This document shows, piece by piece, positions 1 through 64,000 of a stretch of DNA of 64,000 nt (position 1 is the first letter of the stretch; each line of letters starts with the position of its first letter). The stretch lies in NCBI GenBank assembly GCA_900313615.1, contig OMRP01000001.1, positions 186,001 to 250,000 of the forward strand, read 5' to 3'. The translations under genes were made by a program, and so were the position numbers. Below the pieces are notes generated by a model. That model was not told the origin of the DNA and searched no databases. It worked only from the letters and a program-made list of their open reading frames with translations. The stretch is from an uncultured Prevotellaceae bacterium (GTDB lineage: Bacteria; Bacteroidota; Bacteroidia; Bacteroidales; Bacteroidaceae).

Positions 1-1197
1 GAGGCGGGCGTGAAGATATACATGTCGGCTGAGACAAAGGAGTGGTCGCAAGACAGCGATTTCGATAGTGCTCAACTGAAGGAAATCAGTATCGAGGATT
101 TGTTGCCGCGCAATGCCATCGAAGTGGATATGCAGAAGGTGGGCGAGATGCTCACGGGCAAGAAAATCCTCCTTACGGGGTCGGCGGGTTCCATAGGCAG
201 TGAGATTCTCAGGCAGATATCTGACTATCATCCTAAGGAATTGATGCTCATTGACATTGCTGAGACGCCCCAACACGACATACGCTTGATGATGGCTCGC
301 AAATGGCCGGAAATCAAGACGACGACCATTGTGGGAAGCATCACTAACGAGAAGAGGATGGAGGCCATTTTCCAACGTTTCCAACCTGATTATGTGTTCC
401 ACGCGGCAGCCTACAAACATGTGCCGATGATGGAGAACAACCCCAGCGAGAGCATCCAGAACAATGTTTACGGAACCAAGGTCATTGCCGACCTATCGGT
501 GAAATACGGCGTGAAGAAATTTGTCATGCTTTCCACTGATAAAGCTGTGAATCCAACTAATGTCATGGGGTGCTCCAAACGAATCTGTGAAATATACGTG
601 CAGAGCCTTGACAAGGCCATTAAAGATGGTAAGGTGAAGGGCGTGACACAGTTCGTTACCACCCGTTTCGGCAATGTGCTTGGCTCAAATGGTTCGGTCA
701 TCCCCCTCTTTGAAAGGCAAATCAAGGCTGGTGGTCCTGTTACCGTCACCGATCCAAATATTATTCGTTTCTTCATGCTTATTCCTGAGGCATGCAAACT
801 AGTGCTCGAAGCAGGTACACATGGCAAGGGCGGTGAGATTTTCATCTTTGACATGGGTAAACCCGTGCGCATTGCTGACTTGGCGAAGAAGATGATACGC
901 CTAAGTGGAGCGAAAAACATCGAGATTAAATATACGGGACTGCGACCGGGTGAGAAACTGTATGAAGAAGTGCTTTCGAATGAGGAAAACACCAAACCGA
1001 GTTTCCACGAAAAGATACGTATCGCATGTGTGCGCGAATACGACTACAGCCAGGTGGAGGCGGATGTTGATGAACTTATTGGCATCGCCCAGACTTACAA
1101 CGACATGGCCATCGTGGCTAAAATGAAGGAAATGGTGCCGGAATACGTGTCCAACAATTCGGTGTTTGCCTCACTTGACAAACCAGAAAAAGCGTGA
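1..1197 (+). CDS. CapD/WbpM-like nucleotide-sugar epimerase/dehydratase, 5' end outside window
   Basis: This is the catalytic half of a large CapD/FlaA1/WbpM-type enzyme, which modifies UDP-N-acetylhexosamines (4,6-dehydration or epimerisation) for capsule, O-antigen or exopolysaccharide. Visible motifs are a Rossmann glycine loop TGSAGSIGSE about 56 residues after the GTG at base 10, LSTDKAVNPTNVMG followed by CSKR (the M-x3-K catalytic version of this subfamily) and the C-terminal RPGEKLYEE. The frame is open from base 1 with no stop before the GTG. Full-length family members carry an N-terminal half with four membrane segments, so the true start is almost certainly upstream of the window. 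The stop overlaps the start of the next gene (GTGA), so the two are translationally coupled. The family is clear; the exact sugar substrate cannot be told. Confidence 0.9.
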   Translation, partial: EAGVKIYMSAETKEWSQDSDFDSAQLKEISIEDLLPRNAIEVDMQKVGEMLTGKKILLTGSAGSIGSEILRQISDYHPKELMLIDIAETPQHDIRLMMARKWPEIKTTTIVGSITNEKRMEAIFQRFQPDYVFHAAAYKHVPMMENNPSESIQNNVYGTKVIADLSVKYGVKKFVMLSTDKAVNPTNVMGCSKRICEIYVQSLDKAIKDGKVKGVTQFVTTRFGNVLGSNGSVIPLFERQIKAGGPVTVTDPNIIRFFMLIPEACKLVLEAGTHGKGGEIFIFDMGKPVRIADLAKKMIRLSGAKNIEIKYTGLRPGEKLYEEVLSNEENTKPSFHEKIRIACVREYDYSQVEADVDELIGIAQTYNDMAIVAKMKEMVPEYVSNNSVFASLDKPEKA

Positions 1198-2312
1198 ACG
1201 ATTACCTCGACTTCCTGAAATTCTGTATTGACGATAAGGCAAAGAAGCCTGATTGTCTGAAGACAATCGATTGGGATGGACTGATGCAGTTCGCCGAAAA
1301 ACAATCGATTGTGGGAGTCGTGTTTCATGGTATCAACCGATTGGAGGTGGGTGACCCCCGTCCGGAAAAACGGATAATCATCGAGTGGCTGTCTTATTAT
1401 AACACCATCAAGGCGGAGAATGAGACATTGAACCGAGATTCGGCACGTCTCACCTATATGCTCTACAAAAAAGGGGGCATGAAAAGTTGTGTACTCAAAG
1501 GACAGGGCAATGCTTTGATGTACCCCGACCCATATATGAGAATGTCGGGCGATGTGGACTTGTGGACGGATCAAGACGACATTAAGATGTTGGCCTTCGT
1601 GAAAAAGATGATACCTGAAGCTGGCATCGAATATCACCACGTTGACTTTCCTGTGTTGGAACAAACGCCTGCGGAAATTCACATGATGCCTTCTTTTATG
1701 GGTAATTTGTTCTATGAAAGGCGTTTGAGGAGATATTTCAGGAATGTGCGCGACGAACAGTTCAAGAATATCGTTTCATTGCCAGACGGTGCAGGGCGTA
1801 TATGTGTGCCTACCGACTCTTTCAACCGTGTCTTTCAGATGTCGCACATGATGCACCATTTCTTCTTCGAGGGACTGGGACTGCGTCAGATGATCGATTA
1901 TTATTATTTGTTGAAAAAAGGGTGCCCAGAAGAGCAGCGTCGCGAGGATTGGAAGACCATCAAGCACCTGAGTATGAGGAAATTCACACAGGGTATGATG
2001 TGGATTATGAAAGACACCTTTGGCTTGGAGGATGGGTTGTTGTTGGCCAAGCCCAATGAGAAGATAGGAAGGCTATTGCTCAATGAAGCTCTTGAGGCGG
2101 GCAATTTTGGCCATCATGAAACTCGTTATGCTTTTAAGGGAAAGTCTGTCTATACTCAATATTTCGTTGAGATTTGGCGAAACCTACATTTCGCATGGCT
2201 ATTTCCGTCAGAAACCATTTTTGGTAGGCCCATCGCACGTTGGTGGCACCTCATTTACAAACGTATATTGCGTAAGAAAGTGGCACGTGCCATAAGTGAG
2301 ACGAAGAACTAG
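1194..2312 (+). CDS. Nucleotidyltransferase-like protein (NTP_transf_5 type)
   Basis: A 372-residue protein starting with GTG inside the stop codon of the CapD-like gene. The stretch VLKGQGNALMYPD followed by MRMSGDVDLW (about residues 100-125) matches the G-x-D-x-D-like core of the nucleotidyltransferase family often found in Bacteroidetes and Firmicutes polysaccharide clusters (PF14907). The real substrate of this family is poorly known; a role in sugar-polymer assembly is inferred from the coupling to the CapD-like gene. There is no signal peptide or obvious membrane segment, so it is probably cytoplasmic. It ends 13 bp before the convergent ATPase gene, with no obvious terminator between them. 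Confidence 0.75.
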   Translation: MNDYLDFLKFCIDDKAKKPDCLKTIDWDGLMQFAEKQSIVGVVFHGINRLEVGDPRPEKRIIIEWLSYYNTIKAENETLNRDSARLTYMLYKKGGMKSCVLKGQGNALMYPDPYMRMSGDVDLWTDQDDIKMLAFVKKMIPEAGIEYHHVDFPVLEQTPAEIHMMPSFMGNLFYERRLRRYFRNVRDEQFKNIVSLPDGAGRICVPTDSFNRVFQMSHMMHHFFFEGLGLRQMIDYYYLLKKGCPEEQRREDWKTIKHLSMRKFTQGMMWIMKDTFGLEDGLLLAKPNEKIGRLLLNEALEAGNFGHHETRYAFKGKSVYTQYFVEIWRNLHFAWLFPSETIFGRPIARWWHLIYKRILRKKVARAISETKN

Positions 2313-2325
2313 TTCAAAACAGCAG

Positions 2326-5094
2326 TCAGGAAAATAGCATTCCGTGCCTTGCCATTCTCGCCATACGGATGATTTCACCCACCAACAAGACTGGACTGGT
2401 GATGAGGATAAGCGTCAGCCAATCGTTGCCGCTCAGTGGTGAGACATGAAAGAATGGTCCTGCATAATTCACGATGATATATTGTCCGGCAAGAATGCAG
2501 AAGGCGATAAAGACAAAACTCTTGCTGAATACATCGCCCAACGTGCGCTTACCACGGATGACGCTGAAGATATCAGTGATAAGTGAACGGTATGTATGGA
2601 AATAACGGGCATTGAAAAGGTTCCAGAACTGCAGCATCACGAAGAACGTGAAAAACACGCCTAACTCATATTCTTGAATGTGTGGCTTTATCTTGCTGAA
2701 ATCCATGAGACCAGCAACAAAGGCCTTAAAGTCATTTATATTCAGGTGACTGATGATACCTTCGTCGTAAGTGAGGTCGGTGTGCCAAAGATATTGCCAC
2801 ATGCCAAAGAGTAGCAGGAAGAACAACATTCCCACAATGAGCATCTGCAGACCCATGTGTCGGTCGATGATATGGCTGTTGGGTGAACGAGGGTGTTCAT
2901 AGAGCACGCTCCGACTTGGCGGGAGTGACGACATCGCCATGGCGGCAAAGGTATCCATGATAAGGTTCACCCAAAGCATTTGTGTGACGTTGAGTGGTGA
3001 GTCGAGACCAAGGAAAGCACCCAAAAGTACGATGAGACAGGCACAGATGTTGATAGTCATCTGGAACAAGATGAAACGGCGGATATTCTGGTAGAGCGAC
3101 CGCCCCCACATGATGGCTTTGTTAATGCTCGAAAAGGAGTTGTCGATAATGGTGATGTCACTGGCTTCTTTGGCACGTGATGTGCCGTCACCCATCGACA
3201 GTCCCACTTGAGCCTTGCTCAACGCGGGAGCGTCATTCGTGCCATCGCCTGTCACGGCCACTACTTCTCCAACTTGTTGCAAGAGTGTTACTAGGCGGGC
3301 TTTGTCATCGGGACGGGCACGGCTGATGATTTTGAAGTCGGGCGAACTGACCAAACGCATGGCTTCTTCGTCGCTCAGTGAGGCAAACAATGGACCTGTC
3401 ATGTCTTGTGGTGCTTCATCAGGTGCAAGCAATCCTATTTGTCTACCTATCTCGTTGGCAGTACCTGGTGTGTCACCTGTGACGATAATCACCCGCACAT
3501 GGGCTTTGTTCATGCACTGGTCGATGGCGGCACGCACATCATCACGAACGGGATCGGCAATGCCGAATACTCCCTCGAACACCAACGGATGTTCCTTGCC
3601 GTCGGTCAATTCTTGACTGGCAAAACCAAGTGTGCGCATGGCTTTTCGCTGATATTCATCCAATGCTGTTTTGGCTTTTTGCCATGCCTTATTGTCTGGG
3701 GAGACGATGTCGCATTTCTGTGCCAGCAATTCTGGCGCACCTTTCAGGAAACGAATTCGCCGGCCGTCGGGGTAGTCAACAGTGGTCTCCATGTATTTGT
3801 TGACCGTGGAGAACGGCTTTTGGTTGACGATATGTAGTCCGTGTCGATATTGACGATAATCTTCACCCTCTTGTTCCGCCCATCGCAACAAGGCTCCTTC
3901 GGTGGGGTTGCCTAATACGGTGGGGTTGCCTTTTTCATCAGTGCCCAGTTCGGCGGTGCTGTTCACACAGAGGTTGGCAATGACCGACGGGCGGCTGTTA
4001 CCAATGAAGGTGGTGTCCATGACGCTCATCTTGTTCTGTGTGAGCGTGCCTGTTTTGTCTGTGCATATCACGGTGGCGGCACCCATAGTCTCACATGCAT
4101 GGAGCTTGCGCACCAGGTTGTTTTCCTTCAACATACGCCGCATACTGATGGCCAGACTGATGGTAACGCTCATGGGCAGTCCTTCGGGCACAGCGACGAC
4201 GATGAGTGTTACGGCTAGCATGATTGATCCGAGGGTAAACTCAAGGATGCTCAACACATCGGTATTGTTGCTTGCATTGCCGTCGAAGAAGAAATAGTAA
4301 ATCATTCTTCCAGCCACAATAAGGATGGCGATGATGAAACTGGCAGTTGAAATCCATCGTCCCAGTTGTGATAGCTGGCGATTCAGTGGGGTCTGCACTT
4401 GCGTGCCTTCTTGCACGCGAATAGCTCCCTTGCCTTCCTCTGTATCCATGCCGATGGCTGTAACGCGGTATACACAGGTACCCTCTATAATGGTCGACCC
4501 TCGTAACAGTTGATTGGAGGGATAGGTGCTATCGTCACTATGTGCGGAAGGGTCGGTTGACTTGTCGGTAAATGGTTCGCCGGTGAAATTCGACTCGTCG
4601 ACCATGAGATTGAGGGATTCCACCAAAATACCGTCTGCAGGCACCTCATCACCGTTCTCCAAACGGACAATGTCGCCACATACCACATCCTGCTTTTCAA
4701 CCTGCATGTATTGTGGAGCCTCTCCTTCGTGTTTGCGTCGTAACACTTTTACAGGACGGCTGTTTTTGACCGTGCTCAGAAGGTCGAACTCCTTGGCGGC
4801 CTTCACCTCAAAGATAAAGCCAATGCCAGTGGCCAACAGTAAGGCTATTACCACACCCAATGGTTCGATGAGCACAGATTTGCCTTTGCCCACATAGAAA
4901 AATTCATAGAAAGATACGGCAAGCGAAAAGAAGAAGACCACACAGAGTACAATGATCAGAGGGTCCTTGAACTTTTCAAGGTATTGTTTCCATAGCGGCT
5001 CTTTCGGTGGAGGGGGGATGATGTTTTTCCCCTTCCCTGAAAGCACCGCTTGGGAATCATTGGTCAGACAGGTGTCGAAATAATTATTGGACAT
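2326..5094 (-). CDS. Calcium-translocating P-type ATPase (PMCA/SERCA type)
   Basis: A 922-residue inner-membrane cation pump. All P-type hallmarks are readable: TGEP of the actuator domain near residue 171, PEGLP in membrane helix M4 (303-307), the phosphorylation motif DKTGTLT with Asp346, TGDTPGTA near 539 and the hinge GDGTNDAP (616-623). Helix M6 has VNLIMDTFAA, whose Asn and Asp are calcium ligands in the PMCA/SERCA class, so Ca2+ export is the best call. The N-terminus is short, without heavy-metal-binding domains, and the length fits the family. A strong Bacteroidetes-type promoter lies about 50 bp upstream on the same strand, so it has its own transcription start. The lipoprotein gene upstream ends 126 bp away. 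Confidence 0.92.
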   Translation of the reverse strand: MSNNYFDTCLTNDSQAVLSGKGKNIIPPPPKEPLWKQYLEKFKDPLIIVLCVVFFFSLAVSFYEFFYVGKGKSVLIEPLGVVIALLLATGIGFIFEVKAAKEFDLLSTVKNSRPVKVLRRKHEGEAPQYMQVEKQDVVCGDIVRLENGDEVPADGILVESLNLMVDESNFTGEPFTDKSTDPSAHSDDSTYPSNQLLRGSTIIEGTCVYRVTAIGMDTEEGKGAIRVQEGTQVQTPLNRQLSQLGRWISTASFIIAILIVAGRMIYYFFFDGNASNNTDVLSILEFTLGSIMLAVTLIVVAVPEGLPMSVTISLAISMRRMLKENNLVRKLHACETMGAATVICTDKTGTLTQNKMSVMDTTFIGNSRPSVIANLCVNSTAELGTDEKGNPTVLGNPTEGALLRWAEQEGEDYRQYRHGLHIVNQKPFSTVNKYMETTVDYPDGRRIRFLKGAPELLAQKCDIVSPDNKAWQKAKTALDEYQRKAMRTLGFASQELTDGKEHPLVFEGVFGIADPVRDDVRAAIDQCMNKAHVRVIIVTGDTPGTANEIGRQIGLLAPDEAPQDMTGPLFASLSDEEAMRLVSSPDFKIISRARPDDKARLVTLLQQVGEVVAVTGDGTNDAPALSKAQVGLSMGDGTSRAKEASDITIIDNSFSSINKAIMWGRSLYQNIRRFILFQMTINICACLIVLLGAFLGLDSPLNVTQMLWVNLIMDTFAAMAMSSLPPSRSVLYEHPRSPNSHIIDRHMGLQMLIVGMLFFLLLFGMWQYLWHTDLTYDEGIISHLNINDFKAFVAGLMDFSKIKPHIQEYELGVFFTFFVMLQFWNLFNARYFHTYRSLITDIFSVIRGKRTLGDVFSKSFVFIAFCILAGQYIIVNYAGPFFHVSPLSGNDWLTLILITSPVLLVGEIIRMARMARHGMLFS

Positions 5095-5146
5095 GAAAAA
5101 TGTTCGTGATATAGGCTCTTATGCCGCCTATCTTTGAATGCAGGTG

Positions 5147-5177
5147 CAAAGTTACGTAAAATCGAGAGCAGAACAAA
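5147..5177 (-). promoter_or_regulatory. Bacteroidetes-type promoter of the calcium ATPase gene
   Basis: Read on the minus strand: TTTG (5174-5177), a 19-bp spacer, then TAACTTTG (5147-5154), an exact match to TAnnTTTG. Transcription would start near 5140. The leader holds a short inverted repeat ATAGGC/GCCTAT (5111-5131). Confidence 0.7.
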
Positions 5178-5220
5178 ATTAGCTTGCTTATTTTTTATGC
5201 CGAGATGGAGTAACTAATTC

Positions 5221-6297
5221 CTAAAATTCCATAAATAACGATCGTCTTAAATCGTCGGTTAGTTTGGAATAATAGTCATGCAGGGTGGGGTAGGAGGAAC
5301 GGTGTTGCTCATAGTACTCTAGCGAAGCCACTACGTCGGTCATCCATCGGAAACCGTGGCTCTCCTCTTCGTTGATGAGTCGTTCTATTTCAGAATGAGA
5401 ACAACCATGGGCTTTCTTGTAAAGAAGTGTGGCGGCACGTACCAAAGTCTCGTTCACCACGATGTCCCATCGGCCATACTGCATGTTAGTCATCGTGTGA
5501 TAGGAGCGTCGCAGCATCTCTTCGCCTAATGGTTGCATGGTTTGGCGGAAGGTGCTGTCACGCAATAGGGGGTTGATAAACGAGTGGTTGAACTCATGCA
5601 CTATCATGTCGCCATAGAGGCTGTGTATTGTGAAACCGTTGAGGAGTATGAGACGGGTGGATACGTATCCGGCCATGGCATAATTCTCCCTGCCCTTGTC
5701 TGTTGCCAAAGAGGGGCCGTAGTTATGCTGTCCATTGGTAAATGCCAATACTATATGAAACTTGTCGCCATGTATACCATGGAAACGTTCAAACCATCCT
5801 ATGTCTAAACTATCCACCAAAGCTGGTGTGTATGCACGGCATCGTACCTCATAGAAAGCACGGTGGCGTTCGAAGAAATCATGAAAACGGCTGTCTTTAT
5901 AAAAAGAGTTGATTATTGCCAACAAACTGTCCTTGTCTACTGGTGCCCAGCGGTCGGATAGTTGCTCGGTATTGTTGCGCAGCACATAGTTCTCGTCTCG
6001 TTTCTCTAAATGAAGCGCAAGTGTGGCGAACGCATCATGGCTGATATGGTAACGGTCACGCAAAAACTGAAGATATTGAATGGCTAGATGATTGGAGAAG
6101 GGGGTAAACCATGCGGTAGTCTCCTCATTGTATTCCTCAGCAAAGTCGGTGCAGTACTCCCGAAAACCGGCAGTACGCGCCATGATGCTTGTCAGTTCCA
6201 CTTCTTCAAGGTATTCAACTGACAGACTATCTACTTCGGCTTGTGTGGCACAACTCATGAGTATAAGAAGCAGAAAAAGGCATATTTTATCTTTCAT
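5221..6297 (-). CDS. Putative zinc-metalloprotease-like lipoprotein (DUF4932-like)
   Basis: A 358-residue exported protein. The N-terminus has a hydrophobic segment ending in LMSC, a lipobox, so it is probably lipidated and anchored to a membrane. HEFNH at residues 234-238 is an HExxH zinc-site motif, preceded by a hydrophobic stretch as in gluzincin-like enzymes; a Glu ligand could come from the conserved-looking VVNETLVRA further on. It resembles the DUF4932 family of Bacteroidetes, whose function is not established. It stands alone on the minus strand, 126 bp upstream of the ATPase gene, which has its own promoter. The protease role is inferred from the motif only. Confidence 0.65.
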   Translation of the reverse strand: MKDKICLFLLLILMSCATQAEVDSLSVEYLEEVELTSIMARTAGFREYCTDFAEEYNEETTAWFTPFSNHLAIQYLQFLRDRYHISHDAFATLALHLEKRDENYVLRNNTEQLSDRWAPVDKDSLLAIINSFYKDSRFHDFFERHRAFYEVRCRAYTPALVDSLDIGWFERFHGIHGDKFHIVLAFTNGQHNYGPSLATDKGRENYAMAGYVSTRLILLNGFTIHSLYGDMIVHEFNHSFINPLLRDSTFRQTMQPLGEEMLRRSYHTMTNMQYGRWDIVVNETLVRAATLLYKKAHGCSHSEIERLINEEESHGFRWMTDVVASLEYYEQHRSSYPTLHDYYSKLTDDLRRSLFMEF

Positions 6298-6363
6298 CTC
6301 TTTTATAACTCATTTTTTTGAAAAATATTTTTATTTTTCAATGATTTATCGGTAGTTTTATAC

Positions 6364-6371
6364 TATCTTTG
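6364..6371 (+). promoter_or_regulatory. Promoter -7 box upstream of the DUF3298-type gene
   Basis: TATCTTTG fits TAnnTTTG exactly. The -33 box is not clear. Expected transcription start is near 6377, which leaves an ATG at 6389 with almost no leader and favours the ATG at 6416. Confidence 0.5.
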
Positions 6372-6415
6372 CATTATATAGGCAATATATGTCATCTTTG
6401 ATATTTCTCGTTATC

Positions 6416-7516
6416 ATGGACAAAGTAAAAAGACGATTCAGATACAGTCTCATCCTATGCATGGTCCTCATATTCTCACAAAATGCTTTTGCACAGAGAT
6501 ATGCTGGTTTCATGGATGATTTCCGTAATGCCACGACCGATTCGTTGATGGTGGTTGACGGGGTGAGATATTTCATGCTGTATGTGGACTACGAAGACGT
6601 GCATTACATCTCGCTACTCAATGAGTATGGTGAACGTTTTCCTATTGGTCCCGCTGTGCCAGCAGATACTGTTTTCCAGAATGGTTATGTCTATGCCCGA
6701 TTGGGGTGTGAGATGTTGAGAAAACCGCTTGGTGAATTGAAACATGATAGTCTATTTGTGGAAAATGAATACCCCGATCTCTTCGAACGGTGTGAGTCGA
6801 CGTCTCCCTGTAATTTCCGTGCCTGCGACACCAACAACTTTGGATGTGAATTGTTGGTAGACTATCCCACGGCAGAAGGAGAGGGCTGGGATTTCATGCG
6901 TCAATGGATAGTAAACTACGTGGATACCTTCACCAATATGGATGCCATCTATTTCGGCGATATGTTCATGGAACAGAACATTAGCGAGAGTTCACTGCCC
7001 ATGGCGGTACTCAAAAGAAATAACCCCGCAGCTTTCATTGTGCAGGACAATTCCGTAGGACAAGATGTTCTTGACCACTACCGTGATGTATATATGCGAC
7101 AAGTGTATTACCTGAAGAACGAAGATTTCGGCTATCCTCTGTGTTACTTAAGGGTGTTTATCACGCCCAGGTATTTGAGTGATAGGTATGTCACACTGTT
7201 CATTTCTACCGATTTTTTTGCCTATGGTGCACACGATTATCCTGGAGAGAAATATGTCACTTTCGACATGGAACGGTGTGAGGTGGTTGACAATGCTATG
7301 CTCTTTAAGAAGAACGCAATGCCCAAGGTGGTGGCCGCATTGGAAGAGGAGATGGAACGGCAAGACCGCTACATAGGGAAAAATGCCATGCCGCAGGCTG
7401 CCTTGATGGAAGATGGGGTGGTGTTCAGTTTCCAACCCTATCAGATAGGCACATTCGCAGATGGCCTCTTCCATTTTGTGATTCCCTATGAGAAACTAGA
7501 GAAATACATGCGCTGA
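6416..7516 (+). CDS. Secreted DUF3298/RsiV-like domain protein
   Basis: A 366-residue protein. I chose ATG 6416 rather than 6389 because MDKVKRRFRYS followed by a hydrophobic run and AFAQ makes a normal signal peptide, and because the promoter -7 box lies only 18 bp upstream of 6389. The C-terminal part contains FFAYGAHDYPGEKYVTFDME, the pattern of the DUF3298 domain found in RsiV-type proteins and deacetylase-associated proteins, where this segment can bind ligands such as lysozyme. No catalytic motif is visible. The CDF transporter gene begins 23 bp downstream and is likely co-transcribed. Substrate and partner are unknown. Confidence 0.65.
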   Translation: MDKVKRRFRYSLILCMVLIFSQNAFAQRYAGFMDDFRNATTDSLMVVDGVRYFMLYVDYEDVHYISLLNEYGERFPIGPAVPADTVFQNGYVYARLGCEMLRKPLGELKHDSLFVENEYPDLFERCESTSPCNFRACDTNNFGCELLVDYPTAEGEGWDFMRQWIVNYVDTFTNMDAIYFGDMFMEQNISESSLPMAVLKRNNPAAFIVQDNSVGQDVLDHYRDVYMRQVYYLKNEDFGYPLCYLRVFITPRYLSDRYVTLFISTDFFAYGAHDYPGEKYVTFDMERCEVVDNAMLFKKNAMPKVVAALEEEMERQDRYIGKNAMPQAALMEDGVVFSFQPYQIGTFADGLFHFVIPYEKLEKYMR

Positions 7517-7539
7517 GCGCGTAACAAGACTGACAAGGT

Positions 7540-8430
7540 ATGTCTATAAAGAACAGTAAGGAGAAAAAGTATGTGGTGGCTGGGGCTTCAACCAACCTGT
7601 TGTTGTTGGTGATGAAGTTTGTCTTGGCTATTTGTGCACATTCTGCCGCTTTGATGGCTGATGCCATCCATTCGTTGTTTAACTTGTTCGGCGATGGCTT
7701 GGCCGTGGCATTTATGGTAATGAACAAACGGGCAAAGAACGACAGTCACGACTATGGCTATGGCCGTTATGCCACAGTGTTGTGTTTGGCTGTGAGTGTG
7801 GTCCTCTTCGTGGCTGCCTTTTTCTGGGGATTCAAATGCGCTGATGATTTCATCCTGTTCATGCAGGGAGTGTTCCCTGTGAAAGTGCATTTTTTAGCTG
7901 TTGTGGCAGCTATTGTCAGTGTGTGCGTTTTGCTGGCTTTGTCAAGGTTTGCTATGCACCACGCGCGCCAGTTGAAATCCGATGTCCTTACGCGAGCTGC
8001 ACATCGCTACGATTTCGATATGTGGTCATCGTTAGGCACTTTCATTGCTCTCCTTCCTGTAGTCTTTATTGCTGGAAAATGGAAAGTGTTAGACATGCTG
8101 ACGGCTCTAGTTATATGTCTTTTCGTCATGGTTGAAGCTTGCCGACTGTTCCGTGGTGCTCTCGACGAGTTGCTTGACAAAAGTCTTCCCGAAGATACGG
8201 AGGCAGACTTGGCAAAATTGGCTGCTGGTGTTGAGGGCGTTGACGCTGTGACGGGTGTGCTCACCCGTAAGGTTGGTGGTCAGATGGCTATTGAACTTAA
8301 TGTTACAATGAATGGAAACGAGCCTCTTGATGTGATTCACCAACGTGTGAAAGAAATCAAACGACTTATTAGCGAAAAATATGATCAGGTGAACCATCTG
8401 GCCGTACATGTGGAACCTTCTAACATGTAA
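7540..8430 (+). CDS. Cation diffusion facilitator (CDF) family metal transporter
   Basis: A 296-residue inner-membrane protein that exports divalent metal (Zn, Fe, Mn or Co) against protons. Membrane helices are evident at about residues 12-60, 80-100, 110-130 and 160-200. The metal-site segment LMADAIHSLFNLFGD (about 38-52) and the second site RAAHRYDFDMWSS (about 151-163) are in the right places for TM2 and TM5; HDYGYGR is the usual HPYGYGR-like loop. The cytosolic C-terminal domain (about 205-296) ends in HLAVHVEPS, like other CDF proteins. The gene is closed by a strong bidirectional terminator. Metal specificity cannot be read reliably. Confidence 0.88.
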   Translation: MSIKNSKEKKYVVAGASTNLLLLVMKFVLAICAHSAALMADAIHSLFNLFGDGLAVAFMVMNKRAKNDSHDYGYGRYATVLCLAVSVVLFVAAFFWGFKCADDFILFMQGVFPVKVHFLAVVAAIVSVCVLLALSRFAMHHARQLKSDVLTRAAHRYDFDMWSSLGTFIALLPVVFIAGKWKVLDMLTALVICLFVMVEACRLFRGALDELLDKSLPEDTEADLAKLAAGVEGVDAVTGVLTRKVGGQMAIELNVTMNGNEPLDVIHQRVKEIKRLISEKYDQVNHLAVHVEPSNM

Positions 8431-8454
8431 GTATTTATTTAATAGGTATAATAT

Positions 8455-8488
8455 AAGAAGCCGTCTCATGAGACGGCTTCTTCGTTTT
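8455..8488. terminator. Bidirectional intrinsic terminator
   Basis: A perfect 13-bp stem (8455-8467 with 8470-8482) and a 2-nt loop, followed by CGTTTTTT. It sits between the convergent CDF and HAD genes and has A-rich sequence on the other side, so it can serve both strands. Confidence 0.85.
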
Positions 8489-8923
8489 TTATCCTTTGCT
8501 CCACCAATGCTTCTTCTTTGGTGGTTCATGTTCTTCAAGACTCTTGCGCATCCTATCGCGGAGGATAGAATGGTAGGAACGATTTTCTTTCACTATCTGG
8601 TAGATAACGCCCCAATCGGGCAATCCGCCTACATTGCGATCGTCAATGAAAATGTCGGCCTTGATCTTGCGTGAGAAACTTTGGTTAAGGTGTTCCTTTT
8701 CCTCCGGGAAATCTTTGTTCACGGCATAGAACTCCACACCACGTTCACGACACCACTCCACGGCCTCGTCGAGCAATTCGCCTTCACGAACACTCCAGAG
8801 AATCACTTTGTGGCGCTCGGCAATCAACATCTTCAAAGTGTCGATAGCGAAAGGAATCTCGCTGCCAATTTTTGGATAGCGGTCTTCGGCAATCGTTCCG
8901 TCAAAATCTACTGCAATGGTCAT
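8489..8923 (-). CDS. Small HAD-superfamily hydrolase
   Basis: A 144-residue cytoplasmic protein with HAD motif I DFDGTIAED (residues 6-14), a motif II-like segment VILWSVREG (about 40-48), and motif IV IDDRNVGG (about 93-100). It resembles short single-domain HAD proteins common in Bacteroides (BT0820-like), which lack a cap domain. The substrate is unknown. It starts 17 bp after the Wzc gene stop on the same strand, so it is likely the last gene of the exopolysaccharide operon. The strand ends in the bidirectional terminator. Confidence 0.8.
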   Translation of the reverse strand: MTIAVDFDGTIAEDRYPKIGSEIPFAIDTLKMLIAERHKVILWSVREGELLDEAVEWCRERGVEFYAVNKDFPEEKEHLNQSFSRKIKADIFIDDRNVGGLPDWGVIYQIVKENRSYHSILRDRMRKSLEEHEPPKKKHWWSKG

Positions 8924-8940
8924 AATGAGATACAGGATGA

Positions 8941-11463
8941 TTAATGCTTCACGGAATTATCTTCCTTGTTACCGTAATGGCTGTTGCTGTAACTACCATA
9001 CGAGCCGTATGAACCATAACGTCCATAACTACCATAACGACCATATTTGCCATAGGTGCCGTAGCGTCCGTAACGACCATACTTGCCGTACTTGCCATAG
9101 CCGTAGTAGTAACCATACTTTTTCTTCGTCATGTCAATACCATTGATGACGATTGCCATGTTGGGCAATTTCTTTTCTGAGGCAAGGCTATTGATGAGGT
9201 CGAAACTACTACGCGGTGTGTAGTCGGCACGACACATGTATACAGTAGCGTCTGCCACGCGACCAATCTGCAAAGTATCAGTAACCAGACCTACAGGGGC
9301 TGTATCGATGAGTACGTAGTCGTAATTCTCTTTCAAGATGTTAATCACCTTGTCGAGACTCGGACGCGACATCAACTCTGTCGGGTTGGGAGGAATGGGT
9401 CCAGCCAACAACAGGTCAAGGTTGTCGTTGATGCCTGAAGGAAGAATTTGTGCCTTCACATCTTCAGCTTTCGGGTCGTGCATAGACAACAGCGGCGTAA
9501 TACCATGCTTGTGATCGTCAAGTTCAAACAACTCTGCTAGACGGGGCTTACGGATATCGAGACCCACCAGCACCACTTTCTTGTCGAGCAAAGCGAAACT
9601 CACCGCCAGGTTGGCGCAGTTGAATGTCTTACCCTCACCAGATGTGCTCGAGGTGAACATCACCACTTTCTGTCCTTCCTCCATCATGAATTGTAAATTC
9701 GTACGCATGGAACGGAAGATTTCTTCCATCTGGTTGTTCTGGTTCTCGTGTACTACGATGTCGGCTTTGGTTTTCGCTGTCTCACTAGCCACAGCCACGT
9801 CAGCGATGATGGGTAAGTTGGTCAACTTGGCTACATCGTCGTGACCTTCAATCTTGTATCTGAAGAATTCGATGAGGAACAAGATGAGGGTTGGGATGAG
9901 CAGACCAGCCAACAGTGCTCCCATCATGATGCTTGACGATTTGGGGCTAATCTTCGTCTGTCCTTGCGGCTCGTCAATCAGCTTTCCTTTGTCGGCGGTG
10001 GCTGCCAATGAGATGGAGTTCTCTTCGCGTTTCTGGAGCAACATCAGATACAAACCACTTCGCACTTCCTGCTCTCGTCCAATCTGTGTCAGCATGCGTT
10101 CCTGCTCAGGTGTCGAGGTGATCTGTCCGGAGTAGTGACCTAACTGTTGTGCCATACCGCTGCGACGTATCTCCATATTCCTGCGACTTTGTGTCATGGC
10201 ACGACGGATACTATTGCTCAGGTCGTCGAGTTGTGCGGTGAGGGGCTGCACCGAAGGGCTCTCCTCACTGGCCGTCTGCAGCAATCGGTTACGTTGAAGC
10301 ACAATATCGTTGTAACGGTTGATGAGTGCCGATGCGGTGGCATCGCTCAGACCTACGTTCGTTGGCAGTGTTTGGTAACGGTTGGCTGGCTCGTTCATAT
10401 AGTCGGAGATACTGTTGAGTAGGGCCACCTGCGTATTGGCATCTGCCAATTTCTGCTCATATTCGTTGGCGCTGGTGACAGCTTGAGAGGCGTTCATACG
10501 CAACTCCACCATGTGATGTCGGCGCTTGTATTCTTCAAGTTGTCCTTCCGTCTCACCCAATTCTGCGTTGATTTTTTCTAGACGGTCGTTGATGAATTCT
10601 TCCGTTCGACGAGCAACGATATTCTTGTCGTCATTGGCATCGCGGTTGTAGCAGATAGCTAGCTGTTTCAGATAATCGCGGGCACGTTGCGGAATCTCGT
10701 CGGTCATTACCAATCGGGCTATGGTCGTCGACTTAGATGTGGGTGCTACAGAAAGTGCTGCACGGTATTTGTAAGCGGCATTGTAAGGTGTGATAATGTT
10801 CACAAAAATCTTTTGCCCATCGCTCATCTTAAAGTGCCTATTCTGAGAGAAGGTAATGTCACCAGCACGCGTACGGAACGTTTGTGGCAAAGTTGTGAAC
10901 GTCTTGTTCATGCTGTATGGACCCGAAACTAAGTCATCCTCGTCGACAGCATAATAAGTGCCCGCCACCTTGTAGTTGTTGCCATCGCGTTCGATGGTGA
11001 AATTGATGGGACCTCCCAGATTCTCCAAATGGTCAGGATCCACATCCACACTCACAGGCTGGTTTTTATAAAGCAGCATGTCCTTCACGCGCCCTTGGTT
11101 GGTGTAAGTGGTATACAACTTCAAGTCACGCACGGCGGCCGTGGCTAAAGAGTGAGATGAGATAATCTCCATCTCGTTGTCGATGCCCTGAGAGTTGGAG
11201 ATGACACCAAAGGTGGTCATGCTCTGTAGCACACTTCTGCTACGGCCAGAGCTCTCTTCCTTGATGAGCAACTTAGCCGAAGATTGGTACAAAGGAGTGG
11301 CATAGCGCAGATAGATGGCGGCCAATCCCAAGCAGATAATCAATGAGAGGATAAACCATTTCCAGTTAAGAACAATTGTCGCATAGATGTTCGCGAAACT
11401 GAACACTTTGTGACCATCTTCCATCTGGACGTCTTCTGTTACTACTGTCTTTTTTTCTTCCAT
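8941..11463 (-). CDS. wzc: Wzc-type polysaccharide copolymerase with tyrosine-kinase domain
   Basis: An 840-residue inner-membrane protein that controls chain length and export of capsular or exopolysaccharide and autophosphorylates on tyrosine. Order of parts: TM1 (about 37-55), periplasmic Wzz region with coiled coils (about 270-460), TM2 (about 512-535), then a BY-kinase with Walker A SSTSGEGKT (about 603-611), Walker A' VLVGLDIRKPRL and Walker B-like VLIDTAP. The tail after about residue 782 is a run of Y-G-(K/R/S/T) triplets with 18 tyrosines, the expected autophosphorylation cluster but unusually long and regular. It is flanked by rfbA upstream (76 bp) and the HAD gene downstream (17 bp). 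Confidence 0.93.
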   Translation of the reverse strand: MEEKKTVVTEDVQMEDGHKVFSFANIYATIVLNWKWFILSLIICLGLAAIYLRYATPLYQSSAKLLIKEESSGRSRSVLQSMTTFGVISNSQGIDNEMEIISSHSLATAAVRDLKLYTTYTNQGRVKDMLLYKNQPVSVDVDPDHLENLGGPINFTIERDGNNYKVAGTYYAVDEDDLVSGPYSMNKTFTTLPQTFRTRAGDITFSQNRHFKMSDGQKIFVNIITPYNAAYKYRAALSVAPTSKSTTIARLVMTDEIPQRARDYLKQLAICYNRDANDDKNIVARRTEEFINDRLEKINAELGETEGQLEEYKRRHHMVELRMNASQAVTSANEYEQKLADANTQVALLNSISDYMNEPANRYQTLPTNVGLSDATASALINRYNDIVLQRNRLLQTASEESPSVQPLTAQLDDLSNSIRRAMTQSRRNMEIRRSGMAQQLGHYSGQITSTPEQERMLTQIGREQEVRSGLYLMLLQKREENSISLAATADKGKLIDEPQGQTKISPKSSSIMMGALLAGLLIPTLILFLIEFFRYKIEGHDDVAKLTNLPIIADVAVASETAKTKADIVVHENQNNQMEEIFRSMRTNLQFMMEEGQKVVMFTSSTSGEGKTFNCANLAVSFALLDKKVVLVGLDIRKPRLAELFELDDHKHGITPLLSMHDPKAEDVKAQILPSGINDNLDLLLAGPIPPNPTELMSRPSLDKVINILKENYDYVLIDTAPVGLVTDTLQIGRVADATVYMCRADYTPRSSFDLINSLASEKKLPNMAIVINGIDMTKKKYGYYYGYGKYGKYGRYGRYGTYGKYGRYGSYGRYGSYGSYGSYSNSHYGNKEDNSVKH

Positions 11464-11539
11464 TTCTTATTATAAAAATTGTTGTTTCCTTAAAAAAATA
11501 GAGTTTCTCTCAATATATTTTTTGATATCAAATGAGTCG

Positions 11540-12412
11540 TTAATCTACAGCCAACTTCAAAAGGTACTGTCCATAATCGTTTTTAGCCATGGGCTCGGCC
11601 AAACGACGTAGGGTGGTTTTGTCAATCCATCCATTCTTCAGCGCAATCTCTTCCAAACAGGCCACTTTCAGTCCTTGGCGTTTCTCTATCACTTCGATGA
11701 AGGTGCTGGCTTCGGATAGACTGTCGTGGGTCCCCGTGTCGAGCCATGCAAAACCGCGTTCCAAGGTCTCCACATGTAACTCGCCACGTCTTAGGTACTC
11801 TTGGTTCACCGAGGTAATCTCCAATTCACCACGGGCACTCGGCTTGATGCCTTTGGCTATCTCCACCACACTATTTGGATAGAAATACAGTCCCACAACA
11901 GCGTAGTTGCTCTTCGGCTGTGTTGGCTTCTCTTCAATGCTTACACAATGACCGTCCATGTCGAATTCCACAACTCCGTAGCGTTCGGGGTCGTTCACAT
12001 AATAGCCAAACACTGTGGCTTCACCGTCACTGGCCCTTGTAACACTGGAACGTAGCATCTTTGTGAATCCTGGCCCATGGAAGATATTGTCACCCAACAC
12101 CAAGCACACATCATCGCTGCCAATAAACTCTTCGCCGATGATAAACGCTTGGGCCAAACCATCAGGACTGGGTTGTTCGGCATATTCGAAACGAACACCG
12201 TAGTCTTTGCCATCGCCAAGCAACCGTTGGAAACCTGGCAGGTCATGGGGAGTGGAGATAATCAGTATCTCACGAATGCCCGCCCTCAGCAATACCGATA
12301 TCGGATAGTATATCATCGGTTTGTCGAAGATAGGTATCATCTGTTTACTGATACCTTTGGTGATAGGGTAGAGGCGGGTTCCCGAACCGCCAGCCAATAC
12401 GATTCCTTTCAT
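11540..12412 (-). CDS. rfbA: Glucose-1-phosphate thymidylyltransferase
   Basis: A 290-residue cytoplasmic enzyme making dTDP-glucose from glucose-1-phosphate and dTTP, the first step toward dTDP-rhamnose and related deoxysugars. The N-terminal signature [15 protein letters not shown] (residues 6-20), [15 protein letters not shown] and [11 protein letters not shown] are typical of RmlA/RfbA, and the length is normal. No rfbB, rfbC or rfbD is visible nearby, so later steps must be encoded elsewhere. It lies in a minus-strand set between the priming transferase and Wzc. Confidence 0.95.
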
Positions 12413-12503
12413 TTTTTTTATTTATCTTGTCTTGATATTCGTAACTAAACTTAATAACTCACTAATTAACTAAGCAAACTTACTAACTTATAAACTCATC
12501 AAC

Positions 12504-13913
12504 TCAATAAGCGTTCTTGTCAGGCTTGATAATGCTCACAAAGGTCTTACCGATGATGCGTAAGTCGAGCCAAAACGACCAGTTCTCGATGTACCAGATG
12601 TCACGCTTGATGCGCTCTTCCATCTGCCAGAGTTCTTTCGTCTCACCACGATATCCCGAAACCTGTGCCCATCCAGTGATGCCAGGCTTGGAGAAGTGGC
12701 GCACCATATATTTGTTGATGAGTCCGCTATAAATCTCGGTATGTTTTAGCATGTGTGGACGTGGTCCCACAATACTCATATTTCCACGCAGAACATTGAA
12801 GAACTGGGGAAACTCGTCGAGGTTGGTCTTGCGCATAAAATTGCCGAAAGGAAACTTACGGGGGTCATCGATTGTCGCCTGTTGCAAATCGGCGTCTTTA
12901 TTCACGTGCATTGAGCGGAATTTATAGCAGTTGAATTCCTTGCCGTTCAATCCTGTGCGTTTCTGCACGAAGAATATGGGGCCTGGACTTTGTAACTTGA
13001 TAATTAAGGCGATGATTGGAATAAATGGTACGAGAACCAGACATACGCATAGGCTGAAAGCGATGTCGAACGTACGCTTGATAAACCTGTTGCCAGGTTT
13101 GGTAAGTGGTTCTGCATAGTTCGTAAACAGTGTCATAGTGCCGAAACGCTCGGGGATGAGGCTCAGACGGAAATTACCCTGCATACGTGGTACATAGTAG
13201 AAACGGATTACGTTCTTGTCGCAGAATCGCATAATGTTGCTGATGCGCTCCGATTCATCGTGTGACAAACAGCAGAACAATTCGTCTATTTTCACTTGAG
13301 GAGCATCACTGGCGCACAACTCATCGAGTTCGTCTAGTGTGCCTAGATGTGGCATTTGTTCAGGGGCACCTTCTATCTCTTTGTTTGAGTAATAACCTAT
13401 CACAAGGTATCCTGTGGAGGGGTCGGCCATAAATTCCTCGTACAGCATCATGTTGGCAGGGTCACTGCCCACAAATAGCACTCGGCGTGTGTTGCCACCC
13501 ATCTGGCGGTATTTGCTCAAAATGTATAGTTCGAGGATGCGAATCACCAACAGCAGCAAATAGAAAATTGGAGTGTAGATGAGGATGAAGCGGAAATAAC
13601 CACCATTATCGCCGTACATACGGGAAAGAATGAAGAAAATACCGGCATGTGTAAGTGTCAGCTTCAAAGCTCTCACTGCGATTTGGTCGAACGAAACGCG
13701 TCGTTCATGGATGATGGTGTGGAAAAAGAATTCCGCCACAGCCAATGCCAGGTTGGCGAAGAAAAAATCAAAACGAGGAGTACTCTTTATCGTGCGTGGA
13801 ACGATTTCTGGAAAGAATTGCAGAAAAGCCAACAACAACATATTAAGCAATACGAAATCGCTTAATATGACTAAGTTGCGAATCAGTTTGCTGCCGCTAG
13901 AATAGCTTTCCAT
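12504..13913 (-). CDS. Undecaprenyl-phosphate sugar phosphotransferase (WcaJ-like priming enzyme)
   Basis: A 469-residue membrane protein that starts exopolysaccharide repeat units by moving a sugar phosphate from a nucleotide sugar to undecaprenyl phosphate. The N-terminal half has about four TM helices and a CoA-binding-like region. The C-terminal PNPT domain has RTFDIAFSLCVCLVLVPFIP, KFRSMHVNKDAD, RKTNLDEFPQFFNVLRG and SIVGPRPHM, all typical. ATG 13913 (MESYSSG) is preferred over the further upstream ATG 13949: it has AGGAG just upstream, and a -7 promoter box lies at 13939-13946, so the longer start would not be transcribed. First gene of the minus-strand exopolysaccharide operon. Confidence 0.9.
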   Translation of the reverse strand: MESYSSGSKLIRNLVILSDFVLLNMLLLAFLQFFPEIVPRTIKSTPRFDFFFANLALAVAEFFFHTIIHERRVSFDQIAVRALKLTLTHAGIFFILSRMYGDNGGYFRFILIYTPIFYLLLLVIRILELYILSKYRQMGGNTRRVLFVGSDPANMMLYEEFMADPSTGYLVIGYYSNKEIEGAPEQMPHLGTLDELDELCASDAPQVKIDELFCCLSHDESERISNIMRFCDKNVIRFYYVPRMQGNFRLSLIPERFGTMTLFTNYAEPLTKPGNRFIKRTFDIAFSLCVCLVLVPFIPIIALIIKLQSPGPIFFVQKRTGLNGKEFNCYKFRSMHVNKDADLQQATIDDPRKFPFGNFMRKTNLDEFPQFFNVLRGNMSIVGPRPHMLKHTEIYSGLINKYMVRHFSKPGITGWAQVSGYRGETKELWQMEERIKRDIWYIENWSFWLDLRIIGKTFVSIIKPDKNAY

Positions 13914-13938
13914 TTCTCCTTTAATACAAAATTGCCTG

Positions 13939-13946
13939 CAAAGATA
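13939..13946 (-). promoter_or_regulatory. Promoter -7 box of the exopolysaccharide operon
   Basis: TATCTTTG on the minus strand, 26 bp before ATG 13913, matches TAnnTTTG. No clear -33 box at 19-21 bp. It fixes the start of the priming transferase. Confidence 0.55.
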
Positions 13947-14132
13947 CAAATAATTGGTGGAATACTAAAATCATTACGGCAAAAATGCGCTTTTCAAAGC
14001 GTTTTTTTTGGCTTTTTTGTGTTTTTGTCTCTGCAAATAATTAAACAAATAGACATTTTTATGCGGCAGTGTTTATCTGGGTCTATCTGGGTGTTTGTCT
14101 TGTGTAGGTCGAACCACTTTTTGTGTTTTTCG

Positions 14133-14164
14133 TTTTGTCTTTTCACTTTTACTTTGTAACTTTG
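14133..14164 (+). promoter_or_regulatory. Bacteroidetes-type promoter
   Basis: TTTTG (14133-14137), a 19-bp spacer and TAACTTTG (14157-14164) upstream of the gene at 14215. The rest of the 300-bp gap to the divergent exopolysaccharide operon is T-rich without other clear signals. Confidence 0.7.
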
Positions 14165-14214
14165 CGGGCGATTGCAATTAACATCTATTTATTTTTATAA
14201 GAAAAATTTTTACT

Positions 14215-14850
14215 ATGGGATTCTTCTCTAAACTCTTCGGAAAGAAGCAATCCGAAGAAACAAAAATAGGCGGGATGGAAGATTACATGACCCTCGTAAG
14301 GGTATATTTCCAGTCTGCACTCGCTGAAAAAATAGGCATTACGGACATGCGAATGGTGCCCGACTTGAGGACTTTCAAGACTACCTTGCGCATAGCCACA
14401 GAAAGAAACAAATTAGGCGTGGCTGAGAAAGTTCGCTGTAAGAAGATGATGAAAGAAATTTACAAATCGGATGATGATTTCTTTAATGAGATTGATGCCA
14501 GCATCAAGAAAAATTGTAAAAGAATAACCGATGTTCAACCTTACTTGTTGCAGTTCCAAGGGTTTTCTCAAGACTTGATGATGCTGATGGGCAACCTCAT
14601 GAAATTCAAACTCAGGATGCCATCGATGTTCAAGAAAACCTTATATGCCATGACCGAAAAGACGGTCAATGACCTCTTCACCAAAAACGATTTTAAAGAC
14701 GCAGGTGTCGTTAAGACGGTGCTGTCGCTCAGACAGTACAATCAACGCTTGGGCTTCTCGCAGAAATGGGTCACCGACTTTGTTTATCAAGTGGTAATGC
14801 TCGCTAAAAAAGAGCCGAGAAATAAAGAGGATAACACCACGAAAGCATAA
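14215..14850 (+). CDS. Conserved hypothetical cytoplasmic protein
   Basis: I do not recognise this 211-residue protein. It starts MGFFSKLFGKKQSEE, an amphipathic, lysine-rich N-terminus that could touch membrane, and is mostly predicted helical, with a basic middle (KKMMKEIYK). It has no signal peptide, no cysteine pair and no catalytic motif that I can see. It has its own promoter and is followed after 96 bp by the promoter of the small coiled-coil and zapA genes, so it is probably a single transcription unit. A role near cell division is only suggested by the neighbours. Confidence 0.6.
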   Translation: MGFFSKLFGKKQSEETKIGGMEDYMTLVRVYFQSALAEKIGITDMRMVPDLRTFKTTLRIATERNKLGVAEKVRCKKMMKEIYKSDDDFFNEIDASIKKNCKRITDVQPYLLQFQGFSQDLMMLMGNLMKFKLRMPSMFKKTLYAMTEKTVNDLFTKNDFKDAGVVKTVLSLRQYNQRLGFSQKWVTDFVYQVVMLAKKEPRNKEDNTTKA

Positions 14851-14897
14851 TCGCGAGCTGTGGCAAATGTCCTAGCGTTCAAAAAAACGGACGATTA

Positions 14898-14929
14898 TTT
14901 GCATTTCTCGGAATATTGACGTACTTTTG
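14898..14929 (+). promoter_or_regulatory. Bacteroidetes-type promoter of the coiled-coil/zapA/rny unit
   Basis: TTTG (14898-14901), a 20-bp spacer and TACTTTTG (14922-14929), 17 bp before ATG 14946. Confidence 0.7.
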
Positions 14930-14945
14930 CAACAAATTGTAACAC

Positions 14946-15239
14946 ATGGCTGTTGAAGACAAATCCTTGAAGCTGTTCACTACTAGGGTTCGCCAGATGA
15001 TTCTTCATTATCAGGAGGTTCGTCGGGAGAATAGTGAACTGAACGAGAAAGTCATGCAACAGCAGCGTACGATAGATGAGCTCGAGGCGAAGCTCCGTCA
15101 AGCCGAATATGACTTCAATTCCCTCAAGATGGCGAAAATGCTCGAGATAACGGAACGAGACATGGACGCCGCGAAAGTAAGACTCTCAAAACTCATCCGA
15201 GAAGTCAACAAGTGCATCACACTACTCAGTGAGAAATGA
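14946..15239 (+). CDS. Small coiled-coil protein encoded upstream of zapA
   Basis: A 97-residue protein that is almost wholly a coiled coil (about residues 20-90: REN, ELNEKVMQQQRTIDELEAKL, heptad-like spacing). It has no signal peptide or cysteine. It is 8 bp upstream of zapA and shares its promoter. By position, size and coiled-coil nature it could be a ZapB-like partner of ZapA at the division ring; sequence identity to ZapB cannot be claimed from reading alone. Confidence 0.65.
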   Translation: MAVEDKSLKLFTTRVRQMILHYQEVRRENSELNEKVMQQQRTIDELEAKLRQAEYDFNSLKMAKMLEITERDMDAAKVRLSKLIREVNKCITLLSEK

Positions 15240-15247
15240 GGTGAGAA

Positions 15248-15556
15248 ATGTCTGAAAAACAAAAGGAAAAAAAGCAAATCAGAATAAGACTACACGTCTA
15301 TAATACTGAAATCCCGGTCATCATCATGCCCGAGGAGGAGGAGATGTATAGGCGTGCCGCAAAGATGATTAGCGATACGGTGAATACTTATGCCAACAAA
15401 TATCACCAGCGCTATGATTTGCAGACCATTCTCTATATGTCCCTGCTCGATATTGCCATCAAGTTCGAGCGCGAGCATGAACGTAAAGAGGTGGATTCCG
15501 TGAAAGATATTCTCGCCGACATTACCAAGGAGATAGAAGAAGCGCTATCGTCGTGA
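15248..15556 (+). CDS. zapA: Cell division protein ZapA
   Basis: A 102-residue protein with the ZapA pattern: an N-terminal beta segment with IRIRLHVYNTEIPV (residues about 11-24), then EEEEMYRRAAKMISDTVNTY and a long C-terminal helix for dimer and tetramer formation. ZapA crosslinks FtsZ filaments at the septum. It sits between a small coiled-coil gene and RNase Y, a common arrangement in Bacteroidetes. ATG 15248 is 8 bp after the upstream stop. Confidence 0.87.
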   Translation: MSEKQKEKKQIRIRLHVYNTEIPVIIMPEEEEMYRRAAKMISDTVNTYANKYHQRYDLQTILYMSLLDIAIKFEREHERKEVDSVKDILADITKEIEEALSS

Positions 15557-15598
15557 ACAGAAAGAGAATATTTTTAAACTTCAAACCATATAATTAAA

Positions 15599-17134
15599 AT
15601 GCTAATATCTATTATTGTGGCAGTGGCGGCTCTCCTCATAGGAGGATTGGCTGGATACTCCATATTCAGGTATGTCTTGAAAGGACAATATAATGAACGG
15701 ATGGAGGCTGCCGAAAAGGAAGCCCAGGTGCTTAAGGAAAAGAAAGAGCTACAAGTTAAGGAGAAATTCCTTAATAAAAAGGCTGAATTGGAGAAAGAGG
15801 TGCAGCAACGCACACAAAAGATTCAGCAAGGTGAAAACCGCCTCAAACAGCGTGAAATTTCGCTGAACCAGCGTCAGGAAGAGCTGGGTCGCAAGAAACA
15901 AGAGGTGGAACAGGCGCAACAACGCATCGACAACGAGAAAAAGGTGCTCCAACTGAAGAAGGAAGAACTCGACAAGATGCAGATTAAGGAGCGCGAAAAA
16001 CTGGAAGAGCTCTCTGGACTGAGTGCTGAGGAGGCCAAGAGCCGTCTCGTTGAAAGTCTAAAAGACGAGGCGAAGATGGATGCTGCTTCGTATATCAACG
16101 AAATCATGGACGAGGCGAAGCTCAATGCTAATGCTCAGGCGAAGAAAATCGTCATTCAGACCATTCAACGTGTGGCAACGGAAACAGCCATCGAGAATTC
16201 CGTGTCGGTGTTCCATATTGACAACGACGAGGTGAAAGGACGTATCATCGGTCGTGAAGGACGTAACATCCGTGCACTCGAGGCTGCTACGGGTGTGGAA
16301 ATCGTCGTCGACGACACACCGGAGGCCATCGTCATCTCCGCCTTCGACCCCATACGCCGTGAGATCTGTCGTCTGGCATTGCACCAATTGGTGGCCGACG
16401 GACGTATCCACCCGGCACGTATCGAAGAAGTTGTGGCCAAGGTACGCAAGCAGATCGAGAACGAGGTGGTGGAGACAGGCAAGCGCACAGCCATTGACTT
16501 GGGTATCCACGGCTTGCACCCTGAGCTGGTGCGTATTGTTGGTAAAATGAAATATCGTTCTTCCTATGGTCAGAATCTTTTGCAGCATGCACGTGAGACG
16601 GCTAACCTCTGTGCTGTCATGGCTTCAGAACTGGGACTGAACCCGAAGAAAGCGAAACGTGCAGGCTTGCTCCATGATATAGGTAAGGTGCCCGATGAGG
16701 AGAGTGAACTGCCTCATGCTCTTTATGGCGCTAAAATTGCTGAAAAATTTAAGGAGAAACCAGATATCTGCAATGCCATCGGCGCTCACCACGACGAGAT
16801 GGAAATGAATACGTTGCTTGCTCCTATCGTGCAGGTGTGCGATGCTATTTCTGGTGCCCGTCCTGGAGCCCGTCGTGAAATTGTTGAGGCATATATCAAG
16901 CGTCTTAACGACCTCGAGGCCATCGCGATGAGTTATCCAGGTGTTACCAAGACCTATGCTATCCAGGCAGGACGCGAACTGCGTGTCATCGTGGGCGCTG
17001 ACAAGATGGATGACAAACAAACGGAGGCGCTCTCTGGCGAAATTGCCAATAAGATCCAAACGGAGATGACGTATCCCGGACAGGTGAAAATCACCGTTAT
17101 CCGCGAGACACGCTCAGTGGCTTACGCGAAGTAA
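15599..17134 (+). CDS. rny: Ribonuclease Y
   Basis: A 511-residue membrane-anchored endoribonuclease that starts mRNA decay. Order: N-terminal TM helix (about 2-22), a long charged coiled coil (about 30-190), a KH RNA-binding domain with [19 protein letters not shown] (about 206-224), then an HD hydrolase domain with LLHDIGKV (HD pair near residues 358-359) and GAHHDEME. The length matches the family. It lies 42 bp after zapA and is probably in the same transcript. An inverted repeat follows the stop. Confidence 0.95.
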
Positions 17135-17155
17135 ATTTCCGTCATCTTTATACGT

Positions 17156-17209
17156 ATTACGCGAATTACACGAATTGTGATCTTTTCTCATTCGTGTAAT
17201 TCGCGTTAT
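17156..17209. repeat. Inverted repeat with AATTCGTGTAATTCGCG-type arms
   Basis: Arms 17156-17175 and 17190-17209 pair over 20 bp with one mismatch around a 14-nt loop. It is not followed by a U-run, so it is not a classical terminator, though it may end or protect rny mRNA. The arm sequence (CGTGTAATTCGC) recurs in decayed form near 59535, 59655 and 59720, which points to a dispersed repeat family. A degenerate GC-hairpin repeat follows at 17271-17303. Confidence 0.7.
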
Positions 17210-17306
17210 TAATTCACGTGAGCTTTGTCCAATAGGACAGAAAAAAGCGCGGAATTCGCAGTCTCTTACAGCTCCATCCCTTGGGAGAGTCAGGGTGGGT
17301 ATTTCT

Positions 17307-17978
17307 TCACTTTTCCCATTCGAAGTTTTCTTTGCCGGCGGCCACTTCAAAATGGTATTTCACAATGCCAAGGTCTACCTTTGTCCAAAATCCGAACCCC
17401 TTGCGCAACTTCACCTTGTTGTTGTCGCGTAGGATAAAACGGAATTTCTGTTGGTTTAGTGCCGTGGGAGCCTGCAGAGCTGCATCCACACCGCGTATGA
17501 ACCATTCGGGTGGCATGCCCTCGCATTGCATCACCTCGGCACGCGGCTTGATCTTGTGGCTTACACCTTGGGTCCTGCCGTACCCAAAAGCGATAACGCA
17601 AATCATCTTTTCCCCTTCGGCCAGGTTGTACACCTCTGGGTTCTTGCGGTAGGTGAGCGCCACCCAACAGGTGTTCAGACCCATCATCTGGGCTTCCAAC
17701 ACCAACCGTTCGCCAAAGTAGCCACTTTTCATCTCCAGGTCTTTTGATTTCTTCCCGGCTATGACGAAATAATTGCGTACACCAGAGAAACGACCGTAAT
17801 GTGCCCATTTGCTGTCAAAGGCCTTAGGGTCATTGATCACCATCTGTATGTGCATGCCCGTATCGTGGTTGCACTCATTCACTATCTGCTGCAACGCACG
17901 TATCTTATCCGTCTCTATAGCTTGGTTGTTATAACGCCGCACGCTGTGTCGCTGCTCTATCGCTTCCAGAATGTCCAT
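17307..17978 (-). CDS. Nitroreductase-family flavoprotein
   Basis: A 223-residue cytoplasmic protein of the FMN-dependent nitroreductase fold. The N-terminal EAIEQRHSVRRYNNQAIE (about residues 5-22) is the usual FMN-phosphate-binding R-S-x-R segment, and SGYFGERLVLEAQMMGLNTCWV is the middle helix. The C-terminal half (AALQAPTALNQQKFRF) repeats an A-P-T-A-x-N-Q pattern, as in the TM1586-like group where one chain carries both halves. Physiological substrate is unknown. It stands alone with its own promoter; AGAGG lies just before the ATG. Convergent with rny. Confidence 0.85.
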   Translation of the reverse strand: MDILEAIEQRHSVRRYNNQAIETDKIRALQQIVNECNHDTGMHIQMVINDPKAFDSKWAHYGRFSGVRNYFVIAGKKSKDLEMKSGYFGERLVLEAQMMGLNTCWVALTYRKNPEVYNLAEGEKMICVIAFGYGRTQGVSHKIKPRAEVMQCEGMPPEWFIRGVDAALQAPTALNQQKFRFILRDNNKVKLRKGFGFWTKVDLGIVKYHFEVAAGKENFEWEK

Positions 17979-17993
17979 ACCTCTTTTTTATTG

Positions 17994-18024
17994 CAAAGAT
18001 AGTGCAAACTGTGTGAAAAGCAAA
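17994..18024 (-). promoter_or_regulatory. Bacteroidetes-type promoter of the nitroreductase gene
   Basis: Minus strand TTTG (18021-18024), a 19-bp spacer and TATCTTTG (17994-18001), 16 bp before the ATG at 17978. Confidence 0.75.
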
Positions 18025-18138
18025 GAAAAACCTTTTTCTTTCTTCTCAAAGGTGGATTTTATCTTATGTAAATGCAGCCTATTTCTTCGCCTTAACGCCA
18101 TTTAACGAATCACCAAGGCAATAAATAACCTTTGACTT

Positions 18139-18160
18139 CGTTATAACCTTGATTATAACG
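18139..18160. promoter_or_regulatory. Short perfect inverted repeat in the leader of the secreted hypothetical gene
   Basis: CGTTATAA, 6-nt spacer, TTATAACG, ending 21 bp before ATG 18182. It could be an operator or an RNA hairpin; there is no U-run, so it is not a terminator. Confidence 0.4.
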
Positions 18161-18181
18161 AAAAATAGATGTAAAAATCAT

Positions 18182-18688
18182 ATGAAAAGGTTTATTCTTA
18201 CCATATTGACCATGTTTGTGACCATTGCCACTTTCTCGCAGATACTTATCGATGAGAAACGTGATGGCAAACGGGTAGTGTCGACGAAATCTGCAGTGCT
18301 CACGCCACAGGGGAAGAGTCCGTTGGTATATATTGGCTATTCGGTGAAGATTGAGGGCAAGCAGAAAGCGTACTATCTTACCGTGGGTATCAAGAGCACC
18401 CAACCTATCACCCAAGTGAATGCTGGCGACAAACTGTTGCTCAAGGTGGGAGAGAAGGATGTACTCAAATACACAGCCATGGCCAATGGCCAATTCTCGC
18501 AACAAGGAAAGGTGTATTATTCGTATAGCACATATCGTGTGGAGCGTTCGGAGCTGGAACGTATTGCTCGCGCTAGCCGTATGCGTATTGGCATGTCGGG
18601 AGGACGGTCTCTTGATGTGGATGTGGAGGCTACTGGTCATCGTGATGCCTCACGCCAACTCGCCGCTCTCTATGAGCGTGTGCAATAA
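18182..18688 (+). CDS. Secreted hypothetical protein
   Basis: A 168-residue protein that I do not recognise. ATG 18182 (MKRFILTILTMFVTIATFSQ) gives a clean signal peptide, while the upstream ATG 18149 would add 11 charged residues and lies inside an inverted repeat. The mature part looks beta-rich (PLVYIGYSVKIEGKQKAYYL) without cysteines or catalytic motifs. The next gene is 141 bp downstream across a low-complexity AACTC repeat tract, so co-transcription is uncertain. Likely periplasmic or envelope. Confidence 0.6.
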   Translation: MKRFILTILTMFVTIATFSQILIDEKRDGKRVVSTKSAVLTPQGKSPLVYIGYSVKIEGKQKAYYLTVGIKSTQPITQVNAGDKLLLKVGEKDVLKYTAMANGQFSQQGKVYYSYSTYRVERSELERIARASRMRIGMSGGRSLDVDVEATGHRDASRQLAALYERVQ

Positions 18689-18829
18689 CTCATAAACACA
18701 CAAACTCAATAGCTCAAAAACTTAAGAACTCAAAAGACTCAAGATCTTAATAGCTCAAGAACTCAATAGCTAAAAAACTCATAAACTCAATAACTCATAA
18801 ACTCAAATAAACTTAAGAACTCACACGCC
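18684..18829. repeat. Low-complexity AACTCAATAGCTC/AACTCATAAACTC tract
   Basis: About 145 bp made almost wholly of variants of AACTCAxxA (AACTCATAA, AACTCAATAG, AACTCAAAA). The same kind of tract precedes the LuxR-hemerythrin gene (36121-36183) and follows the rfbA start (12440-12507). No ORF or structure is seen in it. Confidence 0.75.
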
Positions 18830-19813
18830 ATGAAGAAAAGGCTCATTTTCTGCCTCGTCTCTTTGTGTGCCTCTATACTACAGGCGGCTAACGGATTCGT
18901 TGTGCCGCCTTTTCTCGTGCCAGGCGACACGGTGGCTATCATCTCGCCGTCGAGTGAAGCCACACAGGAGATGGTCGATGCGGGAAGTCGTGCTTTAAGG
19001 AAATGGGGATTGGTACCGATTGCTGCTCCCAACGTGCTCAACTCGTGGCATGGTTATGCCGGCACCCCACAACAGCGACGCGATGACCTGCTTTGGGCTT
19101 TACGCAATCCTTCTGTCAAAGCTATCATCGCCACGCGGGGTGGCGACGGAGCACCTCAAATGTTGGCGGAGTTGCCTGTAGACTCTTTCGCCAGGTATCC
19201 AAAATGGATTATCGGTTTCAGTGATGTCACGGCATTGCTCTGCGCTGAGGCGCGTGCCGGCGTGATGTCTGTTCATGGGAGTATGTGTGAGGCCTTGGGT
19301 TATGAACAAGCGGAAGACACGGTGAGCCGTGCCGTACATGATATGCTTTTCGGAAAAATGCCCGTCTATCGTGTACCAGCCAACAGCTACAACCATAGAG
19401 GAGTAGCCACGGGAACGCTCGTGGGCGGAAATATGTCGGTGTATGGTGGATTGGTGGGTTCACCTTTCGATATTCTCGATATCGACAACATCATTCTGTT
19501 CATCGAAGATACGGGTGAAAATATGTCACACGTAGCCCGTATGCTCCATATGCTTGAACTGCGGGGTGTTTTGGGACGCCTCAAAGGACTTATCGTTGGG
19601 AAATTCTCAAAATATAAAAAGCCTGACCAAGGTTTTGAAGACATGTATCACATGCTTAGCACCTTCTTAAAAAAATATCCTGACCTCCCGGTATGCTTCG
19701 ACTTTCCCGTCGGTCATGCACACCTCAACAATTTCCCCATGATGGTAGGTGCGCAGGTGCAGCTTGAGATAAACTCTTCGCAAACCACCCTGCGCTTTAT
19801 CAATCCTAACTAA
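18830..19813 (+). CDS. LD-carboxypeptidase (S66 family, LdcA/MccF-like)
   Basis: A 327-residue exported serine peptidase. The S66 triad is readable: nucleophile Ser131 in GFSDVTAL, Glu226 in FIEDTGEN and His296 in VGHAHLNN. An N-terminal signal peptide (about residues 1-19, ending LQAANG) implies a periplasmic location, unlike cytoplasmic E. coli LdcA; the role is probably trimming L,D-linked D-Ala of peptidoglycan tetrapeptides. An MccF-like immunity activity is possible but no microcin genes are seen. A terminator follows 50 bp after the stop. Confidence 0.88.
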   Translation: MKKRLIFCLVSLCASILQAANGFVVPPFLVPGDTVAIISPSSEATQEMVDAGSRALRKWGLVPIAAPNVLNSWHGYAGTPQQRRDDLLWALRNPSVKAIIATRGGDGAPQMLAELPVDSFARYPKWIIGFSDVTALLCAEARAGVMSVHGSMCEALGYEQAEDTVSRAVHDMLFGKMPVYRVPANSYNHRGVATGTLVGGNMSVYGGLVGSPFDILDIDNIILFIEDTGENMSHVARMLHMLELRGVLGRLKGLIVGKFSKYKKPDQGFEDMYHMLSTFLKKYPDLPVCFDFPVGHAHLNNFPMMVGAQVQLEINSSQTTLRFINPN

Positions 19814-19860
19814 TTCATTGGTTCTGGTGCATCTGCAACAGAACTAACGTCTATTGTTTC

Positions 19861-19905
19861 CTTCTTCCTTCATAGCAAGCGGTGCTTGCGAAAGAAGATT
19901 TTTTT
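19861..19905 (+). terminator. Intrinsic terminator after the LD-carboxypeptidase gene
   Basis: GCAAGC (19875-19880), loop GGT, GCTTGC (19884-19889), extended by outer CTTC/GAAG pairing and followed by a seven-T run ending at 19905. It lies directly against the end of the convergent gene. Confidence 0.75.
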
Positions 19906-20419
19906 AATTCTTGAAGAAAGTGTCGAGATAACGGTTGATGTCGGCCATGGCTTTCCGGTAATCGGCATAATCTTCCAACCGTTCTTTGTCGTCGGTCCAG
20001 AAATCCATGTCGCCCTGGCTGACATAAGTGTGCGTACGACCACATTCAGCCTCGAGATACCAACTGCCTCTATTCTGCCTGCCCATACGCAGTGAACGAC
20101 GTGTGCGGTAGCGATAATCGGCTAAGTAGAGGTTGGTGTGCTCAATGCGCTTCTTCACCTCCTCAGATACGTTGGAATTAACGTGTATGGTGTCGAAGCG
20201 GTTGGCTGTCTGGCGTACCAGATAGTCCTGCGTGAGGTGATAATACGTGCTGGTGCGGTCAGTGGTGGAGTCGGTCTTCTCCCAATAGATATACGATGAC
20301 AGATGCTGTCGGGCGATAGGGTTGGGACGTATGGCACGCTGGGCGGCACACTCTTCGGTGTAGAACGTCATGGCAGCCAACAGGGTCATGAACGTGGTGA
20401 TGAATCGTTTCATATGCAT
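19904..20419 (-). CDS. Secreted hypothetical protein downstream of a C10 protease
   Basis: A 171-residue protein that I do not recognise. The N-terminus (MKRFITTFMTLLAAMTFYTE with AAQ) is a signal peptide; ATG 20413 is an equally good start. The mature protein is rich in Tyr, Arg and Asp (YLADYRYRTRRSLRM, YADYRKAMADINRYL) with no catalytic motif. It starts 6 bp after the stop of the large C10 protease gene and is therefore almost certainly co-transcribed. Many C10 proteases are paired with small inhibitors of the staphostatin/Spi type, so an inhibitor or partner role is possible, but I cannot show it. Confidence 0.65.
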   Translation of the reverse strand: MHMKRFITTFMTLLAAMTFYTEECAAQRAIRPNPIARQHLSSYIYWEKTDSTTDRTSTYYHLTQDYLVRQTANRFDTIHVNSNVSEEVKKRIEHTNLYLADYRYRTRRSLRMGRQNRGSWYLEAECGRTHTYVSQGDMDFWTDDKERLEDYADYRKAMADINRYLDTFFKN

Positions 20420-20425
20420 GTTTTC

Positions 20426-23400
20426 TTAATGGGTTGTTTTCTTTCCGTTGATGATATAGATGCCGTGGGGCAGTGAATGAAGGTTGTCTGTTGTCCCTAC
20501 ACGCTGTCCCTGTAGGTTATATATGTAGCCGCCATCCTTTGTGGTGTTGCTTTCTATCGTAGTAATGTCAGTGCTCACGTTGAAGGGGAAAAGCAAAGAC
20601 AGCGTTGTCTTGCCCACTGTGGTATTCAAATAGGTGCGGAAGGGTGGTACTTCTTTGGGTGAACTACTGTAGACCATCTGTTCTCCAACCATCGTGAACA
20701 CCTCCCAAGGTGATATCTCTTGCCATGCACCTTGAAAGAAACTGCCGTCGTCCATTATATGACAGTAATTGCTGTCATGGGTAGGCTTCAAGCGAGTTTG
20801 CTTCGTCATGTAAAACACCAGCTCCTCTCCTGCGGATCTATCTCCTACATATATAAAATAAGGATGCAGTTCTTCCATCTGATCGACCACACCGAGACTG
20901 ATGCCCGCCTCGCTTACCGATGTAGGTTGGAACAAGTAGAAATCGCTGTTGTCCTGGTCGGATGTGGCCCATCCTATGTTTTCACCAGTAATCGTCTTCA
21001 CGTTGGTGGGTGCAAAAGGCAACATCAGCGTCTGCCATCCTCTTGTGACGTGGTGGTAATAGATGTTGTCGGTCTGTATCGTGGTAGGAATGAGATAGGG
21101 GTGTCCGTCGTATAACTCTATCTTACCTGTTAGCCCTTCCCGACTCACCACATTATGTCCCGCTAGTCCAGTAGGCACCGCGTCACCTAGCAGGTAAATG
21201 GTATTCGGGTTCTGGTTGGCTATTACATCGTTCTTATAGGCCGTGCTCAGCTCTGCCGCCAACACGTCCTCGGGGACGCTGATGACGTTGGCTGCGGGGA
21301 TGCCTCTTATCGTGCCGTCGCCGTGCCAGAAGGTGGCGCCCTTGGCACACTTGAACTCGTCGCTGGTAGTCAGCACTGGTTCCTTGCCATCCCTGTGCGT
21401 CAGTTCTATCTGCAATGGGCGGTTGCGCATGTTGGCTGTAATGTTTATCTCCATGGGGATGCTGACAGCCTCGCCTGGGGCGATGTCTGCGATGAAACGT
21501 TTGCTGTTGCTCGTCCTGTCGAGGTTGATATCGCGAAGGTCAGTGTCAATGCTGTAGTGATAAACGCCCGTACCTTTGTTCCTGATGTTCAGAGTATAGA
21601 AGATTTTTCCACCATAAACGGTGTTGCCGGCATCTTCAACGGTCATGTTCTGTATCTCTATATCATTCTCTAGTTTTGCACCTTCATTGGTGCCGTTGCT
21701 GTAGAAATAATTGTTTTCATACTGGTCAACACTCAAATAATAGATGTCGGCATCGGTCAGTCGTTTGTCGCTCGGGAGGTATAGGTAGATGTTGCACGTC
21801 TCGCCGGCGGCAATGGCCACTTGCTCTTCCGCGATGGTCTGGTCGTCGGTGTACAACCTCACAGTGCCATTGAACTCCTCGTGGGGGTTGGTTAGGTTCA
21901 CTGTCATCTTACTGCCACTGATGGATACATCGTTCACCTGGAAGTCGGCCAAGGGCACTGGCGCGAGTGTCATCTCGTTGCCATCGATGTGTACTCGGAT
22001 GAAATGACGGTCGGCACCGCGGTCCTTCTCCCATTTGTTTTTGTCTATATGGGTGCTGATGGGGCATATCTCATAATCGCCATCGGCTAGGTTGGCACCG
22101 AAGGAGAGGGTGGGGGATTGCTCGAATACTTGGGTGGGCCAGAGATGTACATCTTGACTGTGGAGGACGGCTACCATCTCGTCACCTTGGAACAGTCCGT
22201 AGCCACAATTCGAATAATAACCTTGGCCCGTGCCGTTGGCTATCCATTGGCGTATGGCGATGCCGCTGAAGTCTTGTCCTGTGTCGGTACGAGTGAAATG
22301 TGCCTGTTCCAAGCTCGGACGTTCGGCGGCGCTGAGCACACGCACATTGGGGCGGTTCGTTTCCACTTCCTCGGGACTCCATCCGATAATGGCGCTTTGG
22401 CTGATACTGAAACGGTCCGATGTGCTACTGCCGCCGATACCGCTGCCATCGGGGTCGAGCAGAGAGATACGGTAATAACCATCGCAATAACCGCCCCACC
22501 CCCAGTTGATATGGTACATGCCGGTTCCGTCATAGCCATCGCACACGAAGGCGTGACCTTCCCAATTACATGTGTAGCCTGTGTAGAGCACGGGGCGCTG
22601 GGCCCTCAACTCATCCAAGAGCAACTCGTCCCATTCCCCCATAGAGAAATCGGCGCGATCGGCCACCCATGCGCTGTTGCTGTAACCGAAATATTGGTTG
22701 ATAATCCAGGGGAGGATATAGGTCTGCGCGCCACTGCCACTGGGCGTATAATCCATCTCGATGGCCTGCCCCAGATACAACATCAGTTGTGCCACCGCCT
22801 CACGACTTGCTTGGCCCGAACCATAATTGTAGCTGTTCTTCATGTTATCCCAGTCGAAGGTAGTGCAGGGCAATTCGGGTCTGGTGTATGAATTGCTGTA
22901 ACTGGTGTATGCCGGGATGGCGGCAGTGGCATCTTGTGGCCAGCGGTGGTAATACATCACCTGGGCCATGGCGGTGGCCACACAACCGGTAGGACAGTTG
23001 TCGGGACAGTATAAGTTGTAGGGGTAGTCCTGATTCCAGCGCGTGGTTAACAATGGCGCTATCACCTCCGTCGATGCTGTATGGGCTGTCTGTTGCTCCA
23101 CCTCTTTGTCGTCCATCTTGTCGATGGCTGCTTCGTAGGTGCGCAACCAAGACCGCATATTGTCGGGCATGCGGTTGGCGTCGAACGTTCCTTCGTCGCA
23201 GTAACCGAGAATGCTCTCCGTGCGGTCGTCACCTGAAACGATGACGAAACCTTTCTCCTTTGGTTGGGTATAGATGTAGTAATAACAACCTTCTCCGCCC
23301 GTCCGTTCTTTCTGGTAGGCCAACGTAGGCACTCCTTGTGATAGGCTACGGCTATTCATAAAAGCTTGCACCTGCAAGGCAGCTTTTTTCGGTGTGATGG

Positions 23401-23461
23401 GACCTGCCAAGGCGGTCATCACACCGACCAAAAGAACTAAAACTATGGTTATTCTTCTCAT
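20426..23461 (-). CDS. C10 family (streptopain-like) cysteine protease, large secreted form
   Basis: A 1011-residue secreted protein. Start ATG 23461 (MRRITIVLVLLVGVMTALAG) gives a signal peptide and follows its promoter; the open frame upstream to 23575 lies before the transcription start. A pro-domain (about 20-130) precedes the catalytic domain with Cys160 in PTGCVATAMAQVM and His303 in GHAFVCDGYD, followed by HINWGWGG. The long C-terminal part (about 400-980) has beta-rich repeats. The end IYNLQGQRVGT followed by LPHGIYIINGKK is shared with the other C10 protein and the BspA-like protein here, and may be a sorting or anchoring signal. Likely role: protein digestion or host interaction. 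Confidence 0.9.
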   Translation of the reverse strand: MRRITIVLVLLVGVMTALAGPITPKKAALQVQAFMNSRSLSQGVPTLAYQKERTGGEGCYYYIYTQPKEKGFVIVSGDDRTESILGYCDEGTFDANRMPDNMRSWLRTYEAAIDKMDDKEVEQQTAHTASTEVIAPLLTTRWNQDYPYNLYCPDNCPTGCVATAMAQVMYYHRWPQDATAAIPAYTSYSNSYTRPELPCTTFDWDNMKNSYNYGSGQASREAVAQLMLYLGQAIEMDYTPSGSGAQTYILPWIINQYFGYSNSAWVADRADFSMGEWDELLLDELRAQRPVLYTGYTCNWEGHAFVCDGYDGTGMYHINWGWGGYCDGYYRISLLDPDGSGIGGSSTSDRFSISQSAIIGWSPEEVETNRPNVRVLSAAERPSLEQAHFTRTDTGQDFSGIAIRQWIANGTGQGYYSNCGYGLFQGDEMVAVLHSQDVHLWPTQVFEQSPTLSFGANLADGDYEICPISTHIDKNKWEKDRGADRHFIRVHIDGNEMTLAPVPLADFQVNDVSISGSKMTVNLTNPHEEFNGTVRLYTDDQTIAEEQVAIAAGETCNIYLYLPSDKRLTDADIYYLSVDQYENNYFYSNGTNEGAKLENDIEIQNMTVEDAGNTVYGGKIFYTLNIRNKGTGVYHYSIDTDLRDINLDRTSNSKRFIADIAPGEAVSIPMEINITANMRNRPLQIELTHRDGKEPVLTTSDEFKCAKGATFWHGDGTIRGIPAANVISVPEDVLAAELSTAYKNDVIANQNPNTIYLLGDAVPTGLAGHNVVSREGLTGKIELYDGHPYLIPTTIQTDNIYYHHVTRGWQTLMLPFAPTNVKTITGENIGWATSDQDNSDFYLFQPTSVSEAGISLGVVDQMEELHPYFIYVGDRSAGEELVFYMTKQTRLKPTHDSNYCHIMDDGSFFQGAWQEISPWEVFTMVGEQMVYSSSPKEVPPFRTYLNTTVGKTTLSLLFPFNVSTDITTIESNTTKDGGYIYNLQGQRVGTTDNLHSLPHGIYIINGKKTTH

Positions 23462-23488
23462 GAAAAGGGAATAAATCGTATTATTTTG

Positions 23489-23519
23489 CAAATTTACATG
23501 AATTATCCGAAACGTCAAA
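23489..23519 (-). promoter_or_regulatory. Bacteroidetes-type promoter of the C10 protease gene
   Basis: Minus strand TTTG (23516-23519), a 19-bp spacer and TAAATTTG (23489-23496), 28 bp before ATG 23461. Divergent from the promoter of the PurF-like gene. Confidence 0.7.
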
Positions 23520-23563
23520 GGGAAAAAGGTGAAAAGTTTTTGATTTAAATCAACCCTTTCTTC

Positions 23564-23594
23564 TTGCATATTCATAGGAAAAAGCGTAATTTTG
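23564..23594 (+). promoter_or_regulatory. Bacteroidetes-type promoter of the PurF-like gene
   Basis: TTG (23564-23566), a 20-bp spacer and TAATTTTG (23587-23594). It overlaps the first ATG of the long open frame (23592), so translation must start downstream, at ATG 23655. Confidence 0.65.
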
Positions 23595-23654
23595 CACTCT
23601 CAATCCAACGCATCAATGAAAGGTGCGCTGAATTTTCATTACAATTTCTACATT

Positions 23655-25064
23655 ATGGGCGGCTTCTTTGGTACCATCGCTAAGAAAGATTGTGTAAACG
23701 ATTTGTTTTACGGAACTGACTATAACTCGCACCTTGGAACGAAACGTGCAGGTATGGTTACCTTTGACCGGGAGATGGGTTTCTTCCGTTCCATCCACAG
23801 CTTGGAACGTAACTATTTCAGGTCGAAGTTCGAGGATGAACTTGACCATTTCATCGGTCCACAAGGTATAGGGGTCATCAGCGATACCGACCCGCAGCCC
23901 ATCATCGTCAACTCCCACCTCGGACGTTATGCCGTGGTTACAGTGGCGAAAATCAATAATGTTCGTGAGATTGCCACGGAGTTGCTTACCGAAAGGATGC
24001 ATTTTAGCGAGATGTCTGCCAACAACATCAACCAGACGGAGTTGGTGGCCATGCTCATCAATATGGGCAACACCTTTGTCGAAGGCATCAATAATGTTTA
24101 CGCCAAGATAAAAGGGTCGTGCTCGATGCTCGTGCTTACAGAAGATGGCATCATTGCCGCTCGCGATATCCTGGGACGAACGCCCATCGTCATCGGTCGC
24201 AAGGAGGATGCCTATGCCGCCTCCTCGGAGTCGTCGGCCTTCCCAAATCTCGGTTATACTACCGTACGTGATGTTGGACCAGGTGAGATCGTCCGTCTTA
24301 CGGCAGATGGCATCGAGGTGATGCAGCAGCCGTTCTCTCGTTGCCAGATATGCTCTTTCCTTTGGGTATATTACGGCTTTCCTTCAAGCGACTACGAAGG
24401 GGTGAATGTGGAGTATATGCGTGAGAGAAATGGTGAACTCATGGGGCGTGAAGACCATACCGAGGCTGACTGTGTTTGTGGCATTCCTGACTCGGGTGTG
24501 GGAATGGCATTGGGTTATGCCGTGGGTGCCAAAATACCTTATAAACGTGCGGTGCTGAAATACACACCTACCTGGCCACGCAGTTTTACTCCCGAAAACC
24601 AGTCGAGGCGCCGATTGGTAGCGAAGATGAAACTGATACCCAATCGAGCCATCCTAAACGGCAATCGCGTGGTGTTCTGCGACGACTCCATCGTGCGCGG
24701 CACCCAATTGCGAGACAATGTGAAGATGTTCTTCGAATATGGCGCAAAAGAGGTTCACGCACGCATCTCTTGCCCGCCTTTGGTTTATGGATGTCCGTTT
24801 ATCAACTTCACCACGTCAAAAAGCGACTTGGAACTGATAACTCGTCAGATTATCAAAGACTTTGAGGGTGATGCTGAGAAAAATCTTGATAAATATGCCA
24901 CCACCGATTCGCCAGAATATCAGCGCATGGTGGAGGAGATAGCGAAGCGCCTTGGTCTATCTTCACTCAAGTTTGCCAAACTCGAAAACCTCATCGCCTC
25001 CATCGGTCTGCCGAAGGAAAAGGTCTGTACCCACTGTTTCGACGGCTCATCCTACGAGAAATAA
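23655..25064 (+). CDS. PurF-like amidophosphoribosyltransferase homologue without the N-terminal catalytic Cys
   Basis: A 469-residue protein with the two-domain PurF layout: N-terminal Ntn-type glutaminase domain and C-terminal phosphoribosyltransferase domain with the PRPP loop VVFCDDSIVRGTQL (D343, D344). Start ATG 23655 gives MGGFFGTIAKKDCV, so residue 2, the processed catalytic Cys of PurF enzymes (MCG...), is Gly. Cysteines resembling the Fe-S ligands of the B. subtilis enzyme are kept: CQIC, CPPLVYGCPF and the C-terminal CTHCF. It may use free ammonia, depend on another subunit, or have a different role. It is divergent from the C10 protease gene and has its own promoter. Confidence 0.82.
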   Translation: MGGFFGTIAKKDCVNDLFYGTDYNSHLGTKRAGMVTFDREMGFFRSIHSLERNYFRSKFEDELDHFIGPQGIGVISDTDPQPIIVNSHLGRYAVVTVAKINNVREIATELLTERMHFSEMSANNINQTELVAMLINMGNTFVEGINNVYAKIKGSCSMLVLTEDGIIAARDILGRTPIVIGRKEDAYAASSESSAFPNLGYTTVRDVGPGEIVRLTADGIEVMQQPFSRCQICSFLWVYYGFPSSDYEGVNVEYMRERNGELMGREDHTEADCVCGIPDSGVGMALGYAVGAKIPYKRAVLKYTPTWPRSFTPENQSRRRLVAKMKLIPNRAILNGNRVVFCDDSIVRGTQLRDNVKMFFEYGAKEVHARISCPPLVYGCPFINFTTSKSDLELITRQIIKDFEGDAEKNLDKYATTDSPEYQRMVEEIAKRLGLSSLKFAKLENLIASIGLPKEKVCTHCFDGSSYEK

Positions 25065-25157
25065 ACGTTTCTCCCTCATCACCCCTCCTTTCATCTTCCT
25101 ACCCTTTACAGCATAGTCCCTTCTGGGAGGGGGCAAGGGTGAGTATGCCAATCTTTT

Positions 25158-25189
25158 TTTGGAAGAATCAAAATTATTCTTTATTTTTG
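25158..25189 (+). promoter_or_regulatory. Bacteroidetes-type promoter of the second C10 protease gene
   Basis: TTTG (25158-25161), a 20-bp spacer and TATTTTTG (25182-25189). Implies a leader of about 105 nt before ATG 25300. Confidence 0.65.
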
Positions 25190-25299
25190 CATTCGAAAAT
25201 GTGATGACTTGTGGAAAACATGTCTTCATATAACAGTGAGGGCATGGCTTCTCAAGCGTATGAATTAAAAATCTAATAACTTAAATACATTCAACCATT

Positions 25300-28017
25300 A
25301 TGCGAAGAGTTGGTATAATAATCGTTGGCCTTTTTTGGTGCTTTTTAGGATTGGCGCAAGAAGTCAGTGTAAGCGAAGCCTACCAAAAGGCTCAGGCGTT
25401 TATGAGTGAGAAAGGCAAACAAGTAGTGTCGATGCCCCGCAAGGCTCCTGGCACCCATGGTAAGGAGACCGCTACTTTCTATGTGTTCAATGCCACGGAC
25501 AATGAGGGATTCGTGCTAGTGTCTGGCGACAGCCGCTTGGGTGATATCCTCGGCTATTGCGACCAAGGCACTTATGACGAGGAGCGGATGCCTGACAATA
25601 TGCGTGCGTGGTTGGTGGGATACACCGACCAAGTAAAGGCATTGCGCCAAGGTAAGGCGGAGGCTGCTAGGAAGGTGCAGGCGCATGCCGCCATCCGACC
25701 GTGGTTGACCTCGAAATGGGACCAAGGTGTGGCAGATGCCAATGGCGATGCTTACAACCGTCAGTGCCCGAAGGTATGGGGGGCGCACTGCGTCACGGGA
25801 TGTGTGGCTACAGCCATGGCGCAGGTGATGCGCTTTCACAAGTGGCCTGTGGCTTCCACAGCGATGATACCTTCGTACCAATCAAACGGGACAGTGGGCA
25901 CTCTCAGTGCTTTGCAACCCAGACAATTTGATTGGGATAACATGCTCGACCAATATCAGGGTGATGAGAGCACCACATTGATGGATGCCGTGGCATGGCT
26001 GATGCGTTATTGCGGACAATCCGTGGAGATGGATTATGGCACCGATGCTTCGGGTGCATACAGTGAAGATGTAGCGAAGGCCCTGCGCACATTTTTTGAC
26101 TATGACACGAATACACGACATGTGTTGAGGTCGGATTATATGGCTGAAGGCTGGGATGATCTGATTTACAGTGAGTTGCGTTCTCGTCGTCCAGTGTTTT
26201 ATTCCGGAGCGTCGACAGGTGGCGGTCATGCCTTCGTATGTGATGGTTGTGACAATCAAGGATTTTTCCATATCAACTGGGGATGGAATGGTTATTATGA
26301 CGGCTATTATAAGTTGAGCCTCCTCAACCCCAGTGGCGGCGGCACGGGCGGTGGCGGTACGGAAGACGGCTACACGATGGACCAAGGCGCCGTTGTGGGA
26401 ATTCAGAAACCCACAGGTAACACTGACGATGGACGCATTCTCAATCTTTACGATTTAACCTATAGCGGTTCCACTATCGAAGCTACCTATTGGAACAGGA
26501 CGGGCATGTCCGGTACGTTCCAGTATGGGTTAGCCTATCAAGTGGTTGGTGGCGATACGTATAACTTTGCTTATCAAACGGCAACTCTCGATCCTCTGGA
26601 CCTGCCTTCTTACACCCTGAATGTGAACACTTTGAATCTGGCCAACGGCACTTATCGTTTCTATCCTTATAGTTGTATAGATGGTGAAAGTTGGTCTCAC
26701 CTTCAGGGCGATGGCGGCAGATACATCGAGGTGGTGATGCAAAATGGTCAGGCCAAGTCGATGACCGCTCATCCCCAAGCCGATTTGCAAGTGGTGAGCG
26801 TTGATTGCGTTGGAAACAAGATTGTGGGGAGTCCGCAAGAGGTTAAAATCAAGGTGAAGAACGATGGCGAAGAGTTTAATGACGTGTACTACCTCTTTGC
26901 TTCGCGAAACAACAGGAAAGGTCAGCCTGTGAGCGAAACGTGCATGGTGATTGAGGCAGGAGTCACTGAAGAGACAAGCCTCTATTTCACACCGACATCC
27001 ACTGGTACATGGAATCTATGGATAAGTACCAACGAGTCGGGTACCAACGCTTCGGGTCCTTATACGGTGGATATTGCCAGTGCACCCTCTGGTTCCAGCA
27101 ATCTCGCTTTGACCAATTACACCGTCGAAACAACTGAGGGCGTGGATATACATGTCACCGTGAAAAACAACGCTTCACAGGGATATTATCAATCTGTGGC
27201 ATGCGCCATCTTTTCAGAAGAGAGTAGTTCAAGTATCAAACTTTATGAATCGGGCAACCTCAATCTGGCAGCTGGTGAGACGGCGAATCTGACGTACCAT
27301 TTCGAGGGCCTGACCCCCGGCAAGCAGTATTACGCTAAGTTGGCTCGATACCCACAATATAGCTCGTCTAGTTTGACGCTCTTTGGTGAATCCATATATT
27401 TTGAGCCTCAAGAGATGATTCCCAACGATGTCACACTTACCATCAGTAGCGCTGGTGTGGGCACCTTTGCCAGTCCCTATGACCTTGACTTCACGGATGT
27501 CACAGGCATGAAAGCGTATATTGCCAGCGGCTTCGACCCTTCAAAGGGAAAACTGGTGCTTACCCAAGTCGACGAAGTGCCGGCAGGAACGGGTCTCTAC
27601 GTCAAGGGTACGGCGGGTACATACTACATCCCCGTAAAGGAGACGATGATGTTCTTTTCAAACCTGCTTGTGGGTGTGACGGAACCCACCCAGGTGTCTC
27701 CCACGGAGGGTAATATGACTAACTTCATCCTGGCCAATGGTGTACACGGTTTAGGATTCTACACACTTTCGAAGACAGGCCCCATCGCTGCCGGCAAGGC
27801 ATACCTGTCGCTGCCCACGAGGTCGGTGCCTGCTGCTGCAAATTACGTCGCTCTAGAGTTCGAAGATGAGGAGACGACGGGGATAGGTGAAGAGGTGATA
27901 GTGAATAGTGAAGAATCTGCTGACGAATGGTACACACTCGATGGAAGGAAACTCGACAAGAAACCGACGCAGAAAGGTGTGTATATCATGAATGGGAAAA
28001 AGCAAGTTGTTAAATAA
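25300..28017 (+). CDS. C10 family (streptopain-like) cysteine protease
   Basis: A 905-residue secreted protein with a signal peptide (MRRVGIIIVGLFWCFLGLAQ), a pro-domain (about 21-130), and a catalytic domain with Cys168 in VTGCVATAMAQVM and His310 in GGGHAFVCDGC followed by HINWGWNG. Immunoglobulin-like or other beta domains fill about 380-860. The C-terminus WYTLDGRKLDKKPTQKGVYI followed by MNGKKQVVK matches the terminal motif of the other C10 protein and the BspA-like protein. It is clearly paralogous to the 20426-23461 gene but transcribed separately in the other direction. Probably exported to the surface or medium for proteolysis. Confidence 0.9.
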   Translation: MRRVGIIIVGLFWCFLGLAQEVSVSEAYQKAQAFMSEKGKQVVSMPRKAPGTHGKETATFYVFNATDNEGFVLVSGDSRLGDILGYCDQGTYDEERMPDNMRAWLVGYTDQVKALRQGKAEAARKVQAHAAIRPWLTSKWDQGVADANGDAYNRQCPKVWGAHCVTGCVATAMAQVMRFHKWPVASTAMIPSYQSNGTVGTLSALQPRQFDWDNMLDQYQGDESTTLMDAVAWLMRYCGQSVEMDYGTDASGAYSEDVAKALRTFFDYDTNTRHVLRSDYMAEGWDDLIYSELRSRRPVFYSGASTGGGHAFVCDGCDNQGFFHINWGWNGYYDGYYKLSLLNPSGGGTGGGGTEDGYTMDQGAVVGIQKPTGNTDDGRILNLYDLTYSGSTIEATYWNRTGMSGTFQYGLAYQVVGGDTYNFAYQTATLDPLDLPSYTLNVNTLNLANGTYRFYPYSCIDGESWSHLQGDGGRYIEVVMQNGQAKSMTAHPQADLQVVSVDCVGNKIVGSPQEVKIKVKNDGEEFNDVYYLFASRNNRKGQPVSETCMVIEAGVTEETSLYFTPTSTGTWNLWISTNESGTNASGPYTVDIASAPSGSSNLALTNYTVETTEGVDIHVTVKNNASQGYYQSVACAIFSEESSSSIKLYESGNLNLAAGETANLTYHFEGLTPGKQYYAKLARYPQYSSSSLTLFGESIYFEPQEMIPNDVTLTISSAGVGTFASPYDLDFTDVTGMKAYIASGFDPSKGKLVLTQVDEVPAGTGLYVKGTAGTYYIPVKETMMFFSNLLVGVTEPTQVSPTEGNMTNFILANGVHGLGFYTLSKTGPIAAGKAYLSLPTRSVPAAANYVALEFEDEETTGIGEEVIVNSEESADEWYTLDGRKLDKKPTQKGVYIMNGKKQVVK

Positions 28018-28019
28018 CA

Positions 28020-28353
28020 ACCTACCATACCCACCCCTTACCCTCCCAAAGGGAGGGAGCTGAAAACACCCTCCCACTTCCCAAAGGGAGGGAGGGCAAA
28101 GTGAACACTGGTGCAACCTTTATCACTTCGGCCTGCACGATGTTAAAAGTGATTGAAAATCAAAACCGCCAGATTCATACGAATTTGGCGGTTCTTTATA
28201 TCTTCCTCGCTCACTTCCCACTCTTTTCTCTCCCCTTTCTCTTCCTCCTTTCCATCTTCCTCCTCTCCGCTCGGTCTCCCCTCCCTTTGGGAGGGGCTGG
28301 GGGTGGGTGCTTCCCTTCAGAGGGGCCGGGGGTGGGTAGGAGGGATTCTGCTA
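28020..28353. repeat. Intergenic region with GC-hairpin repeats and a hairpin terminator
   Basis: No gene is seen. At 28032-28092 and 28276-28342 there are four imperfect copies of the dispersed element built on CCCTCCCTTTGGGAGGG followed by a GGGGGTGGGT-like tail, in both orientations. Between them lies a hairpin at 28164-28193. Confidence 0.7.
28164..28199 (+). terminator. Hairpin terminator downstream of the second C10 protease
   Basis: Stem AACCGCCAGATTC with GAATTTGGCGGTT (13 pairs including one G-U), loop ATAC, followed by CTTTA. The U-tract is weak and the stop codon is about 150 nt upstream, so strength is uncertain. Confidence 0.55.
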
Positions 28354-30786
28354 TCACGCATACGAGTGCATTCCGCCCAGGAGGTAGTTCACACCGAAAT
28401 AGGTCATCAGAATGCTCAGGAAGGCCAGCACCATGTAGATATGGTAAGCCATCGGACGGCGGAAGGCGGGCAATGAGCGTTCATGCAACGCCACGGCATA
28501 TAGCATGAAGGTGATGAGCGCCCATGTCTCTTTCGGGTCCCAACTCCAATACTGTCCCCAACTGACATTCGCCCAGATGGCACCAATGAAGATGCCCAAT
28601 CCTAGGGCGGTCATGGCGGGATGCAGGAACAGTTTGCTCAGTAGCGCCAGGGCGGCTATCTGCTCGTCGCGCTGTTTCTCGTTTTTGTTCAGCAGTCGTA
28701 GTGCCATGGCTGTCAGTCCGCAGATGAACGTCAGGGCCAATAGGGCATACGACATCATGATGATGCTCACGTGAATGCTCAGCAGTGGCGATTGCAATAC
28801 GGGCATGAGATGGCTGATTTGCGGGTCCATGTCACTGATATGCGCCACCAACAGGAAGAAACCTGCCAATAGAAAGCCAAAGGTGAGCACGATGCGGAAC
28901 CGACGATAGGCCATCATGGAAGCTAAGAGGATAAGCCATGACATCAACAGCATTGTCTCATAGCCGTTGCCCATGGGCACGGTGCCACGGATGATCCAAC
29001 GTAAGACAAGGCAGAGTGTCAGAGCTAGAAAACATACCACCATCACCCCCAGACTGACGGCCAAAAACAGCCGCTCCGCTCCTCGCCTCTTGTCGGTATC
29101 CTCTTGCTCCTTGCCCCTTGCCCCTTTCCCCTCAAAAAGCCTCTTGTCGGTATCCTCTTGCTCCTTGCTCCTTGCCCCTTGCCCCTCAAAAAGCCTCTTG
29201 TTGGTATCCTCTTGCCCCTTGCTCCTTGCTCCTTGCCCCTCAAAAAGCCTCTTGTTGGTATCCTCTTGCCCCTTGCTCCTTGCCCCTTGCCCCTTACTCT
29301 TCACCAGCCTTCGCATGAAATAGCCCAAAGTCAGAAAACCCATTGTTAGGCAAACCATGAAAAGGATGGTGGCAAAAGGTATGCTGTTGTAAAGTCGCTC
29401 CGCGCGGATACAGGTGTCACTGGGAATGCTTGTGCCACCACTCATGCGCTGGTATTCGCCCATCTTGTCGAAATACGCTCCTATTCGACTCTCATTGCCG
29501 TCAAGCACATCTTGGTACAGCCGTGAGAACACCTCGGTGATGTATTTCTTGTGTTCGCTCTCCACGGTATCGGGGATGCTATCAGTGGGCGCATACCAGT
29601 GGGTGCCGTGTGAGTCGGTGTATGGAAAGAGTTTCAGCAACAACCCTTGGCGCAACTCCATGATGAGCATTAGTTTGTCGTCCAACTGGCGGGCTTGCTT
29701 GTGTAGGGCATCCTCAACGCCGTGTTGCGACTCGCTCACCAAAGGACCGAGTTTATAACCTTGTATGGGGTCGAACAGACTATTCAGGCTGATGGGACTG
29801 TCCGTGCTCAATTTGGCCAGCAATTCGCTGCCTTTCACCTTCAGCATCGGCTCTTGGTTCCACTTGTCACCGTAGAAAAGCCATCCGCTTAATACTTGCT
29901 CGGCGCTCAATCCTTTGTAACTCTTCTTGCCACAAAGTTTCTTCGTGAAATCGATGGCAAAAGTCTGCAGCGGACAGATGCGGTCGTTGTAATTCACCAA
30001 CAGATGCCCCATCTTGTCGGCCAACTCACGGCTGAGGGTAGGGGGCGTGTCTTTCGCCTCGCCAAAAACGCTGTTGAAAGGAAGTATTGCCATCAGCAGA
30101 ATAAAAGTGCCTTTCTTGAGCAATGGGTCGTGTAAAAGACGGCGAAAGGCTCCCTTGGGGTCAATCAACATAAACAACAACGAGAAGAACAACATGGCGT
30201 AGCCCAGATAGGTGAGTGGTATGCCCCATGGGTCGCTGTTTACGGTGAGCACACTGCCACGGCCGTCCATGTCGTAAGAATTCTGGTATAGTCGTACACC
30301 GCTATGTGAGAGGATGCTGTTCATGGAGATGGTGTGATGCTCTTCTTGATGGCCGTCTTTCACGGTCACCCTCGACACATAGTCCATCGCACTGGCTGTG
30401 CCTTCGTGGTAACAAACCTCAAAAGAGTCTAACCGAAGGGTAAAGGGCAATGGTCGCAGTTTCATTTCCGTGTCGGCGTATTGCGAAGTCTCCTCGCCTT
30501 GGCGCAGATGAAGCATGCCCCGACGGGCGGTGAGATGGGTGAGTAGGGCGCCCACAAGTATGACGATGAAAGAAGCATGGAGAAGCAACAATGCCCATCG
30601 GCACATACGCTGGCGGATAATCCACGCCACACCAAAGGCGGTGAGCAAGGCCCATAGCAAGATGAACCACCATGAACCGTAGATGTGGGTACCCACAAAA
30701 GTGGTGCCTTTGTATTGCTCCACGATGGTGGCGGCAGCCATCACCACTAGCAACAGGATATAAATGCTCCCCAATGCTTTCTTCAT
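28354..30786 (-). CDS. CcsBA-type cytochrome c synthase (ResB-CcsA fusion) with an in-frame repeat insert
   Basis: An 810-residue inner-membrane protein for System II cytochrome c maturation: it exports haem and joins it to CxxCH motifs. The N-terminal ResB-like part has TM helices near 5-25, 35-55, 60-85 and 210-235 and a periplasmic domain. The CcsA part (about 570-810) has the haem-handling WWD motif WGQYWSWDPKETWAL near residue 745. Between the halves, about residues 496-566, four copies of an 18-residue unit (GQGARSKGQEDTNKRLFE and variants, 54 bp each) form a charged linker that looks like repeat expansion. It lies downstream of the di-haem oxidoreductase gene on the same strand and would supply its haem attachment. 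Confidence 0.87.
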   Translation of the reverse strand: MKKALGSIYILLLVVMAAATIVEQYKGTTFVGTHIYGSWWFILLWALLTAFGVAWIIRQRMCRWALLLLHASFIVILVGALLTHLTARRGMLHLRQGEETSQYADTEMKLRPLPFTLRLDSFEVCYHEGTASAMDYVSRVTVKDGHQEEHHTISMNSILSHSGVRLYQNSYDMDGRGSVLTVNSDPWGIPLTYLGYAMLFFSLLFMLIDPKGAFRRLLHDPLLKKGTFILLMAILPFNSVFGEAKDTPPTLSRELADKMGHLLVNYNDRICPLQTFAIDFTKKLCGKKSYKGLSAEQVLSGWLFYGDKWNQEPMLKVKGSELLAKLSTDSPISLNSLFDPIQGYKLGPLVSESQHGVEDALHKQARQLDDKLMLIMELRQGLLLKLFPYTDSHGTHWYAPTDSIPDTVESEHKKYITEVFSRLYQDVLDGNESRIGAYFDKMGEYQRMSGGTSIPSDTCIRAERLYNSIPFATILFMVCLTMGFLTLGYFMRRLVKSKGQGARSKGQEDTNKRLFEGQGARSKGQEDTNKRLFEGQGARSKEQEDTDKRLFEGKGARGKEQEDTDKRRGAERLFLAVSLGVMVVCFLALTLCLVLRWIIRGTVPMGNGYETMLLMSWLILLASMMAYRRFRIVLTFGFLLAGFFLLVAHISDMDPQISHLMPVLQSPLLSIHVSIIMMSYALLALTFICGLTAMALRLLNKNEKQRDEQIAALALLSKLFLHPAMTALGLGIFIGAIWANVSWGQYWSWDPKETWALITFMLYAVALHERSLPAFRRPMAYHIYMVLAFLSILMTYFGVNYLLGGMHSYA
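29076..29300. repeat. 54-bp tandem repeat inside the CcsBA gene
   Basis: About four tandem copies, all in frame (54 is a multiple of 3), made of the low-complexity words CTTGCCCCTTGCTCCTTG plus CCTCTTG(T/T)GGTATCCT. A related CTTGCTCCTTGCCCCTTG tract lies at 31020-31058 outside the gene, so the repeat family is not specific to this protein. Confidence 0.85.
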
Positions 30787-30835
30787 GTCATCAATAATAA
30801 CGTAAAAGGCAAAATTTTAGTATATTAAAAGTTCA

Positions 30836-31062
30836 AACCCTCCCCATCCCTCCCAAGAAGGAAATACCCACCCCATCCCTCCCAAAGGGAGGGTGCTCAA
30901 AGTAGAGCATCCTCCCTTCACCGTTTGGTCTCCCCTCCATTGCTCCCTCTTCTTTGCCCCTCTATGCAATTTTTTTGCTTCTTGCCCCTCTTCTTTGCTC
31001 TCTCTTCTTTGCCCCTCCAGACATTTCTCTTGCTCCTTGCCCCTTGCTCCTTACCCCTTATG
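30836..31062. repeat. Intergenic repeat tract between CcsBA and di-haem oxidoreductase genes
   Basis: The gap of 276 bp holds GC-hairpin repeat copies (30840-30930) followed by T/C-rich words of the CTTGCCCCTTGCTCC type up to the end of the upstream gene. I see no promoter or ORF with support in it. Confidence 0.65.
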
Positions 31063-32778
31063 TTATATCGCCCTCAAGAACTTCACCACGGCGTCGCGGT
31101 CGGCCTTGGGCAGGTAGAAGAACCGTTCTGTGCTGGCATAGGCATCACTCTTCTTGCTATAGGCATGCCACATGATGGCTTCTATCTCGTTGCGGGCACG
31201 ACAGTCATGCAGACGGTCGTCAGCACCAGTGTTCACCATCGACAAGCCACGGCCCCAAAGTGGCGTAGTGCGGCACCAACTGCCATGGATGCCGTTCTTC
31301 ATATAAAGGCGGTGTTGCAACATGTCAGTGTAAGGATAGATCACTTGCTTGGGATAGGTGGGCAGCGACAGGTTGTTCGAGGTGACCAAAGCGGGTGCCC
31401 AATAGTCATCGTTGCCTGTGGTCCATTTCGGGCGGTGGCACGAGGCGCAGCCAATCTGCATAAACACCTCCTTGCCGCGCTGTACCTCGGCGTCGTTCAG
31501 GTCGCGGGCACGGGGCACGGCCAATCCGCGATGCCACACCATATACTGCCAAAAATTCATGTCGGTCATCTCGGGCTTGAAGTTGTGGTAGGGATTGTCG
31601 AATTGGTTGGTCTTCGGCGACAGCAGTGCTCTTACCGCTTCGGCGATACCAGCATCGGTGCCGTCATAGTAATAGGGCGACGAGGGGTCGGCCTTGATGG
31701 CGGCTATCACGTCGGGGTTCTCCGACATCGCCTGTGCCCATGCCTCGGTGGTGTAGAGGTAAGGACGGTCGCTGCGGCTCACGTTGGGGATGTTCCACAT
31801 GGCGTTGGCGCCGGCACCATCTTGCAATGAGGCACGTGTCATGGCGTAGGTGAAACGCTTGATTTTCTTCGTACCGTCGGCCAAGGTGTACCATGCTCCA
31901 GGAGCCCAGTCATTGGCACTCTTGTCCCAGAAATTGGGGTTCAGCTCCACATAGGGAGCCTCGGCCATGTATTGTTTCTTCAGAGAGTCTTCGGGGATGG
32001 CGTCCAGCAGTCCGGTGCCATAGAGACCGATGGTCGACTCCAGACGGAAGGCGAGATTCGAAGGTTTCGGATTGGTGTTGAAGGCGGCGATGTCAATCGA
32101 TAACTCGGGATAAATCAGTTCGTATTTCTCGCCATCGGGGAACTGCATGGGGAGTCCGCTCTCCATGGCGGTCACTGTCTCCCAACTCAGATGGATGCCA
32201 CCCTCGTCGATGGGGGGCAGGAACGGACTGATGGCTCGCGTCTGCGGCATGCCTGTCACCTCGCTGATATATGGGCCATCGTCGCTGTTGTCGCCGTCAA
32301 CGGGATGGTATACCACCAGCAGGTAGCCATTGCCACGGAAGTCGGCATCGTAACGGCTTACACGCTTGCCATGCCCATAGCCTGGATGGCAGTGGATGCA
32401 TGAGGTGCGCACATAGGCAGGACCCAGTCCGCCAAAGTCGGCGGTGCTGGTCTGAGTGAAGTCGTGCTCAAACAGCAGTTCGCCTTTCTTGAAGGCATTG
32501 AACAGGTCGGCACGGGTGATGGCTTCGGTCTCTACCTCGTAACTGTGGGCTGCGGTACTCTCCGTGGTGCCCAACTCACCACCGGGATACCACTCCTCGG
32601 CCTTGAATCCTTTGGTGGCTTTTCCCACATATTTGTAGTCGGCTTCGTCGGTGGTGCTGATCTCGCCGGTCTCGTGGCCGGGGGAGACATCATTGTCGTC
32701 TTTGTCATCGCAACCCGTTAAGGAAAATGCGCCTAAAAGACAGAGCGACAGCACTTTAGGGAATAAGTGTTTTTTCAT
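31063..32778 (-). CDS. Di-haem oxidoreductase (DHOR) lipoprotein
   Basis: A 571-residue exported protein with two c-type haem sites, CIHCH (about residue 127) and CASCH (about residue 450), as in the di-haem oxidoreductase/putative peroxidase family (PF06537). The signal peptide ends FSLTGC with lipid Cys23, followed by DDKDDND, an acidic stretch like the Bacteroidetes lipoprotein export signal, so a surface location is likely. Family members are often encoded next to imelysin-like proteins, as here, and are suspected of redox chemistry tied to iron handling. The downstream CcsBA gene provides haem attachment. No direct substrate evidence. Confidence 0.85.
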   Translation of the reverse strand: MKKHLFPKVLSLCLLGAFSLTGCDDKDDNDVSPGHETGEISTTDEADYKYVGKATKGFKAEEWYPGGELGTTESTAAHSYEVETEAITRADLFNAFKKGELLFEHDFTQTSTADFGGLGPAYVRTSCIHCHPGYGHGKRVSRYDADFRGNGYLLVVYHPVDGDNSDDGPYISEVTGMPQTRAISPFLPPIDEGGIHLSWETVTAMESGLPMQFPDGEKYELIYPELSIDIAAFNTNPKPSNLAFRLESTIGLYGTGLLDAIPEDSLKKQYMAEAPYVELNPNFWDKSANDWAPGAWYTLADGTKKIKRFTYAMTRASLQDGAGANAMWNIPNVSRSDRPYLYTTEAWAQAMSENPDVIAAIKADPSSPYYYDGTDAGIAEAVRALLSPKTNQFDNPYHNFKPEMTDMNFWQYMVWHRGLAVPRARDLNDAEVQRGKEVFMQIGCASCHRPKWTTGNDDYWAPALVTSNNLSLPTYPKQVIYPYTDMLQHRLYMKNGIHGSWCRTTPLWGRGLSMVNTGADDRLHDCRARNEIEAIMWHAYSKKSDAYASTERFFYLPKADRDAVVKFLRAI

Positions 32779-32817
32779 AATCGTTGTGGTTGTTGTGTCT
32801 TTGTTTTTTTACGGGTA

Positions 32818-32845
32818 AAGTTGTGCCATAGGAATGGCACAACTT
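32818..32845. promoter_or_regulatory. Perfect hairpin between the imelysin and di-haem oxidoreductase genes
   Basis: AAGTTGTGCCAT, loop AGGA, ATGGCACAACTT: a 12-bp perfect stem with no adjacent U-run on the minus strand. It may act as a partial terminator, an RNA stabiliser at the imelysin 3' end, or a protein site. Confidence 0.55.
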
Positions 32846-32878
32846 CACATAATTATTCAAGAGGGTAGGTTATAGCCG

Positions 32879-34219
32879 TCAGTCGGCTTTTAATATGGTG
32901 TTGATAGTGCTGTTGAGGGCGGCATCCAACTCACCGATGGCATCCATGGCGGTTCCCACATAGGAGGCTCCGGGATTCTCCACGAAGGCTTTGCCACTGT
33001 TCAGACAGGCGTCGAGCGAGGCCAGGGCGGCATTCAACTTGTTGAGAAGTGAGCTGGCCAGGCTGGGATAGTTGTCAGACAAGAAAGCCATGATGCTGTT
33101 CTTCGACCATGTGGACGCATTGGTGTTGGTATTGCCAAAGAGGGTGTATTTGATACTCAGGATGTTACCCTTGAAGTCGGTGAATGAGTTGTGGCTATAG
33201 GGCGACTCGATGTAGTTGGGGTCGTCCTCTTCCTGCTGACCATCTTCACCCTCATGGTATGTGGGCGACGAACTGGTGGCGGAACGGTAGGCCTGGCCCA
33301 TTTTTTGGTCGGCCACCTCGGCGCAGATATTCGAACAGCCTCCCACGAAAATCTCTTCCAGCACTTTCCACCAACTGCTGTATGAACTGCTGGAGGTGGT
33401 GCGGGCAAGGTTCTCTCCATAACTCAGACCGTTCTTGGCAACCGTGGTCTTGAACTCGTCGGCGTTCTCTTGCTTGCACTCTTCGATTCGTGCAATATGG
33501 GCTGTCTTGGCCTTGTTGCCTAACCATGACACCTCCAACTGGAAGCACTTGTCACGCAGGTCGCCAGCAACGGCGGTGGCGAAAATCACCTCTTCCAAAC
33601 CGGTAACGGCCAGTCCCTTGAAGTTCTCGTCGTCTTCGGTGGCGTCGTTGTTGAAAATGTCCACACTGCGGTTCTTGCCATTGCGGAAGAAGATGAACTC
33701 AATGCCGTGGAAACCGAGGTTCTCGGGCGTGAGGTTACCGGCTGTACGTGCCCAGGTGATGCCGTCAGCACCGTCGAGTCGGGCAATTTTATTGTTGTCC
33801 TTCAGGTCGCCTGCAAGCACGGGCAAGTCGAGGGGCCATGTGTCGATGTGCGGGTCGATGTCGAAGTCACTGGCAGCGCCGAAGAGGAAGGCTTCGCTTT
33901 TCTCCCATAGGTCACGGGCACTCTTGTAGTCGGCGCAGATGGCGTCAATATCCGACTGGCTGGCCTTGGTGCCGTCTTTCAGTTTCTTCTTCAGTGCGGC
34001 AATCTTGTTGTAAAGGTCGTCAGCCCTATCGGCCAGACCGCTATAGGTGGGGTATACCACATCGTCGAGATACGACTCTACGATGGTCTTCAGTTGGTCG
34101 GTGGTGTTGTTGCCGCCACCGCCACCATTATCGTCATCGTCATCACCACAAGAGGTAAAACCCATCGAAAGTGTAAATGCTGCCGCGAACAGCAGCGCAT
34201 ACTTGAAAATCTTTTTCAT
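32879..34219 (-). CDS. Imelysin-family (peptidase M75-like) lipoprotein
   Basis: A 446-residue exported protein. The signal peptide ends GFTSC, followed by GDDDDDNGGGGG, so it is a lipoprotein with an acidic export-signal-like stretch and probably faces outside. The imelysin GxHxxE motif is present as GFHGIE (His171, Glu174). The rest is helical, as in the two four-helix-bundle halves of imelysins. The family (ICMP, IrpA, EfeO-related) is linked to iron uptake; protease activity is doubtful. It lies between the porin-like gene and the di-haem oxidoreductase gene, all on the minus strand with short gaps. Confidence 0.88.
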   Translation of the reverse strand: MKKIFKYALLFAAAFTLSMGFTSCGDDDDDNGGGGGNNTTDQLKTIVESYLDDVVYPTYSGLADRADDLYNKIAALKKKLKDGTKASQSDIDAICADYKSARDLWEKSEAFLFGAASDFDIDPHIDTWPLDLPVLAGDLKDNNKIARLDGADGITWARTAGNLTPENLGFHGIEFIFFRNGKNRSVDIFNNDATEDDENFKGLAVTGLEEVIFATAVAGDLRDKCFQLEVSWLGNKAKTAHIARIEECKQENADEFKTTVAKNGLSYGENLARTTSSSSYSSWWKVLEEIFVGGCSNICAEVADQKMGQAYRSATSSSPTYHEGEDGQQEEDDPNYIESPYSHNSFTDFKGNILSIKYTLFGNTNTNASTWSKNSIMAFLSDNYPSLASSLLNKLNAALASLDACLNSGKAFVENPGASYVGTAMDAIGELDAALNSTINTILKAD

Positions 34220-34310
34220 TTCTCTCTGTTTTTGTTGCGTTAAATTATAATTGAATAGTCTATTAAGTTAAAAGTTAAGAGTTAAGATTTTATTCTTTCT
34301 TTTTCCTCAG

Positions 34311-34380
34311 GTTCCCCCCTCCTTGGGAGGGGGAAAGGGGGAGGTTCTCTCCCATCAGAGGGGGAAAGGGGGAGGCTCCT
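34311..34380. repeat. GC-hairpin repeat pair upstream of the imelysin gene
   Basis: Two adjacent units of the form (CCCCCTCCTTGGGAGGGGG)AAAGGGGGAGG separated by TTCTCTCCCATCAG. They sit in the 168-bp gap after the porin-like gene and could form a strong hairpin in the operon mRNA. Confidence 0.75.
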
Positions 34381-34387
34381 AAAAGCC

Positions 34388-35698
34388 TTACCTAAAGAAC
34401 CCTTCATAGGCAATACCTATATTTAGTGAGGGCTCGTTGTTGTATTGGTCCTTGAAAATGCGGTTCGAATATTCGGCTTTGATGGCTATCTGTGGGATAG
34501 GGTAGTAGTTCACACCGAATGAAAGGCGTTGACGCGATGTGTAGTCATAAGAGGGCTGCGAACTCTCCTTGATGTAACTGTCGTAATATTCATAGCGGCC
34601 GAAGACATACAATTTTTGGTTGTCGGCGTGTAACTTGGCAACCTGTGAAAACACGTCGTAGCCCGCTTCCACACCGATGGCCGTTGCCGCCTTGCCTACG
34701 GGGGTAGTGTTGTAAGGTGAGTTTTTCGGTTGGCGACTCTTGGCGCTGCTCACGTCGGCGGCATCACTCAATGTGCCGTAGTCGGCCTGGCCACGCACAA
34801 TCCAGTTGTAACGATTGAAAGTGAAGTCGAACGAACCTATCCACACATTACCCGCCACCTTGTCGTAGGTTTTCCCTTCGCCCTCCATGTCATTGGGTGA
34901 CGTGTTGTGCATGGCCCTGCCATAATACGAACTCATGGCCATACGCAAACCGGGAATGGTGTAGTTGTCCACACGAGCGGAGAAACCGTATTTATTGGCG
35001 GGCTTAAACTCGAAAGCGCTCTTGACACCATTCTTCACCCAGTTGTCACGGCTGAACATTAGGGCGTTCAGACCGGCTGTCACCTGCAATTCGTAACGCC
35101 AATCACCATAACGGCCCCAAAAACTCACACCTGTGTCATGCCACGTGCTGGGAAGGATGGTGTTCTCGCCCTCAGGGCGGTAGACGGTGAAGAAATTCAA
35201 AGGCTCATGGTGGGCGTTGTTCAGACCCACGGGCACGATGATATGTCCCATGCGGAGGTTGGCCCATGAGGCGAACGACTTCTGTATCCATAGTTGCTCC
35301 AGTTCCACCTCGCCGCCTTTTTCCACCTCGTGTTCGTATTCCCCTCCTTCGTCGGTCTCCAACTCGATAGCGCTACCTGTGCCGGTGTGTTCAAACTCTA
35401 TCTCAGTGCCGAAGGTCCAACCCTTGCCGAAATCATAACCTAAGTATATCACGGCATGGGGAATGTCGAAACGGCCATTGCTGGGGTCGTTCTTATACTT
35501 GCTGGGATTGCTGTAACGATAGATGTTGTCGCTATAGAAATGACGACTGTATGCTACCTCACCATAGGCACCTACGCTCAAACGGTTTCCTTTGGCATGT
35601 GTCATCACGCTATCGCCAGCTGAAGTCTGCGCATTGGTCGAAACGGCGGCACTCAGCATGACGGTCGCCGCCAACAACATTTTTTGAATCTTTCTCAT
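34388..35698 (-). CDS. Porin-like outer-membrane beta-barrel protein
   Basis: A 436-residue protein. ATG 35698 (MRKIQKMLLAATVMLSAAVS, then TNAQ) gives a signal peptide; the ATG at 35758 adds a charged 20-residue extension and is unlikely. The mature protein has alternating aromatic/hydrophobic strands and ends GIAYEGFFR with a terminal aromatic region, as in outer-membrane barrels. It resembles the phosphate-selective porin O/P-like barrels of Bacteroidetes. It is the first gene of the set porin, imelysin, di-haem oxidoreductase, CcsBA, so it may pass a substrate related to that system. Its leader is about 290 nt, long and low in complexity. Confidence 0.8.
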   Translation of the reverse strand: MRKIQKMLLAATVMLSAAVSTNAQTSAGDSVMTHAKGNRLSVGAYGEVAYSRHFYSDNIYRYSNPSKYKNDPSNGRFDIPHAVIYLGYDFGKGWTFGTEIEFEHTGTGSAIELETDEGGEYEHEVEKGGEVELEQLWIQKSFASWANLRMGHIIVPVGLNNAHHEPLNFFTVYRPEGENTILPSTWHDTGVSFWGRYGDWRYELQVTAGLNALMFSRDNWVKNGVKSAFEFKPANKYGFSARVDNYTIPGLRMAMSSYYGRAMHNTSPNDMEGEGKTYDKVAGNVWIGSFDFTFNRYNWIVRGQADYGTLSDAADVSSAKSRQPKNSPYNTTPVGKAATAIGVEAGYDVFSQVAKLHADNQKLYVFGRYEYYDSYIKESSQPSYDYTSRQRLSFGVNYYPIPQIAIKAEYSNRIFKDQYNNEPSLNIGIAYEGFFR

Positions 35699-35990
35699 AT
35701 CTAATTTTTCACTTTTCACTATTAACTTTTCAATATTTCCTTTTCCCTTTTCCCTCAATTTTTCCCTTTTCTCTATTTCCTTTTCCCCTCATTCATTTGT
35801 CTTCACTCCTTCACTCCTCTCACTCCTTCACTCTTTTAAAAAAAGAAAGTTCTTCACTCCTCTCACTCCTCTCACTCCTTCAAAAGAAAGCAGTTTTTTG
35901 GTTGCTATCTGTCCACGAACCATATGTTGTATTGAATTGGTAGTGCAAGGGAAAGTGGTACGGAGTGGTAACCATCACTGCTTTCTTGCA
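35699..35990. other. Long low-complexity leader of the porin-imelysin operon
   Basis: The minus-strand transcript from the promoter at 35993-36023 would run about 290 nt before the porin ATG. It contains CACTCCTTCACTCCT-type repeats (35800-35882), a short A/T inverted repeat near 35836-35862, and CTTTTCCC words. No ORF with support. Confidence 0.5.
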
Positions 35991-35992
35991 TG

Positions 35993-36023
35993 CAAAAGTA
36001 CTTGCATTGTGTTACTCGCGCAA
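35993..36023 (-). promoter_or_regulatory. Bacteroidetes-type promoter of the porin-imelysin-DHOR operon
   Basis: Minus strand TTG (36021-36023), a 20-bp spacer and TACTTTTG (35993-36000). It is divergent from the regulator promoter; the two -33 boxes are only about 53 bp apart, leaving space for a shared operator. Confidence 0.65.
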
Positions 36024-36076
36024 TACTCAAAATTTGGTAAAATAGTCGCTGCTAAATAAATACCTAAAAATGGTGA

Positions 36077-36106
36077 TTGTTCATTTCCAGAAATTTCGTA
36101 ACTTTG
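36077..36106 (+). promoter_or_regulatory. Bacteroidetes-type promoter of the LuxR regulator pair
   Basis: TTG (36077-36079), a 19-bp spacer and TAACTTTG (36099-36106). The following leader (36121-36183) is an AACTCATAAACTC low-complexity tract up to the ATG. Confidence 0.65.
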
Positions 36107-36183
36107 CAGAAGATTAATTCATAATTCACAAAACTCATAAACTCCCAAACTTATCAACTCATAAACTCATCAACTCATAAAAA

Positions 36184-37140
36184 ATGAAATACCAGAAAAT
36201 GTATGAGGCCGATGATAAGATGATTTCCCTTATCAAAGACAATTACAGCCTATTGCAAAGTTTAGGCAGTTTCGGCATCAATCTCGGTTTCGGCGACAAA
36301 ACCGTGCGTGAGGTGTGTGAGGCGCAAAATGTGGATACATATACATTTCTTGCTGTTGTCAACTTCACCATAAATGGGTATCGTGATTTCGATGAGATTG
36401 ATAAACTGTCGGTACCTACATTGCTGCAGTACCTCAAAGCAAGCCATGACTATTTCTTGGGATTTCAACTGCCTTTCATCAGAAAAGAACTATCCGATGC
36501 ACTCGACGAGAATGACAACCTCGCCCGTCTCATCTTGCGTCTTTACGACGAATATGCGCACTCCATCCGTACGCACATGAAATACGAGGAACGAACGGTG
36601 TTCCCTTATGTTGAGTCGCTATTGAACAAAACGCCCATGACGAATTATAATATCGAGACGTTCTCGAAACACCATGGACAGACCGACCAGAAATTGCGCG
36701 AACTGAAAAGCATCATCATTAAATACCTGCCTAGTGATGAACTGCACAACAACCAACTATCCGCCACTCTTTACGACATCTTCAACAACGAGGAATGGCT
36801 GCGCCTGCATGCTGATGTGGAAGACCATATCTTCATCCCCGCCATTCGATGGATAGAACGACAGACACGCCAAAACGATGTGTCGATGAAAATTTCAAGA
36901 ATGATCGGTCAGAATGGCGACAAGGGCGAGGTGCTCAGCGAGAGAGAGAAAGACGTGGTGGTGTCGGTGGTTCAAGGCATGACCAACAAGGAGATAGCCG
37001 ACCATCTGTGCATTGCCATCAACACGGTCATCACACACCGACGCAACATTGCCAAGAAATTGCAGATTCATAGTGCGGCGGGCCTGACCATCTACGCCAT
37101 CGTCAATAATCTTATCGACATATCCACTGTTAAATTATGA
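36184..37140 (+). CDS. Hemerythrin/YtfE-like di-iron domain fused to a LuxR-type DNA-binding domain
   Basis: A 318-residue predicted regulator. The N-terminus (about 5-60) resembles the ScdA/YtfE N-terminal domain but has no CC pair. The middle (about 75-225) has the six di-iron ligands expected of the YtfE/hemerythrin type: His in ASHDYF, His and Glu in THMKYEE, His in KHHG, His and Glu in LHADVEDHIFIP. The C-terminus (about 250-318) is a LuxR helix-turn-helix with LSEREKDVVVSVVQGMTNKE and TVITHRRNIAKKLQ. It should sense iron, oxygen or nitric oxide and control transcription. It overlaps the next gene by four bases (ATGA) and is divergent from the iron-related operon. Confidence 0.85.
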   Translation: MKYQKMYEADDKMISLIKDNYSLLQSLGSFGINLGFGDKTVREVCEAQNVDTYTFLAVVNFTINGYRDFDEIDKLSVPTLLQYLKASHDYFLGFQLPFIRKELSDALDENDNLARLILRLYDEYAHSIRTHMKYEERTVFPYVESLLNKTPMTNYNIETFSKHHGQTDQKLRELKSIIIKYLPSDELHNNQLSATLYDIFNNEEWLRLHADVEDHIFIPAIRWIERQTRQNDVSMKISRMIGQNGDKGEVLSEREKDVVVSVVQGMTNKEIADHLCIAINTVITHRRNIAKKLQIHSAAGLTIYAIVNNLIDISTVKL

Positions 37141-37760
37141 CCGATAACCATAACAATGCTCCAATGCATCACATACCCAAAATAGCAGTCATCATGGCTA
37201 ACACCTTGGCTGTTATAGGCATCAAGCAACTGCTGGGAGCGGTGCTCAAGGGGCTGCAGATAGATACGTTCAATAACTTCAACGATTTCAAGGAGGAGAA
37301 TCATGACAGTTATGTCCATTTTTTTGTCGACTTCTCCATCGTACTCGAAAACATGACGTTCTTCTACCAACAAAAGAAGAAAACCATCGTGCTCACCCCA
37401 TCCGATGATGCTGACAAACAACTTGTGGGATTCCATTCCCTTTGTATCAATGTGCCGGAGGATAAATTGGTGAAATCTCTCCTCATGCTTGGGCAACAGG
37501 GACATCCGCATGGTCATATGCCCGTGAAAAACGAGGAAGGGGCAGACAATCAGGCAAGGCTCTCCGACCGTGAGGTGGAGGTGTTGGCGCTCGTGGCGCA
37601 GGGATATATCAATAAAGAGATAGCCGATAGACTAAACATAGCCTTGTCAACTGTTATTTCACACCGAAAAAACATCACCGAAAAACTGGGCATAAAATCC
37701 GTCTCAGCCCTCACTGTCTATGCGGTCATGAATGGGTATGTGGATATAAATAAGATTTAA
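37137..37760 (+). CDS. LuxR-type regulator with a degenerate receiver-like domain
   Basis: A 207-residue predicted transcription factor. The C-terminal LuxR domain (about 140-207) has LSDREVEVLALVAQGYINKE and TVISHRKNITEKLGIKS. The N-terminal part (about 15-120) is receiver-like in size and beta-alpha pattern but lacks the phospho-acceptor Asp and acidic pocket that I would expect, so it probably does not accept phosphate. Its start ATG overlaps the stop of the hemerythrin-LuxR gene, giving translational coupling. The two HTH domains are clearly related, so they may form a heterodimer or act in series. Confidence 0.82.
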   Translation: MTDNHNNAPMHHIPKIAVIMANTLAVIGIKQLLGAVLKGLQIDTFNNFNDFKEENHDSYVHFFVDFSIVLENMTFFYQQKKKTIVLTPSDDADKQLVGFHSLCINVPEDKLVKSLLMLGQQGHPHGHMPVKNEEGADNQARLSDREVEVLALVAQGYINKEIADRLNIALSTVISHRKNITEKLGIKSVSALTVYAVMNGYVDINKI

Positions 37761-37923
37761 TAGGGAGTAGAATAGAAATTATAATTGGGAGTATAATTGG
37801 GAGTAAAATTGGGAGTTAAATAGGAAGTTAAAGTGGACATTACTCCGCCTACGACTTTTACCTTTTTACCCTTTTACTTTTTTACTCTTTTACCCTTTTA
37901 CTTTTTTACTTTTTTACTTCTCC
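37761..37923. repeat. Intergenic GGGAGT(A)AA/GGACATTACTCC repeat tract
   Basis: The gap holds repeated ATTGGGAGTAtAATT words, GGACATTACTCC (37838-37849) and a TTTTTACCCTTTTAC run. The same words recur at 54755-54925 and 61262-61400, so this is a dispersed intergenic repeat family. No gene seen. Confidence 0.7.
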
Positions 37924-39198
37924 TCATAGGAATGGTGCCAATAGGTGGGCGAACCATCCACGGAACTTCTGCCAGCAGGTGCGCCACTCATCCCATTTCT
38001 CTTCCGTCAGTCTGAAGCTGCGTAGTTTGTCGTGATCGAACATATCACTCAGCTCTTTTGTGGTGCAGGGGTCAACGATGACGGCGTTCTCCTCGTAATC
38101 CCAACTCAGACTGCGGGCATTCAGGTTGGCACTGCCCACTGTGCATAACTGTCCGTCAACCATGATAATCTTGGTATGGTGGAATCCTCCTTCATAGATC
38201 CACACCTCCACACCATGTTTCATCAATTGGTGCAGGTTGTAAAACATACAGTCGGGCGTAAGTGGGATGTCGCTCTTTGCGCCAGCCATGATTTCCACTT
38301 TCACACCACGTTCGGCAGCCTTGCGCAGACTCTTCTTCAACTTGCGGTTCAGGGTGAGGTAGGGATTCACCAATTTGATGCTGTCGCGGGCGGCATCGAT
38401 GGCGGCGAGATAGAACTGACGGATAATCTTATTCGAGGTGCGTGGTTCGCGGTTGATGATGCCCACCATCTTCGTCCCTTTGGTGCGTGTGGTGTCGGCC
38501 TTCAGTCCGGTGATATAGTCGGCACCAAAGATGCCACGGTAATATTTGGCACCGGTAATCTGTTCGCCCGTCACTTTTTTCCAGGCATTTACAAAGATGC
38601 GCTGCAACTCATTCACCGCAGCACCCTCGATGCGACAATGCATATCACGCCATTCACCCACCACTTCCGTACCTTTTATATAATAGTCAGCCACGTTCAT
38701 ACCACCCGTATAGGCTGTCTTGCCGTCAATGATGACAATCTTGCGGTGGTCGCGTGAGAACACATGGTTAATCCAGGGAAAACGGATGGGGTCGAACTCG
38801 TATATCTGTATGCCGCGTGCTCGTAGGTCCTTGATATGGCGATTCTTCAAAGGACGGTTGTTTGATGAGTTGCCAAAGGCATCGTATAGTGCGCGCACCT
38901 CCACCCCTTCCTTCACCTTCTCGGCCAGGATGTCGAAGAGCAGCGAGGCGATGGAGTCGTTGCGAAAATTGAAATACTCCAGGTGTACACTGCTGCGAGC
39001 CTGGCGGATGGCAGCGAACATATCGTCGAATTTCTCCTGACCACTCATCAGTAGGGCCACGCTGTTGTCATGACTGAAGCGCACTCCTTCCTCGCGTAGT
39101 GTCTGTACCACCACGCTGTCAGCCCGCTGCCCCTTTGCCACATCAGTGGTCAGGAGCAAAGCTGCCCATAATAAGAAGACGAATAGTTTGTTATTCAA
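37924..39198 (-). CDS. Exported phospholipase D/cardiolipin synthase-like protein
   Basis: A 424-residue protein with two HKD motifs, the signature of phospholipase D-type enzymes: HRKIVIID with His151 and HTKIIMVD with His341, each followed by G...G(G/S). Cardiolipin synthases of this type normally have two N-terminal TM helices; here there is one hydrophobic segment ending VAKGQ, which reads as a signal peptide, so the enzyme probably acts in the periplasm or at the outer membrane. It may make cardiolipin or cleave phosphodiesters. It stands alone on the minus strand. Confidence 0.83.
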   Translation of the reverse strand: MNNKLFVFLLWAALLLTTDVAKGQRADSVVVQTLREEGVRFSHDNSVALLMSGQEKFDDMFAAIRQARSSVHLEYFNFRNDSIASLLFDILAEKVKEGVEVRALYDAFGNSSNNRPLKNRHIKDLRARGIQIYEFDPIRFPWINHVFSRDHRKIVIIDGKTAYTGGMNVADYYIKGTEVVGEWRDMHCRIEGAAVNELQRIFVNAWKKVTGEQITGAKYYRGIFGADYITGLKADTTRTKGTKMVGIINREPRTSNKIIRQFYLAAIDAARDSIKLVNPYLTLNRKLKKSLRKAAERGVKVEIMAGAKSDIPLTPDCMFYNLHQLMKHGVEVWIYEGGFHHTKIIMVDGQLCTVGSANLNARSLSWDYEENAVIVDPCTTKELSDMFDHDKLRSFRLTEEKWDEWRTCWQKFRGWFAHLLAPFL

Positions 39199-39387
39199 AA
39201 GTTAATCCCCTCTCCCTCTCCAATTTTATATTTTTAATTCTTAAACCTTTTTATTTTCCAAATTTCCCAATTCCCCCTCTTTAATTTTTTAATTTTTTAA
39301 TCTTTTAATTTTCCTAATTTTCCTTCCCTCTCCGCTCGGCCTCCCCTCCCTTGGGGAGGGGCCGGGGGTGGGTTCCTTTTAATTTTC
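39199..39387. repeat. AT-rich tract plus one GC-hairpin repeat
   Basis: TTTTTAATTTTTT-type words (39225-39320) followed by the hairpin CCCCTCCCTTGGGGAGGGG with tail CCGGGGGTGGG (39350-39373). No ORF or promoter with support. Confidence 0.65.
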
Positions 39388-40362
39388 CTATACCATGCAC
39401 GAATAGTGGTCCACTACACCCAAAAGATGTCCCTCTTGATCGGTCACCAACACACTGTGAATCTTGTGCCGCTGCATGATGGCCTGTATCTGACTGATTT
39501 TCGTATCTGGTGTTACGCACTTAGGTTTCCGGGTCATGATGTCGCTTACTGTCTTGTCAAAGAATTTGGCCTGCCAACGTTCCATGGCGCGGCGGATGTC
39601 ACCATCAGTAATCAGTCCGCTCACCTTGCCGTCTTTCAGTGTCACGCCAAGGCCCAGCTTGCCTTTTGACACGAAGATGATAGCCTCGCCAAGATGCATC
39701 GTCTCGGAGAGAATAGGCAGGTCGTCGCTGCGCATCACATCGTGGGCGGTAGTCAGCAGACGTTTGCCCAATGAACCACCGGGATGGAACTGAGCAAAGT
39801 CCTTGGGACGGAACTGGCGTTTCTCCATCAGGGCGATGGCCAACGCGTCGCCCATGGCCAGCGCTGCCGTGGTGCTGCTCGTGGGAGCGAGGTTCAGCGG
39901 ACAGGCTTCTTTTTCTACCCACACATGAAGGTGATAGGTGGAATATTTGGCGAGCAACGAAGTTTCGTTGCCGGTCATCGAGATGATGGGCACATTCATG
40001 TGGAGCAGGATGGGGATAAAACGCAACAACTCGTCGGTCTGTCCGCTGTTGCTCAAAGCCAACACCACATCGTCTGTGGTGATGACACCCAGGTCACCGT
40101 GATAGACATCAAGTGGATTGACGTAAAAGGCGGGAGTGCCTGTGCTCGACAGCGTGGCGGCAATCTTGGCGCCGATGTTGCCACTCTTGCCTACACCGGT
40201 GACGATGACCTTTCCTGGACAACGGTAAATTAGTTCCACGGCTTCGTCAAACTGGTCGTCCAACTGAGGAATCAGTTCCATGATGGCTTGGGCTTCCGAC
40301 TGTAGGGTACGTATAGCCGACGCTCGGCTCACACTCGGTGCTTCTGGTGATGTTTTTTCCAT
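39388..40362 (-). CDS. kdsD: Arabinose-5-phosphate isomerase (KdsD/KpsF)
   Basis: A 324-residue cytoplasmic enzyme converting ribulose-5-phosphate to arabinose-5-phosphate, the first step to Kdo of lipopolysaccharide. The N-terminal SIS domain has GVGKSGNIGAKIAATLSSTG (about 57-76) and SNSGQTDELLRF; the C-terminal half has two CBS domains (about 205-324), including LGLGVTLKDGKVSGLITDGD. Length and order match KdsD/KpsF/GutQ. It lies 27 bp downstream of kdsA on the same strand, so the first two Kdo steps form an operon. Confidence 0.92.
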   Translation of the reverse strand: MEKTSPEAPSVSRASAIRTLQSEAQAIMELIPQLDDQFDEAVELIYRCPGKVIVTGVGKSGNIGAKIAATLSSTGTPAFYVNPLDVYHGDLGVITTDDVVLALSNSGQTDELLRFIPILLHMNVPIISMTGNETSLLAKYSTYHLHVWVEKEACPLNLAPTSSTTAALAMGDALAIALMEKRQFRPKDFAQFHPGGSLGKRLLTTAHDVMRSDDLPILSETMHLGEAIIFVSKGKLGLGVTLKDGKVSGLITDGDIRRAMERWQAKFFDKTVSDIMTRKPKCVTPDTKISQIQAIMQRHKIHSVLVTDQEGHLLGVVDHYSCMV

Positions 40363-40389
40363 AATATAGAATATTTCTGAAAACTGGGG

Positions 40390-41148
40390 TTATTTCAGTA
40401 TGTTTTCTATGACTCCTTCTAGTTGGTTCAGTGCCAACATATTCGGACCATCGCTCTTGGCCTCGTCGGGGTGGGGGTGTACCTCGAAGAAATAGCCGGT
40501 GGCGCCGAAAGCCTTGGCTGCTAGAGCCATCGAGGGAACAAAACGCCGGTCGCCAGTGGTGCTCCCTCCTCCACCGCCAGGACGTTGAACACTGTGGGTA
40601 CAGTCCATCACCACGGTGGGCACCAGCTCAAGCATATCGCTGATATTGCGGAAATCGACTACCAGATTGTTATAGCCGAAACAGTTGCCGCGCTCGGTGA
40701 GCCACACCTCACGCGCTCCCGATTCACGGGCTTTCTCCACGGGATAACGCATGTCCATACCACTGAGGAACTGGGCTTTCTTGATGTTCACCACACGGCC
40801 TGTCTGTGCCGCAGCCACCAACAAGTCGGTCTGTCGACATAGGAAGGCTGGCACTTGCAACACATCGCACACCTCTCCCGCCGCCTTGGCCTGCCAACTT
40901 TCGTGGATGTCGGTGAGCACACGCAGTCCGTAACGGCTCTTGATGTCGTCCAACATCTGCAAGCCCTTTTCCAATCCAGGGCCGCGGAAAGAATGCAGCG
41001 ATGTGCGGTTGGCTTTGTCGAAAGAGGATTTGAAAATGATGTCAATGCCGAAGTGTTCGTTCAGACGAACCAGTTCGCGTGCTACCTCGTCGAGTAGTTC
41101 AGCCGACTCTATCACGCATGGCCCGGCAATAAAGATAGGATTATTCAC
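40390..41148 (-). CDS. kdsA: 3-deoxy-8-phosphooctulonate synthase (KdsA)
   Basis: Joins arabinose-5-phosphate with phosphoenolpyruvate to make Kdo-8-phosphate. Motifs: FIAGPCVIES at the N-terminus, KSSFDKANRTS, DIHESWQA, CRQTDLLVAA, DCTHSVQRPGGGGGSTTGDR and the C-terminal FFEVHPHPDEAKSDGPNML. The open frame runs back to 41328, but a promoter sits at 41179-41209, so the only fitting start is GTG 41148 (MNNPIFIAG), giving 252 residues, short for the family. The GTG start and short leader are inferred; a rarer start codon a little upstream is not excluded. Next gene is kdsD. Confidence 0.88.
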   Translation of the reverse strand: MNNPIFIAGPCVIESAELLDEVARELVRLNEHFGIDIIFKSSFDKANRTSLHSFRGPGLEKGLQMLDDIKSRYGLRVLTDIHESWQAKAAGEVCDVLQVPAFLCRQTDLLVAAAQTGRVVNIKKAQFLSGMDMRYPVEKARESGAREVWLTERGNCFGYNNLVVDFRNISDMLELVPTVVMDCTHSVQRPGGGGGSTTGDRRFVPSMALAAKAFGATGYFFEVHPHPDEAKSDGPNMLALNQLEGVIENILK

Positions 41149-41178
41149 AATACTCGCGTTCTCTTGATTTAAATCATG

Positions 41179-41209
41179 CAAAGATACGTGAAATGAAAGA
41201 ATTGACAAA
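41179..41209 (-). promoter_or_regulatory. Bacteroidetes-type promoter of kdsA-kdsD
   Basis: Minus strand TTTG (41206-41209), a 19-bp spacer and TATCTTTG (41179-41186). Back to back with the promoter of the barrel gene. Confidence 0.72.
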
Positions 41210-41213
41210 ATTA

Positions 41214-41246
41214 TTTGTTCGGTTTTTGAAAATTGCCATATCTTTG
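41214..41246 (+). promoter_or_regulatory. Bacteroidetes-type promoter of the small barrel gene
   Basis: TTTG (41214-41217), a 21-bp spacer and TATCTTTG (41239-41246), 44 bp before ATG 41291. Confidence 0.65.
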
Positions 41247-41290
41247 CAGGCGTTTTAAGGATAATTAATTTTTTAAAAGGTAAAAAGAAA

Positions 41291-41812
41291 ATGAAAAAAT
41301 TATTGATGACTCTTACGGTTGCCATCATGGCAATCAGTGCTAATGCACAGGTGTATGTAGGTGGTGGTTTTGGTGTCGCTTCTACAAGTGTTGACGGTGG
41401 CGACGATGTGACTACTTACAAGTTCGTTCCTGAGGTGGGTTATGCTTTCAACAACGAGTGGGCTGCTGGTGTGGCTTTCGGTTGGGAAGGTGCCGACAAA
41501 GGTGAGAAGATCGTGTCTGTGAATCCCTACGTGCGTTGGACATTCGTTAGATCAGGTATTGTGAGCGCTTTCGTTGACGGTAGCTTCGAATATGCTCATT
41601 ATTATGGTGATGGCAATGATGCCGATGGTATCGCCCTGGGTCTGAAACCGGGTTTGGCTGTGAACATGACCAAGCACCTCAGTTTTGTTACCCACGTTGG
41701 TTTCCTCGGTTGGCAGCATGCTAAAAACAACAACACCGACGTGAAGACTGACTCTTGGGGCCTCGACTTCGATGGTCGTAACATCATCTTCGGCCTGTAT
41801 TACAGCTTCTAA
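41291..41812 (+). CDS. Small outer-membrane beta-barrel protein
   Basis: A 173-residue protein with a signal peptide (MKKLLMTLTVAIMAISANAQ) and an eight-strand-like barrel pattern (VYVGGGFGVAST, YKFVPEVGYAF, WAAGVAFGWEG), ending NIIFGLYYSF with the C-terminal aromatic that outer-membrane insertion uses. It resembles OmpW/OmpA-barrel type small porins of Bacteroidetes (OMP_b-brl). It has its own promoter and its own strong terminator, so it is a single-gene unit. Function unknown, probably abundant structural or adhesion-related. Confidence 0.82.
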   Translation: MKKLLMTLTVAIMAISANAQVYVGGGFGVASTSVDGGDDVTTYKFVPEVGYAFNNEWAAGVAFGWEGADKGEKIVSVNPYVRWTFVRSGIVSAFVDGSFEYAHYYGDGNDADGIALGLKPGLAVNMTKHLSFVTHVGFLGWQHAKNNNTDVKTDSWGLDFDGRNIIFGLYYSF

Positions 41813-41833
41813 TCATTCATAAACATAATAAAA

Positions 41834-41870
41834 ACATCCCGGCAAGATGATCTTGTCGGGATGTTTTTTT
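41834..41870 (+). terminator. Intrinsic terminator after the small barrel gene
   Basis: A 14-pair stem (41834-41847 with 41851-41864, one G-U), 3-nt loop TGA, followed directly by a run of T to 41870. Confidence 0.88.
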
Positions 41871-41996
41871 ATTGTTGTTTTCCTTTGGTCTCGTTATTTT
41901 CCCCTTACCCTTTCCTCTTTTTCCTCTTTCGTTATCACAAATAAACGTAATTCCGTAATAGCATTAATCTTTTAATTTTTCAATTTTTTAATTTTT

Positions 41997-44333
41997 CTAT
42001 TTTTCCCTTATGATGTGCAAGTCGCGTTGCGGGAAAGGAATATTGATGTTGTTGGCGTTCAGAGTGTTGTATACGGCCTCCAATATCTCGCCATCGTTGC
42101 TGTATTGGGTGGCTACGGGCACCCAGGCCAGCACCTTCAGGTTGATGCTGCTGTCGCCGAACTCACGTAGCACCACACGCACGCCACGTTTCTTGTTTAC
42201 GCAATCCAATTTGCTCACCGCATCGATAATCAACTGTTTGCATTTGGCGATGTCGGTGCCATAGGCCACGCCCACCTCTAGAATATCTAGTTCATAGCCG
42301 TGGTTGCGGGTCATGTTCTTATAGTTTTTCGTAAACAGTTGGCTATTCTGGAAAGATATCTGTGAACCGTCGATGGCATCCACCGTTGTGCTCACATAAC
42401 TGATGCTGCTTACCTTGCCCCGCACACCATCAACCATAATCCAGTCGCCGATTTTGATGCGTCCCGCCATCAGCGATATGCCGTAGTAGATATTCTCCAA
42501 GATGTCTTTCGAAGCGAAACCCAAACCTGCCGACAAACCACCCGATACGTAAACTAGCCATGTGAAACTGATATGGCATAAACCAAGGCTCACCAACAGC
42601 CAGATGCCCCAGATGAGAACTTGAAGCACATTCTTTGCCATCATCATGCGGCTGTCGGCAGTCTTCGGATCCTTTTGGACAAAATAATGATGTAGGAATG
42701 CTTTCGATGCCTTGCTGATGAATGAGAACACGAACCACAGTATCACCACCATGGCGATGTTGAGGAAACTGACACTGAAATTTTTCGTTTTGATGAACTG
42801 ATATGTGAACACACGCCAGGTGACATCACTCAAGTTGAACACGTCGGCGGCCCAATAGATGGCGATGATGATGGAGAGAACTCCCATCGTAGGCAGCAGC
42901 ACACGGTAGAGCAGGTGGTAGAACCACGACTTCGTGATGGGCTTGTTGTCCATGTCGTGCCGTTTGCCGTATGCATCCACCCATTGTCTCACACAAGTGA
43001 TGGTCAGAATGCAGGTGAGCTGCATAATCCACCAGATAAGCAACTGCACGCTCAGAAGGGTGTAGCCTGACCAACTTGAGACCAATGCCACGACAAACAC
43101 CAACAATGAGATGTAACTGTAGAACATGTCGCTGCGTGGGATGTTCTTGTTGTGTCGCCGTATCACGCTCCATTGCCACAGGGTGCACACCAATAAGATG
43201 GGCGGGAATACCATATTCACCAGGTCGTTGGGGATGAGCACCACGCGGAAGGTGATGACGATGAACCCCACTATCACCAAAGGCATATAGATGCGGAAGG
43301 CACTCTTTATCTGTGTGGAGTCGACGCGCAGTAGTAACGAGATAAGAATGACACCTAGCAACCAGGCATATTGCATCAGTAGACCACTGGCCATGATGAT
43401 GAAATTGTGGTTGGTGGTCAGTCGGGCGATGAACAGGATGATGGCAAAGGTCACTACTGTACTGGCCAGTGCGATGCATGTGCGTTTTGCCATGAAGGTA
43501 TCGGTGCGCAGCCGCTTGGGAAGAAGAAAACGCAACACCACGAAATTGATGGCGATGGCTAGCAACGCATAGCCAATCACAATGATGAAGAGGAGGACAA
43601 TCACGCGGCTGTCCCATTGTGAGCGCACGTGTCGGTAAGGCTCATATTTTTCGGATACAGCGTCTTTTGTCTGCGACAGACGGGCACCCAATTGCGAGAG
43701 AATCTTGAAATAGTTGTCGCCACCATTGATGAAGATATTGTTCTGTATCTCATAATAGCGCTTGCTGGCATAATCGTTCAGGTTCTTCAGTCGCTCCTCG
43801 GTGTCGTGGTAATAATGGATATAGTCGCTGATACTCTGACGGTTTTCCTCCAAAGTGCGCTTGATGTTCACGGCAAGTGCCAGACACACTGTACGGTCAA
43901 TAGCTGCCTTTTCACTCAGCATACGTGTCGACATGGTGTTTAGGCTCGTCACCAGACTGTCGTAGCGTGCTATCTCATTCTCATATTTGTCAACGATATT
44001 GCGGAATGGCAGCAACATGCGACGGAAATTGTGATACATCTCCGTGGCCTCATGACAGGCATAAGTAAGGTCGAACACGTAGTCGGACTTCTGCGAATAG
44101 AGCATCAGCGCATTTTGGTTGCTGCGACGAACGATCGACATCAATTCCTGGAACACCATTTGGCGCATCAACTTGCTGCTCTCTGCCTGCTCTTGCTGGT
44201 CTTGATAATAATAGGTCAACTCCTGGCGAAGGATGGACAGCGTGTTGTCAAGGTTGGCCTCCTTCAGCACGGCATGGGCGGGGCGACACAAGCCCAGCAG
44301 CAAAAACAATAGTATATATAGCCTGAATTTCAT
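41997..44333 (-). CDS. MscS-family mechanosensitive channel, large form
   Basis: A 778-residue membrane protein. A signal peptide (about 1-22) is followed by a periplasmic helical region with coiled coils (about 25-240), many TM helices (about 245-560) and a C-terminal MscS pore and beta domain with GGLSAGLGFASKDILENIYY (the Gly/Ala-rich pore helix), KIGDWIMVDGVRGKV and ATQYSNDGEI-like end. It releases solutes on hypo-osmotic shock. Size and layout resemble MscK/YbdG-type extended members. Single gene on the minus strand. Confidence 0.88.
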   Translation of the reverse strand: MKFRLYILLFLLLGLCRPAHAVLKEANLDNTLSILRQELTYYYQDQQEQAESSKLMRQMVFQELMSIVRRSNQNALMLYSQKSDYVFDLTYACHEATEMYHNFRRMLLPFRNIVDKYENEIARYDSLVTSLNTMSTRMLSEKAAIDRTVCLALAVNIKRTLEENRQSISDYIHYYHDTEERLKNLNDYASKRYYEIQNNIFINGGDNYFKILSQLGARLSQTKDAVSEKYEPYRHVRSQWDSRVIVLLFIIVIGYALLAIAINFVVLRFLLPKRLRTDTFMAKRTCIALASTVVTFAIILFIARLTTNHNFIIMASGLLMQYAWLLGVILISLLLRVDSTQIKSAFRIYMPLVIVGFIVITFRVVLIPNDLVNMVFPPILLVCTLWQWSVIRRHNKNIPRSDMFYSYISLLVFVVALVSSWSGYTLLSVQLLIWWIMQLTCILTITCVRQWVDAYGKRHDMDNKPITKSWFYHLLYRVLLPTMGVLSIIIAIYWAADVFNLSDVTWRVFTYQFIKTKNFSVSFLNIAMVVILWFVFSFISKASKAFLHHYFVQKDPKTADSRMMMAKNVLQVLIWGIWLLVSLGLCHISFTWLVYVSGGLSAGLGFASKDILENIYYGISLMAGRIKIGDWIMVDGVRGKVSSISYVSTTVDAIDGSQISFQNSQLFTKNYKNMTRNHGYELDILEVGVAYGTDIAKCKQLIIDAVSKLDCVNKKRGVRVVLREFGDSSINLKVLAWVPVATQYSNDGEILEAVYNTLNANNINIPFPQRDLHIIREK

Positions 44334-44435
44334 CGGTTATAACGCTAATCATGCAAAAACAAGGCAAAGTTCATGATTTTTCCCCAATTATCCAAACAAA
44401 ATCTACCAATTATCTATTTTATTCCCTTTTTTTAC

Positions 44436-44443
44436 TACTTTTG
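44436..44443 (+). promoter_or_regulatory. Promoter -7 box upstream of the BadF-type kinase gene
   Basis: TACTTTTG fits TAnnTTTG, 68 bp before ATG 44512. The -33 box is unclear. Confidence 0.45.
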
Positions 44444-44511
44444 CATGAGAATTCATAATTCTCAATTCATCATAACTCGTTATCACGAAAAACCTCAAAT
44501 CTCAAACCTCA

Positions 44512-45357
44512 ATGCTCCTCATAGCCGACAGCGGAAGTACCAAGACCCATTGGGCGCTCCTCCAAGATAACGAAGTGCGGGCGGAAATACGCTCACAAGG
44601 TATCAACCCCTTCTTCCAAGACAACGAGCGTATTCGCCAGATTGTCAAGATGGAACTGGCCTATCCCCTGCGAGCGCAAGGGACAGAGCCTGACGCCATT
44701 TCCGAAATCCATTTCTATGGCGCTGGACTGCGCGACGAGATGAAATCACGTGTCGTTGGTGTGCTCCAGCATATTTTTCCTAATGCTTCCATTGAAGCAC
44801 AGTCCGACCTCCTCGCCGCGGCACGGGCATTGTGTGGACACGACGAGGGCATAGCGTGCATCCTCGGCACGGGGTCGAACTCGGGTCTTTACGATGGCGC
44901 TAACATCGTGGCGAACATACCGCCGTTGGGTTTCATCCTCGGCGATGAAGGCAGTGGCGCCGTGCTCGGAAAACTATTTCTCGGTTCTCTGCTCAAAGGG
45001 CTGATTTCCAATGATATAAAAGAGGAATATTTGAGTGATACAGGAGAAGATGTGGCCGACGTCATCGACAAGGTGTACCGTCAACCATTGCCAAATCGTT
45101 ACCTCGCCCACACTGCGAAATTCATTCACCAGCACATAGACAACCCCAAACTGCATCAACTGGTGGTTGACAATTTCCGCGCGTTCCTGCAACGCAATGT
45201 GGCACTATATCAGCGTCCCGACTTGGCGGTGAACGCTGTGGGTAGCATCGCATGGTTCTTCAAGGACCAGTGGCACGAGGCACTTGCATCTGAACACCTC
45301 ATCCCTGGCACTATCCTCCAAGCACCCATCCAAGGACTTATCGATTACCACCGATAA
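44512..45357 (+). CDS. BadF/BadG-type ATPase, likely N-acetylglucosamine or muramic-acid sugar kinase
   Basis: A 281-residue cytoplasmic ASKHA-fold protein. Phosphate-1 motif DSGSTKTHWAL (residues 6-16), a central LGTGSNSGLYDG and PLGFILGDEGSGAVLG (the metal/adenosine segment) are typical of the N-acetylglucosamine kinase-like branch of the BadF family in Bacteroidetes. A role in recycling peptidoglycan amino sugars is likely but not proven. It is divergent from the channel gene and is followed by a 300-bp AT-rich repeat tract before the nuo operon. Confidence 0.83.
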   Translation: MLLIADSGSTKTHWALLQDNEVRAEIRSQGINPFFQDNERIRQIVKMELAYPLRAQGTEPDAISEIHFYGAGLRDEMKSRVVGVLQHIFPNASIEAQSDLLAAARALCGHDEGIACILGTGSNSGLYDGANIVANIPPLGFILGDEGSGAVLGKLFLGSLLKGLISNDIKEEYLSDTGEDVADVIDKVYRQPLPNRYLAHTAKFIHQHIDNPKLHQLVVDNFRAFLQRNVALYQRPDLAVNAVGSIAWFFKDQWHEALASEHLIPGTILQAPIQGLIDYHR

Positions 45358-45369
45358 GTCCATTATTTC

Positions 45370-45615
45370 TTTTTTTCATCTTTAATTTTTTCATCTTCCC
45401 ATCTCTTTTCATCTTTTAATTTTTTAATATTTTAATTTTTTCATCTTCCCACCTCTTTTCATCTTTTAATTTTTTAATTTTTTCATCTTCCCGTCTCTTT
45501 TCATCTTTTAATTTTTTAATTTTTTCATCTTCCCATCTCTTTTCATCTTTTAATTTTTTAATTTTTTCATCTTCCCATCTCTTTTCATCTTTTAATTTTT
45601 TAATATTTTAATTTT
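45370..45615. repeat. AT-rich tandem array, unit about 42 bp
   Basis: Five to six imperfect tandem copies of TTTTCATCTTTTAATTTTTT plus AATTTTTTCATCTTCCC(A/G)TCTC, between the kinase gene and the nuo promoter. No ORF. Shorter TTTTTAATTTTTT words of the same type occur before several genes in the window. Confidence 0.85.
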
Positions 45616-45621
45616 TATTAT

Positions 45622-45629
45622 TACCTTTG
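45622..45629 (+). promoter_or_regulatory. Promoter -7 box of the nuo operon
   Basis: TACCTTTG matches TAnnTTTG, 43 bp before nuoA. Upstream the DNA is a pure A/T repeat, so no clear -33 box can be chosen. Confidence 0.5.
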
Positions 45630-45671
45630 CACCCACTTTGTGACAGCAAATATTTAAATCCATAATATTAT

Positions 45672-46022
45672 ATGAATTTCACTTTGTTAGTTACCGTTAT
45701 ACTAACGGCTATCACCTTGGTGGCGGCTGCTTATGTCATCGCCAAGTTGCTTGGACCGCGAACGTACAACAAAGTAAAAGGAGAACCATTCGAGTGTGGC
45801 ATTCCGACACACGGCAGTTCATGGCTGCCCGTGTCCATCGGGTTTTACCTCTTTGCTATCCTTTTCTTGATGTTCGACGTTGAAACGGTCTTCCTCTACC
45901 CATGGGCGGTAGTGGTGCAGAAATTCGGTGTCATGGCACTCGTCAGCATCGGATTCTTCTTGTTGGTTCTCGTATTTGGACTTGCCTATGCATGGCGGAA
46001 AGGAGCGTTGGAATGGAAATAA
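45672..46022 (+). CDS. nuoA: NADH-quinone oxidoreductase subunit A
   Basis: A 116-residue membrane subunit of complex I with three TM helices (about 3-23, 57-77, 85-106) and the family segment [20 protein letters not shown] and [16 protein letters not shown] (the conserved D-V-E). First gene of a ten-gene nuo operon. It ends LEWK, and its stop lies 10 bp inside nuoB. Confidence 0.95.
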
Positions 46023-46645
46023 AAAATCCTAAGATCAAAGGCATTCCTTTCGACGAGTTCAAAGACAATGAATCGCTCGAGGCTCTCGTCAAGGAACTGA
46101 ACGAGGGCGGGGTGAACGTCATCACCGGCTCCCTCGACCAACTCATCAACTGGGGCAGGGCCAACTCGCTGTGGTCACTCACTTTCGCCACCTCATGTTG
46201 TGGCATCGAGTTCATGGCCGTGGGATGCGCTCGTTACGACTTCGCACGCTTCGGCTTCGAGGTGACACGTAACTCACCACGACAGGCCGACCTCATCATG
46301 TGTGCTGGCACCATCACCAACAAGATGGCACCGGTGTTCAAACGACTCTACGACCAGATGGCTGAACCTAAATACGTCATCGCCGTAGGAGGATGCGCCA
46401 TCTCTGGCGGACCTTTCAAGTCGAGTTACCACGTGGTCAACGGCATCGACCGCATCGTGCCTGTCGATGTCTTCGTTCCAGGATGTCCACCGCGCCCAGA
46501 AGCCATACTCTACGGCATGATGCAGTTGCAACGGAAAGTAAAGGTGGAGAAATTCCTCGGTGGCGTAAACCGCAAGGAAAAACCCATCGTCGTGACCGAC
46601 GTGCCCGAAAACTTCAAACAGGAAATCAAGGAGGAGGAACAGTGA
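46013..46645 (+). CDS. nuoB: NADH-quinone oxidoreductase subunit B
   Basis: A 210-residue peripheral subunit holding the terminal 4Fe-4S cluster N2 that passes electrons to quinone. ATG 46013 ([10 protein letters not shown]) is chosen; the longer frame from 45902 overlaps most of the nuoA 3' half. N2 ligands are visible: [12 protein letters not shown], the Cys in [10 protein letters not shown] and [10 protein letters not shown]. Overlaps nuoA by 10 bp and ends 1 bp before nuoCD. Confidence 0.95.
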
Positions 46646-46646
46646 T

Positions 46647-48215
46647 ATGAAACTCGATTTTAAACTCATACCCATCAAAGGCTTCGATCAGGAAATGGCC
46701 AAACTGAAAAACGAACGCCATTTCGACTTCCTCGTCACCATCGTCGGCGAAGACTTCGGCGAAGAGGGGCTCGGAGCCGTCTATATCCTCGAGAATACTG
46801 ACACACACGAGCGCATGGCCGTCAAGACGGTCAATGACGACCGCAACAATCCTTATATCCCCACTGTGAGCCACCTGTGGAAAGGGGCTGAGATGCTTGA
46901 ACGTGAGGTCTACGACTTCTATGGCATCGTCTTCACGGGACATAAGGACATGCGTCGCCTTTACCTGCGCACTGATTTCAAGGGGTTCCCCTTCCGCAAG
47001 GACTATGACGTGAAGAAGGACGAGAACGACTTCCCTCTCACCGATGACGTGGAACCAGACTACACCGTGGAATATGAACTTACCGATGATGGTACGCTGC
47101 GCGAGATACAACACAAGTTGTTCACCGACGACGACTATGTCATCAATATCGGTCCGCAGCACCCCGCCACACACGGTGTGCTCCGTCTGCAGACCATCCT
47201 CGACGGAGAGACCATCCGAAAAGTGTATCCCCATTGTGGATATATCCACCGTGGCATAGAGAAGATGTGCGAGAGCTATACCTATCCGCAGGCACTTGCT
47301 CTCACCGACCGCCTCGATTACCTCTCGGCCATGATGAACCGTCACGCTCTGTGCTCGGTCATCGAAGAGGCCATGGGCATCGAACTCACCGACCGCATCA
47401 AGTACATCCGCACGATGATGGATGAGCTGCAGCGTCTCGACTCACACCTCCTCTTCTACGGATGCTGTGCACAGGACCTCGGCGCACTTACCGCCTTTAT
47501 CTACGGCATGCGCGACCGTGAACAGGTGCTCAACGTGATGGAGGAAACTACGGGCGGACGACTCATACAGAACTACTACCGCATCGGTGGATGCCAGGAC
47601 GACATCGACCCCAATTTCGCGGAGAACGTGAAAAAGCTCTGCCAGTACCTCAAACCGAAGTTCAAGGAGTTCCACGACATCTTCACGGGCAACGTCATCC
47701 TGCACAACCGTTTCGAAGGTGTGGGCGTGCTCTCCAAGGAAGATGCCATATCCTACGGATGTACGGGTGGTACGGGACGTGCCGCTGGATGGGCGAACGA
47801 TGTGCGCAAGAACCATCCCTATGACATGTACGACAAGGTCGACTTCGAACAGATTACCTTCACCGAGGGCGACAGCTTCGCCCGTTACATGGTGCGTATG
47901 AAGGAGATGGAACAGAGTGTGCGCATTCTTGAGCAACTGGCTGACAATATCCCTGCAGGCGACTTCTACATCAAACAGAAACCTATCATCAAAGTACCTG
48001 AGGGACAGTGGTATACGTCATGCGAGGGCTCGCGTGGTGAGATAGGCGTCTACCTCGACTCACGAGGCGACAAGATGCCTTACCGCCTGAAGTTCCGCCC
48101 CATGGGTCTGCCTCTCGTGTCGGCCATGGACCAGATGTTGCGCGGAGAGAAAATCGCCGACCTCATCGCCGTGGGAGCTACCCTCGACTATGTCATCCCG
48201 GATATCGATAGATGA
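46647..48215 (+). CDS. nuoCD: NADH-quinone oxidoreductase fused subunit C/D
   Basis: A 522-residue fusion. NuoC part (about 1-140) with EREVYDFYGIVFTGHKDMRR and FRKDY; NuoD part (about 160-522) with NIGPQHPATHGVLRL, the quinone-site region HRGIEKMCESYTYPQ and the C-terminal TLDYVIPDIDR. The fusion is usual in Bacteroidetes and enterobacteria. Forms the quinone-binding module with NuoB. A 115-bp AT-rich gap follows before nuoH. Confidence 0.95.
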   Translation: MKLDFKLIPIKGFDQEMAKLKNERHFDFLVTIVGEDFGEEGLGAVYILENTDTHERMAVKTVNDDRNNPYIPTVSHLWKGAEMLEREVYDFYGIVFTGHKDMRRLYLRTDFKGFPFRKDYDVKKDENDFPLTDDVEPDYTVEYELTDDGTLREIQHKLFTDDDYVINIGPQHPATHGVLRLQTILDGETIRKVYPHCGYIHRGIEKMCESYTYPQALALTDRLDYLSAMMNRHALCSVIEEAMGIELTDRIKYIRTMMDELQRLDSHLLFYGCCAQDLGALTAFIYGMRDREQVLNVMEETTGGRLIQNYYRIGGCQDDIDPNFAENVKKLCQYLKPKFKEFHDIFTGNVILHNRFEGVGVLSKEDAISYGCTGGTGRAAGWANDVRKNHPYDMYDKVDFEQITFTEGDSFARYMVRMKEMEQSVRILEQLADNIPAGDFYIKQKPIIKVPEGQWYTSCEGSRGEIGVYLDSRGDKMPYRLKFRPMGLPLVSAMDQMLRGEKIADLIAVGATLDYVIPDIDR

Positions 48216-48330
48216 TTCTCAAAGTATCTATAGTAACTATAGTATCTCAGAGATAATCTTTTAATATTTTAATAGGAGATAATCCTTTAATTTTTTAATT
48301 TTATAATTTTATAATCTTCCTATATTACAC
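48216..48330. other. AT-rich gap inside the nuo operon
   Basis: Contains CTATAGTA words in tandem (48227-48247) and TTTTAATATTTTAAT-type repeats. No ORF and no promoter box with support. Confidence 0.5.
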
Positions 48331-49413
48331 ATGTTCGATTTTAGTGTAGTAACAAAATGGTTCGATGAACTGCTGCGCAACACCCTCGGTCTAGGTGGGT
48401 TCTGGGCAACGCTCATCGAATGCGTGATCGTCGGTGTGGCCATACTGCTCACGTATGCAGTGTTTGCCATCATCCTGATCTATATGGAACGCAAGGTGTG
48501 CGCCTGGTTCCAGTGCCGTCTCGGACCTACCCGCGTGGGTAAGTGGGGATTGCTGCAGGTGTTCGCCGACGTGTTCAAGATGCTGCAGAAAGAGATTTTC
48601 TTCGTCGACAAGGCCGACAAACTGCTCTATCTCGTGGCACCTTTCCTCGTGCTCATCGCCTCCGTGGGAACCTATTCGTTCCTGCCGTGGAACAAGGGCA
48701 TGGGCATTCTCGACTTTAATGTGGGCATATTCCTGCTCACGGCCATCTCGTCGATAGGTGTCATCGGCATCTTCCTCGCAGGATGGGGCTCGAACAACAA
48801 ATTTGGCGTGGTGTCGGCCATGCGTGGTGCCGTGCAGATGATTTCCTATGAGATGTCGCTCTGCCTGTCTCTCATTGCGGCCGTTGCCCTCACGGGAACC
48901 ATGCAGGTGTCGGGCATCGTAGAGTCGCAGAGCAATGCATGGCTCATCTTCAAGGGACATATTCCGGCGCTTATCGCCTTCGTTATCTTCATCGTGGCGG
49001 GTAACGCCGAGGCTAACCGTGGCCCGTTCGACTTGGCCGAGGCGGAGAGTGAACTTACCGCTGGTTACCATACCGAATACTCGGGTATGGGATTCGGATT
49101 CTTCTACCTCGCCGAATACCTCAATATGTTCGTCATCGCCGGTGTGGCCGCCACCGTTTTCCTCGGTGGATGGATGCCGCTGCATGTGGCTGGCCTCGAT
49201 GGCTTCAACCAGGTGATGGATTATATCCCCGGCTTCGTGTGGTTCCTTGGCAAGGTGTTCATTCTCGTGTGGGTGCTCCTCTGGATAAGATGGACCTTCC
49301 CGCGTCTGCGTATCGACCAGATACTCAAACTCGAATGGAAATACCTCATGCCGCTGAGTCTGCTTAACCTTATTCTAATGACGGTCATCGTCGCATTTGG
49401 ATTACATTGGTAA
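48331..49413 (+). CDS. nuoH: NADH-quinone oxidoreductase subunit H
   Basis: A 360-residue membrane subunit with about eight TM helices that joins the quinone site to the proton-pumping arm. Motifs: YMERKVCAWFQCRLGPTRVG (about 51-70), GNAEANRGPFDLAEAESEL (about 225-243) and EYSGMGFGFFYLAEYLN. Length is normal. Starts after an AT-rich gap; nuoI begins 1 bp after its stop. Confidence 0.95.
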   Translation: MFDFSVVTKWFDELLRNTLGLGGFWATLIECVIVGVAILLTYAVFAIILIYMERKVCAWFQCRLGPTRVGKWGLLQVFADVFKMLQKEIFFVDKADKLLYLVAPFLVLIASVGTYSFLPWNKGMGILDFNVGIFLLTAISSIGVIGIFLAGWGSNNKFGVVSAMRGAVQMISYEMSLCLSLIAAVALTGTMQVSGIVESQSNAWLIFKGHIPALIAFVIFIVAGNAEANRGPFDLAEAESELTAGYHTEYSGMGFGFFYLAEYLNMFVIAGVAATVFLGGWMPLHVAGLDGFNQVMDYIPGFVWFLGKVFILVWVLLWIRWTFPRLRIDQILKLEWKYLMPLSLLNLILMTVIVAFGLHW

Positions 49414-49414
49414 T

Positions 49415-49948
49415 ATGGAAAAGAATCAGTCATATTTCAGCGAGGCCCTAAGTGGGATCAAGTCGCTGCTCACGGGATTCGGTGTCACCATGAAGGAGTA
49501 TTTCACTCCGAAGATTACCGAACAGTATCCTGAAAACAGAAACACCCGACTGCATGTGGCAAAGCGCCACCGTGGACGTCTGGTATTCAACCGCGACGAG
49601 AACGGACAGTATCTTTGCACGGCGTGTACCTTGTGTGAGAAGACGTGCCCCAACGGCACCATCACCATCAAATCGGAGATGCGAGAAGACCCGGAGACGG
49701 GAAAGAAAAAACGTGTGCTCATCGACTACCAGTACGACTTGGGCGAGTGCATGTTCTGCCAACTCTGTGTCAACGCTTGCAACTTCAACGCCATAGCGTT
49801 TACCAACGATTTCGAGAACTCGGTATTCACCAGGGATAAATTGGTGCTTCACCTCGACAAGGAAGAGTACAAGGGCGGGTCGCTGCCTGGACTCATCGAG
49901 GGCGGTGCCGATCTGGAAATCGGAAAATTCAATACGGGAGTAAAATAA
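49415..49948 (+). CDS. nuoI: NADH-quinone oxidoreductase subunit I (two 4Fe-4S clusters)
   Basis: A 177-residue ferredoxin-like subunit. Two cluster-binding motifs are visible: CTACTLCEKTCP and CMFCQLCVNACN. ATG 49415 (MEKNQSYF) is preferred over 49397 because the latter lies inside nuoH. In an enzyme without NuoEFG this subunit is a plausible entry point for electrons from a ferredoxin or other donor. nuoJ follows after 15 bp. Confidence 0.93.
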   Translation: MEKNQSYFSEALSGIKSLLTGFGVTMKEYFTPKITEQYPENRNTRLHVAKRHRGRLVFNRDENGQYLCTACTLCEKTCPNGTITIKSEMREDPETGKKKRVLIDYQYDLGECMFCQLCVNACNFNAIAFTNDFENSVFTRDKLVLHLDKEEYKGGSLPGLIEGGADLEIGKFNTGVK

Positions 49949-49963
49949 CAGGAGGCTTATACA

Positions 49964-50476
49964 ATGACAAATGTTTTTATGTTCATTATACTGGCGGTGG
50001 TTATCCTCGCTGCGGCAGTGCTCAGCGTAACCACCAAACGCATCATGAGGGCGGCCACCTTCCTGCTCTTCGTGCTCTTTGGTGTGGCGGGCATCTATTT
50101 CCTGCTCGATTACACATTCCTCGGCGCGGCGCAGATAAGCGTCTATGCTGGTGGCATCACCATGATTTATATCTTCGCCATCCAACTGGTGTCGAAGCAA
50201 AACCTTCAGGGTATGAAGGAGCACCTGAACAAGTCGAAACTCATCGCTGGTGCCTTGGCGGCGCTCGTCGGTGTGGCGATGATTTTCTTCGTGCTTCTCA
50301 AAAACAGATTCGTTGAGTCGGTGGCCATACCCAATCAGGAGGTGACCATGGATAAGATTGGTTCCACACTCATGGGTGCCGACAAATATCAGTACGTGCT
50401 GCCCTTCGAGTTCATCTCGCTCTTCCTGCTGGCATGTATCATCGGTGGTATCGTAATATCAAGAAAGGACAAGTAA
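49964..50476 (+). CDS. nuoJ: NADH-quinone oxidoreductase subunit J
   Basis: A 170-residue membrane subunit with five TM helices; the segment DYTFLGAAQISVYAGGITMI (TM3, about 45-64) is typical. AGGAGG precedes the ATG, a rare clear Shine-Dalgarno site in this window. nuoK follows after 1 bp. Confidence 0.93.
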   Translation: MTNVFMFIILAVVILAAAVLSVTTKRIMRAATFLLFVLFGVAGIYFLLDYTFLGAAQISVYAGGITMIYIFAIQLVSKQNLQGMKEHLNKSKLIAGALAALVGVAMIFFVLLKNRFVESVAIPNQEVTMDKIGSTLMGADKYQYVLPFEFISLFLLACIIGGIVISRKDK

Positions 50477-50477
50477 T

Positions 50478-50810
50478 ATGTTGGATAGTTTAGCACAAGG
50501 GGTCATCCCCGCAGAGTTTTTCGTCGTGCTCAGCACGCTGTTGTTCTTCATCGGAGTGTTCGGTTTCGTCACCCGGAGGAACTTGATTGCCATGCTCATC
50601 TCCGTAGAACTTGTTCTTAATGCGGTCGACATGAACTTCGCCGTCTTCAACCGTCTGCTCTTCCCCGACCAGATGGAGGGAATGTTCTTCACACTCTTCT
50701 CCATCGGCGTGAGTGCCGCGGAAACGGCGGTGGCCATCGCCATCATCATCAATGTGTACCGGCGCTTCCACAGCGACCAGGTTAACGCTATCGAAAACAT
50801 GAAATTATAA
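50478..50810 (+). CDS. nuoK: NADH-quinone oxidoreductase subunit K
   Basis: A 110-residue membrane subunit with three TM helices and the conserved Glu residues in LIAMLISVELVLNAVDMNF (TM2) and SAAETAVAIAIII (TM3), which are part of the proton path. nuoL starts 6 bp later. Confidence 0.94.
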   Translation: MLDSLAQGVIPAEFFVVLSTLLFFIGVFGFVTRRNLIAMLISVELVLNAVDMNFAVFNRLLFPDQMEGMFFTLFSIGVSAAETAVAIAIIINVYRRFHSDQVNAIENMKL

Positions 50811-50816
50811 TGCGTC

Positions 50817-52775
50817 ATGGACTATAGTTATACCATCCTGATACTGCTGATGCCCCTGCTCTCCTTCGTTGTCCTCGGATTGGCGGGCATGAAGATGTCG
50901 CATCGCACGGCAGGTATCATCGGTACCGCTTCCATGGGAGTGGTCACCATCGTGTCGTACCTCACGGCATTCAACTATTTCACGGCGGCACGCACGGCGG
51001 AAGGGGTGTTCCAAACCATCGTACCCTACAACGTCACGTGGCTGCCGCTCGGTAAATTGCACTTCGACTTGGGCATTCTGCTCGACCCCATCTCGGTCGT
51101 CATGCTCATCGTCATCTCCACAGTGAGTCTCATGGTGCATATCTATTCTTTCGGCTATATGCACGGAGAGAAGGGTTTCCAACGCTACTATGCGTTCCTC
51201 TCGCTCTTCTCGATGTCGATGCTCGGACTGGTGCTTGCCACCAACATCTTCCAGATGTATCTGTTCTGGGAGTTGGTGGGTGTGTCGTCCTATCTCCTCA
51301 TCGGCTTCTACTATCCGTTGCATGCGGCGGTGGCGGCGTCGAAGAAGGCGTTCATCGTCACTCGCTTCGCGGATATGTTCTTCCTCATCGGTATCCTCAT
51401 CTTCGGCTATTACACTGAGTCGTTCAGTTTCTCGTTTGCCGGCGACATCCAGCTGGCCGACGGAGCGCAGCCCTTCCTGCCTGTCGACGCGGTGAAAGCG
51501 ATGACGGCAGCGGGCTTCATCCTGCCCACGGCTTTGGTGCTGATGTTCATTGGTGGTGCCGGTAAGAGTGCGATGTTCCCATTGCATATCTGGTTGCCCG
51601 ATGCCATGGAGGGTCCCACGCCAGTGTCGGCACTCATCCATGCGGCCACGATGGTCGTCGCGGGTGTGTTCCAGGTGGCTCGTATGTTCCCGCTGTGGAT
51701 TGAATATGCGCCAGGACAGTTGAGCATCATTGTGTGGGTAGGCGTGTTCACGGCATTCTATGCCGCGGCGGTGGCCTGTGCCCAGAGCGACATCAAACGT
51801 GTGTTGGCTTTCTCCACCATCTCGCAAATTGCGTTCATGATGGTGGCGCTGGGCGTGTGTCTGCCCGGCCATGAGGCAGTGCTCGACAATCACCAGCAAC
51901 TGGGTTACATGGCGTCGATGTTCCACCTGTTCACCCATGCCATGTTCAAGGCTTGCCTCTTCCTCTGCGCGGGATGTATTATCCATGCTGTCCACTCCAA
52001 CGAGATGTCGGCAATGGGTGGACTGCGTAAGTACATGCCCATCACGCACATCACCTTCCTCATCGCCTGTCTGGCCATTGCGGGCATACCGCCGTTCTCG
52101 GGATTCTTCTCCAAGGATGAGATCCTTACGGCGTGCATGCAATACAGCCCGTGGGTGGGTTGGATCATGACGGGTGTGGCTGCCATGACGGCGTTCTATA
52201 TGTTCCGTCTTTACTACGGCATCTTCTGGGGTACGGAGAACAAGGAACTGCACGAGCACCACACTCCGCACGAGGCTCCGTTGACGATGACCATTCCGCT
52301 CATCATACTGGCAGCCATCACCGTAGTGGCGGGATTCATTCCTTTCGGCCATCTGGTGAGTGCCAGCGGACAGGCTTATGATATCCACCTCGATTCTTCG
52401 GTGGCCATCACCAGCGTCGTCATAGCGGTTATCAGCATTGCCTTGGCTACCTATATATATAAAGGTGAGCGGCAGCCTATCGCCGACCGTCTGCAGAAGA
52501 CGTTCCCGAAACTGCACCGCGCGGCCTACAAACGGTTCTATCAGGATGAGATATGGCAGTATGTCACCCATCGTATCATCTTCCGCTGCATCTCCAAGCC
52601 CATTGCGTGGTTCGACCGTCATGTGGTCGACGGCACGTTCAACTTCTTGGCATGGGGTTCGAACGAGGCGGGCGAGAGCATCCGTGGTTGGCAGAGTGGC
52701 GATGTCCGCCAATATGCTGTGTGGTTCATCACCGGCACGGTGGCACTAACTCTGGTTTTATTGGCCGTTCTATAA
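50817..52775 (+). CDS. nuoL: NADH-quinone oxidoreductase subunit L
   Basis: A 652-residue antiporter-like membrane subunit with about 15 TM helices. Motifs: FWELVGVSSYLLIGFYY, IGGAGKSAMFPLHIWLPDAM (channel Lys), PTPVSALIHAATMVVAGVFQ and HLFTHAMFKACLFL. The C-terminal lateral helix region (about 540-620) precedes the last TM. It is followed by an inserted four-helix-bundle gene before nuoM. Confidence 0.95.
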   Translation: MDYSYTILILLMPLLSFVVLGLAGMKMSHRTAGIIGTASMGVVTIVSYLTAFNYFTAARTAEGVFQTIVPYNVTWLPLGKLHFDLGILLDPISVVMLIVISTVSLMVHIYSFGYMHGEKGFQRYYAFLSLFSMSMLGLVLATNIFQMYLFWELVGVSSYLLIGFYYPLHAAVAASKKAFIVTRFADMFFLIGILIFGYYTESFSFSFAGDIQLADGAQPFLPVDAVKAMTAAGFILPTALVLMFIGGAGKSAMFPLHIWLPDAMEGPTPVSALIHAATMVVAGVFQVARMFPLWIEYAPGQLSIIVWVGVFTAFYAAAVACAQSDIKRVLAFSTISQIAFMMVALGVCLPGHEAVLDNHQQLGYMASMFHLFTHAMFKACLFLCAGCIIHAVHSNEMSAMGGLRKYMPITHITFLIACLAIAGIPPFSGFFSKDEILTACMQYSPWVGWIMTGVAAMTAFYMFRLYYGIFWGTENKELHEHHTPHEAPLTMTIPLIILAAITVVAGFIPFGHLVSASGQAYDIHLDSSVAITSVVIAVISIALATYIYKGERQPIADRLQKTFPKLHRAAYKRFYQDEIWQYVTHRIIFRCISKPIAWFDRHVVDGTFNFLAWGSNEAGESIRGWQSGDVRQYAVWFITGTVALTLVLLAVL

Positions 52776-52822
52776 TAAAACATTAAAACATTAAAAAATT
52801 AAATTATTAAAAGGCTGGCGCA

Positions 52823-53191
52823 ATGATAATCGACAAGTCAGACAATATTATACATGATTTAAGCTTTAACTTTGCTGTGCGCATCGTAAAGTTTTATCAG
52901 CATCTTACGGAGAGTAAGAAAGTGTATATATTGTCGAAGCAGATATTGCGAAGTGGCACAAGTATAGGGGCGAATGTCCGTGAAAGTGAGCATGCTGCAA
53001 GTTCTGCCGATTTTGTCAATAAAATGACCATTGCCTTAAAAGAAGCTGATGAAACTCAGTATTGGCTAGAGCTGATGTTTAAAACAGCCATCATAAATGA
53101 AAATGAGTATAATTCAATGTCAAATGATGTGAAGCAAATCATCGGAACACTTGTTAAAATAATCAAGACAACGAAAGCCACAGCTAATTAA
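52823..53191 (+). CDS. Four-helix-bundle protein of the S23/IVP family, inserted in the nuo operon
   Basis: A 122-residue small protein with the S23 (23S rRNA intervening-sequence) family pattern: LSFNFAVRIVKFYQHL, SKQILRSGTSIGANVRES (about 45-62), TIALKEADETQYWLELM. The family folds as a four-helix pentameric bundle and was first found in insertions in 23S rRNA; its function is not well established. It sits between nuoL and nuoM, flanked on both sides by AT-rich repeat tracts (52778-52815 and 53188-53225), and its base use is visibly more AT-rich than the nuo genes. It may be a recent insert that keeps the operon readable. Confidence 0.85.
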   Translation: MIIDKSDNIIHDLSFNFAVRIVKFYQHLTESKKVYILSKQILRSGTSIGANVRESEHAASSADFVNKMTIALKEADETQYWLELMFKTAIINENEYNSMSNDVKQIIGTLVKIIKTTKATAN

Positions 53192-53232
53192 TTTTTTAAT
53201 TTTATAATTTTTAAATCATTAAATATTACCAT

Positions 53233-54750
53233 ATGTTTCCATTAACATTCTTCGTCATCATACCGGCAATCATGCTGCTAGGCCTATGGGTGGCCCGTAA
53301 CCTCAACCAGGTGCGCGGCGTGATGGTGGCTGGCTCGAGTCTGCTGTTGGCACTGTCCATCTGGCTCACCATCGACTTCATTCACCAGCGCAGTGCAGGG
53401 GTCACCGATGCCATGCTCTACACCTATAGCATCGACTGGTTCAAACCGCTGAATATCAAATATGCTATTGGTGTCGATGGCATATCGGTGGTCATGCTCC
53501 TTCTCTCGAGCATCATCGTCTTCACGGGCACATTCGCGTCGTGGAAACTTAAACCGCTCACCAAGGAGTATTTCCTTTGGTTCACGCTCCTCTCCACAGG
53601 TGTGTTCGGCTTCTTCATCTGCGTCGACATGTTCACCATGTTTATGTTCTACGAGGTGGCCCTCATCCCCATGTATCTTCTCATCGGCGTGTGGGGTAGT
53701 GGTAAAAAGGAGTATGCGGCCATGAAACTGACGCTGATGCTTATGGGTGGTTCGGCGCTGCTCATCATCGGCATCTTGGGCATCTATTACCTCAACGGTT
53801 CCTATTCAGGCGTTCACACGATGAACGTCAACGAGATAGCGGCCACATCGCACCTCATACCGGTGGCATTGCAAAAAATGCTCTTCCCAATGGTGTTCAT
53901 TGGTTTCGGTGTGCTTGGCGCTCTGTTCCCGTTCCACACATGGTCACCCGATGGTCATGCCTCGGCGCCTACGGCGGTGTCGATGCTCCATGCTGGTGTG
54001 CTCATGAAACTGGGAGGTTACGGCTGTTTCCGCATCGCCATGTACCTCCTGCCGCAGGCAGCGAATGAGTTGGCTTGGATATTCATTATCCTCACAACCA
54101 TATCGGTGGTCTACGGCGCTTTCTCTGCTTGTGTTCAGACCGACCTCAAGTATATCAATGCCTATTCGTCGGTGTCGCACTGCGGATTGGTGCTCTTCGC
54201 CTTGCTCATGATGACCAAGGTGTCGTGTACGGGTGCCGTGCTGCAGATGCTCTCTCACGGTCTGATGACGGCACTCTTCTTTGCCCTCATCGGTATGATT
54301 TACGGTCGTACGCATACCCGTGACATACGTGAGTTGGCGGGCTTGATGAAAATCATGCCGTTCCTCTCCGTGGGTTATGTCATTGCCGGTCTTGCCAACC
54401 TCGGTCTGCCGGGATTCTCCGGTTTCATCGCAGAGATGACTATCTTCGTTGGTTCCTTTGGAGCGGAGACGGCGGCAGGGTCTGTCGATGTGATGCGCCG
54501 GGTGGCTACTATCATCGCATGTACTTCTATCGTCATCACGGCGGTCTATATCCTCCGTGTGGTGGGAAAAATCCTCTTTGGACAGGTGGAGAACAAACAT
54601 TACCTCGAACTCACCGACGCCACTTGGGATGAGCGTGTCGCCGTGTGCTGCCTCATTTTCTGTGTGGCTGGCCTTGGCTTGTTCCCCCTCTGGGCTTCGA
54701 ATGTGATCACCGATGCCGTTGGTCCCATCCTCAACGTCATACATGGGTAA
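53233..54750 (+). CDS. nuoM: NADH-quinone oxidoreductase subunit M
   Basis: A 505-residue antiporter-like membrane subunit with about 14 TM helices. Motifs: FYEVALIPMYLLIGVWGSGK, FPFHTWSPDGHASAPTAVSM and LHAGVLMKLGGYGCFR. Length is normal. The gene follows the S23-family insert and is followed by a 223-bp repeat-rich gap. Confidence 0.95.
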   Translation: MFPLTFFVIIPAIMLLGLWVARNLNQVRGVMVAGSSLLLALSIWLTIDFIHQRSAGVTDAMLYTYSIDWFKPLNIKYAIGVDGISVVMLLLSSIIVFTGTFASWKLKPLTKEYFLWFTLLSTGVFGFFICVDMFTMFMFYEVALIPMYLLIGVWGSGKKEYAAMKLTLMLMGGSALLIIGILGIYYLNGSYSGVHTMNVNEIAATSHLIPVALQKMLFPMVFIGFGVLGALFPFHTWSPDGHASAPTAVSMLHAGVLMKLGGYGCFRIAMYLLPQAANELAWIFIILTTISVVYGAFSACVQTDLKYINAYSSVSHCGLVLFALLMMTKVSCTGAVLQMLSHGLMTALFFALIGMIYGRTHTRDIRELAGLMKIMPFLSVGYVIAGLANLGLPGFSGFIAEMTIFVGSFGAETAAGSVDVMRRVATIIACTSIVITAVYILRVVGKILFGQVENKHYLELTDATWDERVAVCCLIFCVAGLGLFPLWASNVITDAVGPILNVIHG

Positions 54751-54754
54751 TAAT

Positions 54755-54972
54755 TTAGGGAAGTATAATAGGAAGTAATAATAGGAAGTAATAATGGAAG
54801 TAAAAAAGGAAGTTAAGCACTTCGTGCAGGACATTAGCATAAAACGGAGTAATGTCCATTTTAACTTCCACTTTAACTTCCATGAGCGCAGCGAATTAAC
54901 TCCCACTTTAACTCCCGAGTATTTAATGTTTTAATATTTAAATCTTATAATATTTTAATTTTTTAATTTTCC
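54755..54972. repeat. GGAAGTAATAATA/GGACATTA repeat element between nuoM and nuoN
   Basis: Repeated AGGAAGTAATAAT words, then GGAAGTTAAGCACTTCGTGC (54808-54827), GGAGTAATGTCC (54847-54860 region), AACTTCCACTTTAACTTCC, and a TTTTAATATTT tail. The 20-mer at 54808 recurs exactly, on the other strand, at 61340-61359. The halves are partly inverted (GGAAGT against ACTTCC), so a long imperfect hairpin is possible. Confidence 0.8.
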
Positions 54973-54973
54973 C

Positions 54974-56413
54974 ATGGATTACAGTCAATTCCTACATATG
55001 ATACCGGAGGCCATCCTCGTGGCTATCCTGGTTATCGTGTTCATTGTCGACTTCGCGTCGGCCAAGAAGGACGAAAGACCTTGGTTCAACCCGCTCATGT
55101 GCGCGCTCATGGTTGTGCAACTCGGACTCACCTTCTTCTCTCCCGACAGAGGCGAGGCTTTCGGTGGCATGTACTATGCCTATCCCATGGCAAACATCAT
55201 GAAGACCATTCTCTCGGCGGCGACACTCATCGTTGTCATCATGAGTCGTGAATGGCTCAAGCGCGAAGACAGTCGTGGACGCGAGGGCGAGTTCTATATG
55301 CTCGTCGTATCCACGCTCCTTGGCATGTATATGATGATGTCGGCTGGTCATTTCCTCATGTTCTACCTCGGACTGGAGATGGCATCGGTGCCCATGGCCT
55401 GCCTCGTGGCACTCGACAAATACCGTAACAACTCTGCAGAGGCGGCAGCGAAATATATCCTCACCGCCACGTTCTCCAGCGGCGTGATGCTCTTCGGCAT
55501 ATCGTTCCTTTATGGTTCGGTGGGGACGCTCTATTTCCGCGACATGGCGCATCTGATTCAGGCAACACCGCTTACTATCACCGGTCTGGTATTCTTTTTC
55601 TCAGGCTTGGGCTTCAAGATCTCCCTCGTGCCTTTCCATTTCTGGACGGCCGATACCTACCAAGGTGCTCCCACCGTGGTGACGGGATATCTCAGCGTGG
55701 TGTCGAAAGGCGCGGCGGCGTTCACCCTTATGGTTATCCTCTATAAGGTGTTTGCGCCGATGGTGCACTACTGGCAGTACCTGCTTTATATAGTCATTGT
55801 GCTCTCCATCACTGTGGCCAACCTCTTTGCCATACGCCAGAAGGAACTGAAGCGATTCATGGCTTACAGCTCCATCTCTCAGGCGGGATATATCATGCTG
55901 GCTGTCATTGGCAACAATGGCACAGGCGTGGTGTCACTCGTCTACTATGTGCTGGTGTATGTCGTGGCCAACCTCGCCGTGTTCTCTGTCATCAGCATTG
56001 TGGAACAGCGTAATGGCGGTGCCACTGACATGGATGCCTACAACGGTTTCTACAAGACGAATCCCAAACTGTCGTTCCTCATGACTGTGGCGTTGTTCTC
56101 GTTGGCGGGTATTCCTCCTTTCGCGGGAATGTTCTCGAAGTTCTTCGTCTTCATGTCAGCTCTCGAGTTGCAACAATCAGGTAATTTCCTGCCTTATCTC
56201 ATCGTCTTCATCGCATTGGTCAATACGGTGGTGAGTCTTTACTACTACCTTCTTATCGTCAAGGCGATGTATATCAAAGATGAGGCGAATCCATTGCCGA
56301 CTTTCAAGAGCGATGGCAATACAAAACTCGCCCTCGCCATCTGTACCTTCGGCATCGTCGCCTTCGGCGTCGTCAGTTGCTTCTACAACTGGATACACGC
56401 AGCGCTGAATTAA
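54974..56413 (+). CDS. nuoN: NADH-quinone oxidoreductase subunit N
   Basis: A 479-residue antiporter-like membrane subunit with about 14 TM helices. Motifs: [20 protein letters not shown] (channel Lys), [20 protein letters not shown] and [15 protein letters not shown]. Last gene of the nuo operon; a strong terminator follows 46 bp after the stop. No nuoE, nuoF or nuoG is present anywhere in the operon. Confidence 0.95.
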
Positions 56414-56458
56414 TGCCGAGTTATGAGTGCCGAGTGACGCTTGTCAACTGAATATATT

Positions 56459-56504
56459 ACGGGTTGTTGTTGGTCCTTTTTTGACAATAACAACCCGTTT
56501 TCTT
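56459..56504 (+). terminator. Intrinsic terminator of the nuo operon
   Basis: Stem 56459-56472 with 56485-56498 (14 pairs, one G-U), loop of 12 nt, then TTTTCTT. It separates nuoN from the second S23-family gene. Confidence 0.8.
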
Positions 56505-56528
56505 GAATTTAATAAAGCTCAATTAATA

Positions 56529-56897
56529 ATGTCAACGATGGAAAAGACTGATTATGTACTTAAGGATGAAGCTATGAACTTTGCCATACGTATAGTAAAT
56601 CTGTATAAGTATTTAGTTGAAAAGGACGAATTCGTAATGAGTAAACAGGTTCTTCGTTCTGGAACGTCAATAGGTGCTAATTATGCTGAGGCTCTAAAGG
56701 CGGAGTCGCCTAATGACTTTATACATAAATTATCTATTTCCAGAAAAGAGGGTGAGGAGACTCTTTATTGGTTGGAACTTCTTTTCCGAACAGAATATAT
56801 TACGGAAAAGCAGTATCTTTCTATTAAATCTGATTGTGAACAGATACAAAAGATGCTAACCTCTTCCATATTGACTGTCTTGAAAAAGAACAAATAA
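56529..56897 (+). CDS. Second four-helix-bundle protein of the S23/IVP family
   Basis: A 122-residue protein related to the insert between nuoL and nuoM: MNFAIRIVNLYKYL, SKQVLRSGTSIGANYAEA and EGEETLYWLELLFRTEYI match the S23 family. ATG 56529 (MSTMEKTD) is chosen because the open frame from 56427 runs through the nuo terminator. It is AT-rich compared with its neighbours. With the other copy it brackets nuoM-nuoN. Function unknown; RNA or ribosome binding is a family guess. Confidence 0.83.
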   Translation: MSTMEKTDYVLKDEAMNFAIRIVNLYKYLVEKDEFVMSKQVLRSGTSIGANYAEALKAESPNDFIHKLSISRKEGEETLYWLELLFRTEYITEKQYLSIKSDCEQIQKMLTSSILTVLKKNK

Positions 56898-57035
56898 CTC
56901 GTCCCTCATCACCCGTCACCCATCACCCATCACTCGTAACTCATCACTCGTAACTCGTAACTCATCACTCGTAACTCGTAACTCATCACTCATCACTCGT
57001 CCCTCATCACTCGTCACTCGTCACTCGTCACTAAA
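56898..57035. repeat. Low-complexity ACTCGTAACTCATC tract upstream of comEC
   Basis: About 130 bp of ACTCGTAACTC, ATCACTCGTCC and CATCACCC words. The same words occur inside comEC next to its repeat inserts, and again at 58905-58965 and 60810-60945. No promoter seen. Confidence 0.75.
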
Positions 57036-58889
57036 ATGGCCCCATTGTTCCCCATAGCTCTTGCCCTTTGTGCCGGCATCGCCCTCGCTTATGAGTTGTC
57101 GTTGCCCTTTTGCCCATGTCTGGTGGTTATGGCAGTGCTGCTGTTGCTCACACTGCTCCTACGCCGTCATGAGCGTCTGCAGAGCGGTGCCATGCTCCTT
57201 ACCGTCCTCGCCTTTGGAGCGACGCTCATGGCGCATCACCTCGAGGAGGAGCGTGTCGACCTGCCCGAAGACGACCTTGTTTATCAAGGTGTCATCATCA
57301 GCGAGCCACAGCAGCGGGGTAGGGTGATGCGTTTCGATCTTCAACTTGTCGGTGGCAGCCTTAATGGCCGCAAGGTAAAAATATCCCTCCTTCGCGACAC
57401 CGTGGCCCATCGCTACCGTCGCCTCGCCCTCGGCGACGGCTTCCTCGCCCGCGCCTCCCTCGAGAGTTTGGTCACTAACGCCTCCCCCCTCCTTGGGAGG
57501 GGGCCAGGGGGAGGTTCTTCCTCCCTCGTCACTCATAGCCCCTCTCTCGTCACCCACAAAGGTAACTTTTCCCCTCCTTTTTCAAAGGAGGGGCAGGGGT
57601 GGTTTGGTGCCCAGGAGGAGGCCTCTTCTTTTAATTATCCCTTGTTCCTCCGTTGTCGCGGTTTCATAGCCACCTCTTTCGTTTACTGGAACCAGTGGCG
57701 CAAGACCTCCGTCGACCTTTCTGCCCTCCCACGTCTTGACCGTACCGTCCTGGCCGCTCTCCAACTGCGCCAGACCATGCTCCGTGAATACGAACACTTG
57801 GGTTTCGACGATGACCGATTGGCTGTGGCCATCGCCATGACCCTCGGCGACAAGTCGCATCTCACCAACGACCTGCGTGAGGTCTATTCCATCTCGGGCG
57901 CGTCGCATGTGTTGGCTCTTTCCGGACTGCATATCGGCATCATCTATGCTCTGATGGTGCTCGTTGTAGGCTACCGTCGACTGGGCTGGTTGCGTGAAAT
58001 ACTCGTTATCGTTGGCATCTGGGCCTATGCCTTCTTCACCGGACTGTCACCCTCCGTGGTGCGCGCATCGGTCATGATAACGGTCTATTCGCTCGTCTCA
58101 CTGGCCAACCGCGACCGTATGTCACTCAACACGTTGTCGCTCACTGCCATCATCATGCTCTTATGGAATCCTCTCTACCTTTATGATGTGGGTTTCCAGA
58201 TGTCGTTCATGGCAGTGCTCTTCATCCTCCTGTTCTATAAACCACTTTACTCCCTTATGCCTGAGCGTTGGCTCCATCCCTCACCCGACCCCCGTAATAC
58301 ATCATCCAGTAGTAAATTATCCCCCACCGATTCCTCATCAACCAATAGTCCATCGTCACCTGTCACTCATAACTCCTCTCTCGTCACCCAAAAAGGTAAC
58401 TTTTCCCCTCCTTTTTCAAAGGAGGGGCAGGGGTGGTTTGTCAAAAACGCTTCCCGGTCAGTAGGCTTTTCCCCCTCTTTGGGTGGGTGCCCGGGGGAGG
58501 CCTTTTCTTCCCTCTTCCGTTGGGCATGGGCGATGGTCGTCGTCTCCCTTTGTGCGCAGATGGGTACTTTTCCCCTTACGATGTATTATTTCGGGCGTTT
58601 CTCCACGTATTTCCTCCTTACCAATTTCCTTGTCATTCCACTTGCCATCTGCATTCTCTATCTCACTGCAGCCATGCTACTCCTGTCGTGGTGGCCCGCC
58701 GTGCAGTCGTTCATCGCAAAGCCCCTCATCTGGTTGGTCGATTTCCAGAACACGGCCCTCCGCTGGATTGCCGACCTGCCAGCCAGCCACATCGAAAACA
58801 TCTCCATCTCCCGAATCCATGTCTTCATCATCTATGCAGCCCTTCTCTCCCTCCTTTTACTATTATCCCGACGTAAGAGTAAAAGATAA
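57036..58889 (+). CDS. ComEC/Rec2-like DNA-uptake channel protein with repeat-derived inserts, no beta-lactamase domain
   Basis: A 617-residue membrane protein. N-terminal TM helices (about 5-65) precede a DUF4131-like soluble domain, and the competence domain (about 235-440 and 490-610) has YSISGASHVLALSGLHIGII and FFTGLSPSVVRASVMITVYS, diagnostic for ComEC. Full-length ComEC often ends in a metallo-beta-lactamase domain; here the chain stops after the last TM helix (SRRKSKR). Two low-complexity inserts (about 148-203 and 409-490) each contain KGNFSPPFSKEGQGWF (starting at residues 175 and 453), encoded by an identical 49-bp hairpin repeat. The inserts lie in loops, so the channel may still fold. 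Activity is uncertain. Confidence 0.85.
   Translation: MAPLFPIALALCAGIALAYELSLPFCPCLVVMAVLLLLTLLLRRHERLQSGAMLLTVLAFGATLMAHHLEEERVDLPEDDLVYQGVIISEPQQRGRVMRFDLQLVGGSLNGRKVKISLLRDTVAHRYRRLALGDGFLARASLESLVTNASPLLGRGPGGGSSSLVTHSPSLVTHKGNFSPPFSKEGQGWFGAQEEASSFNYPLFLRCRGFIATSFVYWNQWRKTSVDLSALPRLDRTVLAALQLRQTMLREYEHLGFDDDRLAVAIAMTLGDKSHLTNDLREVYSISGASHVLALSGLHIGIIYALMVLVVGYRRLGWLREILVIVGIWAYAFFTGLSPSVVRASVMITVYSLVSLANRDRMSLNTLSLTAIIMLLWNPLYLYDVGFQMSFMAVLFILLFYKPLYSLMPERWLHPSPDPRNTSSSSKLSPTDSSSTNSPSSPVTHNSSLVTQKGNFSPPFSKEGQGWFVKNASRSVGFSPSLGGCPGEAFSSLFRWAWAMVVVSLCAQMGTFPLTMYYFGRFSTYFLLTNFLVIPLAICILYLTAAMLLLSWWPAVQSFIAKPLIWLVDFQNTALRWIADLPASHIENISISRIHVFIIYAALLSLLLLLSRRKSKR
57480..57606. repeat. Repeat insert 1 inside comEC
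   Basis: A GC-hairpin unit (CCCCCTCCTTGGGAGGGGG followed by CCAGGGGGAGG), CTCGTCACTCAT words, then a second hairpin unit CCCCTCCTTTTTCAAAGGAG with tail GGGCAGGGGTGG. All in frame. The segment 57558-57606 is identical to 58392-58440. Confidence 0.85.
58290..58505. repeat. Repeat insert 2 inside comEC
   Basis: Serine-rich low-complexity coding (TCATCCAGTAGTAAATTATC-like), ACTCATAACTCC words, the 49-bp hairpin unit identical to insert 1, and a third degenerate unit (CCCCCTCTTTGGGTGGGTGC). Confidence 0.8.
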
Positions 58890-58904
58890 TTAAGCCCACA
58901 TCCT

Positions 58905-59227
58905 CCGTCACTCATCCCTCATCCCCCATCCCTCATCCCCCATCCCTCATCCCCCATCACTCATAAAGGTAACTTTCCCCCTTCCTTCGGAGGGGGCCAG
59001 GGGGAGGTTTTCTTTACCCCTTCCTTCGGAGGGGGCCAGGGGGAGGTTTTCTTTCCCCCTTCCTTCGGAGGGGGCCAGGGGGAGGTTTTCTTCCCCCCTT
59101 CCTTCGGAGGGGGCCAGGGGGAGGTTTTCTTTACCCCTTCCTTCGGAGGGGGCCAGGGGGAGGTTTTCTTCCCCCTTCCTTCGGAGGGGGCCAGGGGGAG
59201 GTTTTCGGAGGGGGCCAGGGGGAGGTA
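58905..59227. repeat. Low-complexity tract and tandem array of GC-hairpin units
   Basis: CATCCCCCATCCCT words (58915-58960) lead into six full and one partial tandem units, each about 37-39 bp, of the form CCCCTTCCTTCGGAGGGGGC plus CAGGGGGAGGTTTTCTT (58977-59226). Each unit can fold as a CCTTCCTTCGGAGGGG hairpin. There are no unique spacers, so this is not a CRISPR array. Confidence 0.9.
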
Positions 59228-59228
59228 T

Positions 59229-59265
59229 AAAAAAGGGGATGCGTCAAATCACGTGACACATCCCC
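59229..59265 (-). terminator. Minus-strand intrinsic terminator without a clear gene
   Basis: Minus strand: GGGGATGTGTCA, 7-nt loop, TGACGCATCCCC, followed by six T. One mismatch in 12 pairs. No minus-strand gene ends here, which suggests a non-coding transcript upstream of it (59266 to about 59400). Confidence 0.75.
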
Positions 59266-59395
59266 AACCTAAATACAATTCACCAAATATTATATATATC
59301 AACAAATCGTGTATATGCTTTAGTCTCAGAGTCCTTCAACTGTGTGGCTGAGAGTTAATTCGACAGCAAAGGAACTGCGAAAACAAAACAACGCC
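59266..59395 (-). ncRNA. Candidate small RNA ending at the minus-strand terminator
   Basis: The minus strand from about 59390 to 59229 has an isolated strong terminator and, upstream, a TCTCAG...CTGAGA hairpin (59327-59354 region). A weak promoter-like TTCCTTTG lies near 59378-59385. There is no convincing ORF. It could equally be a 3' remnant of a lost gene. Confidence 0.3.
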
Positions 59396-59840
59396 AACTT
59401 TCGGCGTATCATAAACATACCCATTTGTATTCTCAATACATTCTTGCCGATAATGGATACAAATGATACAAATCAATCCTTTTTCCATGAACCTACGGTT
59501 ACAAGGAACGCAGTAATTAATAGCCATTTATGCCAATTCGTGTTTATGAAACAATGAAAGAAATACGAATTAAGAATAATATTTCTTGTTATTTCTGATA
59601 ATGTTATGGCCATTTCTGTGAAAAACAATTTACGATAATTTACGGCCAATTTGCGGGAATTCGTGTAAGGAAATAAATCTGCATAATTTGAATAATCTCG
59701 TTGTTTATTTTTCCGTTGAATATCCGTGAATTGCCCACAAATTTCCATAAATAACATTTCTTAGAAATGAAAGAAATGCGAATAAAGAAATATATTTCTG
59801 ATATTATTATGGCCATTTCTGTGAAAAAGCTTATAACACA
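59396..59840. repeat. AT-rich non-coding region with a direct repeat
   Basis: 59553-59625 and 59766-59828 are imperfect direct copies (AATGAAAGAAATACGAAT ... TGGCCATTTCTGTGAAAAA). Between them, decayed AATTCGTGTAA words relate to the inverted repeat at 17156-17209. Short ORFs here are not supported by any start signal or protein-like composition. Confidence 0.7.
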
Positions 59841-59875
59841 TTTCGGGGAGCAACCATTGCAGTTGCTCCCCGAAA
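59841..59875. repeat. Hairpin element, left copy
   Basis: TTTCGGGGAGCAAC, 7-nt loop, GTTGCTCCCCGAAA: a perfect 14-bp stem, 55 nt after the GNAT stop. Near-identical to 60740-60776. It may end the GNAT transcript, but it lacks a U-run. Confidence 0.85.
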
Positions 59876-59929
59876 ATTATCTGGTTATTCTTGTATCAAC
59901 AAAAACGAAACACACATGATCAAGAGATA

Positions 59930-60442
59930 CTAATCCATTTCCATCATATCAAAAAACATTAAGCGCGTATGGTCATCTTCATCTTTTTGTGTTAATTCAA
60001 CAAATCCATTCTTCTTGTAAAAAGGGATAGCTGATAAATATGCATCTACTGTGATGAAACGGAATGCGGATTGGCTTAACTGGGTATTAAGTTGATCCTT
60101 CAACAAGTCCATTAGTTGGCTTCCGATATTTTGTCCACGATATTCTTTCGATACAGCAAACCGACCTATTTTGATACTTGGATAACTGCGAAACCGCTTT
60201 CCATCAGGGAAACTATCTTTTATCTTTTTCCATCGGCTGTTTGTCACCTCCACTCGGCTAATTTTATCGTTCAATAAACAGAAATAGGCAACAATATGAC
60301 CGTCATCTTCCAAGATAAATGTATTGGCAATACGCTTTTCAAGGAAATGTTTTGCATCTTCCATCAAAAACTCGTTCAAGTCGCTGTCACCACAGTCAAA
60401 CTCGGACAATGCGTAGTCGGGAGACAATCGGACTACTTTCAT
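59930..60442 (-). CDS. GNAT acetyltransferase, probable toxin of a toxin-antitoxin pair
   Basis: A 170-residue GNAT protein. Acetyl-CoA-binding motif A is IGRFAVSKEYRGQNIGSQLM (about 104-123, the RGQNIGS turn); the C-terminal FYKKNGFVEL is motif B. The N-terminal EFDCGDSDLNEFL is the usual opening of TacT/AtaT/KacT-type toxins that acetylate the amino acid on aminoacyl-tRNA. It starts 3 bp after a 56-codon gene, as in two-gene toxin-antitoxin operons, and shares its promoter. Toxicity is inferred from family and layout. Confidence 0.82.
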   Translation of the reverse strand: MKVVRLSPDYALSEFDCGDSDLNEFLMEDAKHFLEKRIANTFILEDDGHIVAYFCLLNDKISRVEVTNSRWKKIKDSFPDGKRFRSYPSIKIGRFAVSKEYRGQNIGSQLMDLLKDQLNTQLSQSAFRFITVDAYLSAIPFYKKNGFVELTQKDEDDHTRLMFFDMMEMD

Positions 60443-60445
60443 AAC

Positions 60446-60616
60446 TTACCAGTAGAAAGTAATTAATTTCCTTGCCTCCTTGACACGAGCCATCAACTTT
60501 GCACGGTTGGAGGCACGTTCTTCTTTACTCATGTTCTCTACACGCTCAGCTCTCTCCACGAAACGCTCAGCGTCTTCACCTGTGAGTATTGGGGTTTCTT
60601 TTATTGGTCTTGCCAT
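60446..60616 (-). CDS. Small antitoxin-like protein upstream of the GNAT gene
   Basis: A 56-residue protein beginning MARPIKETPILTGEDAERFV and ending RKLITFYW; highly charged and helical. It is directly upstream of the GNAT gene (stop to start gap of 3 bp) and downstream of a good promoter. MARPIKETP-type short proteins recur in Bacteroidetes in front of small enzymes or toxins; it is not a ribbon-helix-helix protein of the usual GNAT antitoxin class as far as I can see. The antitoxin role is inferred from position. Confidence 0.72.
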   Translation of the reverse strand: MARPIKETPILTGEDAERFVERAERVENMSKEERASNRAKLMARVKEARKLITFYW

Positions 60617-60644
60617 AACTGTAATTAATATGGATTAGCAAATG

Positions 60645-60676
60645 CAAAAATAAATAATAACTTTTAAAAATACAAA
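60645..60676 (-). promoter_or_regulatory. Bacteroidetes-type promoter of the GNAT toxin-antitoxin pair
   Basis: Minus strand TTTG (60673-60676), a 20-bp spacer and TATTTTTG (60645-60652), 28 bp before ATG 60616. Confidence 0.68.
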
Positions 60677-60739
60677 TTATTGACTGAAAAAAGGTTGAAT
60701 CTTATTGAATGCCAACAATCCAATGTACAAACCTCAACA

Positions 60740-60776
60740 AATTCGGGGAGCAACCGCATCGGTTGCTCCCCGAATT
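60740..60776. repeat. Hairpin element, right copy
   Basis: AATTCGGGGAGCAACCG, loop CAT, CGGTTGCTCCCCGAATT: a perfect 17-bp stem, near-identical to the left copy at 59841-59875. The two copies enclose the GNAT pair and its promoter. Confidence 0.88.
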
Positions 60777-60814
60777 ATTAGATCCCGAATAGTGAATTGT
60801 GAATTAAAAACTCT

Positions 60815-60930
60815 CCACTCGTCGTTATTATAATCTTTTAATTTTTTAATATTATAATTTTACCGCCACTCACCACTCGTCGTTATTATAATCTTTTAAT
60901 ATTTAAATATTATAATTTTACCGTCATTCA
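60815..60930. repeat. 58-bp tandem duplication
   Basis: Copies 60815-60872 and 60873-60930 differ at only a few bases (CCACTCGTCGTTATTATAAT start). Followed by a GC-hairpin repeat at 60950-60977. No gene is seen in 60777-60985. Confidence 0.85.
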
Positions 60931-60985
60931 TCACTCGCCCCTTCCTAGCTCCCTCCCTTTGGGAGGGCTGGGGTGGGTGTTATTA

Positions 60986-61240
60986 TTACCAAAGTGCTTC
61001 GTTGGAACGGCTGGCCAGTTCGCCATTGTCGTCTTCCATGCCCACGGCAGTGAATCCGCCTGCAGTCTCTGCGTCTCCAGTATATCCTTCTATCTGCCAG
61101 ACATTGTTGCCGTATTCGCTCTGGGTCTCACTGGCACCCCACTGTCCGTAGCGTTTGAGCGTGTATTTGCTGGTGCAAATGAGTTGTCCCAATTCCGTCT
61201 CTATCTTTTCCGTGGTCGGTGTGATATATGTCTTTTTCAT
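60986..61240 (-). CDS. Short peptide gene (MKKTYITPTTE type)
   Basis: An 84-residue protein that I do not recognise by function. ATG 61240 (MKKTYITPTTEKIETELGQL then ICTS) is chosen because this start pattern, a short basic opening followed by x-P-x-(I/T)E and a small hydrophobic-Ser end, recurs in many short Bacteroidales proteins of unknown role. The rest is Gly/Asn/Asp-rich (EGYTGDAETAGGFTAVG) without catalytic features. It follows the BspA-like gene on the minus strand after a repeat tract. It could be a secreted or ribosomally made precursor peptide, but there is no modifying enzyme nearby. Confidence 0.55.
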   Translation of the reverse strand: MKKTYITPTTEKIETELGQLICTSKYTLKRYGQWGASETQSEYGNNVWQIEGYTGDAETAGGFTAVGMEDDNGELASRSNEALW

Positions 61241-61261
61241 TGTTGTTCTATTATTTAATTG

Positions 61262-61400
61262 GAAATTAAAGTGGGAGTTAAAAAGGACATTACTCCTCCT
61301 TTTCATTTTTACCCTTTTACTTTTTAAGGCAATTGTCCAGCACGAAGTGCTTAACTTCCTTTTATAACTTCCCTTTTTACTTCCTATTATAACTTCCTTT
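61262..61400. repeat. GGAGTTAAAAAGGACATTACTCC repeat element
   Basis: Contains GGACATTACTCC (61284-61295), GCACGAAGTGCTTAACTTCC (61340-61359, exact reverse copy of 54808-54827), and TTTTTACCCTTTTAC words. Same family as 37761-37923 and 54755-54972. Confidence 0.8.
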
Positions 61401-64000
61401 TTACTTTACCATGTATTTCTTTCCGTTCACGATATAGAGACCCTTTGGCAGACCCTCTATCTGACCATCGGTACGTACCATCTGTCCGTTGATGTTATAT
61501 ACCACGTTCATGTGAATCTCGCGCACCTCTTCGCCACGTTCCTGGGCATCGGCGATAATCTGCTCGATGGCGGTTGCCTCCACCTGCTCCCATTCTCCGA
61601 AAGCCACATTGGCAGAGTTTTGCACCCTGGCTCCGTCGAGAGCCTCGATGTTATCGATGGCATTCTGGTCTGGCGTGACGATGGCCGTGTAAAGCGTCCA
61701 TTTGCCTGTTGCGGGATTAGCTATTTCACGGTAGTATTTAGGATATTTCTGTCCATCGGGAACAGCCAGGAAATACGAATACTGCGGTATGTCGCTCTTG
61801 TCATTGTTTTCTTTATAGCCATCGGCTTCGATGTCACGTCCCAAATAACCATGGAAGGTGTAGGTACCACCGCCACCGAGCGGACTGGTGAATTCAGTTT
61901 GGGCATCACCGGTCGTGGCTTTGCGTGTAACCTTTCCTTTCTCTTCTAGATAGGTGAGTTCGGCATTTGTTGTGGCCACGCGTCTCACACCGGCGATGGT
62001 GCATATAGAAGCACGTCCTTGATGTTCTACGGATGCAGGGTGAATCATGTAGGGATGACCGGCCACTGCGAGGATGTTCTCAATCTGATAGTAGAGGTTG
62101 TTCTCGGTGGAACCGACGGCTGCTTCGGGGTTGAAGGTCACGTCAGAACCTGATATCTCATTGCCATTGTCGTCAAGACGGATATACCTGTATTTGGGGA
62201 AGGTGACTGTCACCGGAGTGGTGATGGTGTATGTGCCATCATCATAGCGGTTGTACCGATAGCCTACATAATCCATATAGTGAGCCTCTGCCACTTCATC
62301 GAAGTGGAGCACCAAATTGTATGCATTAGCCTCATTATTATCAGCAATCACCTCGGCACCCTTGAATTCCACGATCTCACACTTCTGGTTGAAAGCCTCG
62401 AAGAGTTGTGTGTCGCTCACGTTCCACGGGAAGCAGATGGTATACCATGTCTCGTCAAATTCTTTGGAATAATTGGTGGTCTTACCACTTGACAGCGCGA
62501 ATTGCCTCCATCCATATATCGTTTGGCCTTGCACATTACCTGCGGCAAAGCGAATCTTGTAATCGGTGGCATCTTGCGTGGGCGCATCTTGCGAAGGCCA
62601 TTTGTGACCATCTAAGTCAGTAAACTGATATTCATCGGAGATATTTGTCTTGCCATTGAGTCTGTTGAATTGGGAGAGCGAAGGTGCACCGTCTACATTC
62701 ACGCCGTTGATGAAATTGCTCAATGCCTCGGGGTAGTGCAGGTTGACCAGACATTGGTTGGCGCCGAGATACCTACCGCCAGAGAGAGCCTCTTGATAGT
62801 ATGCGGGTACTTCATTGGAATGCGACACGGCTATCAAAGCGCGAGCGTTGCCATCGTTTTGCAAGGCAGGAGTGTCTTCGCCGATGATGTCTTTTCTCGT
62901 GAATGAACTGTTTTGGTCGTAGTAATAATCCCTTACGGCATAGATCTTTGGCAGTTTATTTGGATCTGTAGCCAACAGGTAGACGTCTGTCAGTCCTGAA
63001 TTGACGAAAGCCTGGTGTTCGATGCGTTGCACACCTTCAGGAATGGTGACGGAATGGAGACTCATGTTTAGGAAGAACGCACGGTTGCCGATAAACTCAC
63101 AGGTGCTCGGAATACGGATATACTCTAGGTTCCAGCATTGTTCGAACATCTGGTCGGCAATGTCCGTCACACCCTCGCCCATGGTGAAGTGCTTGAGGTT
63201 GGTGCAGAACATGAAACATTTGCTGGCGAATGAGCAGTTGTTGTCCAAAGCGCTCATTTCCACATCTACGAGACTGCGGCACTCATAGAAGGCTCCTTCG
63301 TCCACATTGGTTATTGAACTGGGCAAAGTGAGCGATTTCAAAGGCACACCATAGAAAGCTTCTGTGCCAATAGAGGTATATCCTTCGGGAATTTCTATCT
63401 CCATAAGTCCTTCCGTATTGGCATCGTTGGCGGCAAAGAGGCCTGGAGGAATTTCTGTGTTTCCCGTCGGCAATTTGCAAGTGTACACGTCTTCCGCATA
63501 ATTTCTGAGGTAATACAAGGCGTTTGTTGTGGTGACAGTAATCTTGGCAGCCCCTGTCATGTTACCGCTGTTGCTGTCCCATGTGCCATTGTAATCCTCT
63601 TTGGTGGTATAGCTGATGGTGATATCCTCTTCGAAGGTGGCTCCGGTGAAATCAAAATAATGAAGCTTCGTCGAAGTGAACACCTTTTTGTTGGCTGCAT
63701 TGCTGTTTTCTTTCCATAAGTCCTCCTCACCGTAGGCACCAGCCATGTCCAACTTGTTGATGTCGGCGGCCATGGCACCATATTTGTTCACAAAACCCTG
63801 AACGCTATTCTTTTCCCAAGAATAGAGGGCCAGCCGTTTGGTGTCCATCTCTTCCGTAGTGGTGACAGAGCGGTTGCCGCGCGAACCAGTCCATGTGGGC
63901 AATGTCTCCTTATCGTAGGTCAACGATGCAGCGATTTTTAGTTTGGGGTTTGTAGTGTTCAGCCCGGCTATATCCTTGGCCATCTGTTGTCCAGTAAAAC
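61401..64000 (-). CDS. BspA-like leucine-rich repeat surface protein, 5' end outside window
   Basis: At least 865 residues, open to the window edge with no stop before ATG 63983, so the start and signal peptide are missing. LRR_5-type repeats are visible from about 190 to 350 of the visible part (EIPEGYTSIGTEAFYG, LPSSITNVDEGAFYECRSLV, IPEGVQRIEHQAFVNS). The middle and C-terminal parts are beta-rich. The end VVYNINGQMVRTDGQIEGLP then KGLYIVNGKKYMVK is the terminal motif shared with both C10 proteases, possibly a sorting or anchoring signal. BspA-type proteins bind host proteins or other bacteria. Confidence 0.85.
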   Translation of the reverse strand, partial: FTGQQMAKDIAGLNTTNPKLKIAASLTYDKETLPTWTGSRGNRSVTTTEEMDTKRLALYSWEKNSVQGFVNKYGAMAADINKLDMAGAYGEEDLWKENSNAANKKVFTSTKLHYFDFTGATFEEDITISYTTKEDYNGTWDSNSGNMTGAAKITVTTTNALYYLRNYAEDVYTCKLPTGNTEIPPGLFAANDANTEGLMEIEIPEGYTSIGTEAFYGVPLKSLTLPSSITNVDEGAFYECRSLVDVEMSALDNNCSFASKCFMFCTNLKHFTMGEGVTDIADQMFEQCWNLEYIRIPSTCEFIGNRAFFLNMSLHSVTIPEGVQRIEHQAFVNSGLTDVYLLATDPNKLPKIYAVRDYYYDQNSSFTRKDIIGEDTPALQNDGNARALIAVSHSNEVPAYYQEALSGGRYLGANQCLVNLHYPEALSNFINGVNVDGAPSLSQFNRLNGKTNISDEYQFTDLDGHKWPSQDAPTQDATDYKIRFAAGNVQGQTIYGWRQFALSSGKTTNYSKEFDETWYTICFPWNVSDTQLFEAFNQKCEIVEFKGAEVIADNNEANAYNLVLHFDEVAEAHYMDYVGYRYNRYDDGTYTITTPVTVTFPKYRYIRLDDNGNEISGSDVTFNPEAAVGSTENNLYYQIENILAVAGHPYMIHPASVEHQGRASICTIAGVRRVATTNAELTYLEEKGKVTRKATTGDAQTEFTSPLGGGGTYTFHGYLGRDIEADGYKENNDKSDIPQYSYFLAVPDGQKYPKYYREIANPATGKWTLYTAIVTPDQNAIDNIEALDGARVQNSANVAFGEWEQVEATAIEQIIADAQERGEEVREIHMNVVYNINGQMVRTDGQIEGLPKGLYIVNGKKYMVK

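Follow-up and report, generated by a model that had tools for sequence, protein, structure and literature searches.

A hemerythrin-LuxR regulator pair and a shared operator predicted to control an imelysin operon in gut Prevotella

Systems resembling the locus described here have been reported. In Bacteroides thetaiotaomicron, the hemerythrin/CdhR pair BT_0519-0520 is induced by low iron (PMC10434189), and in Porphyromonas gingivalis CdhR (PG1237), which goes with PG1236, has been reported to be an activator of hmu (PMC10434189, PMC10101095). The literature searched yielded no operator for CdhR. Another B. thetaiotaomicron locus, BT_2473-2482, which encodes CcsA, a porin, a thiol oxidoreductase of the DHOR type, a peptidase M75 (imelysin), and an HTH gene, is induced 63-324-fold by low iron and is also raised in colitis (PMC10434189). 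Finally, in imelysin-DUF1111/EfeUOB-type systems, an imelysin and a di-haem DUF1111 (DHOR) protein are encoded together in a predicted envelope iron system (PMC3143127).

The window, that is, the whole 64,000-nucleotide stretch of DNA that was analyzed, displays an arrangement of gut Prevotella in which, as revealed by ORF calls and a Pfam search, a regulator pair is divergent from porin, imelysin, DHOR, and CcsBA genes. Its features are as follows.

28354-30786, minus strand: fused CcsBA cytochrome c synthetase (ResB + CcsA), from Pfam and WGQYWSWD
31063-32778, minus strand: DHOR di-haem oxidoreductase, divergent form, predicted surface lipoprotein (PF06537, E=3e-29)
32879-34219, minus strand: imelysin (M75, canonical order, GFHGIE), predicted surface lipoprotein (PF09375, E=2e-30)
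34388-35698, minus strand: porin, outer-membrane beta-barrel, first gene of the likely operon (73-ORF family, alignment, weak Pfam OMP match)
35993-36023, minus strand: operon promoter, with a TTG -33 box (36021-36023), N20, and the -7 box TACTTTTG (35993-36000)
36024-36039, minus strand: operator 2, TACCAAATTTTGAGTA, predicted from the motif, abutting the -33 box of the porin/imelysin operon promoter
36061-36076, plus strand: operator 1, TACCTAAAAATGGTGA, predicted from the motif, abutting the -33 box of the HHE-LuxR promoter
36077-36106, plus strand: HHE-LuxR promoter, with a TTG -33 box (36077-36079), N19, and the -7 box TAACTTTG (36099-36106)
36184-37140, plus strand: HHE-LuxR, 318 aa, with a RIC-like N-terminal region, hemerythrin, and GerE (Pfam, ligands, PDB profile match)
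37137-37760, plus strand: CdhR2, a CdhR-like LuxR protein with a receiver-like N-terminal domain and GerE (Pfam, hhalign)

The sequence-only reading of this DNA had described a six-ligand hemerythrin fused to a LuxR domain and overlapping a second LuxR-type gene, which Pfam matches, ligands, and a 4-bp overlap between the two genes bear out. HHE-LuxR matches the hemerythrin family (PF01814, E=4e-14) and GerE (PF00196, E=6e-16), CdhR2 matches GerE with E=4e-18, and the GerE scores in the two regulators, 58.3 and 65.4 bits, lie far above the Pfam cut-off of 23.5. All six di-iron ligands are present in HHE-LuxR (H88, H131, E135, H164, H209, and E213); five of them are kept in 99/99 homologues and H164 in 93/99, a count from which 12 of 111 regulator loci were left out as they have no HHE-family ORF. 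The protein matches ScdA and YtfE in a PDB profile search, its whole region aligns to ScdA, and it shares with these RIC repair proteins the six-ligand hemerythrin region. However, in the ScdA/YtfE alignment G35-F36 occupy the place of the N-terminal Cys pair, a single Cys (C45, kept in 98/99 homologues) lying further along, and the protein scores 49.7 bits against a cut-off of 204.7 for the NCBIfam RIC equivalog TIGR03652. We therefore rejected its assignment as a RIC protein; with its added GerE domain it would be a regulator instead, and we predict that HHE-LuxR is a di-iron sensor and regulator. As for CdhR2, its N-terminal domain aligns with that of the CdhR family (hhalign probability 82.6, 14% identity), which marks it, by sequence, as a divergent homologue of CdhR.

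This organization, in which a LuxR-type gene comes immediately after one for a hemerythrin-domain protein, is that of CdhR/PG1236 and BT_0519-0520. In contrast to these pairs, the hemerythrin protein of the window has its own GerE domain, a second, CdhR-like gene follows it, and the pair faces an imelysin operon. The system is also reminiscent of NarL-type regulators, which combine a GerE domain with TACYYMT-like half-sites, except that in HHE-LuxR a hemerythrin domain replaces the phosphorylated receiver.

The divergence of the pair from the porin, imelysin, DHOR, and CcsBA genes, noted in the earlier reading, is confirmed by strands and Pfam, while the term operon is likely rather than certain for the four minus-strand genes, which are separated by 168, 100, and 276 bp. 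The name porin comes from that of B. thetaiotaomicron neighbours and from an OMP barrel match below the cut-off (E=0.006); a TTG start for this gene at 35758 was rejected as too long, the start in relatives lying near MRKIQK. The CcsB model match to CcsBA is likewise below its cut-off. DHOR has two CxxCH motifs (CIHCH and CASCH) and is encoded together with an imelysin bearing GxHxxE, as in imelysin-DUF1111/EfeUOB-type systems. Compared with these, the window operon has a porin and CcsBA, and a Pfam search of its four genes finds no EfeU/Ftr1 permease. Since lipoboxes (FTSC in imelysin, LTGC in DHOR) are followed by acidic stretches in both proteins, the earlier suggestion that they are surface lipoproteins is a fair prediction. 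The same reading had called the system little-described, which overstates the case, since the hemerythrin/CdhR pair has been published and so has a locus with porin, DHOR, imelysin, and CcsA (PMC10434189). BT_2473-2482 lies by locus number away from the hemerythrin/CdhR pair, whereas the window operon adjoins its pair and differs in its divergent DHOR, canonical-order imelysin, fused CcsBA, and lack of a fimbrillin gene.

Outward promoters with about 53 bp between their -33 boxes had been proposed, and exactly 53 bp indeed separate the two TTGs. This interval, 36024-36076, is spanned by two operators, one per promoter, with the consensus TACCTA-N4-TAGGTA, each directly adjoining a -33 box. The consensus half-site fits, by sequence, the NarL heptamer TACYYMT, although operator 2 of the window departs from it on one side (TACCAA). 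The operon promoter lies 294 bp upstream of the porin start, and the layout of the HHE-LuxR promoter recurs in relatives. A loose 19-bp form of the operator has two sites in the 2.77-Mb assembly of this organism, both here, against one for a control pattern; across the genus it is found 38 times against 21 for the control, and it is the -7 box that confers specificity. The loose 16-mer is unspecific on its own, with five matches in the window (0.67 expected), two of them inside genes of the locus. A DtxR-type box was dropped as the identity of the operator, its half-sites standing in the opposite order.

In 34 anchored HHE (regulator) promoters, the window among them, a conserved block abuts the TTG, with T, A, and C at its first three positions in 97%, 94%, and 88%; a few promoters, L215 for example, have the block in degenerate form. 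An operator matrix trained on HHE promoters reached at least 14 bits in 70/78 Prevotella HHE upstreams versus 4/776 control upstreams and, outside Prevotella, in 48/99 HHE upstreams (69/99 at 10 bits or more), one upstream shorter than 60 bases being left out. The Prevotella porin upstreams, 39/40 of which reach the score, are not an independent sample, because in divergent loci they overlap the HHE promoters used for training. Two other tests are cleaner. At least two sites of 9 bits or more are present in 37/37 divergent regulator/operon intergenics, and at least 14 bits are reached in 24/38 imelysin-operon (porin) upstreams that do not adjoin the regulator, for which column-shuffled matrices gave a mean of 0.27 and a maximum of 2. 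The latter set excludes 11 of 49 non-adjacent loci, which had no usable porin upstream. Visual inspection singled out ten loci with large contigs, or with regulator and operon well separated on a single contig (G008, G013, G015, G036, G055, G056, G062, G080, G097, and G112), and nine of these reach 14 bits. For some loci scored as not adjacent the contigs are short, so that the genes may be true neighbours; in G017 the distance is 14 kb.

Because the same operator is found at both promoters and at non-adjacent imelysin operons, and because the divergent arrangement recurs (in a comparison that left out locus L233, which has no HHE ORF), the proposal made from the window that the pair controls the operon is well supported at the level of sequence. 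We consider it probable that the CdhR-type hemerythrin-LuxR pair is a Bacteroidales iron-starvation regulator acting via TACCTA-N4-TAGGTA, with this operon as main target. The hemerythrin domain, related to ScdA/YtfE but devoid of the Cys pair, would report the iron state; an empty or altered di-iron site would allow the GerE domain to bind the dyads, which abut the -33 box, and to activate transcription. The recognition helix is common to fused HHE-LuxR, CdhR, and CdhR2 proteins, hence to the two GerE proteins here, either of which could be the operator binder. Where the HHE protein and CdhR are split into two proteins, the former would act on the latter, a link supported by the fusion in Prevotella. 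With two strict sites in its own assembly, at the regulator promoter and the divergent operon, the pair would form a single switch that regulates itself and has one principal target. The products of this operon, an imelysin at the cell surface and a di-haem lipoprotein with haems attachable by CcsBA, may serve in iron or haem acquisition, judging by their families.

Genome-wide, a composite of operator and promoter gave 107 matches in 55/121 family genomes (control 0) and 32 matches in 23/149 genomes of the order (control 1). Operator-bearing promoters precede imelysin operons, FeoAB, TonB siderophore/haem receptors, a PepSY_TM protein, and others. Of the sites examined in the order, FeoAB comes next more often than any other gene (10/29), and the porin is next in 5/29, including the window. 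Some downstream genes were chosen for scanning as having a -7 box after the site and a readable gene; one scanned site, L309, has no clear gene. DUF2249 proteins follow operators in L355 and L362, and the DUF2249 domain occurs in NO regulons.

Iron, oxygen, and NO had all been put forward as the signal. Iron is favoured, as operators precede FeoAB, TonB receptors, and PepSY_TM, and the B. thetaiotaomicron homologues of both the pair and the operon respond to low iron by induction (PMC10434189). That the pair controls the operon in response to oxygen or NO through YtfE-like chemistry, iron genes responding to redox-damaged iron proteins, is unlikely: kinship to ScdA/YtfE, the DUF2249 proteins, genes resembling nrdD-nrdG (identified by reading) that neighbour HHE-LuxR at about 20 loci of Prevotella, and a reported decrease of cdhR in microaerophilic P. 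gingivalis (PMC10101095) speak for it, but many examined genes downstream of operators are iron genes, several called by reading, and, DUF2249 proteins aside, no NO or oxygen detoxification gene was recognised among the examined operator-bearing loci. NO, with these few loci, accordingly ranks below iron, while oxygen is still a candidate.

It is also unlikely that a different iron regulator, Fur-like or an unrelated LuxR, owns the operator, with the hemerythrin-LuxR gene as just one of its targets. Such a regulator would account for a motif preceding many iron genes, for four genomes (G056, G092, G110, and G120) with a site at the imelysin but not at the HHE promoter, and for composite sites in three genomes in which no regulator was scored, where they precede FeoAB (G104), the porin (G241), or no clear gene (G205). 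However, the dyad has a NarL/LuxR form, most Prevotella HHE promoters carry it, and the recognition helix is conserved across the family. Moreover, genomes without the regulator mostly lack composite sites, which occur in 54/107 family genomes with it versus 1/14 without and in 21/98 versus 2/51 in the order, phylogeny being ignored in both comparisons. FeoAB promoters gave a mixed result, which leaves room for another regulator: at least 8 bits were reached by 10/20 from regulator-bearing versus 1/15 from regulator-lacking genomes (p=0.007, phylogeny ignored), at least 10 bits in 7/20 versus 1/15 (p=0.055), and the scores overall gave p=0.14 (Mann-Whitney). Of the 28 genomes that have both the regulator and FeoAB, 20 entered this test, L418 and L419, without a start, being kept at a default position; of 18 loci tried from regulator-lacking genomes, 15 were used, three without a start being left out and G039 counting twice. 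FeoAB, HHE, and CdhR are co-directional in G020, G046, G067, G085, G101, and G116, and the FeoAB upstream is below 10 bits in 5/6.

Returning to regulation by the hemerythrin-LuxR pair, we put forward tentatively, with somewhat more doubt than belief, that a hemerythrin sensor with a NarL-like operator is an order-wide iron-starvation master activator of Bacteroidales, separate from Fur, which would control FeoAB, imelysin operons, and TonB receptors. FBXL5 is a hemerythrin-based iron sensor, of which such an activator would be a bacterial counterpart. The shared operator is new here, and the pair and the porin/DHOR/imelysin/CcsA locus are partly known; the first observation is confirmed and its interpretation partly supported. 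Supplied are a predicted di-iron sensor, the exact operator, its promoter position, and a target list, which bring a question concerning bacteria abundant in the gut and mouth, and a locus reported to be raised in colitis, within reach of simple binding and deletion tests. This short DNA switch, carried by both promoters, also stands at iron-uptake genes of many related bacteria and opens iron sensing in the group to direct testing.

Adjacency alone is a weak tie. The earlier reading had offered co-occurrence as a check, taking a pair that mostly lies away from the operon as contrary evidence. Literally this is what is found, DHOR being within 12 kb of the regulator in 32/107 regulator-bearing genomes and not in 75/107, with many contigs short in this count; the operator in trans, used here instead, accounts for it, and control is not refuted thereby. 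That chance or simple inheritance explains the neighbourhood, with no regulatory tie, may draw on these 75 genomes but is highly improbable, being contradicted by the operators shared in trans (unless the motif is unrelated to the regulator) and by the 32/80 family genomes with both genes that have them within 12 kb, 27 of them divergent. The adjoining loci come in two operon types.

All three components that the sequence-only reading had described at this locus, namely a hemerythrin domain with six of six di-iron ligands in a fusion to a LuxR-type (GerE) DNA-binding domain (HHE-LuxR), an overlapping LuxR-type gene (CdhR2, CdhR-like) and a divergent probable operon, are found there. The HHE-LuxR/CdhR2 pair diverges from the genes for a porin, an imelysin, a di-haem oxidoreductase (DHOR) and a fused cytochrome c synthetase (CcsBA). 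The assembly comprises 2.77 Mb in 33 contigs and is ~82% complete, and the closest named match found for the hemerythrin region comes from a Prevotella sp. MAG from buffalo abomasum (92%). The main features of the regulatory region are as follows.

36024-36039, minus strand, operator 2, abutting one -33 box
36061-36076, plus strand, operator 1, abutting the other -33 box
36184-37140, HHE-LuxR
37137-37760, CdhR2, overlapping HHE-LuxR by 4 bp

The operator was defined on HHE promoters anchored on TTG-N19..21-TAnnTTTG, of which 34 were left from the window plus 79 Prevotella-group loci (those with an HHE ORF among 80 fetched). These promoters share a conserved block, TACCTA-N4-TAGGTA, directly against the TTG, which is a perfect palindrome in locus L231, is weaker in a few (e.g., L215), and in other genera varies to TACCCA or TACTCA. 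Its consensus half-site matches the NarL heptamer TACYYMT as given in PMC4886647. No description of a CdhR operator was found in the literature searched, which includes few subscription papers. The two window operators jointly span exactly the stretch previously marked for footprinting. Among 37 divergent intergenic regions under 700 bp (the window and 36 Prevotella-group loci), all contain at least two sites of at least 9 bits, and in 16 both sites abut a full promoter. Thirteen of the 37, not all independent, also have a third operator-like site, absent from the window intergenic region, at 53-55 bp downstream from the HHE-side operator (L200, L208, L209, L211, L237, L238, L242, L244, L249, L260, L263, L272 and L273); it could limit synthesis of the regulator itself.

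A scoring matrix built from 32 HHE promoters reached at least 14 bits in 70/78 Prevotella-group HHE upstream regions vs 4/776 controls, and it also scored promoters elsewhere in the 121-genome family set.

Upstream regions with a matrix match in the 121-genome set (at least 14 bits; at least 10 bits)
HHE: 48/99; 69/99
FeoAB: 9/22; 14/22
Porin in regulator loci: 17/34; 27/34
Porin in non-adjacent loci: 24/38; 33/38
Other: 40/1166; 83/1166

On the 38 non-adjacent porins, 60 column-shuffled matrices gave a mean of 0.27 and a maximum of 2, and in 22 of these upstream regions a site of at least 10 bits abuts a -33/-7 promoter. The composite pattern (operator plus promoter with N20 spacing) has 107 matches in 55/121 family genomes (control, 0) and 32 in 23/149 order genomes (control, 1); the window HHE promoter, with N19 spacing, lies outside these matches. 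Within the assembly that holds the window, two matches to the 19-bp pattern occur, both at this locus, and one to the control pattern.

Composite sites accompany the hemerythrin regulator, occurring in 54/107 family genomes with it vs 1/14 without (p=0.0016), in 41/78 vs 1/8 when genomes are at least 90% complete (p=0.034), and in 21/98 vs 2/51 across the order (p=0.003), all values that ignore phylogeny. For FeoAB promoters, regulator dependence gave a mixed result. In 30 family loci, one per genome and with several genes called by reading only, the gene after the operator is the imelysin-operon porin (7), FeoAB (6), HHE (1), CcsBA (1), or others including TetR, TonB receptors, PepSY_TM and a CCG-domain protein, as well as some with no apparent iron connection, among them an alpha/beta hydrolase and a CysK-like protein. 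The 29 order loci yield FeoAB (10), porin (5, the window among them), HHE (2) and, among others, a ferredoxin/DUF2249 protein. Ten genes downstream of genus matches comprise eight TonB receptors or plug domains, one TetR and one calycin-like protein; NCBIfam siderophore/haem receptor models match six of nine scanned, all below cut-off. In other families of the order, operator-bearing promoters precede DUF2249 (L355), ferredoxin-DUF1858-DUF2249 (L362) and, by reading, a similar-looking protein (L371).

The proposal of a dedicated regulator-operon system stood in part. The regulator is present in 107/121 family genomes, DHOR in 81 and both in 80. Of these 80, 32 have the two within 12 kb, 27 in divergent orientation. 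Divergence occurs in 17/28 genomes with full-length DHOR, which usually adjoins an imelysin whose match falls into two parts in swapped order, and in 10/52 with the divergent DHOR form and canonical imelysin. Imelysin lies within three genes upstream in 35/79 Prevotella-group loci with an HHE ORF, and according to PMC3143127, EfeB/DUF1111-type peroxidases accompany imelysins almost always. FeoAB is a recurrent neighbor (22/111 regulator loci), which points to iron, and flavodoxin/DUF2023 adjoins the regulator in a few loci. In many Prevotella, nrdD-nrdG-like genes, identified by reading, separate HHE-LuxR from CdhR2 (L199, L204, L226, L230, L240 and others), and G025, G051, G072 and G101 each have two regulator copies.

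Five di-iron ligands are conserved in 99/99 homologues and H164 in 93/99. In the PDB, a 35-sequence hemerythrin-region profile matches ScdA over profile positions 8-223 (E=5e-6) and YtfE over 112-221 (E=8e-5). In contrast to ScdA, which has a Cys pair, HHE-LuxR has G35-F36 at the aligned positions; C45, slightly beyond, is kept in 98/99. The recognition helix TVx(T/S)HR(R/K)NI, mostly with I third, is common, with few exceptions, to 142 fused, 41 CdhR and 37 CdhR2 proteins. The window's fused DNA-binding domain is nearer CdhR (mean 63%, maximum 76%) than CdhR2 (mean 50%). Since the fused form lacks the receiver-like domain that CdhR has, whereas CdhR2 retains a related one, the fusion is not simply two genes run together.

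According to PMC10434189, the hemerythrin/CdhR operons are PG1236-1237 in P. gingivalis and BT_0519-0520 in B. thetaiotaomicron, raised by low iron 6.9-7.3-fold and 16-20-fold, respectively, and the two proteins are fused in P. intermedia. CdhR is called an hmu activator in PMC10101095, which cites other work for it. Sequence evidence shows the components and the dyads, the position of the dyads next to the -33 box, their recurrence and the sites in trans. We infer that the hemerythrin regulator binds iron; the GerE domains would bind the operator dyads, and low iron would activate transcription. The predicted surface imelysin and the di-haem protein of the operon likely serve iron or haem capture. 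In CcsBA (28354-30786, minus strand), the ResB-CcsA linker, residues about 496-570, contains approximately four in-frame GQGARSKGQEDTNKRLFE-like repeats, and 25300-28017 (plus strand) encodes a C10 (streptopain-type) peptidase with a Spi inhibitor domain.
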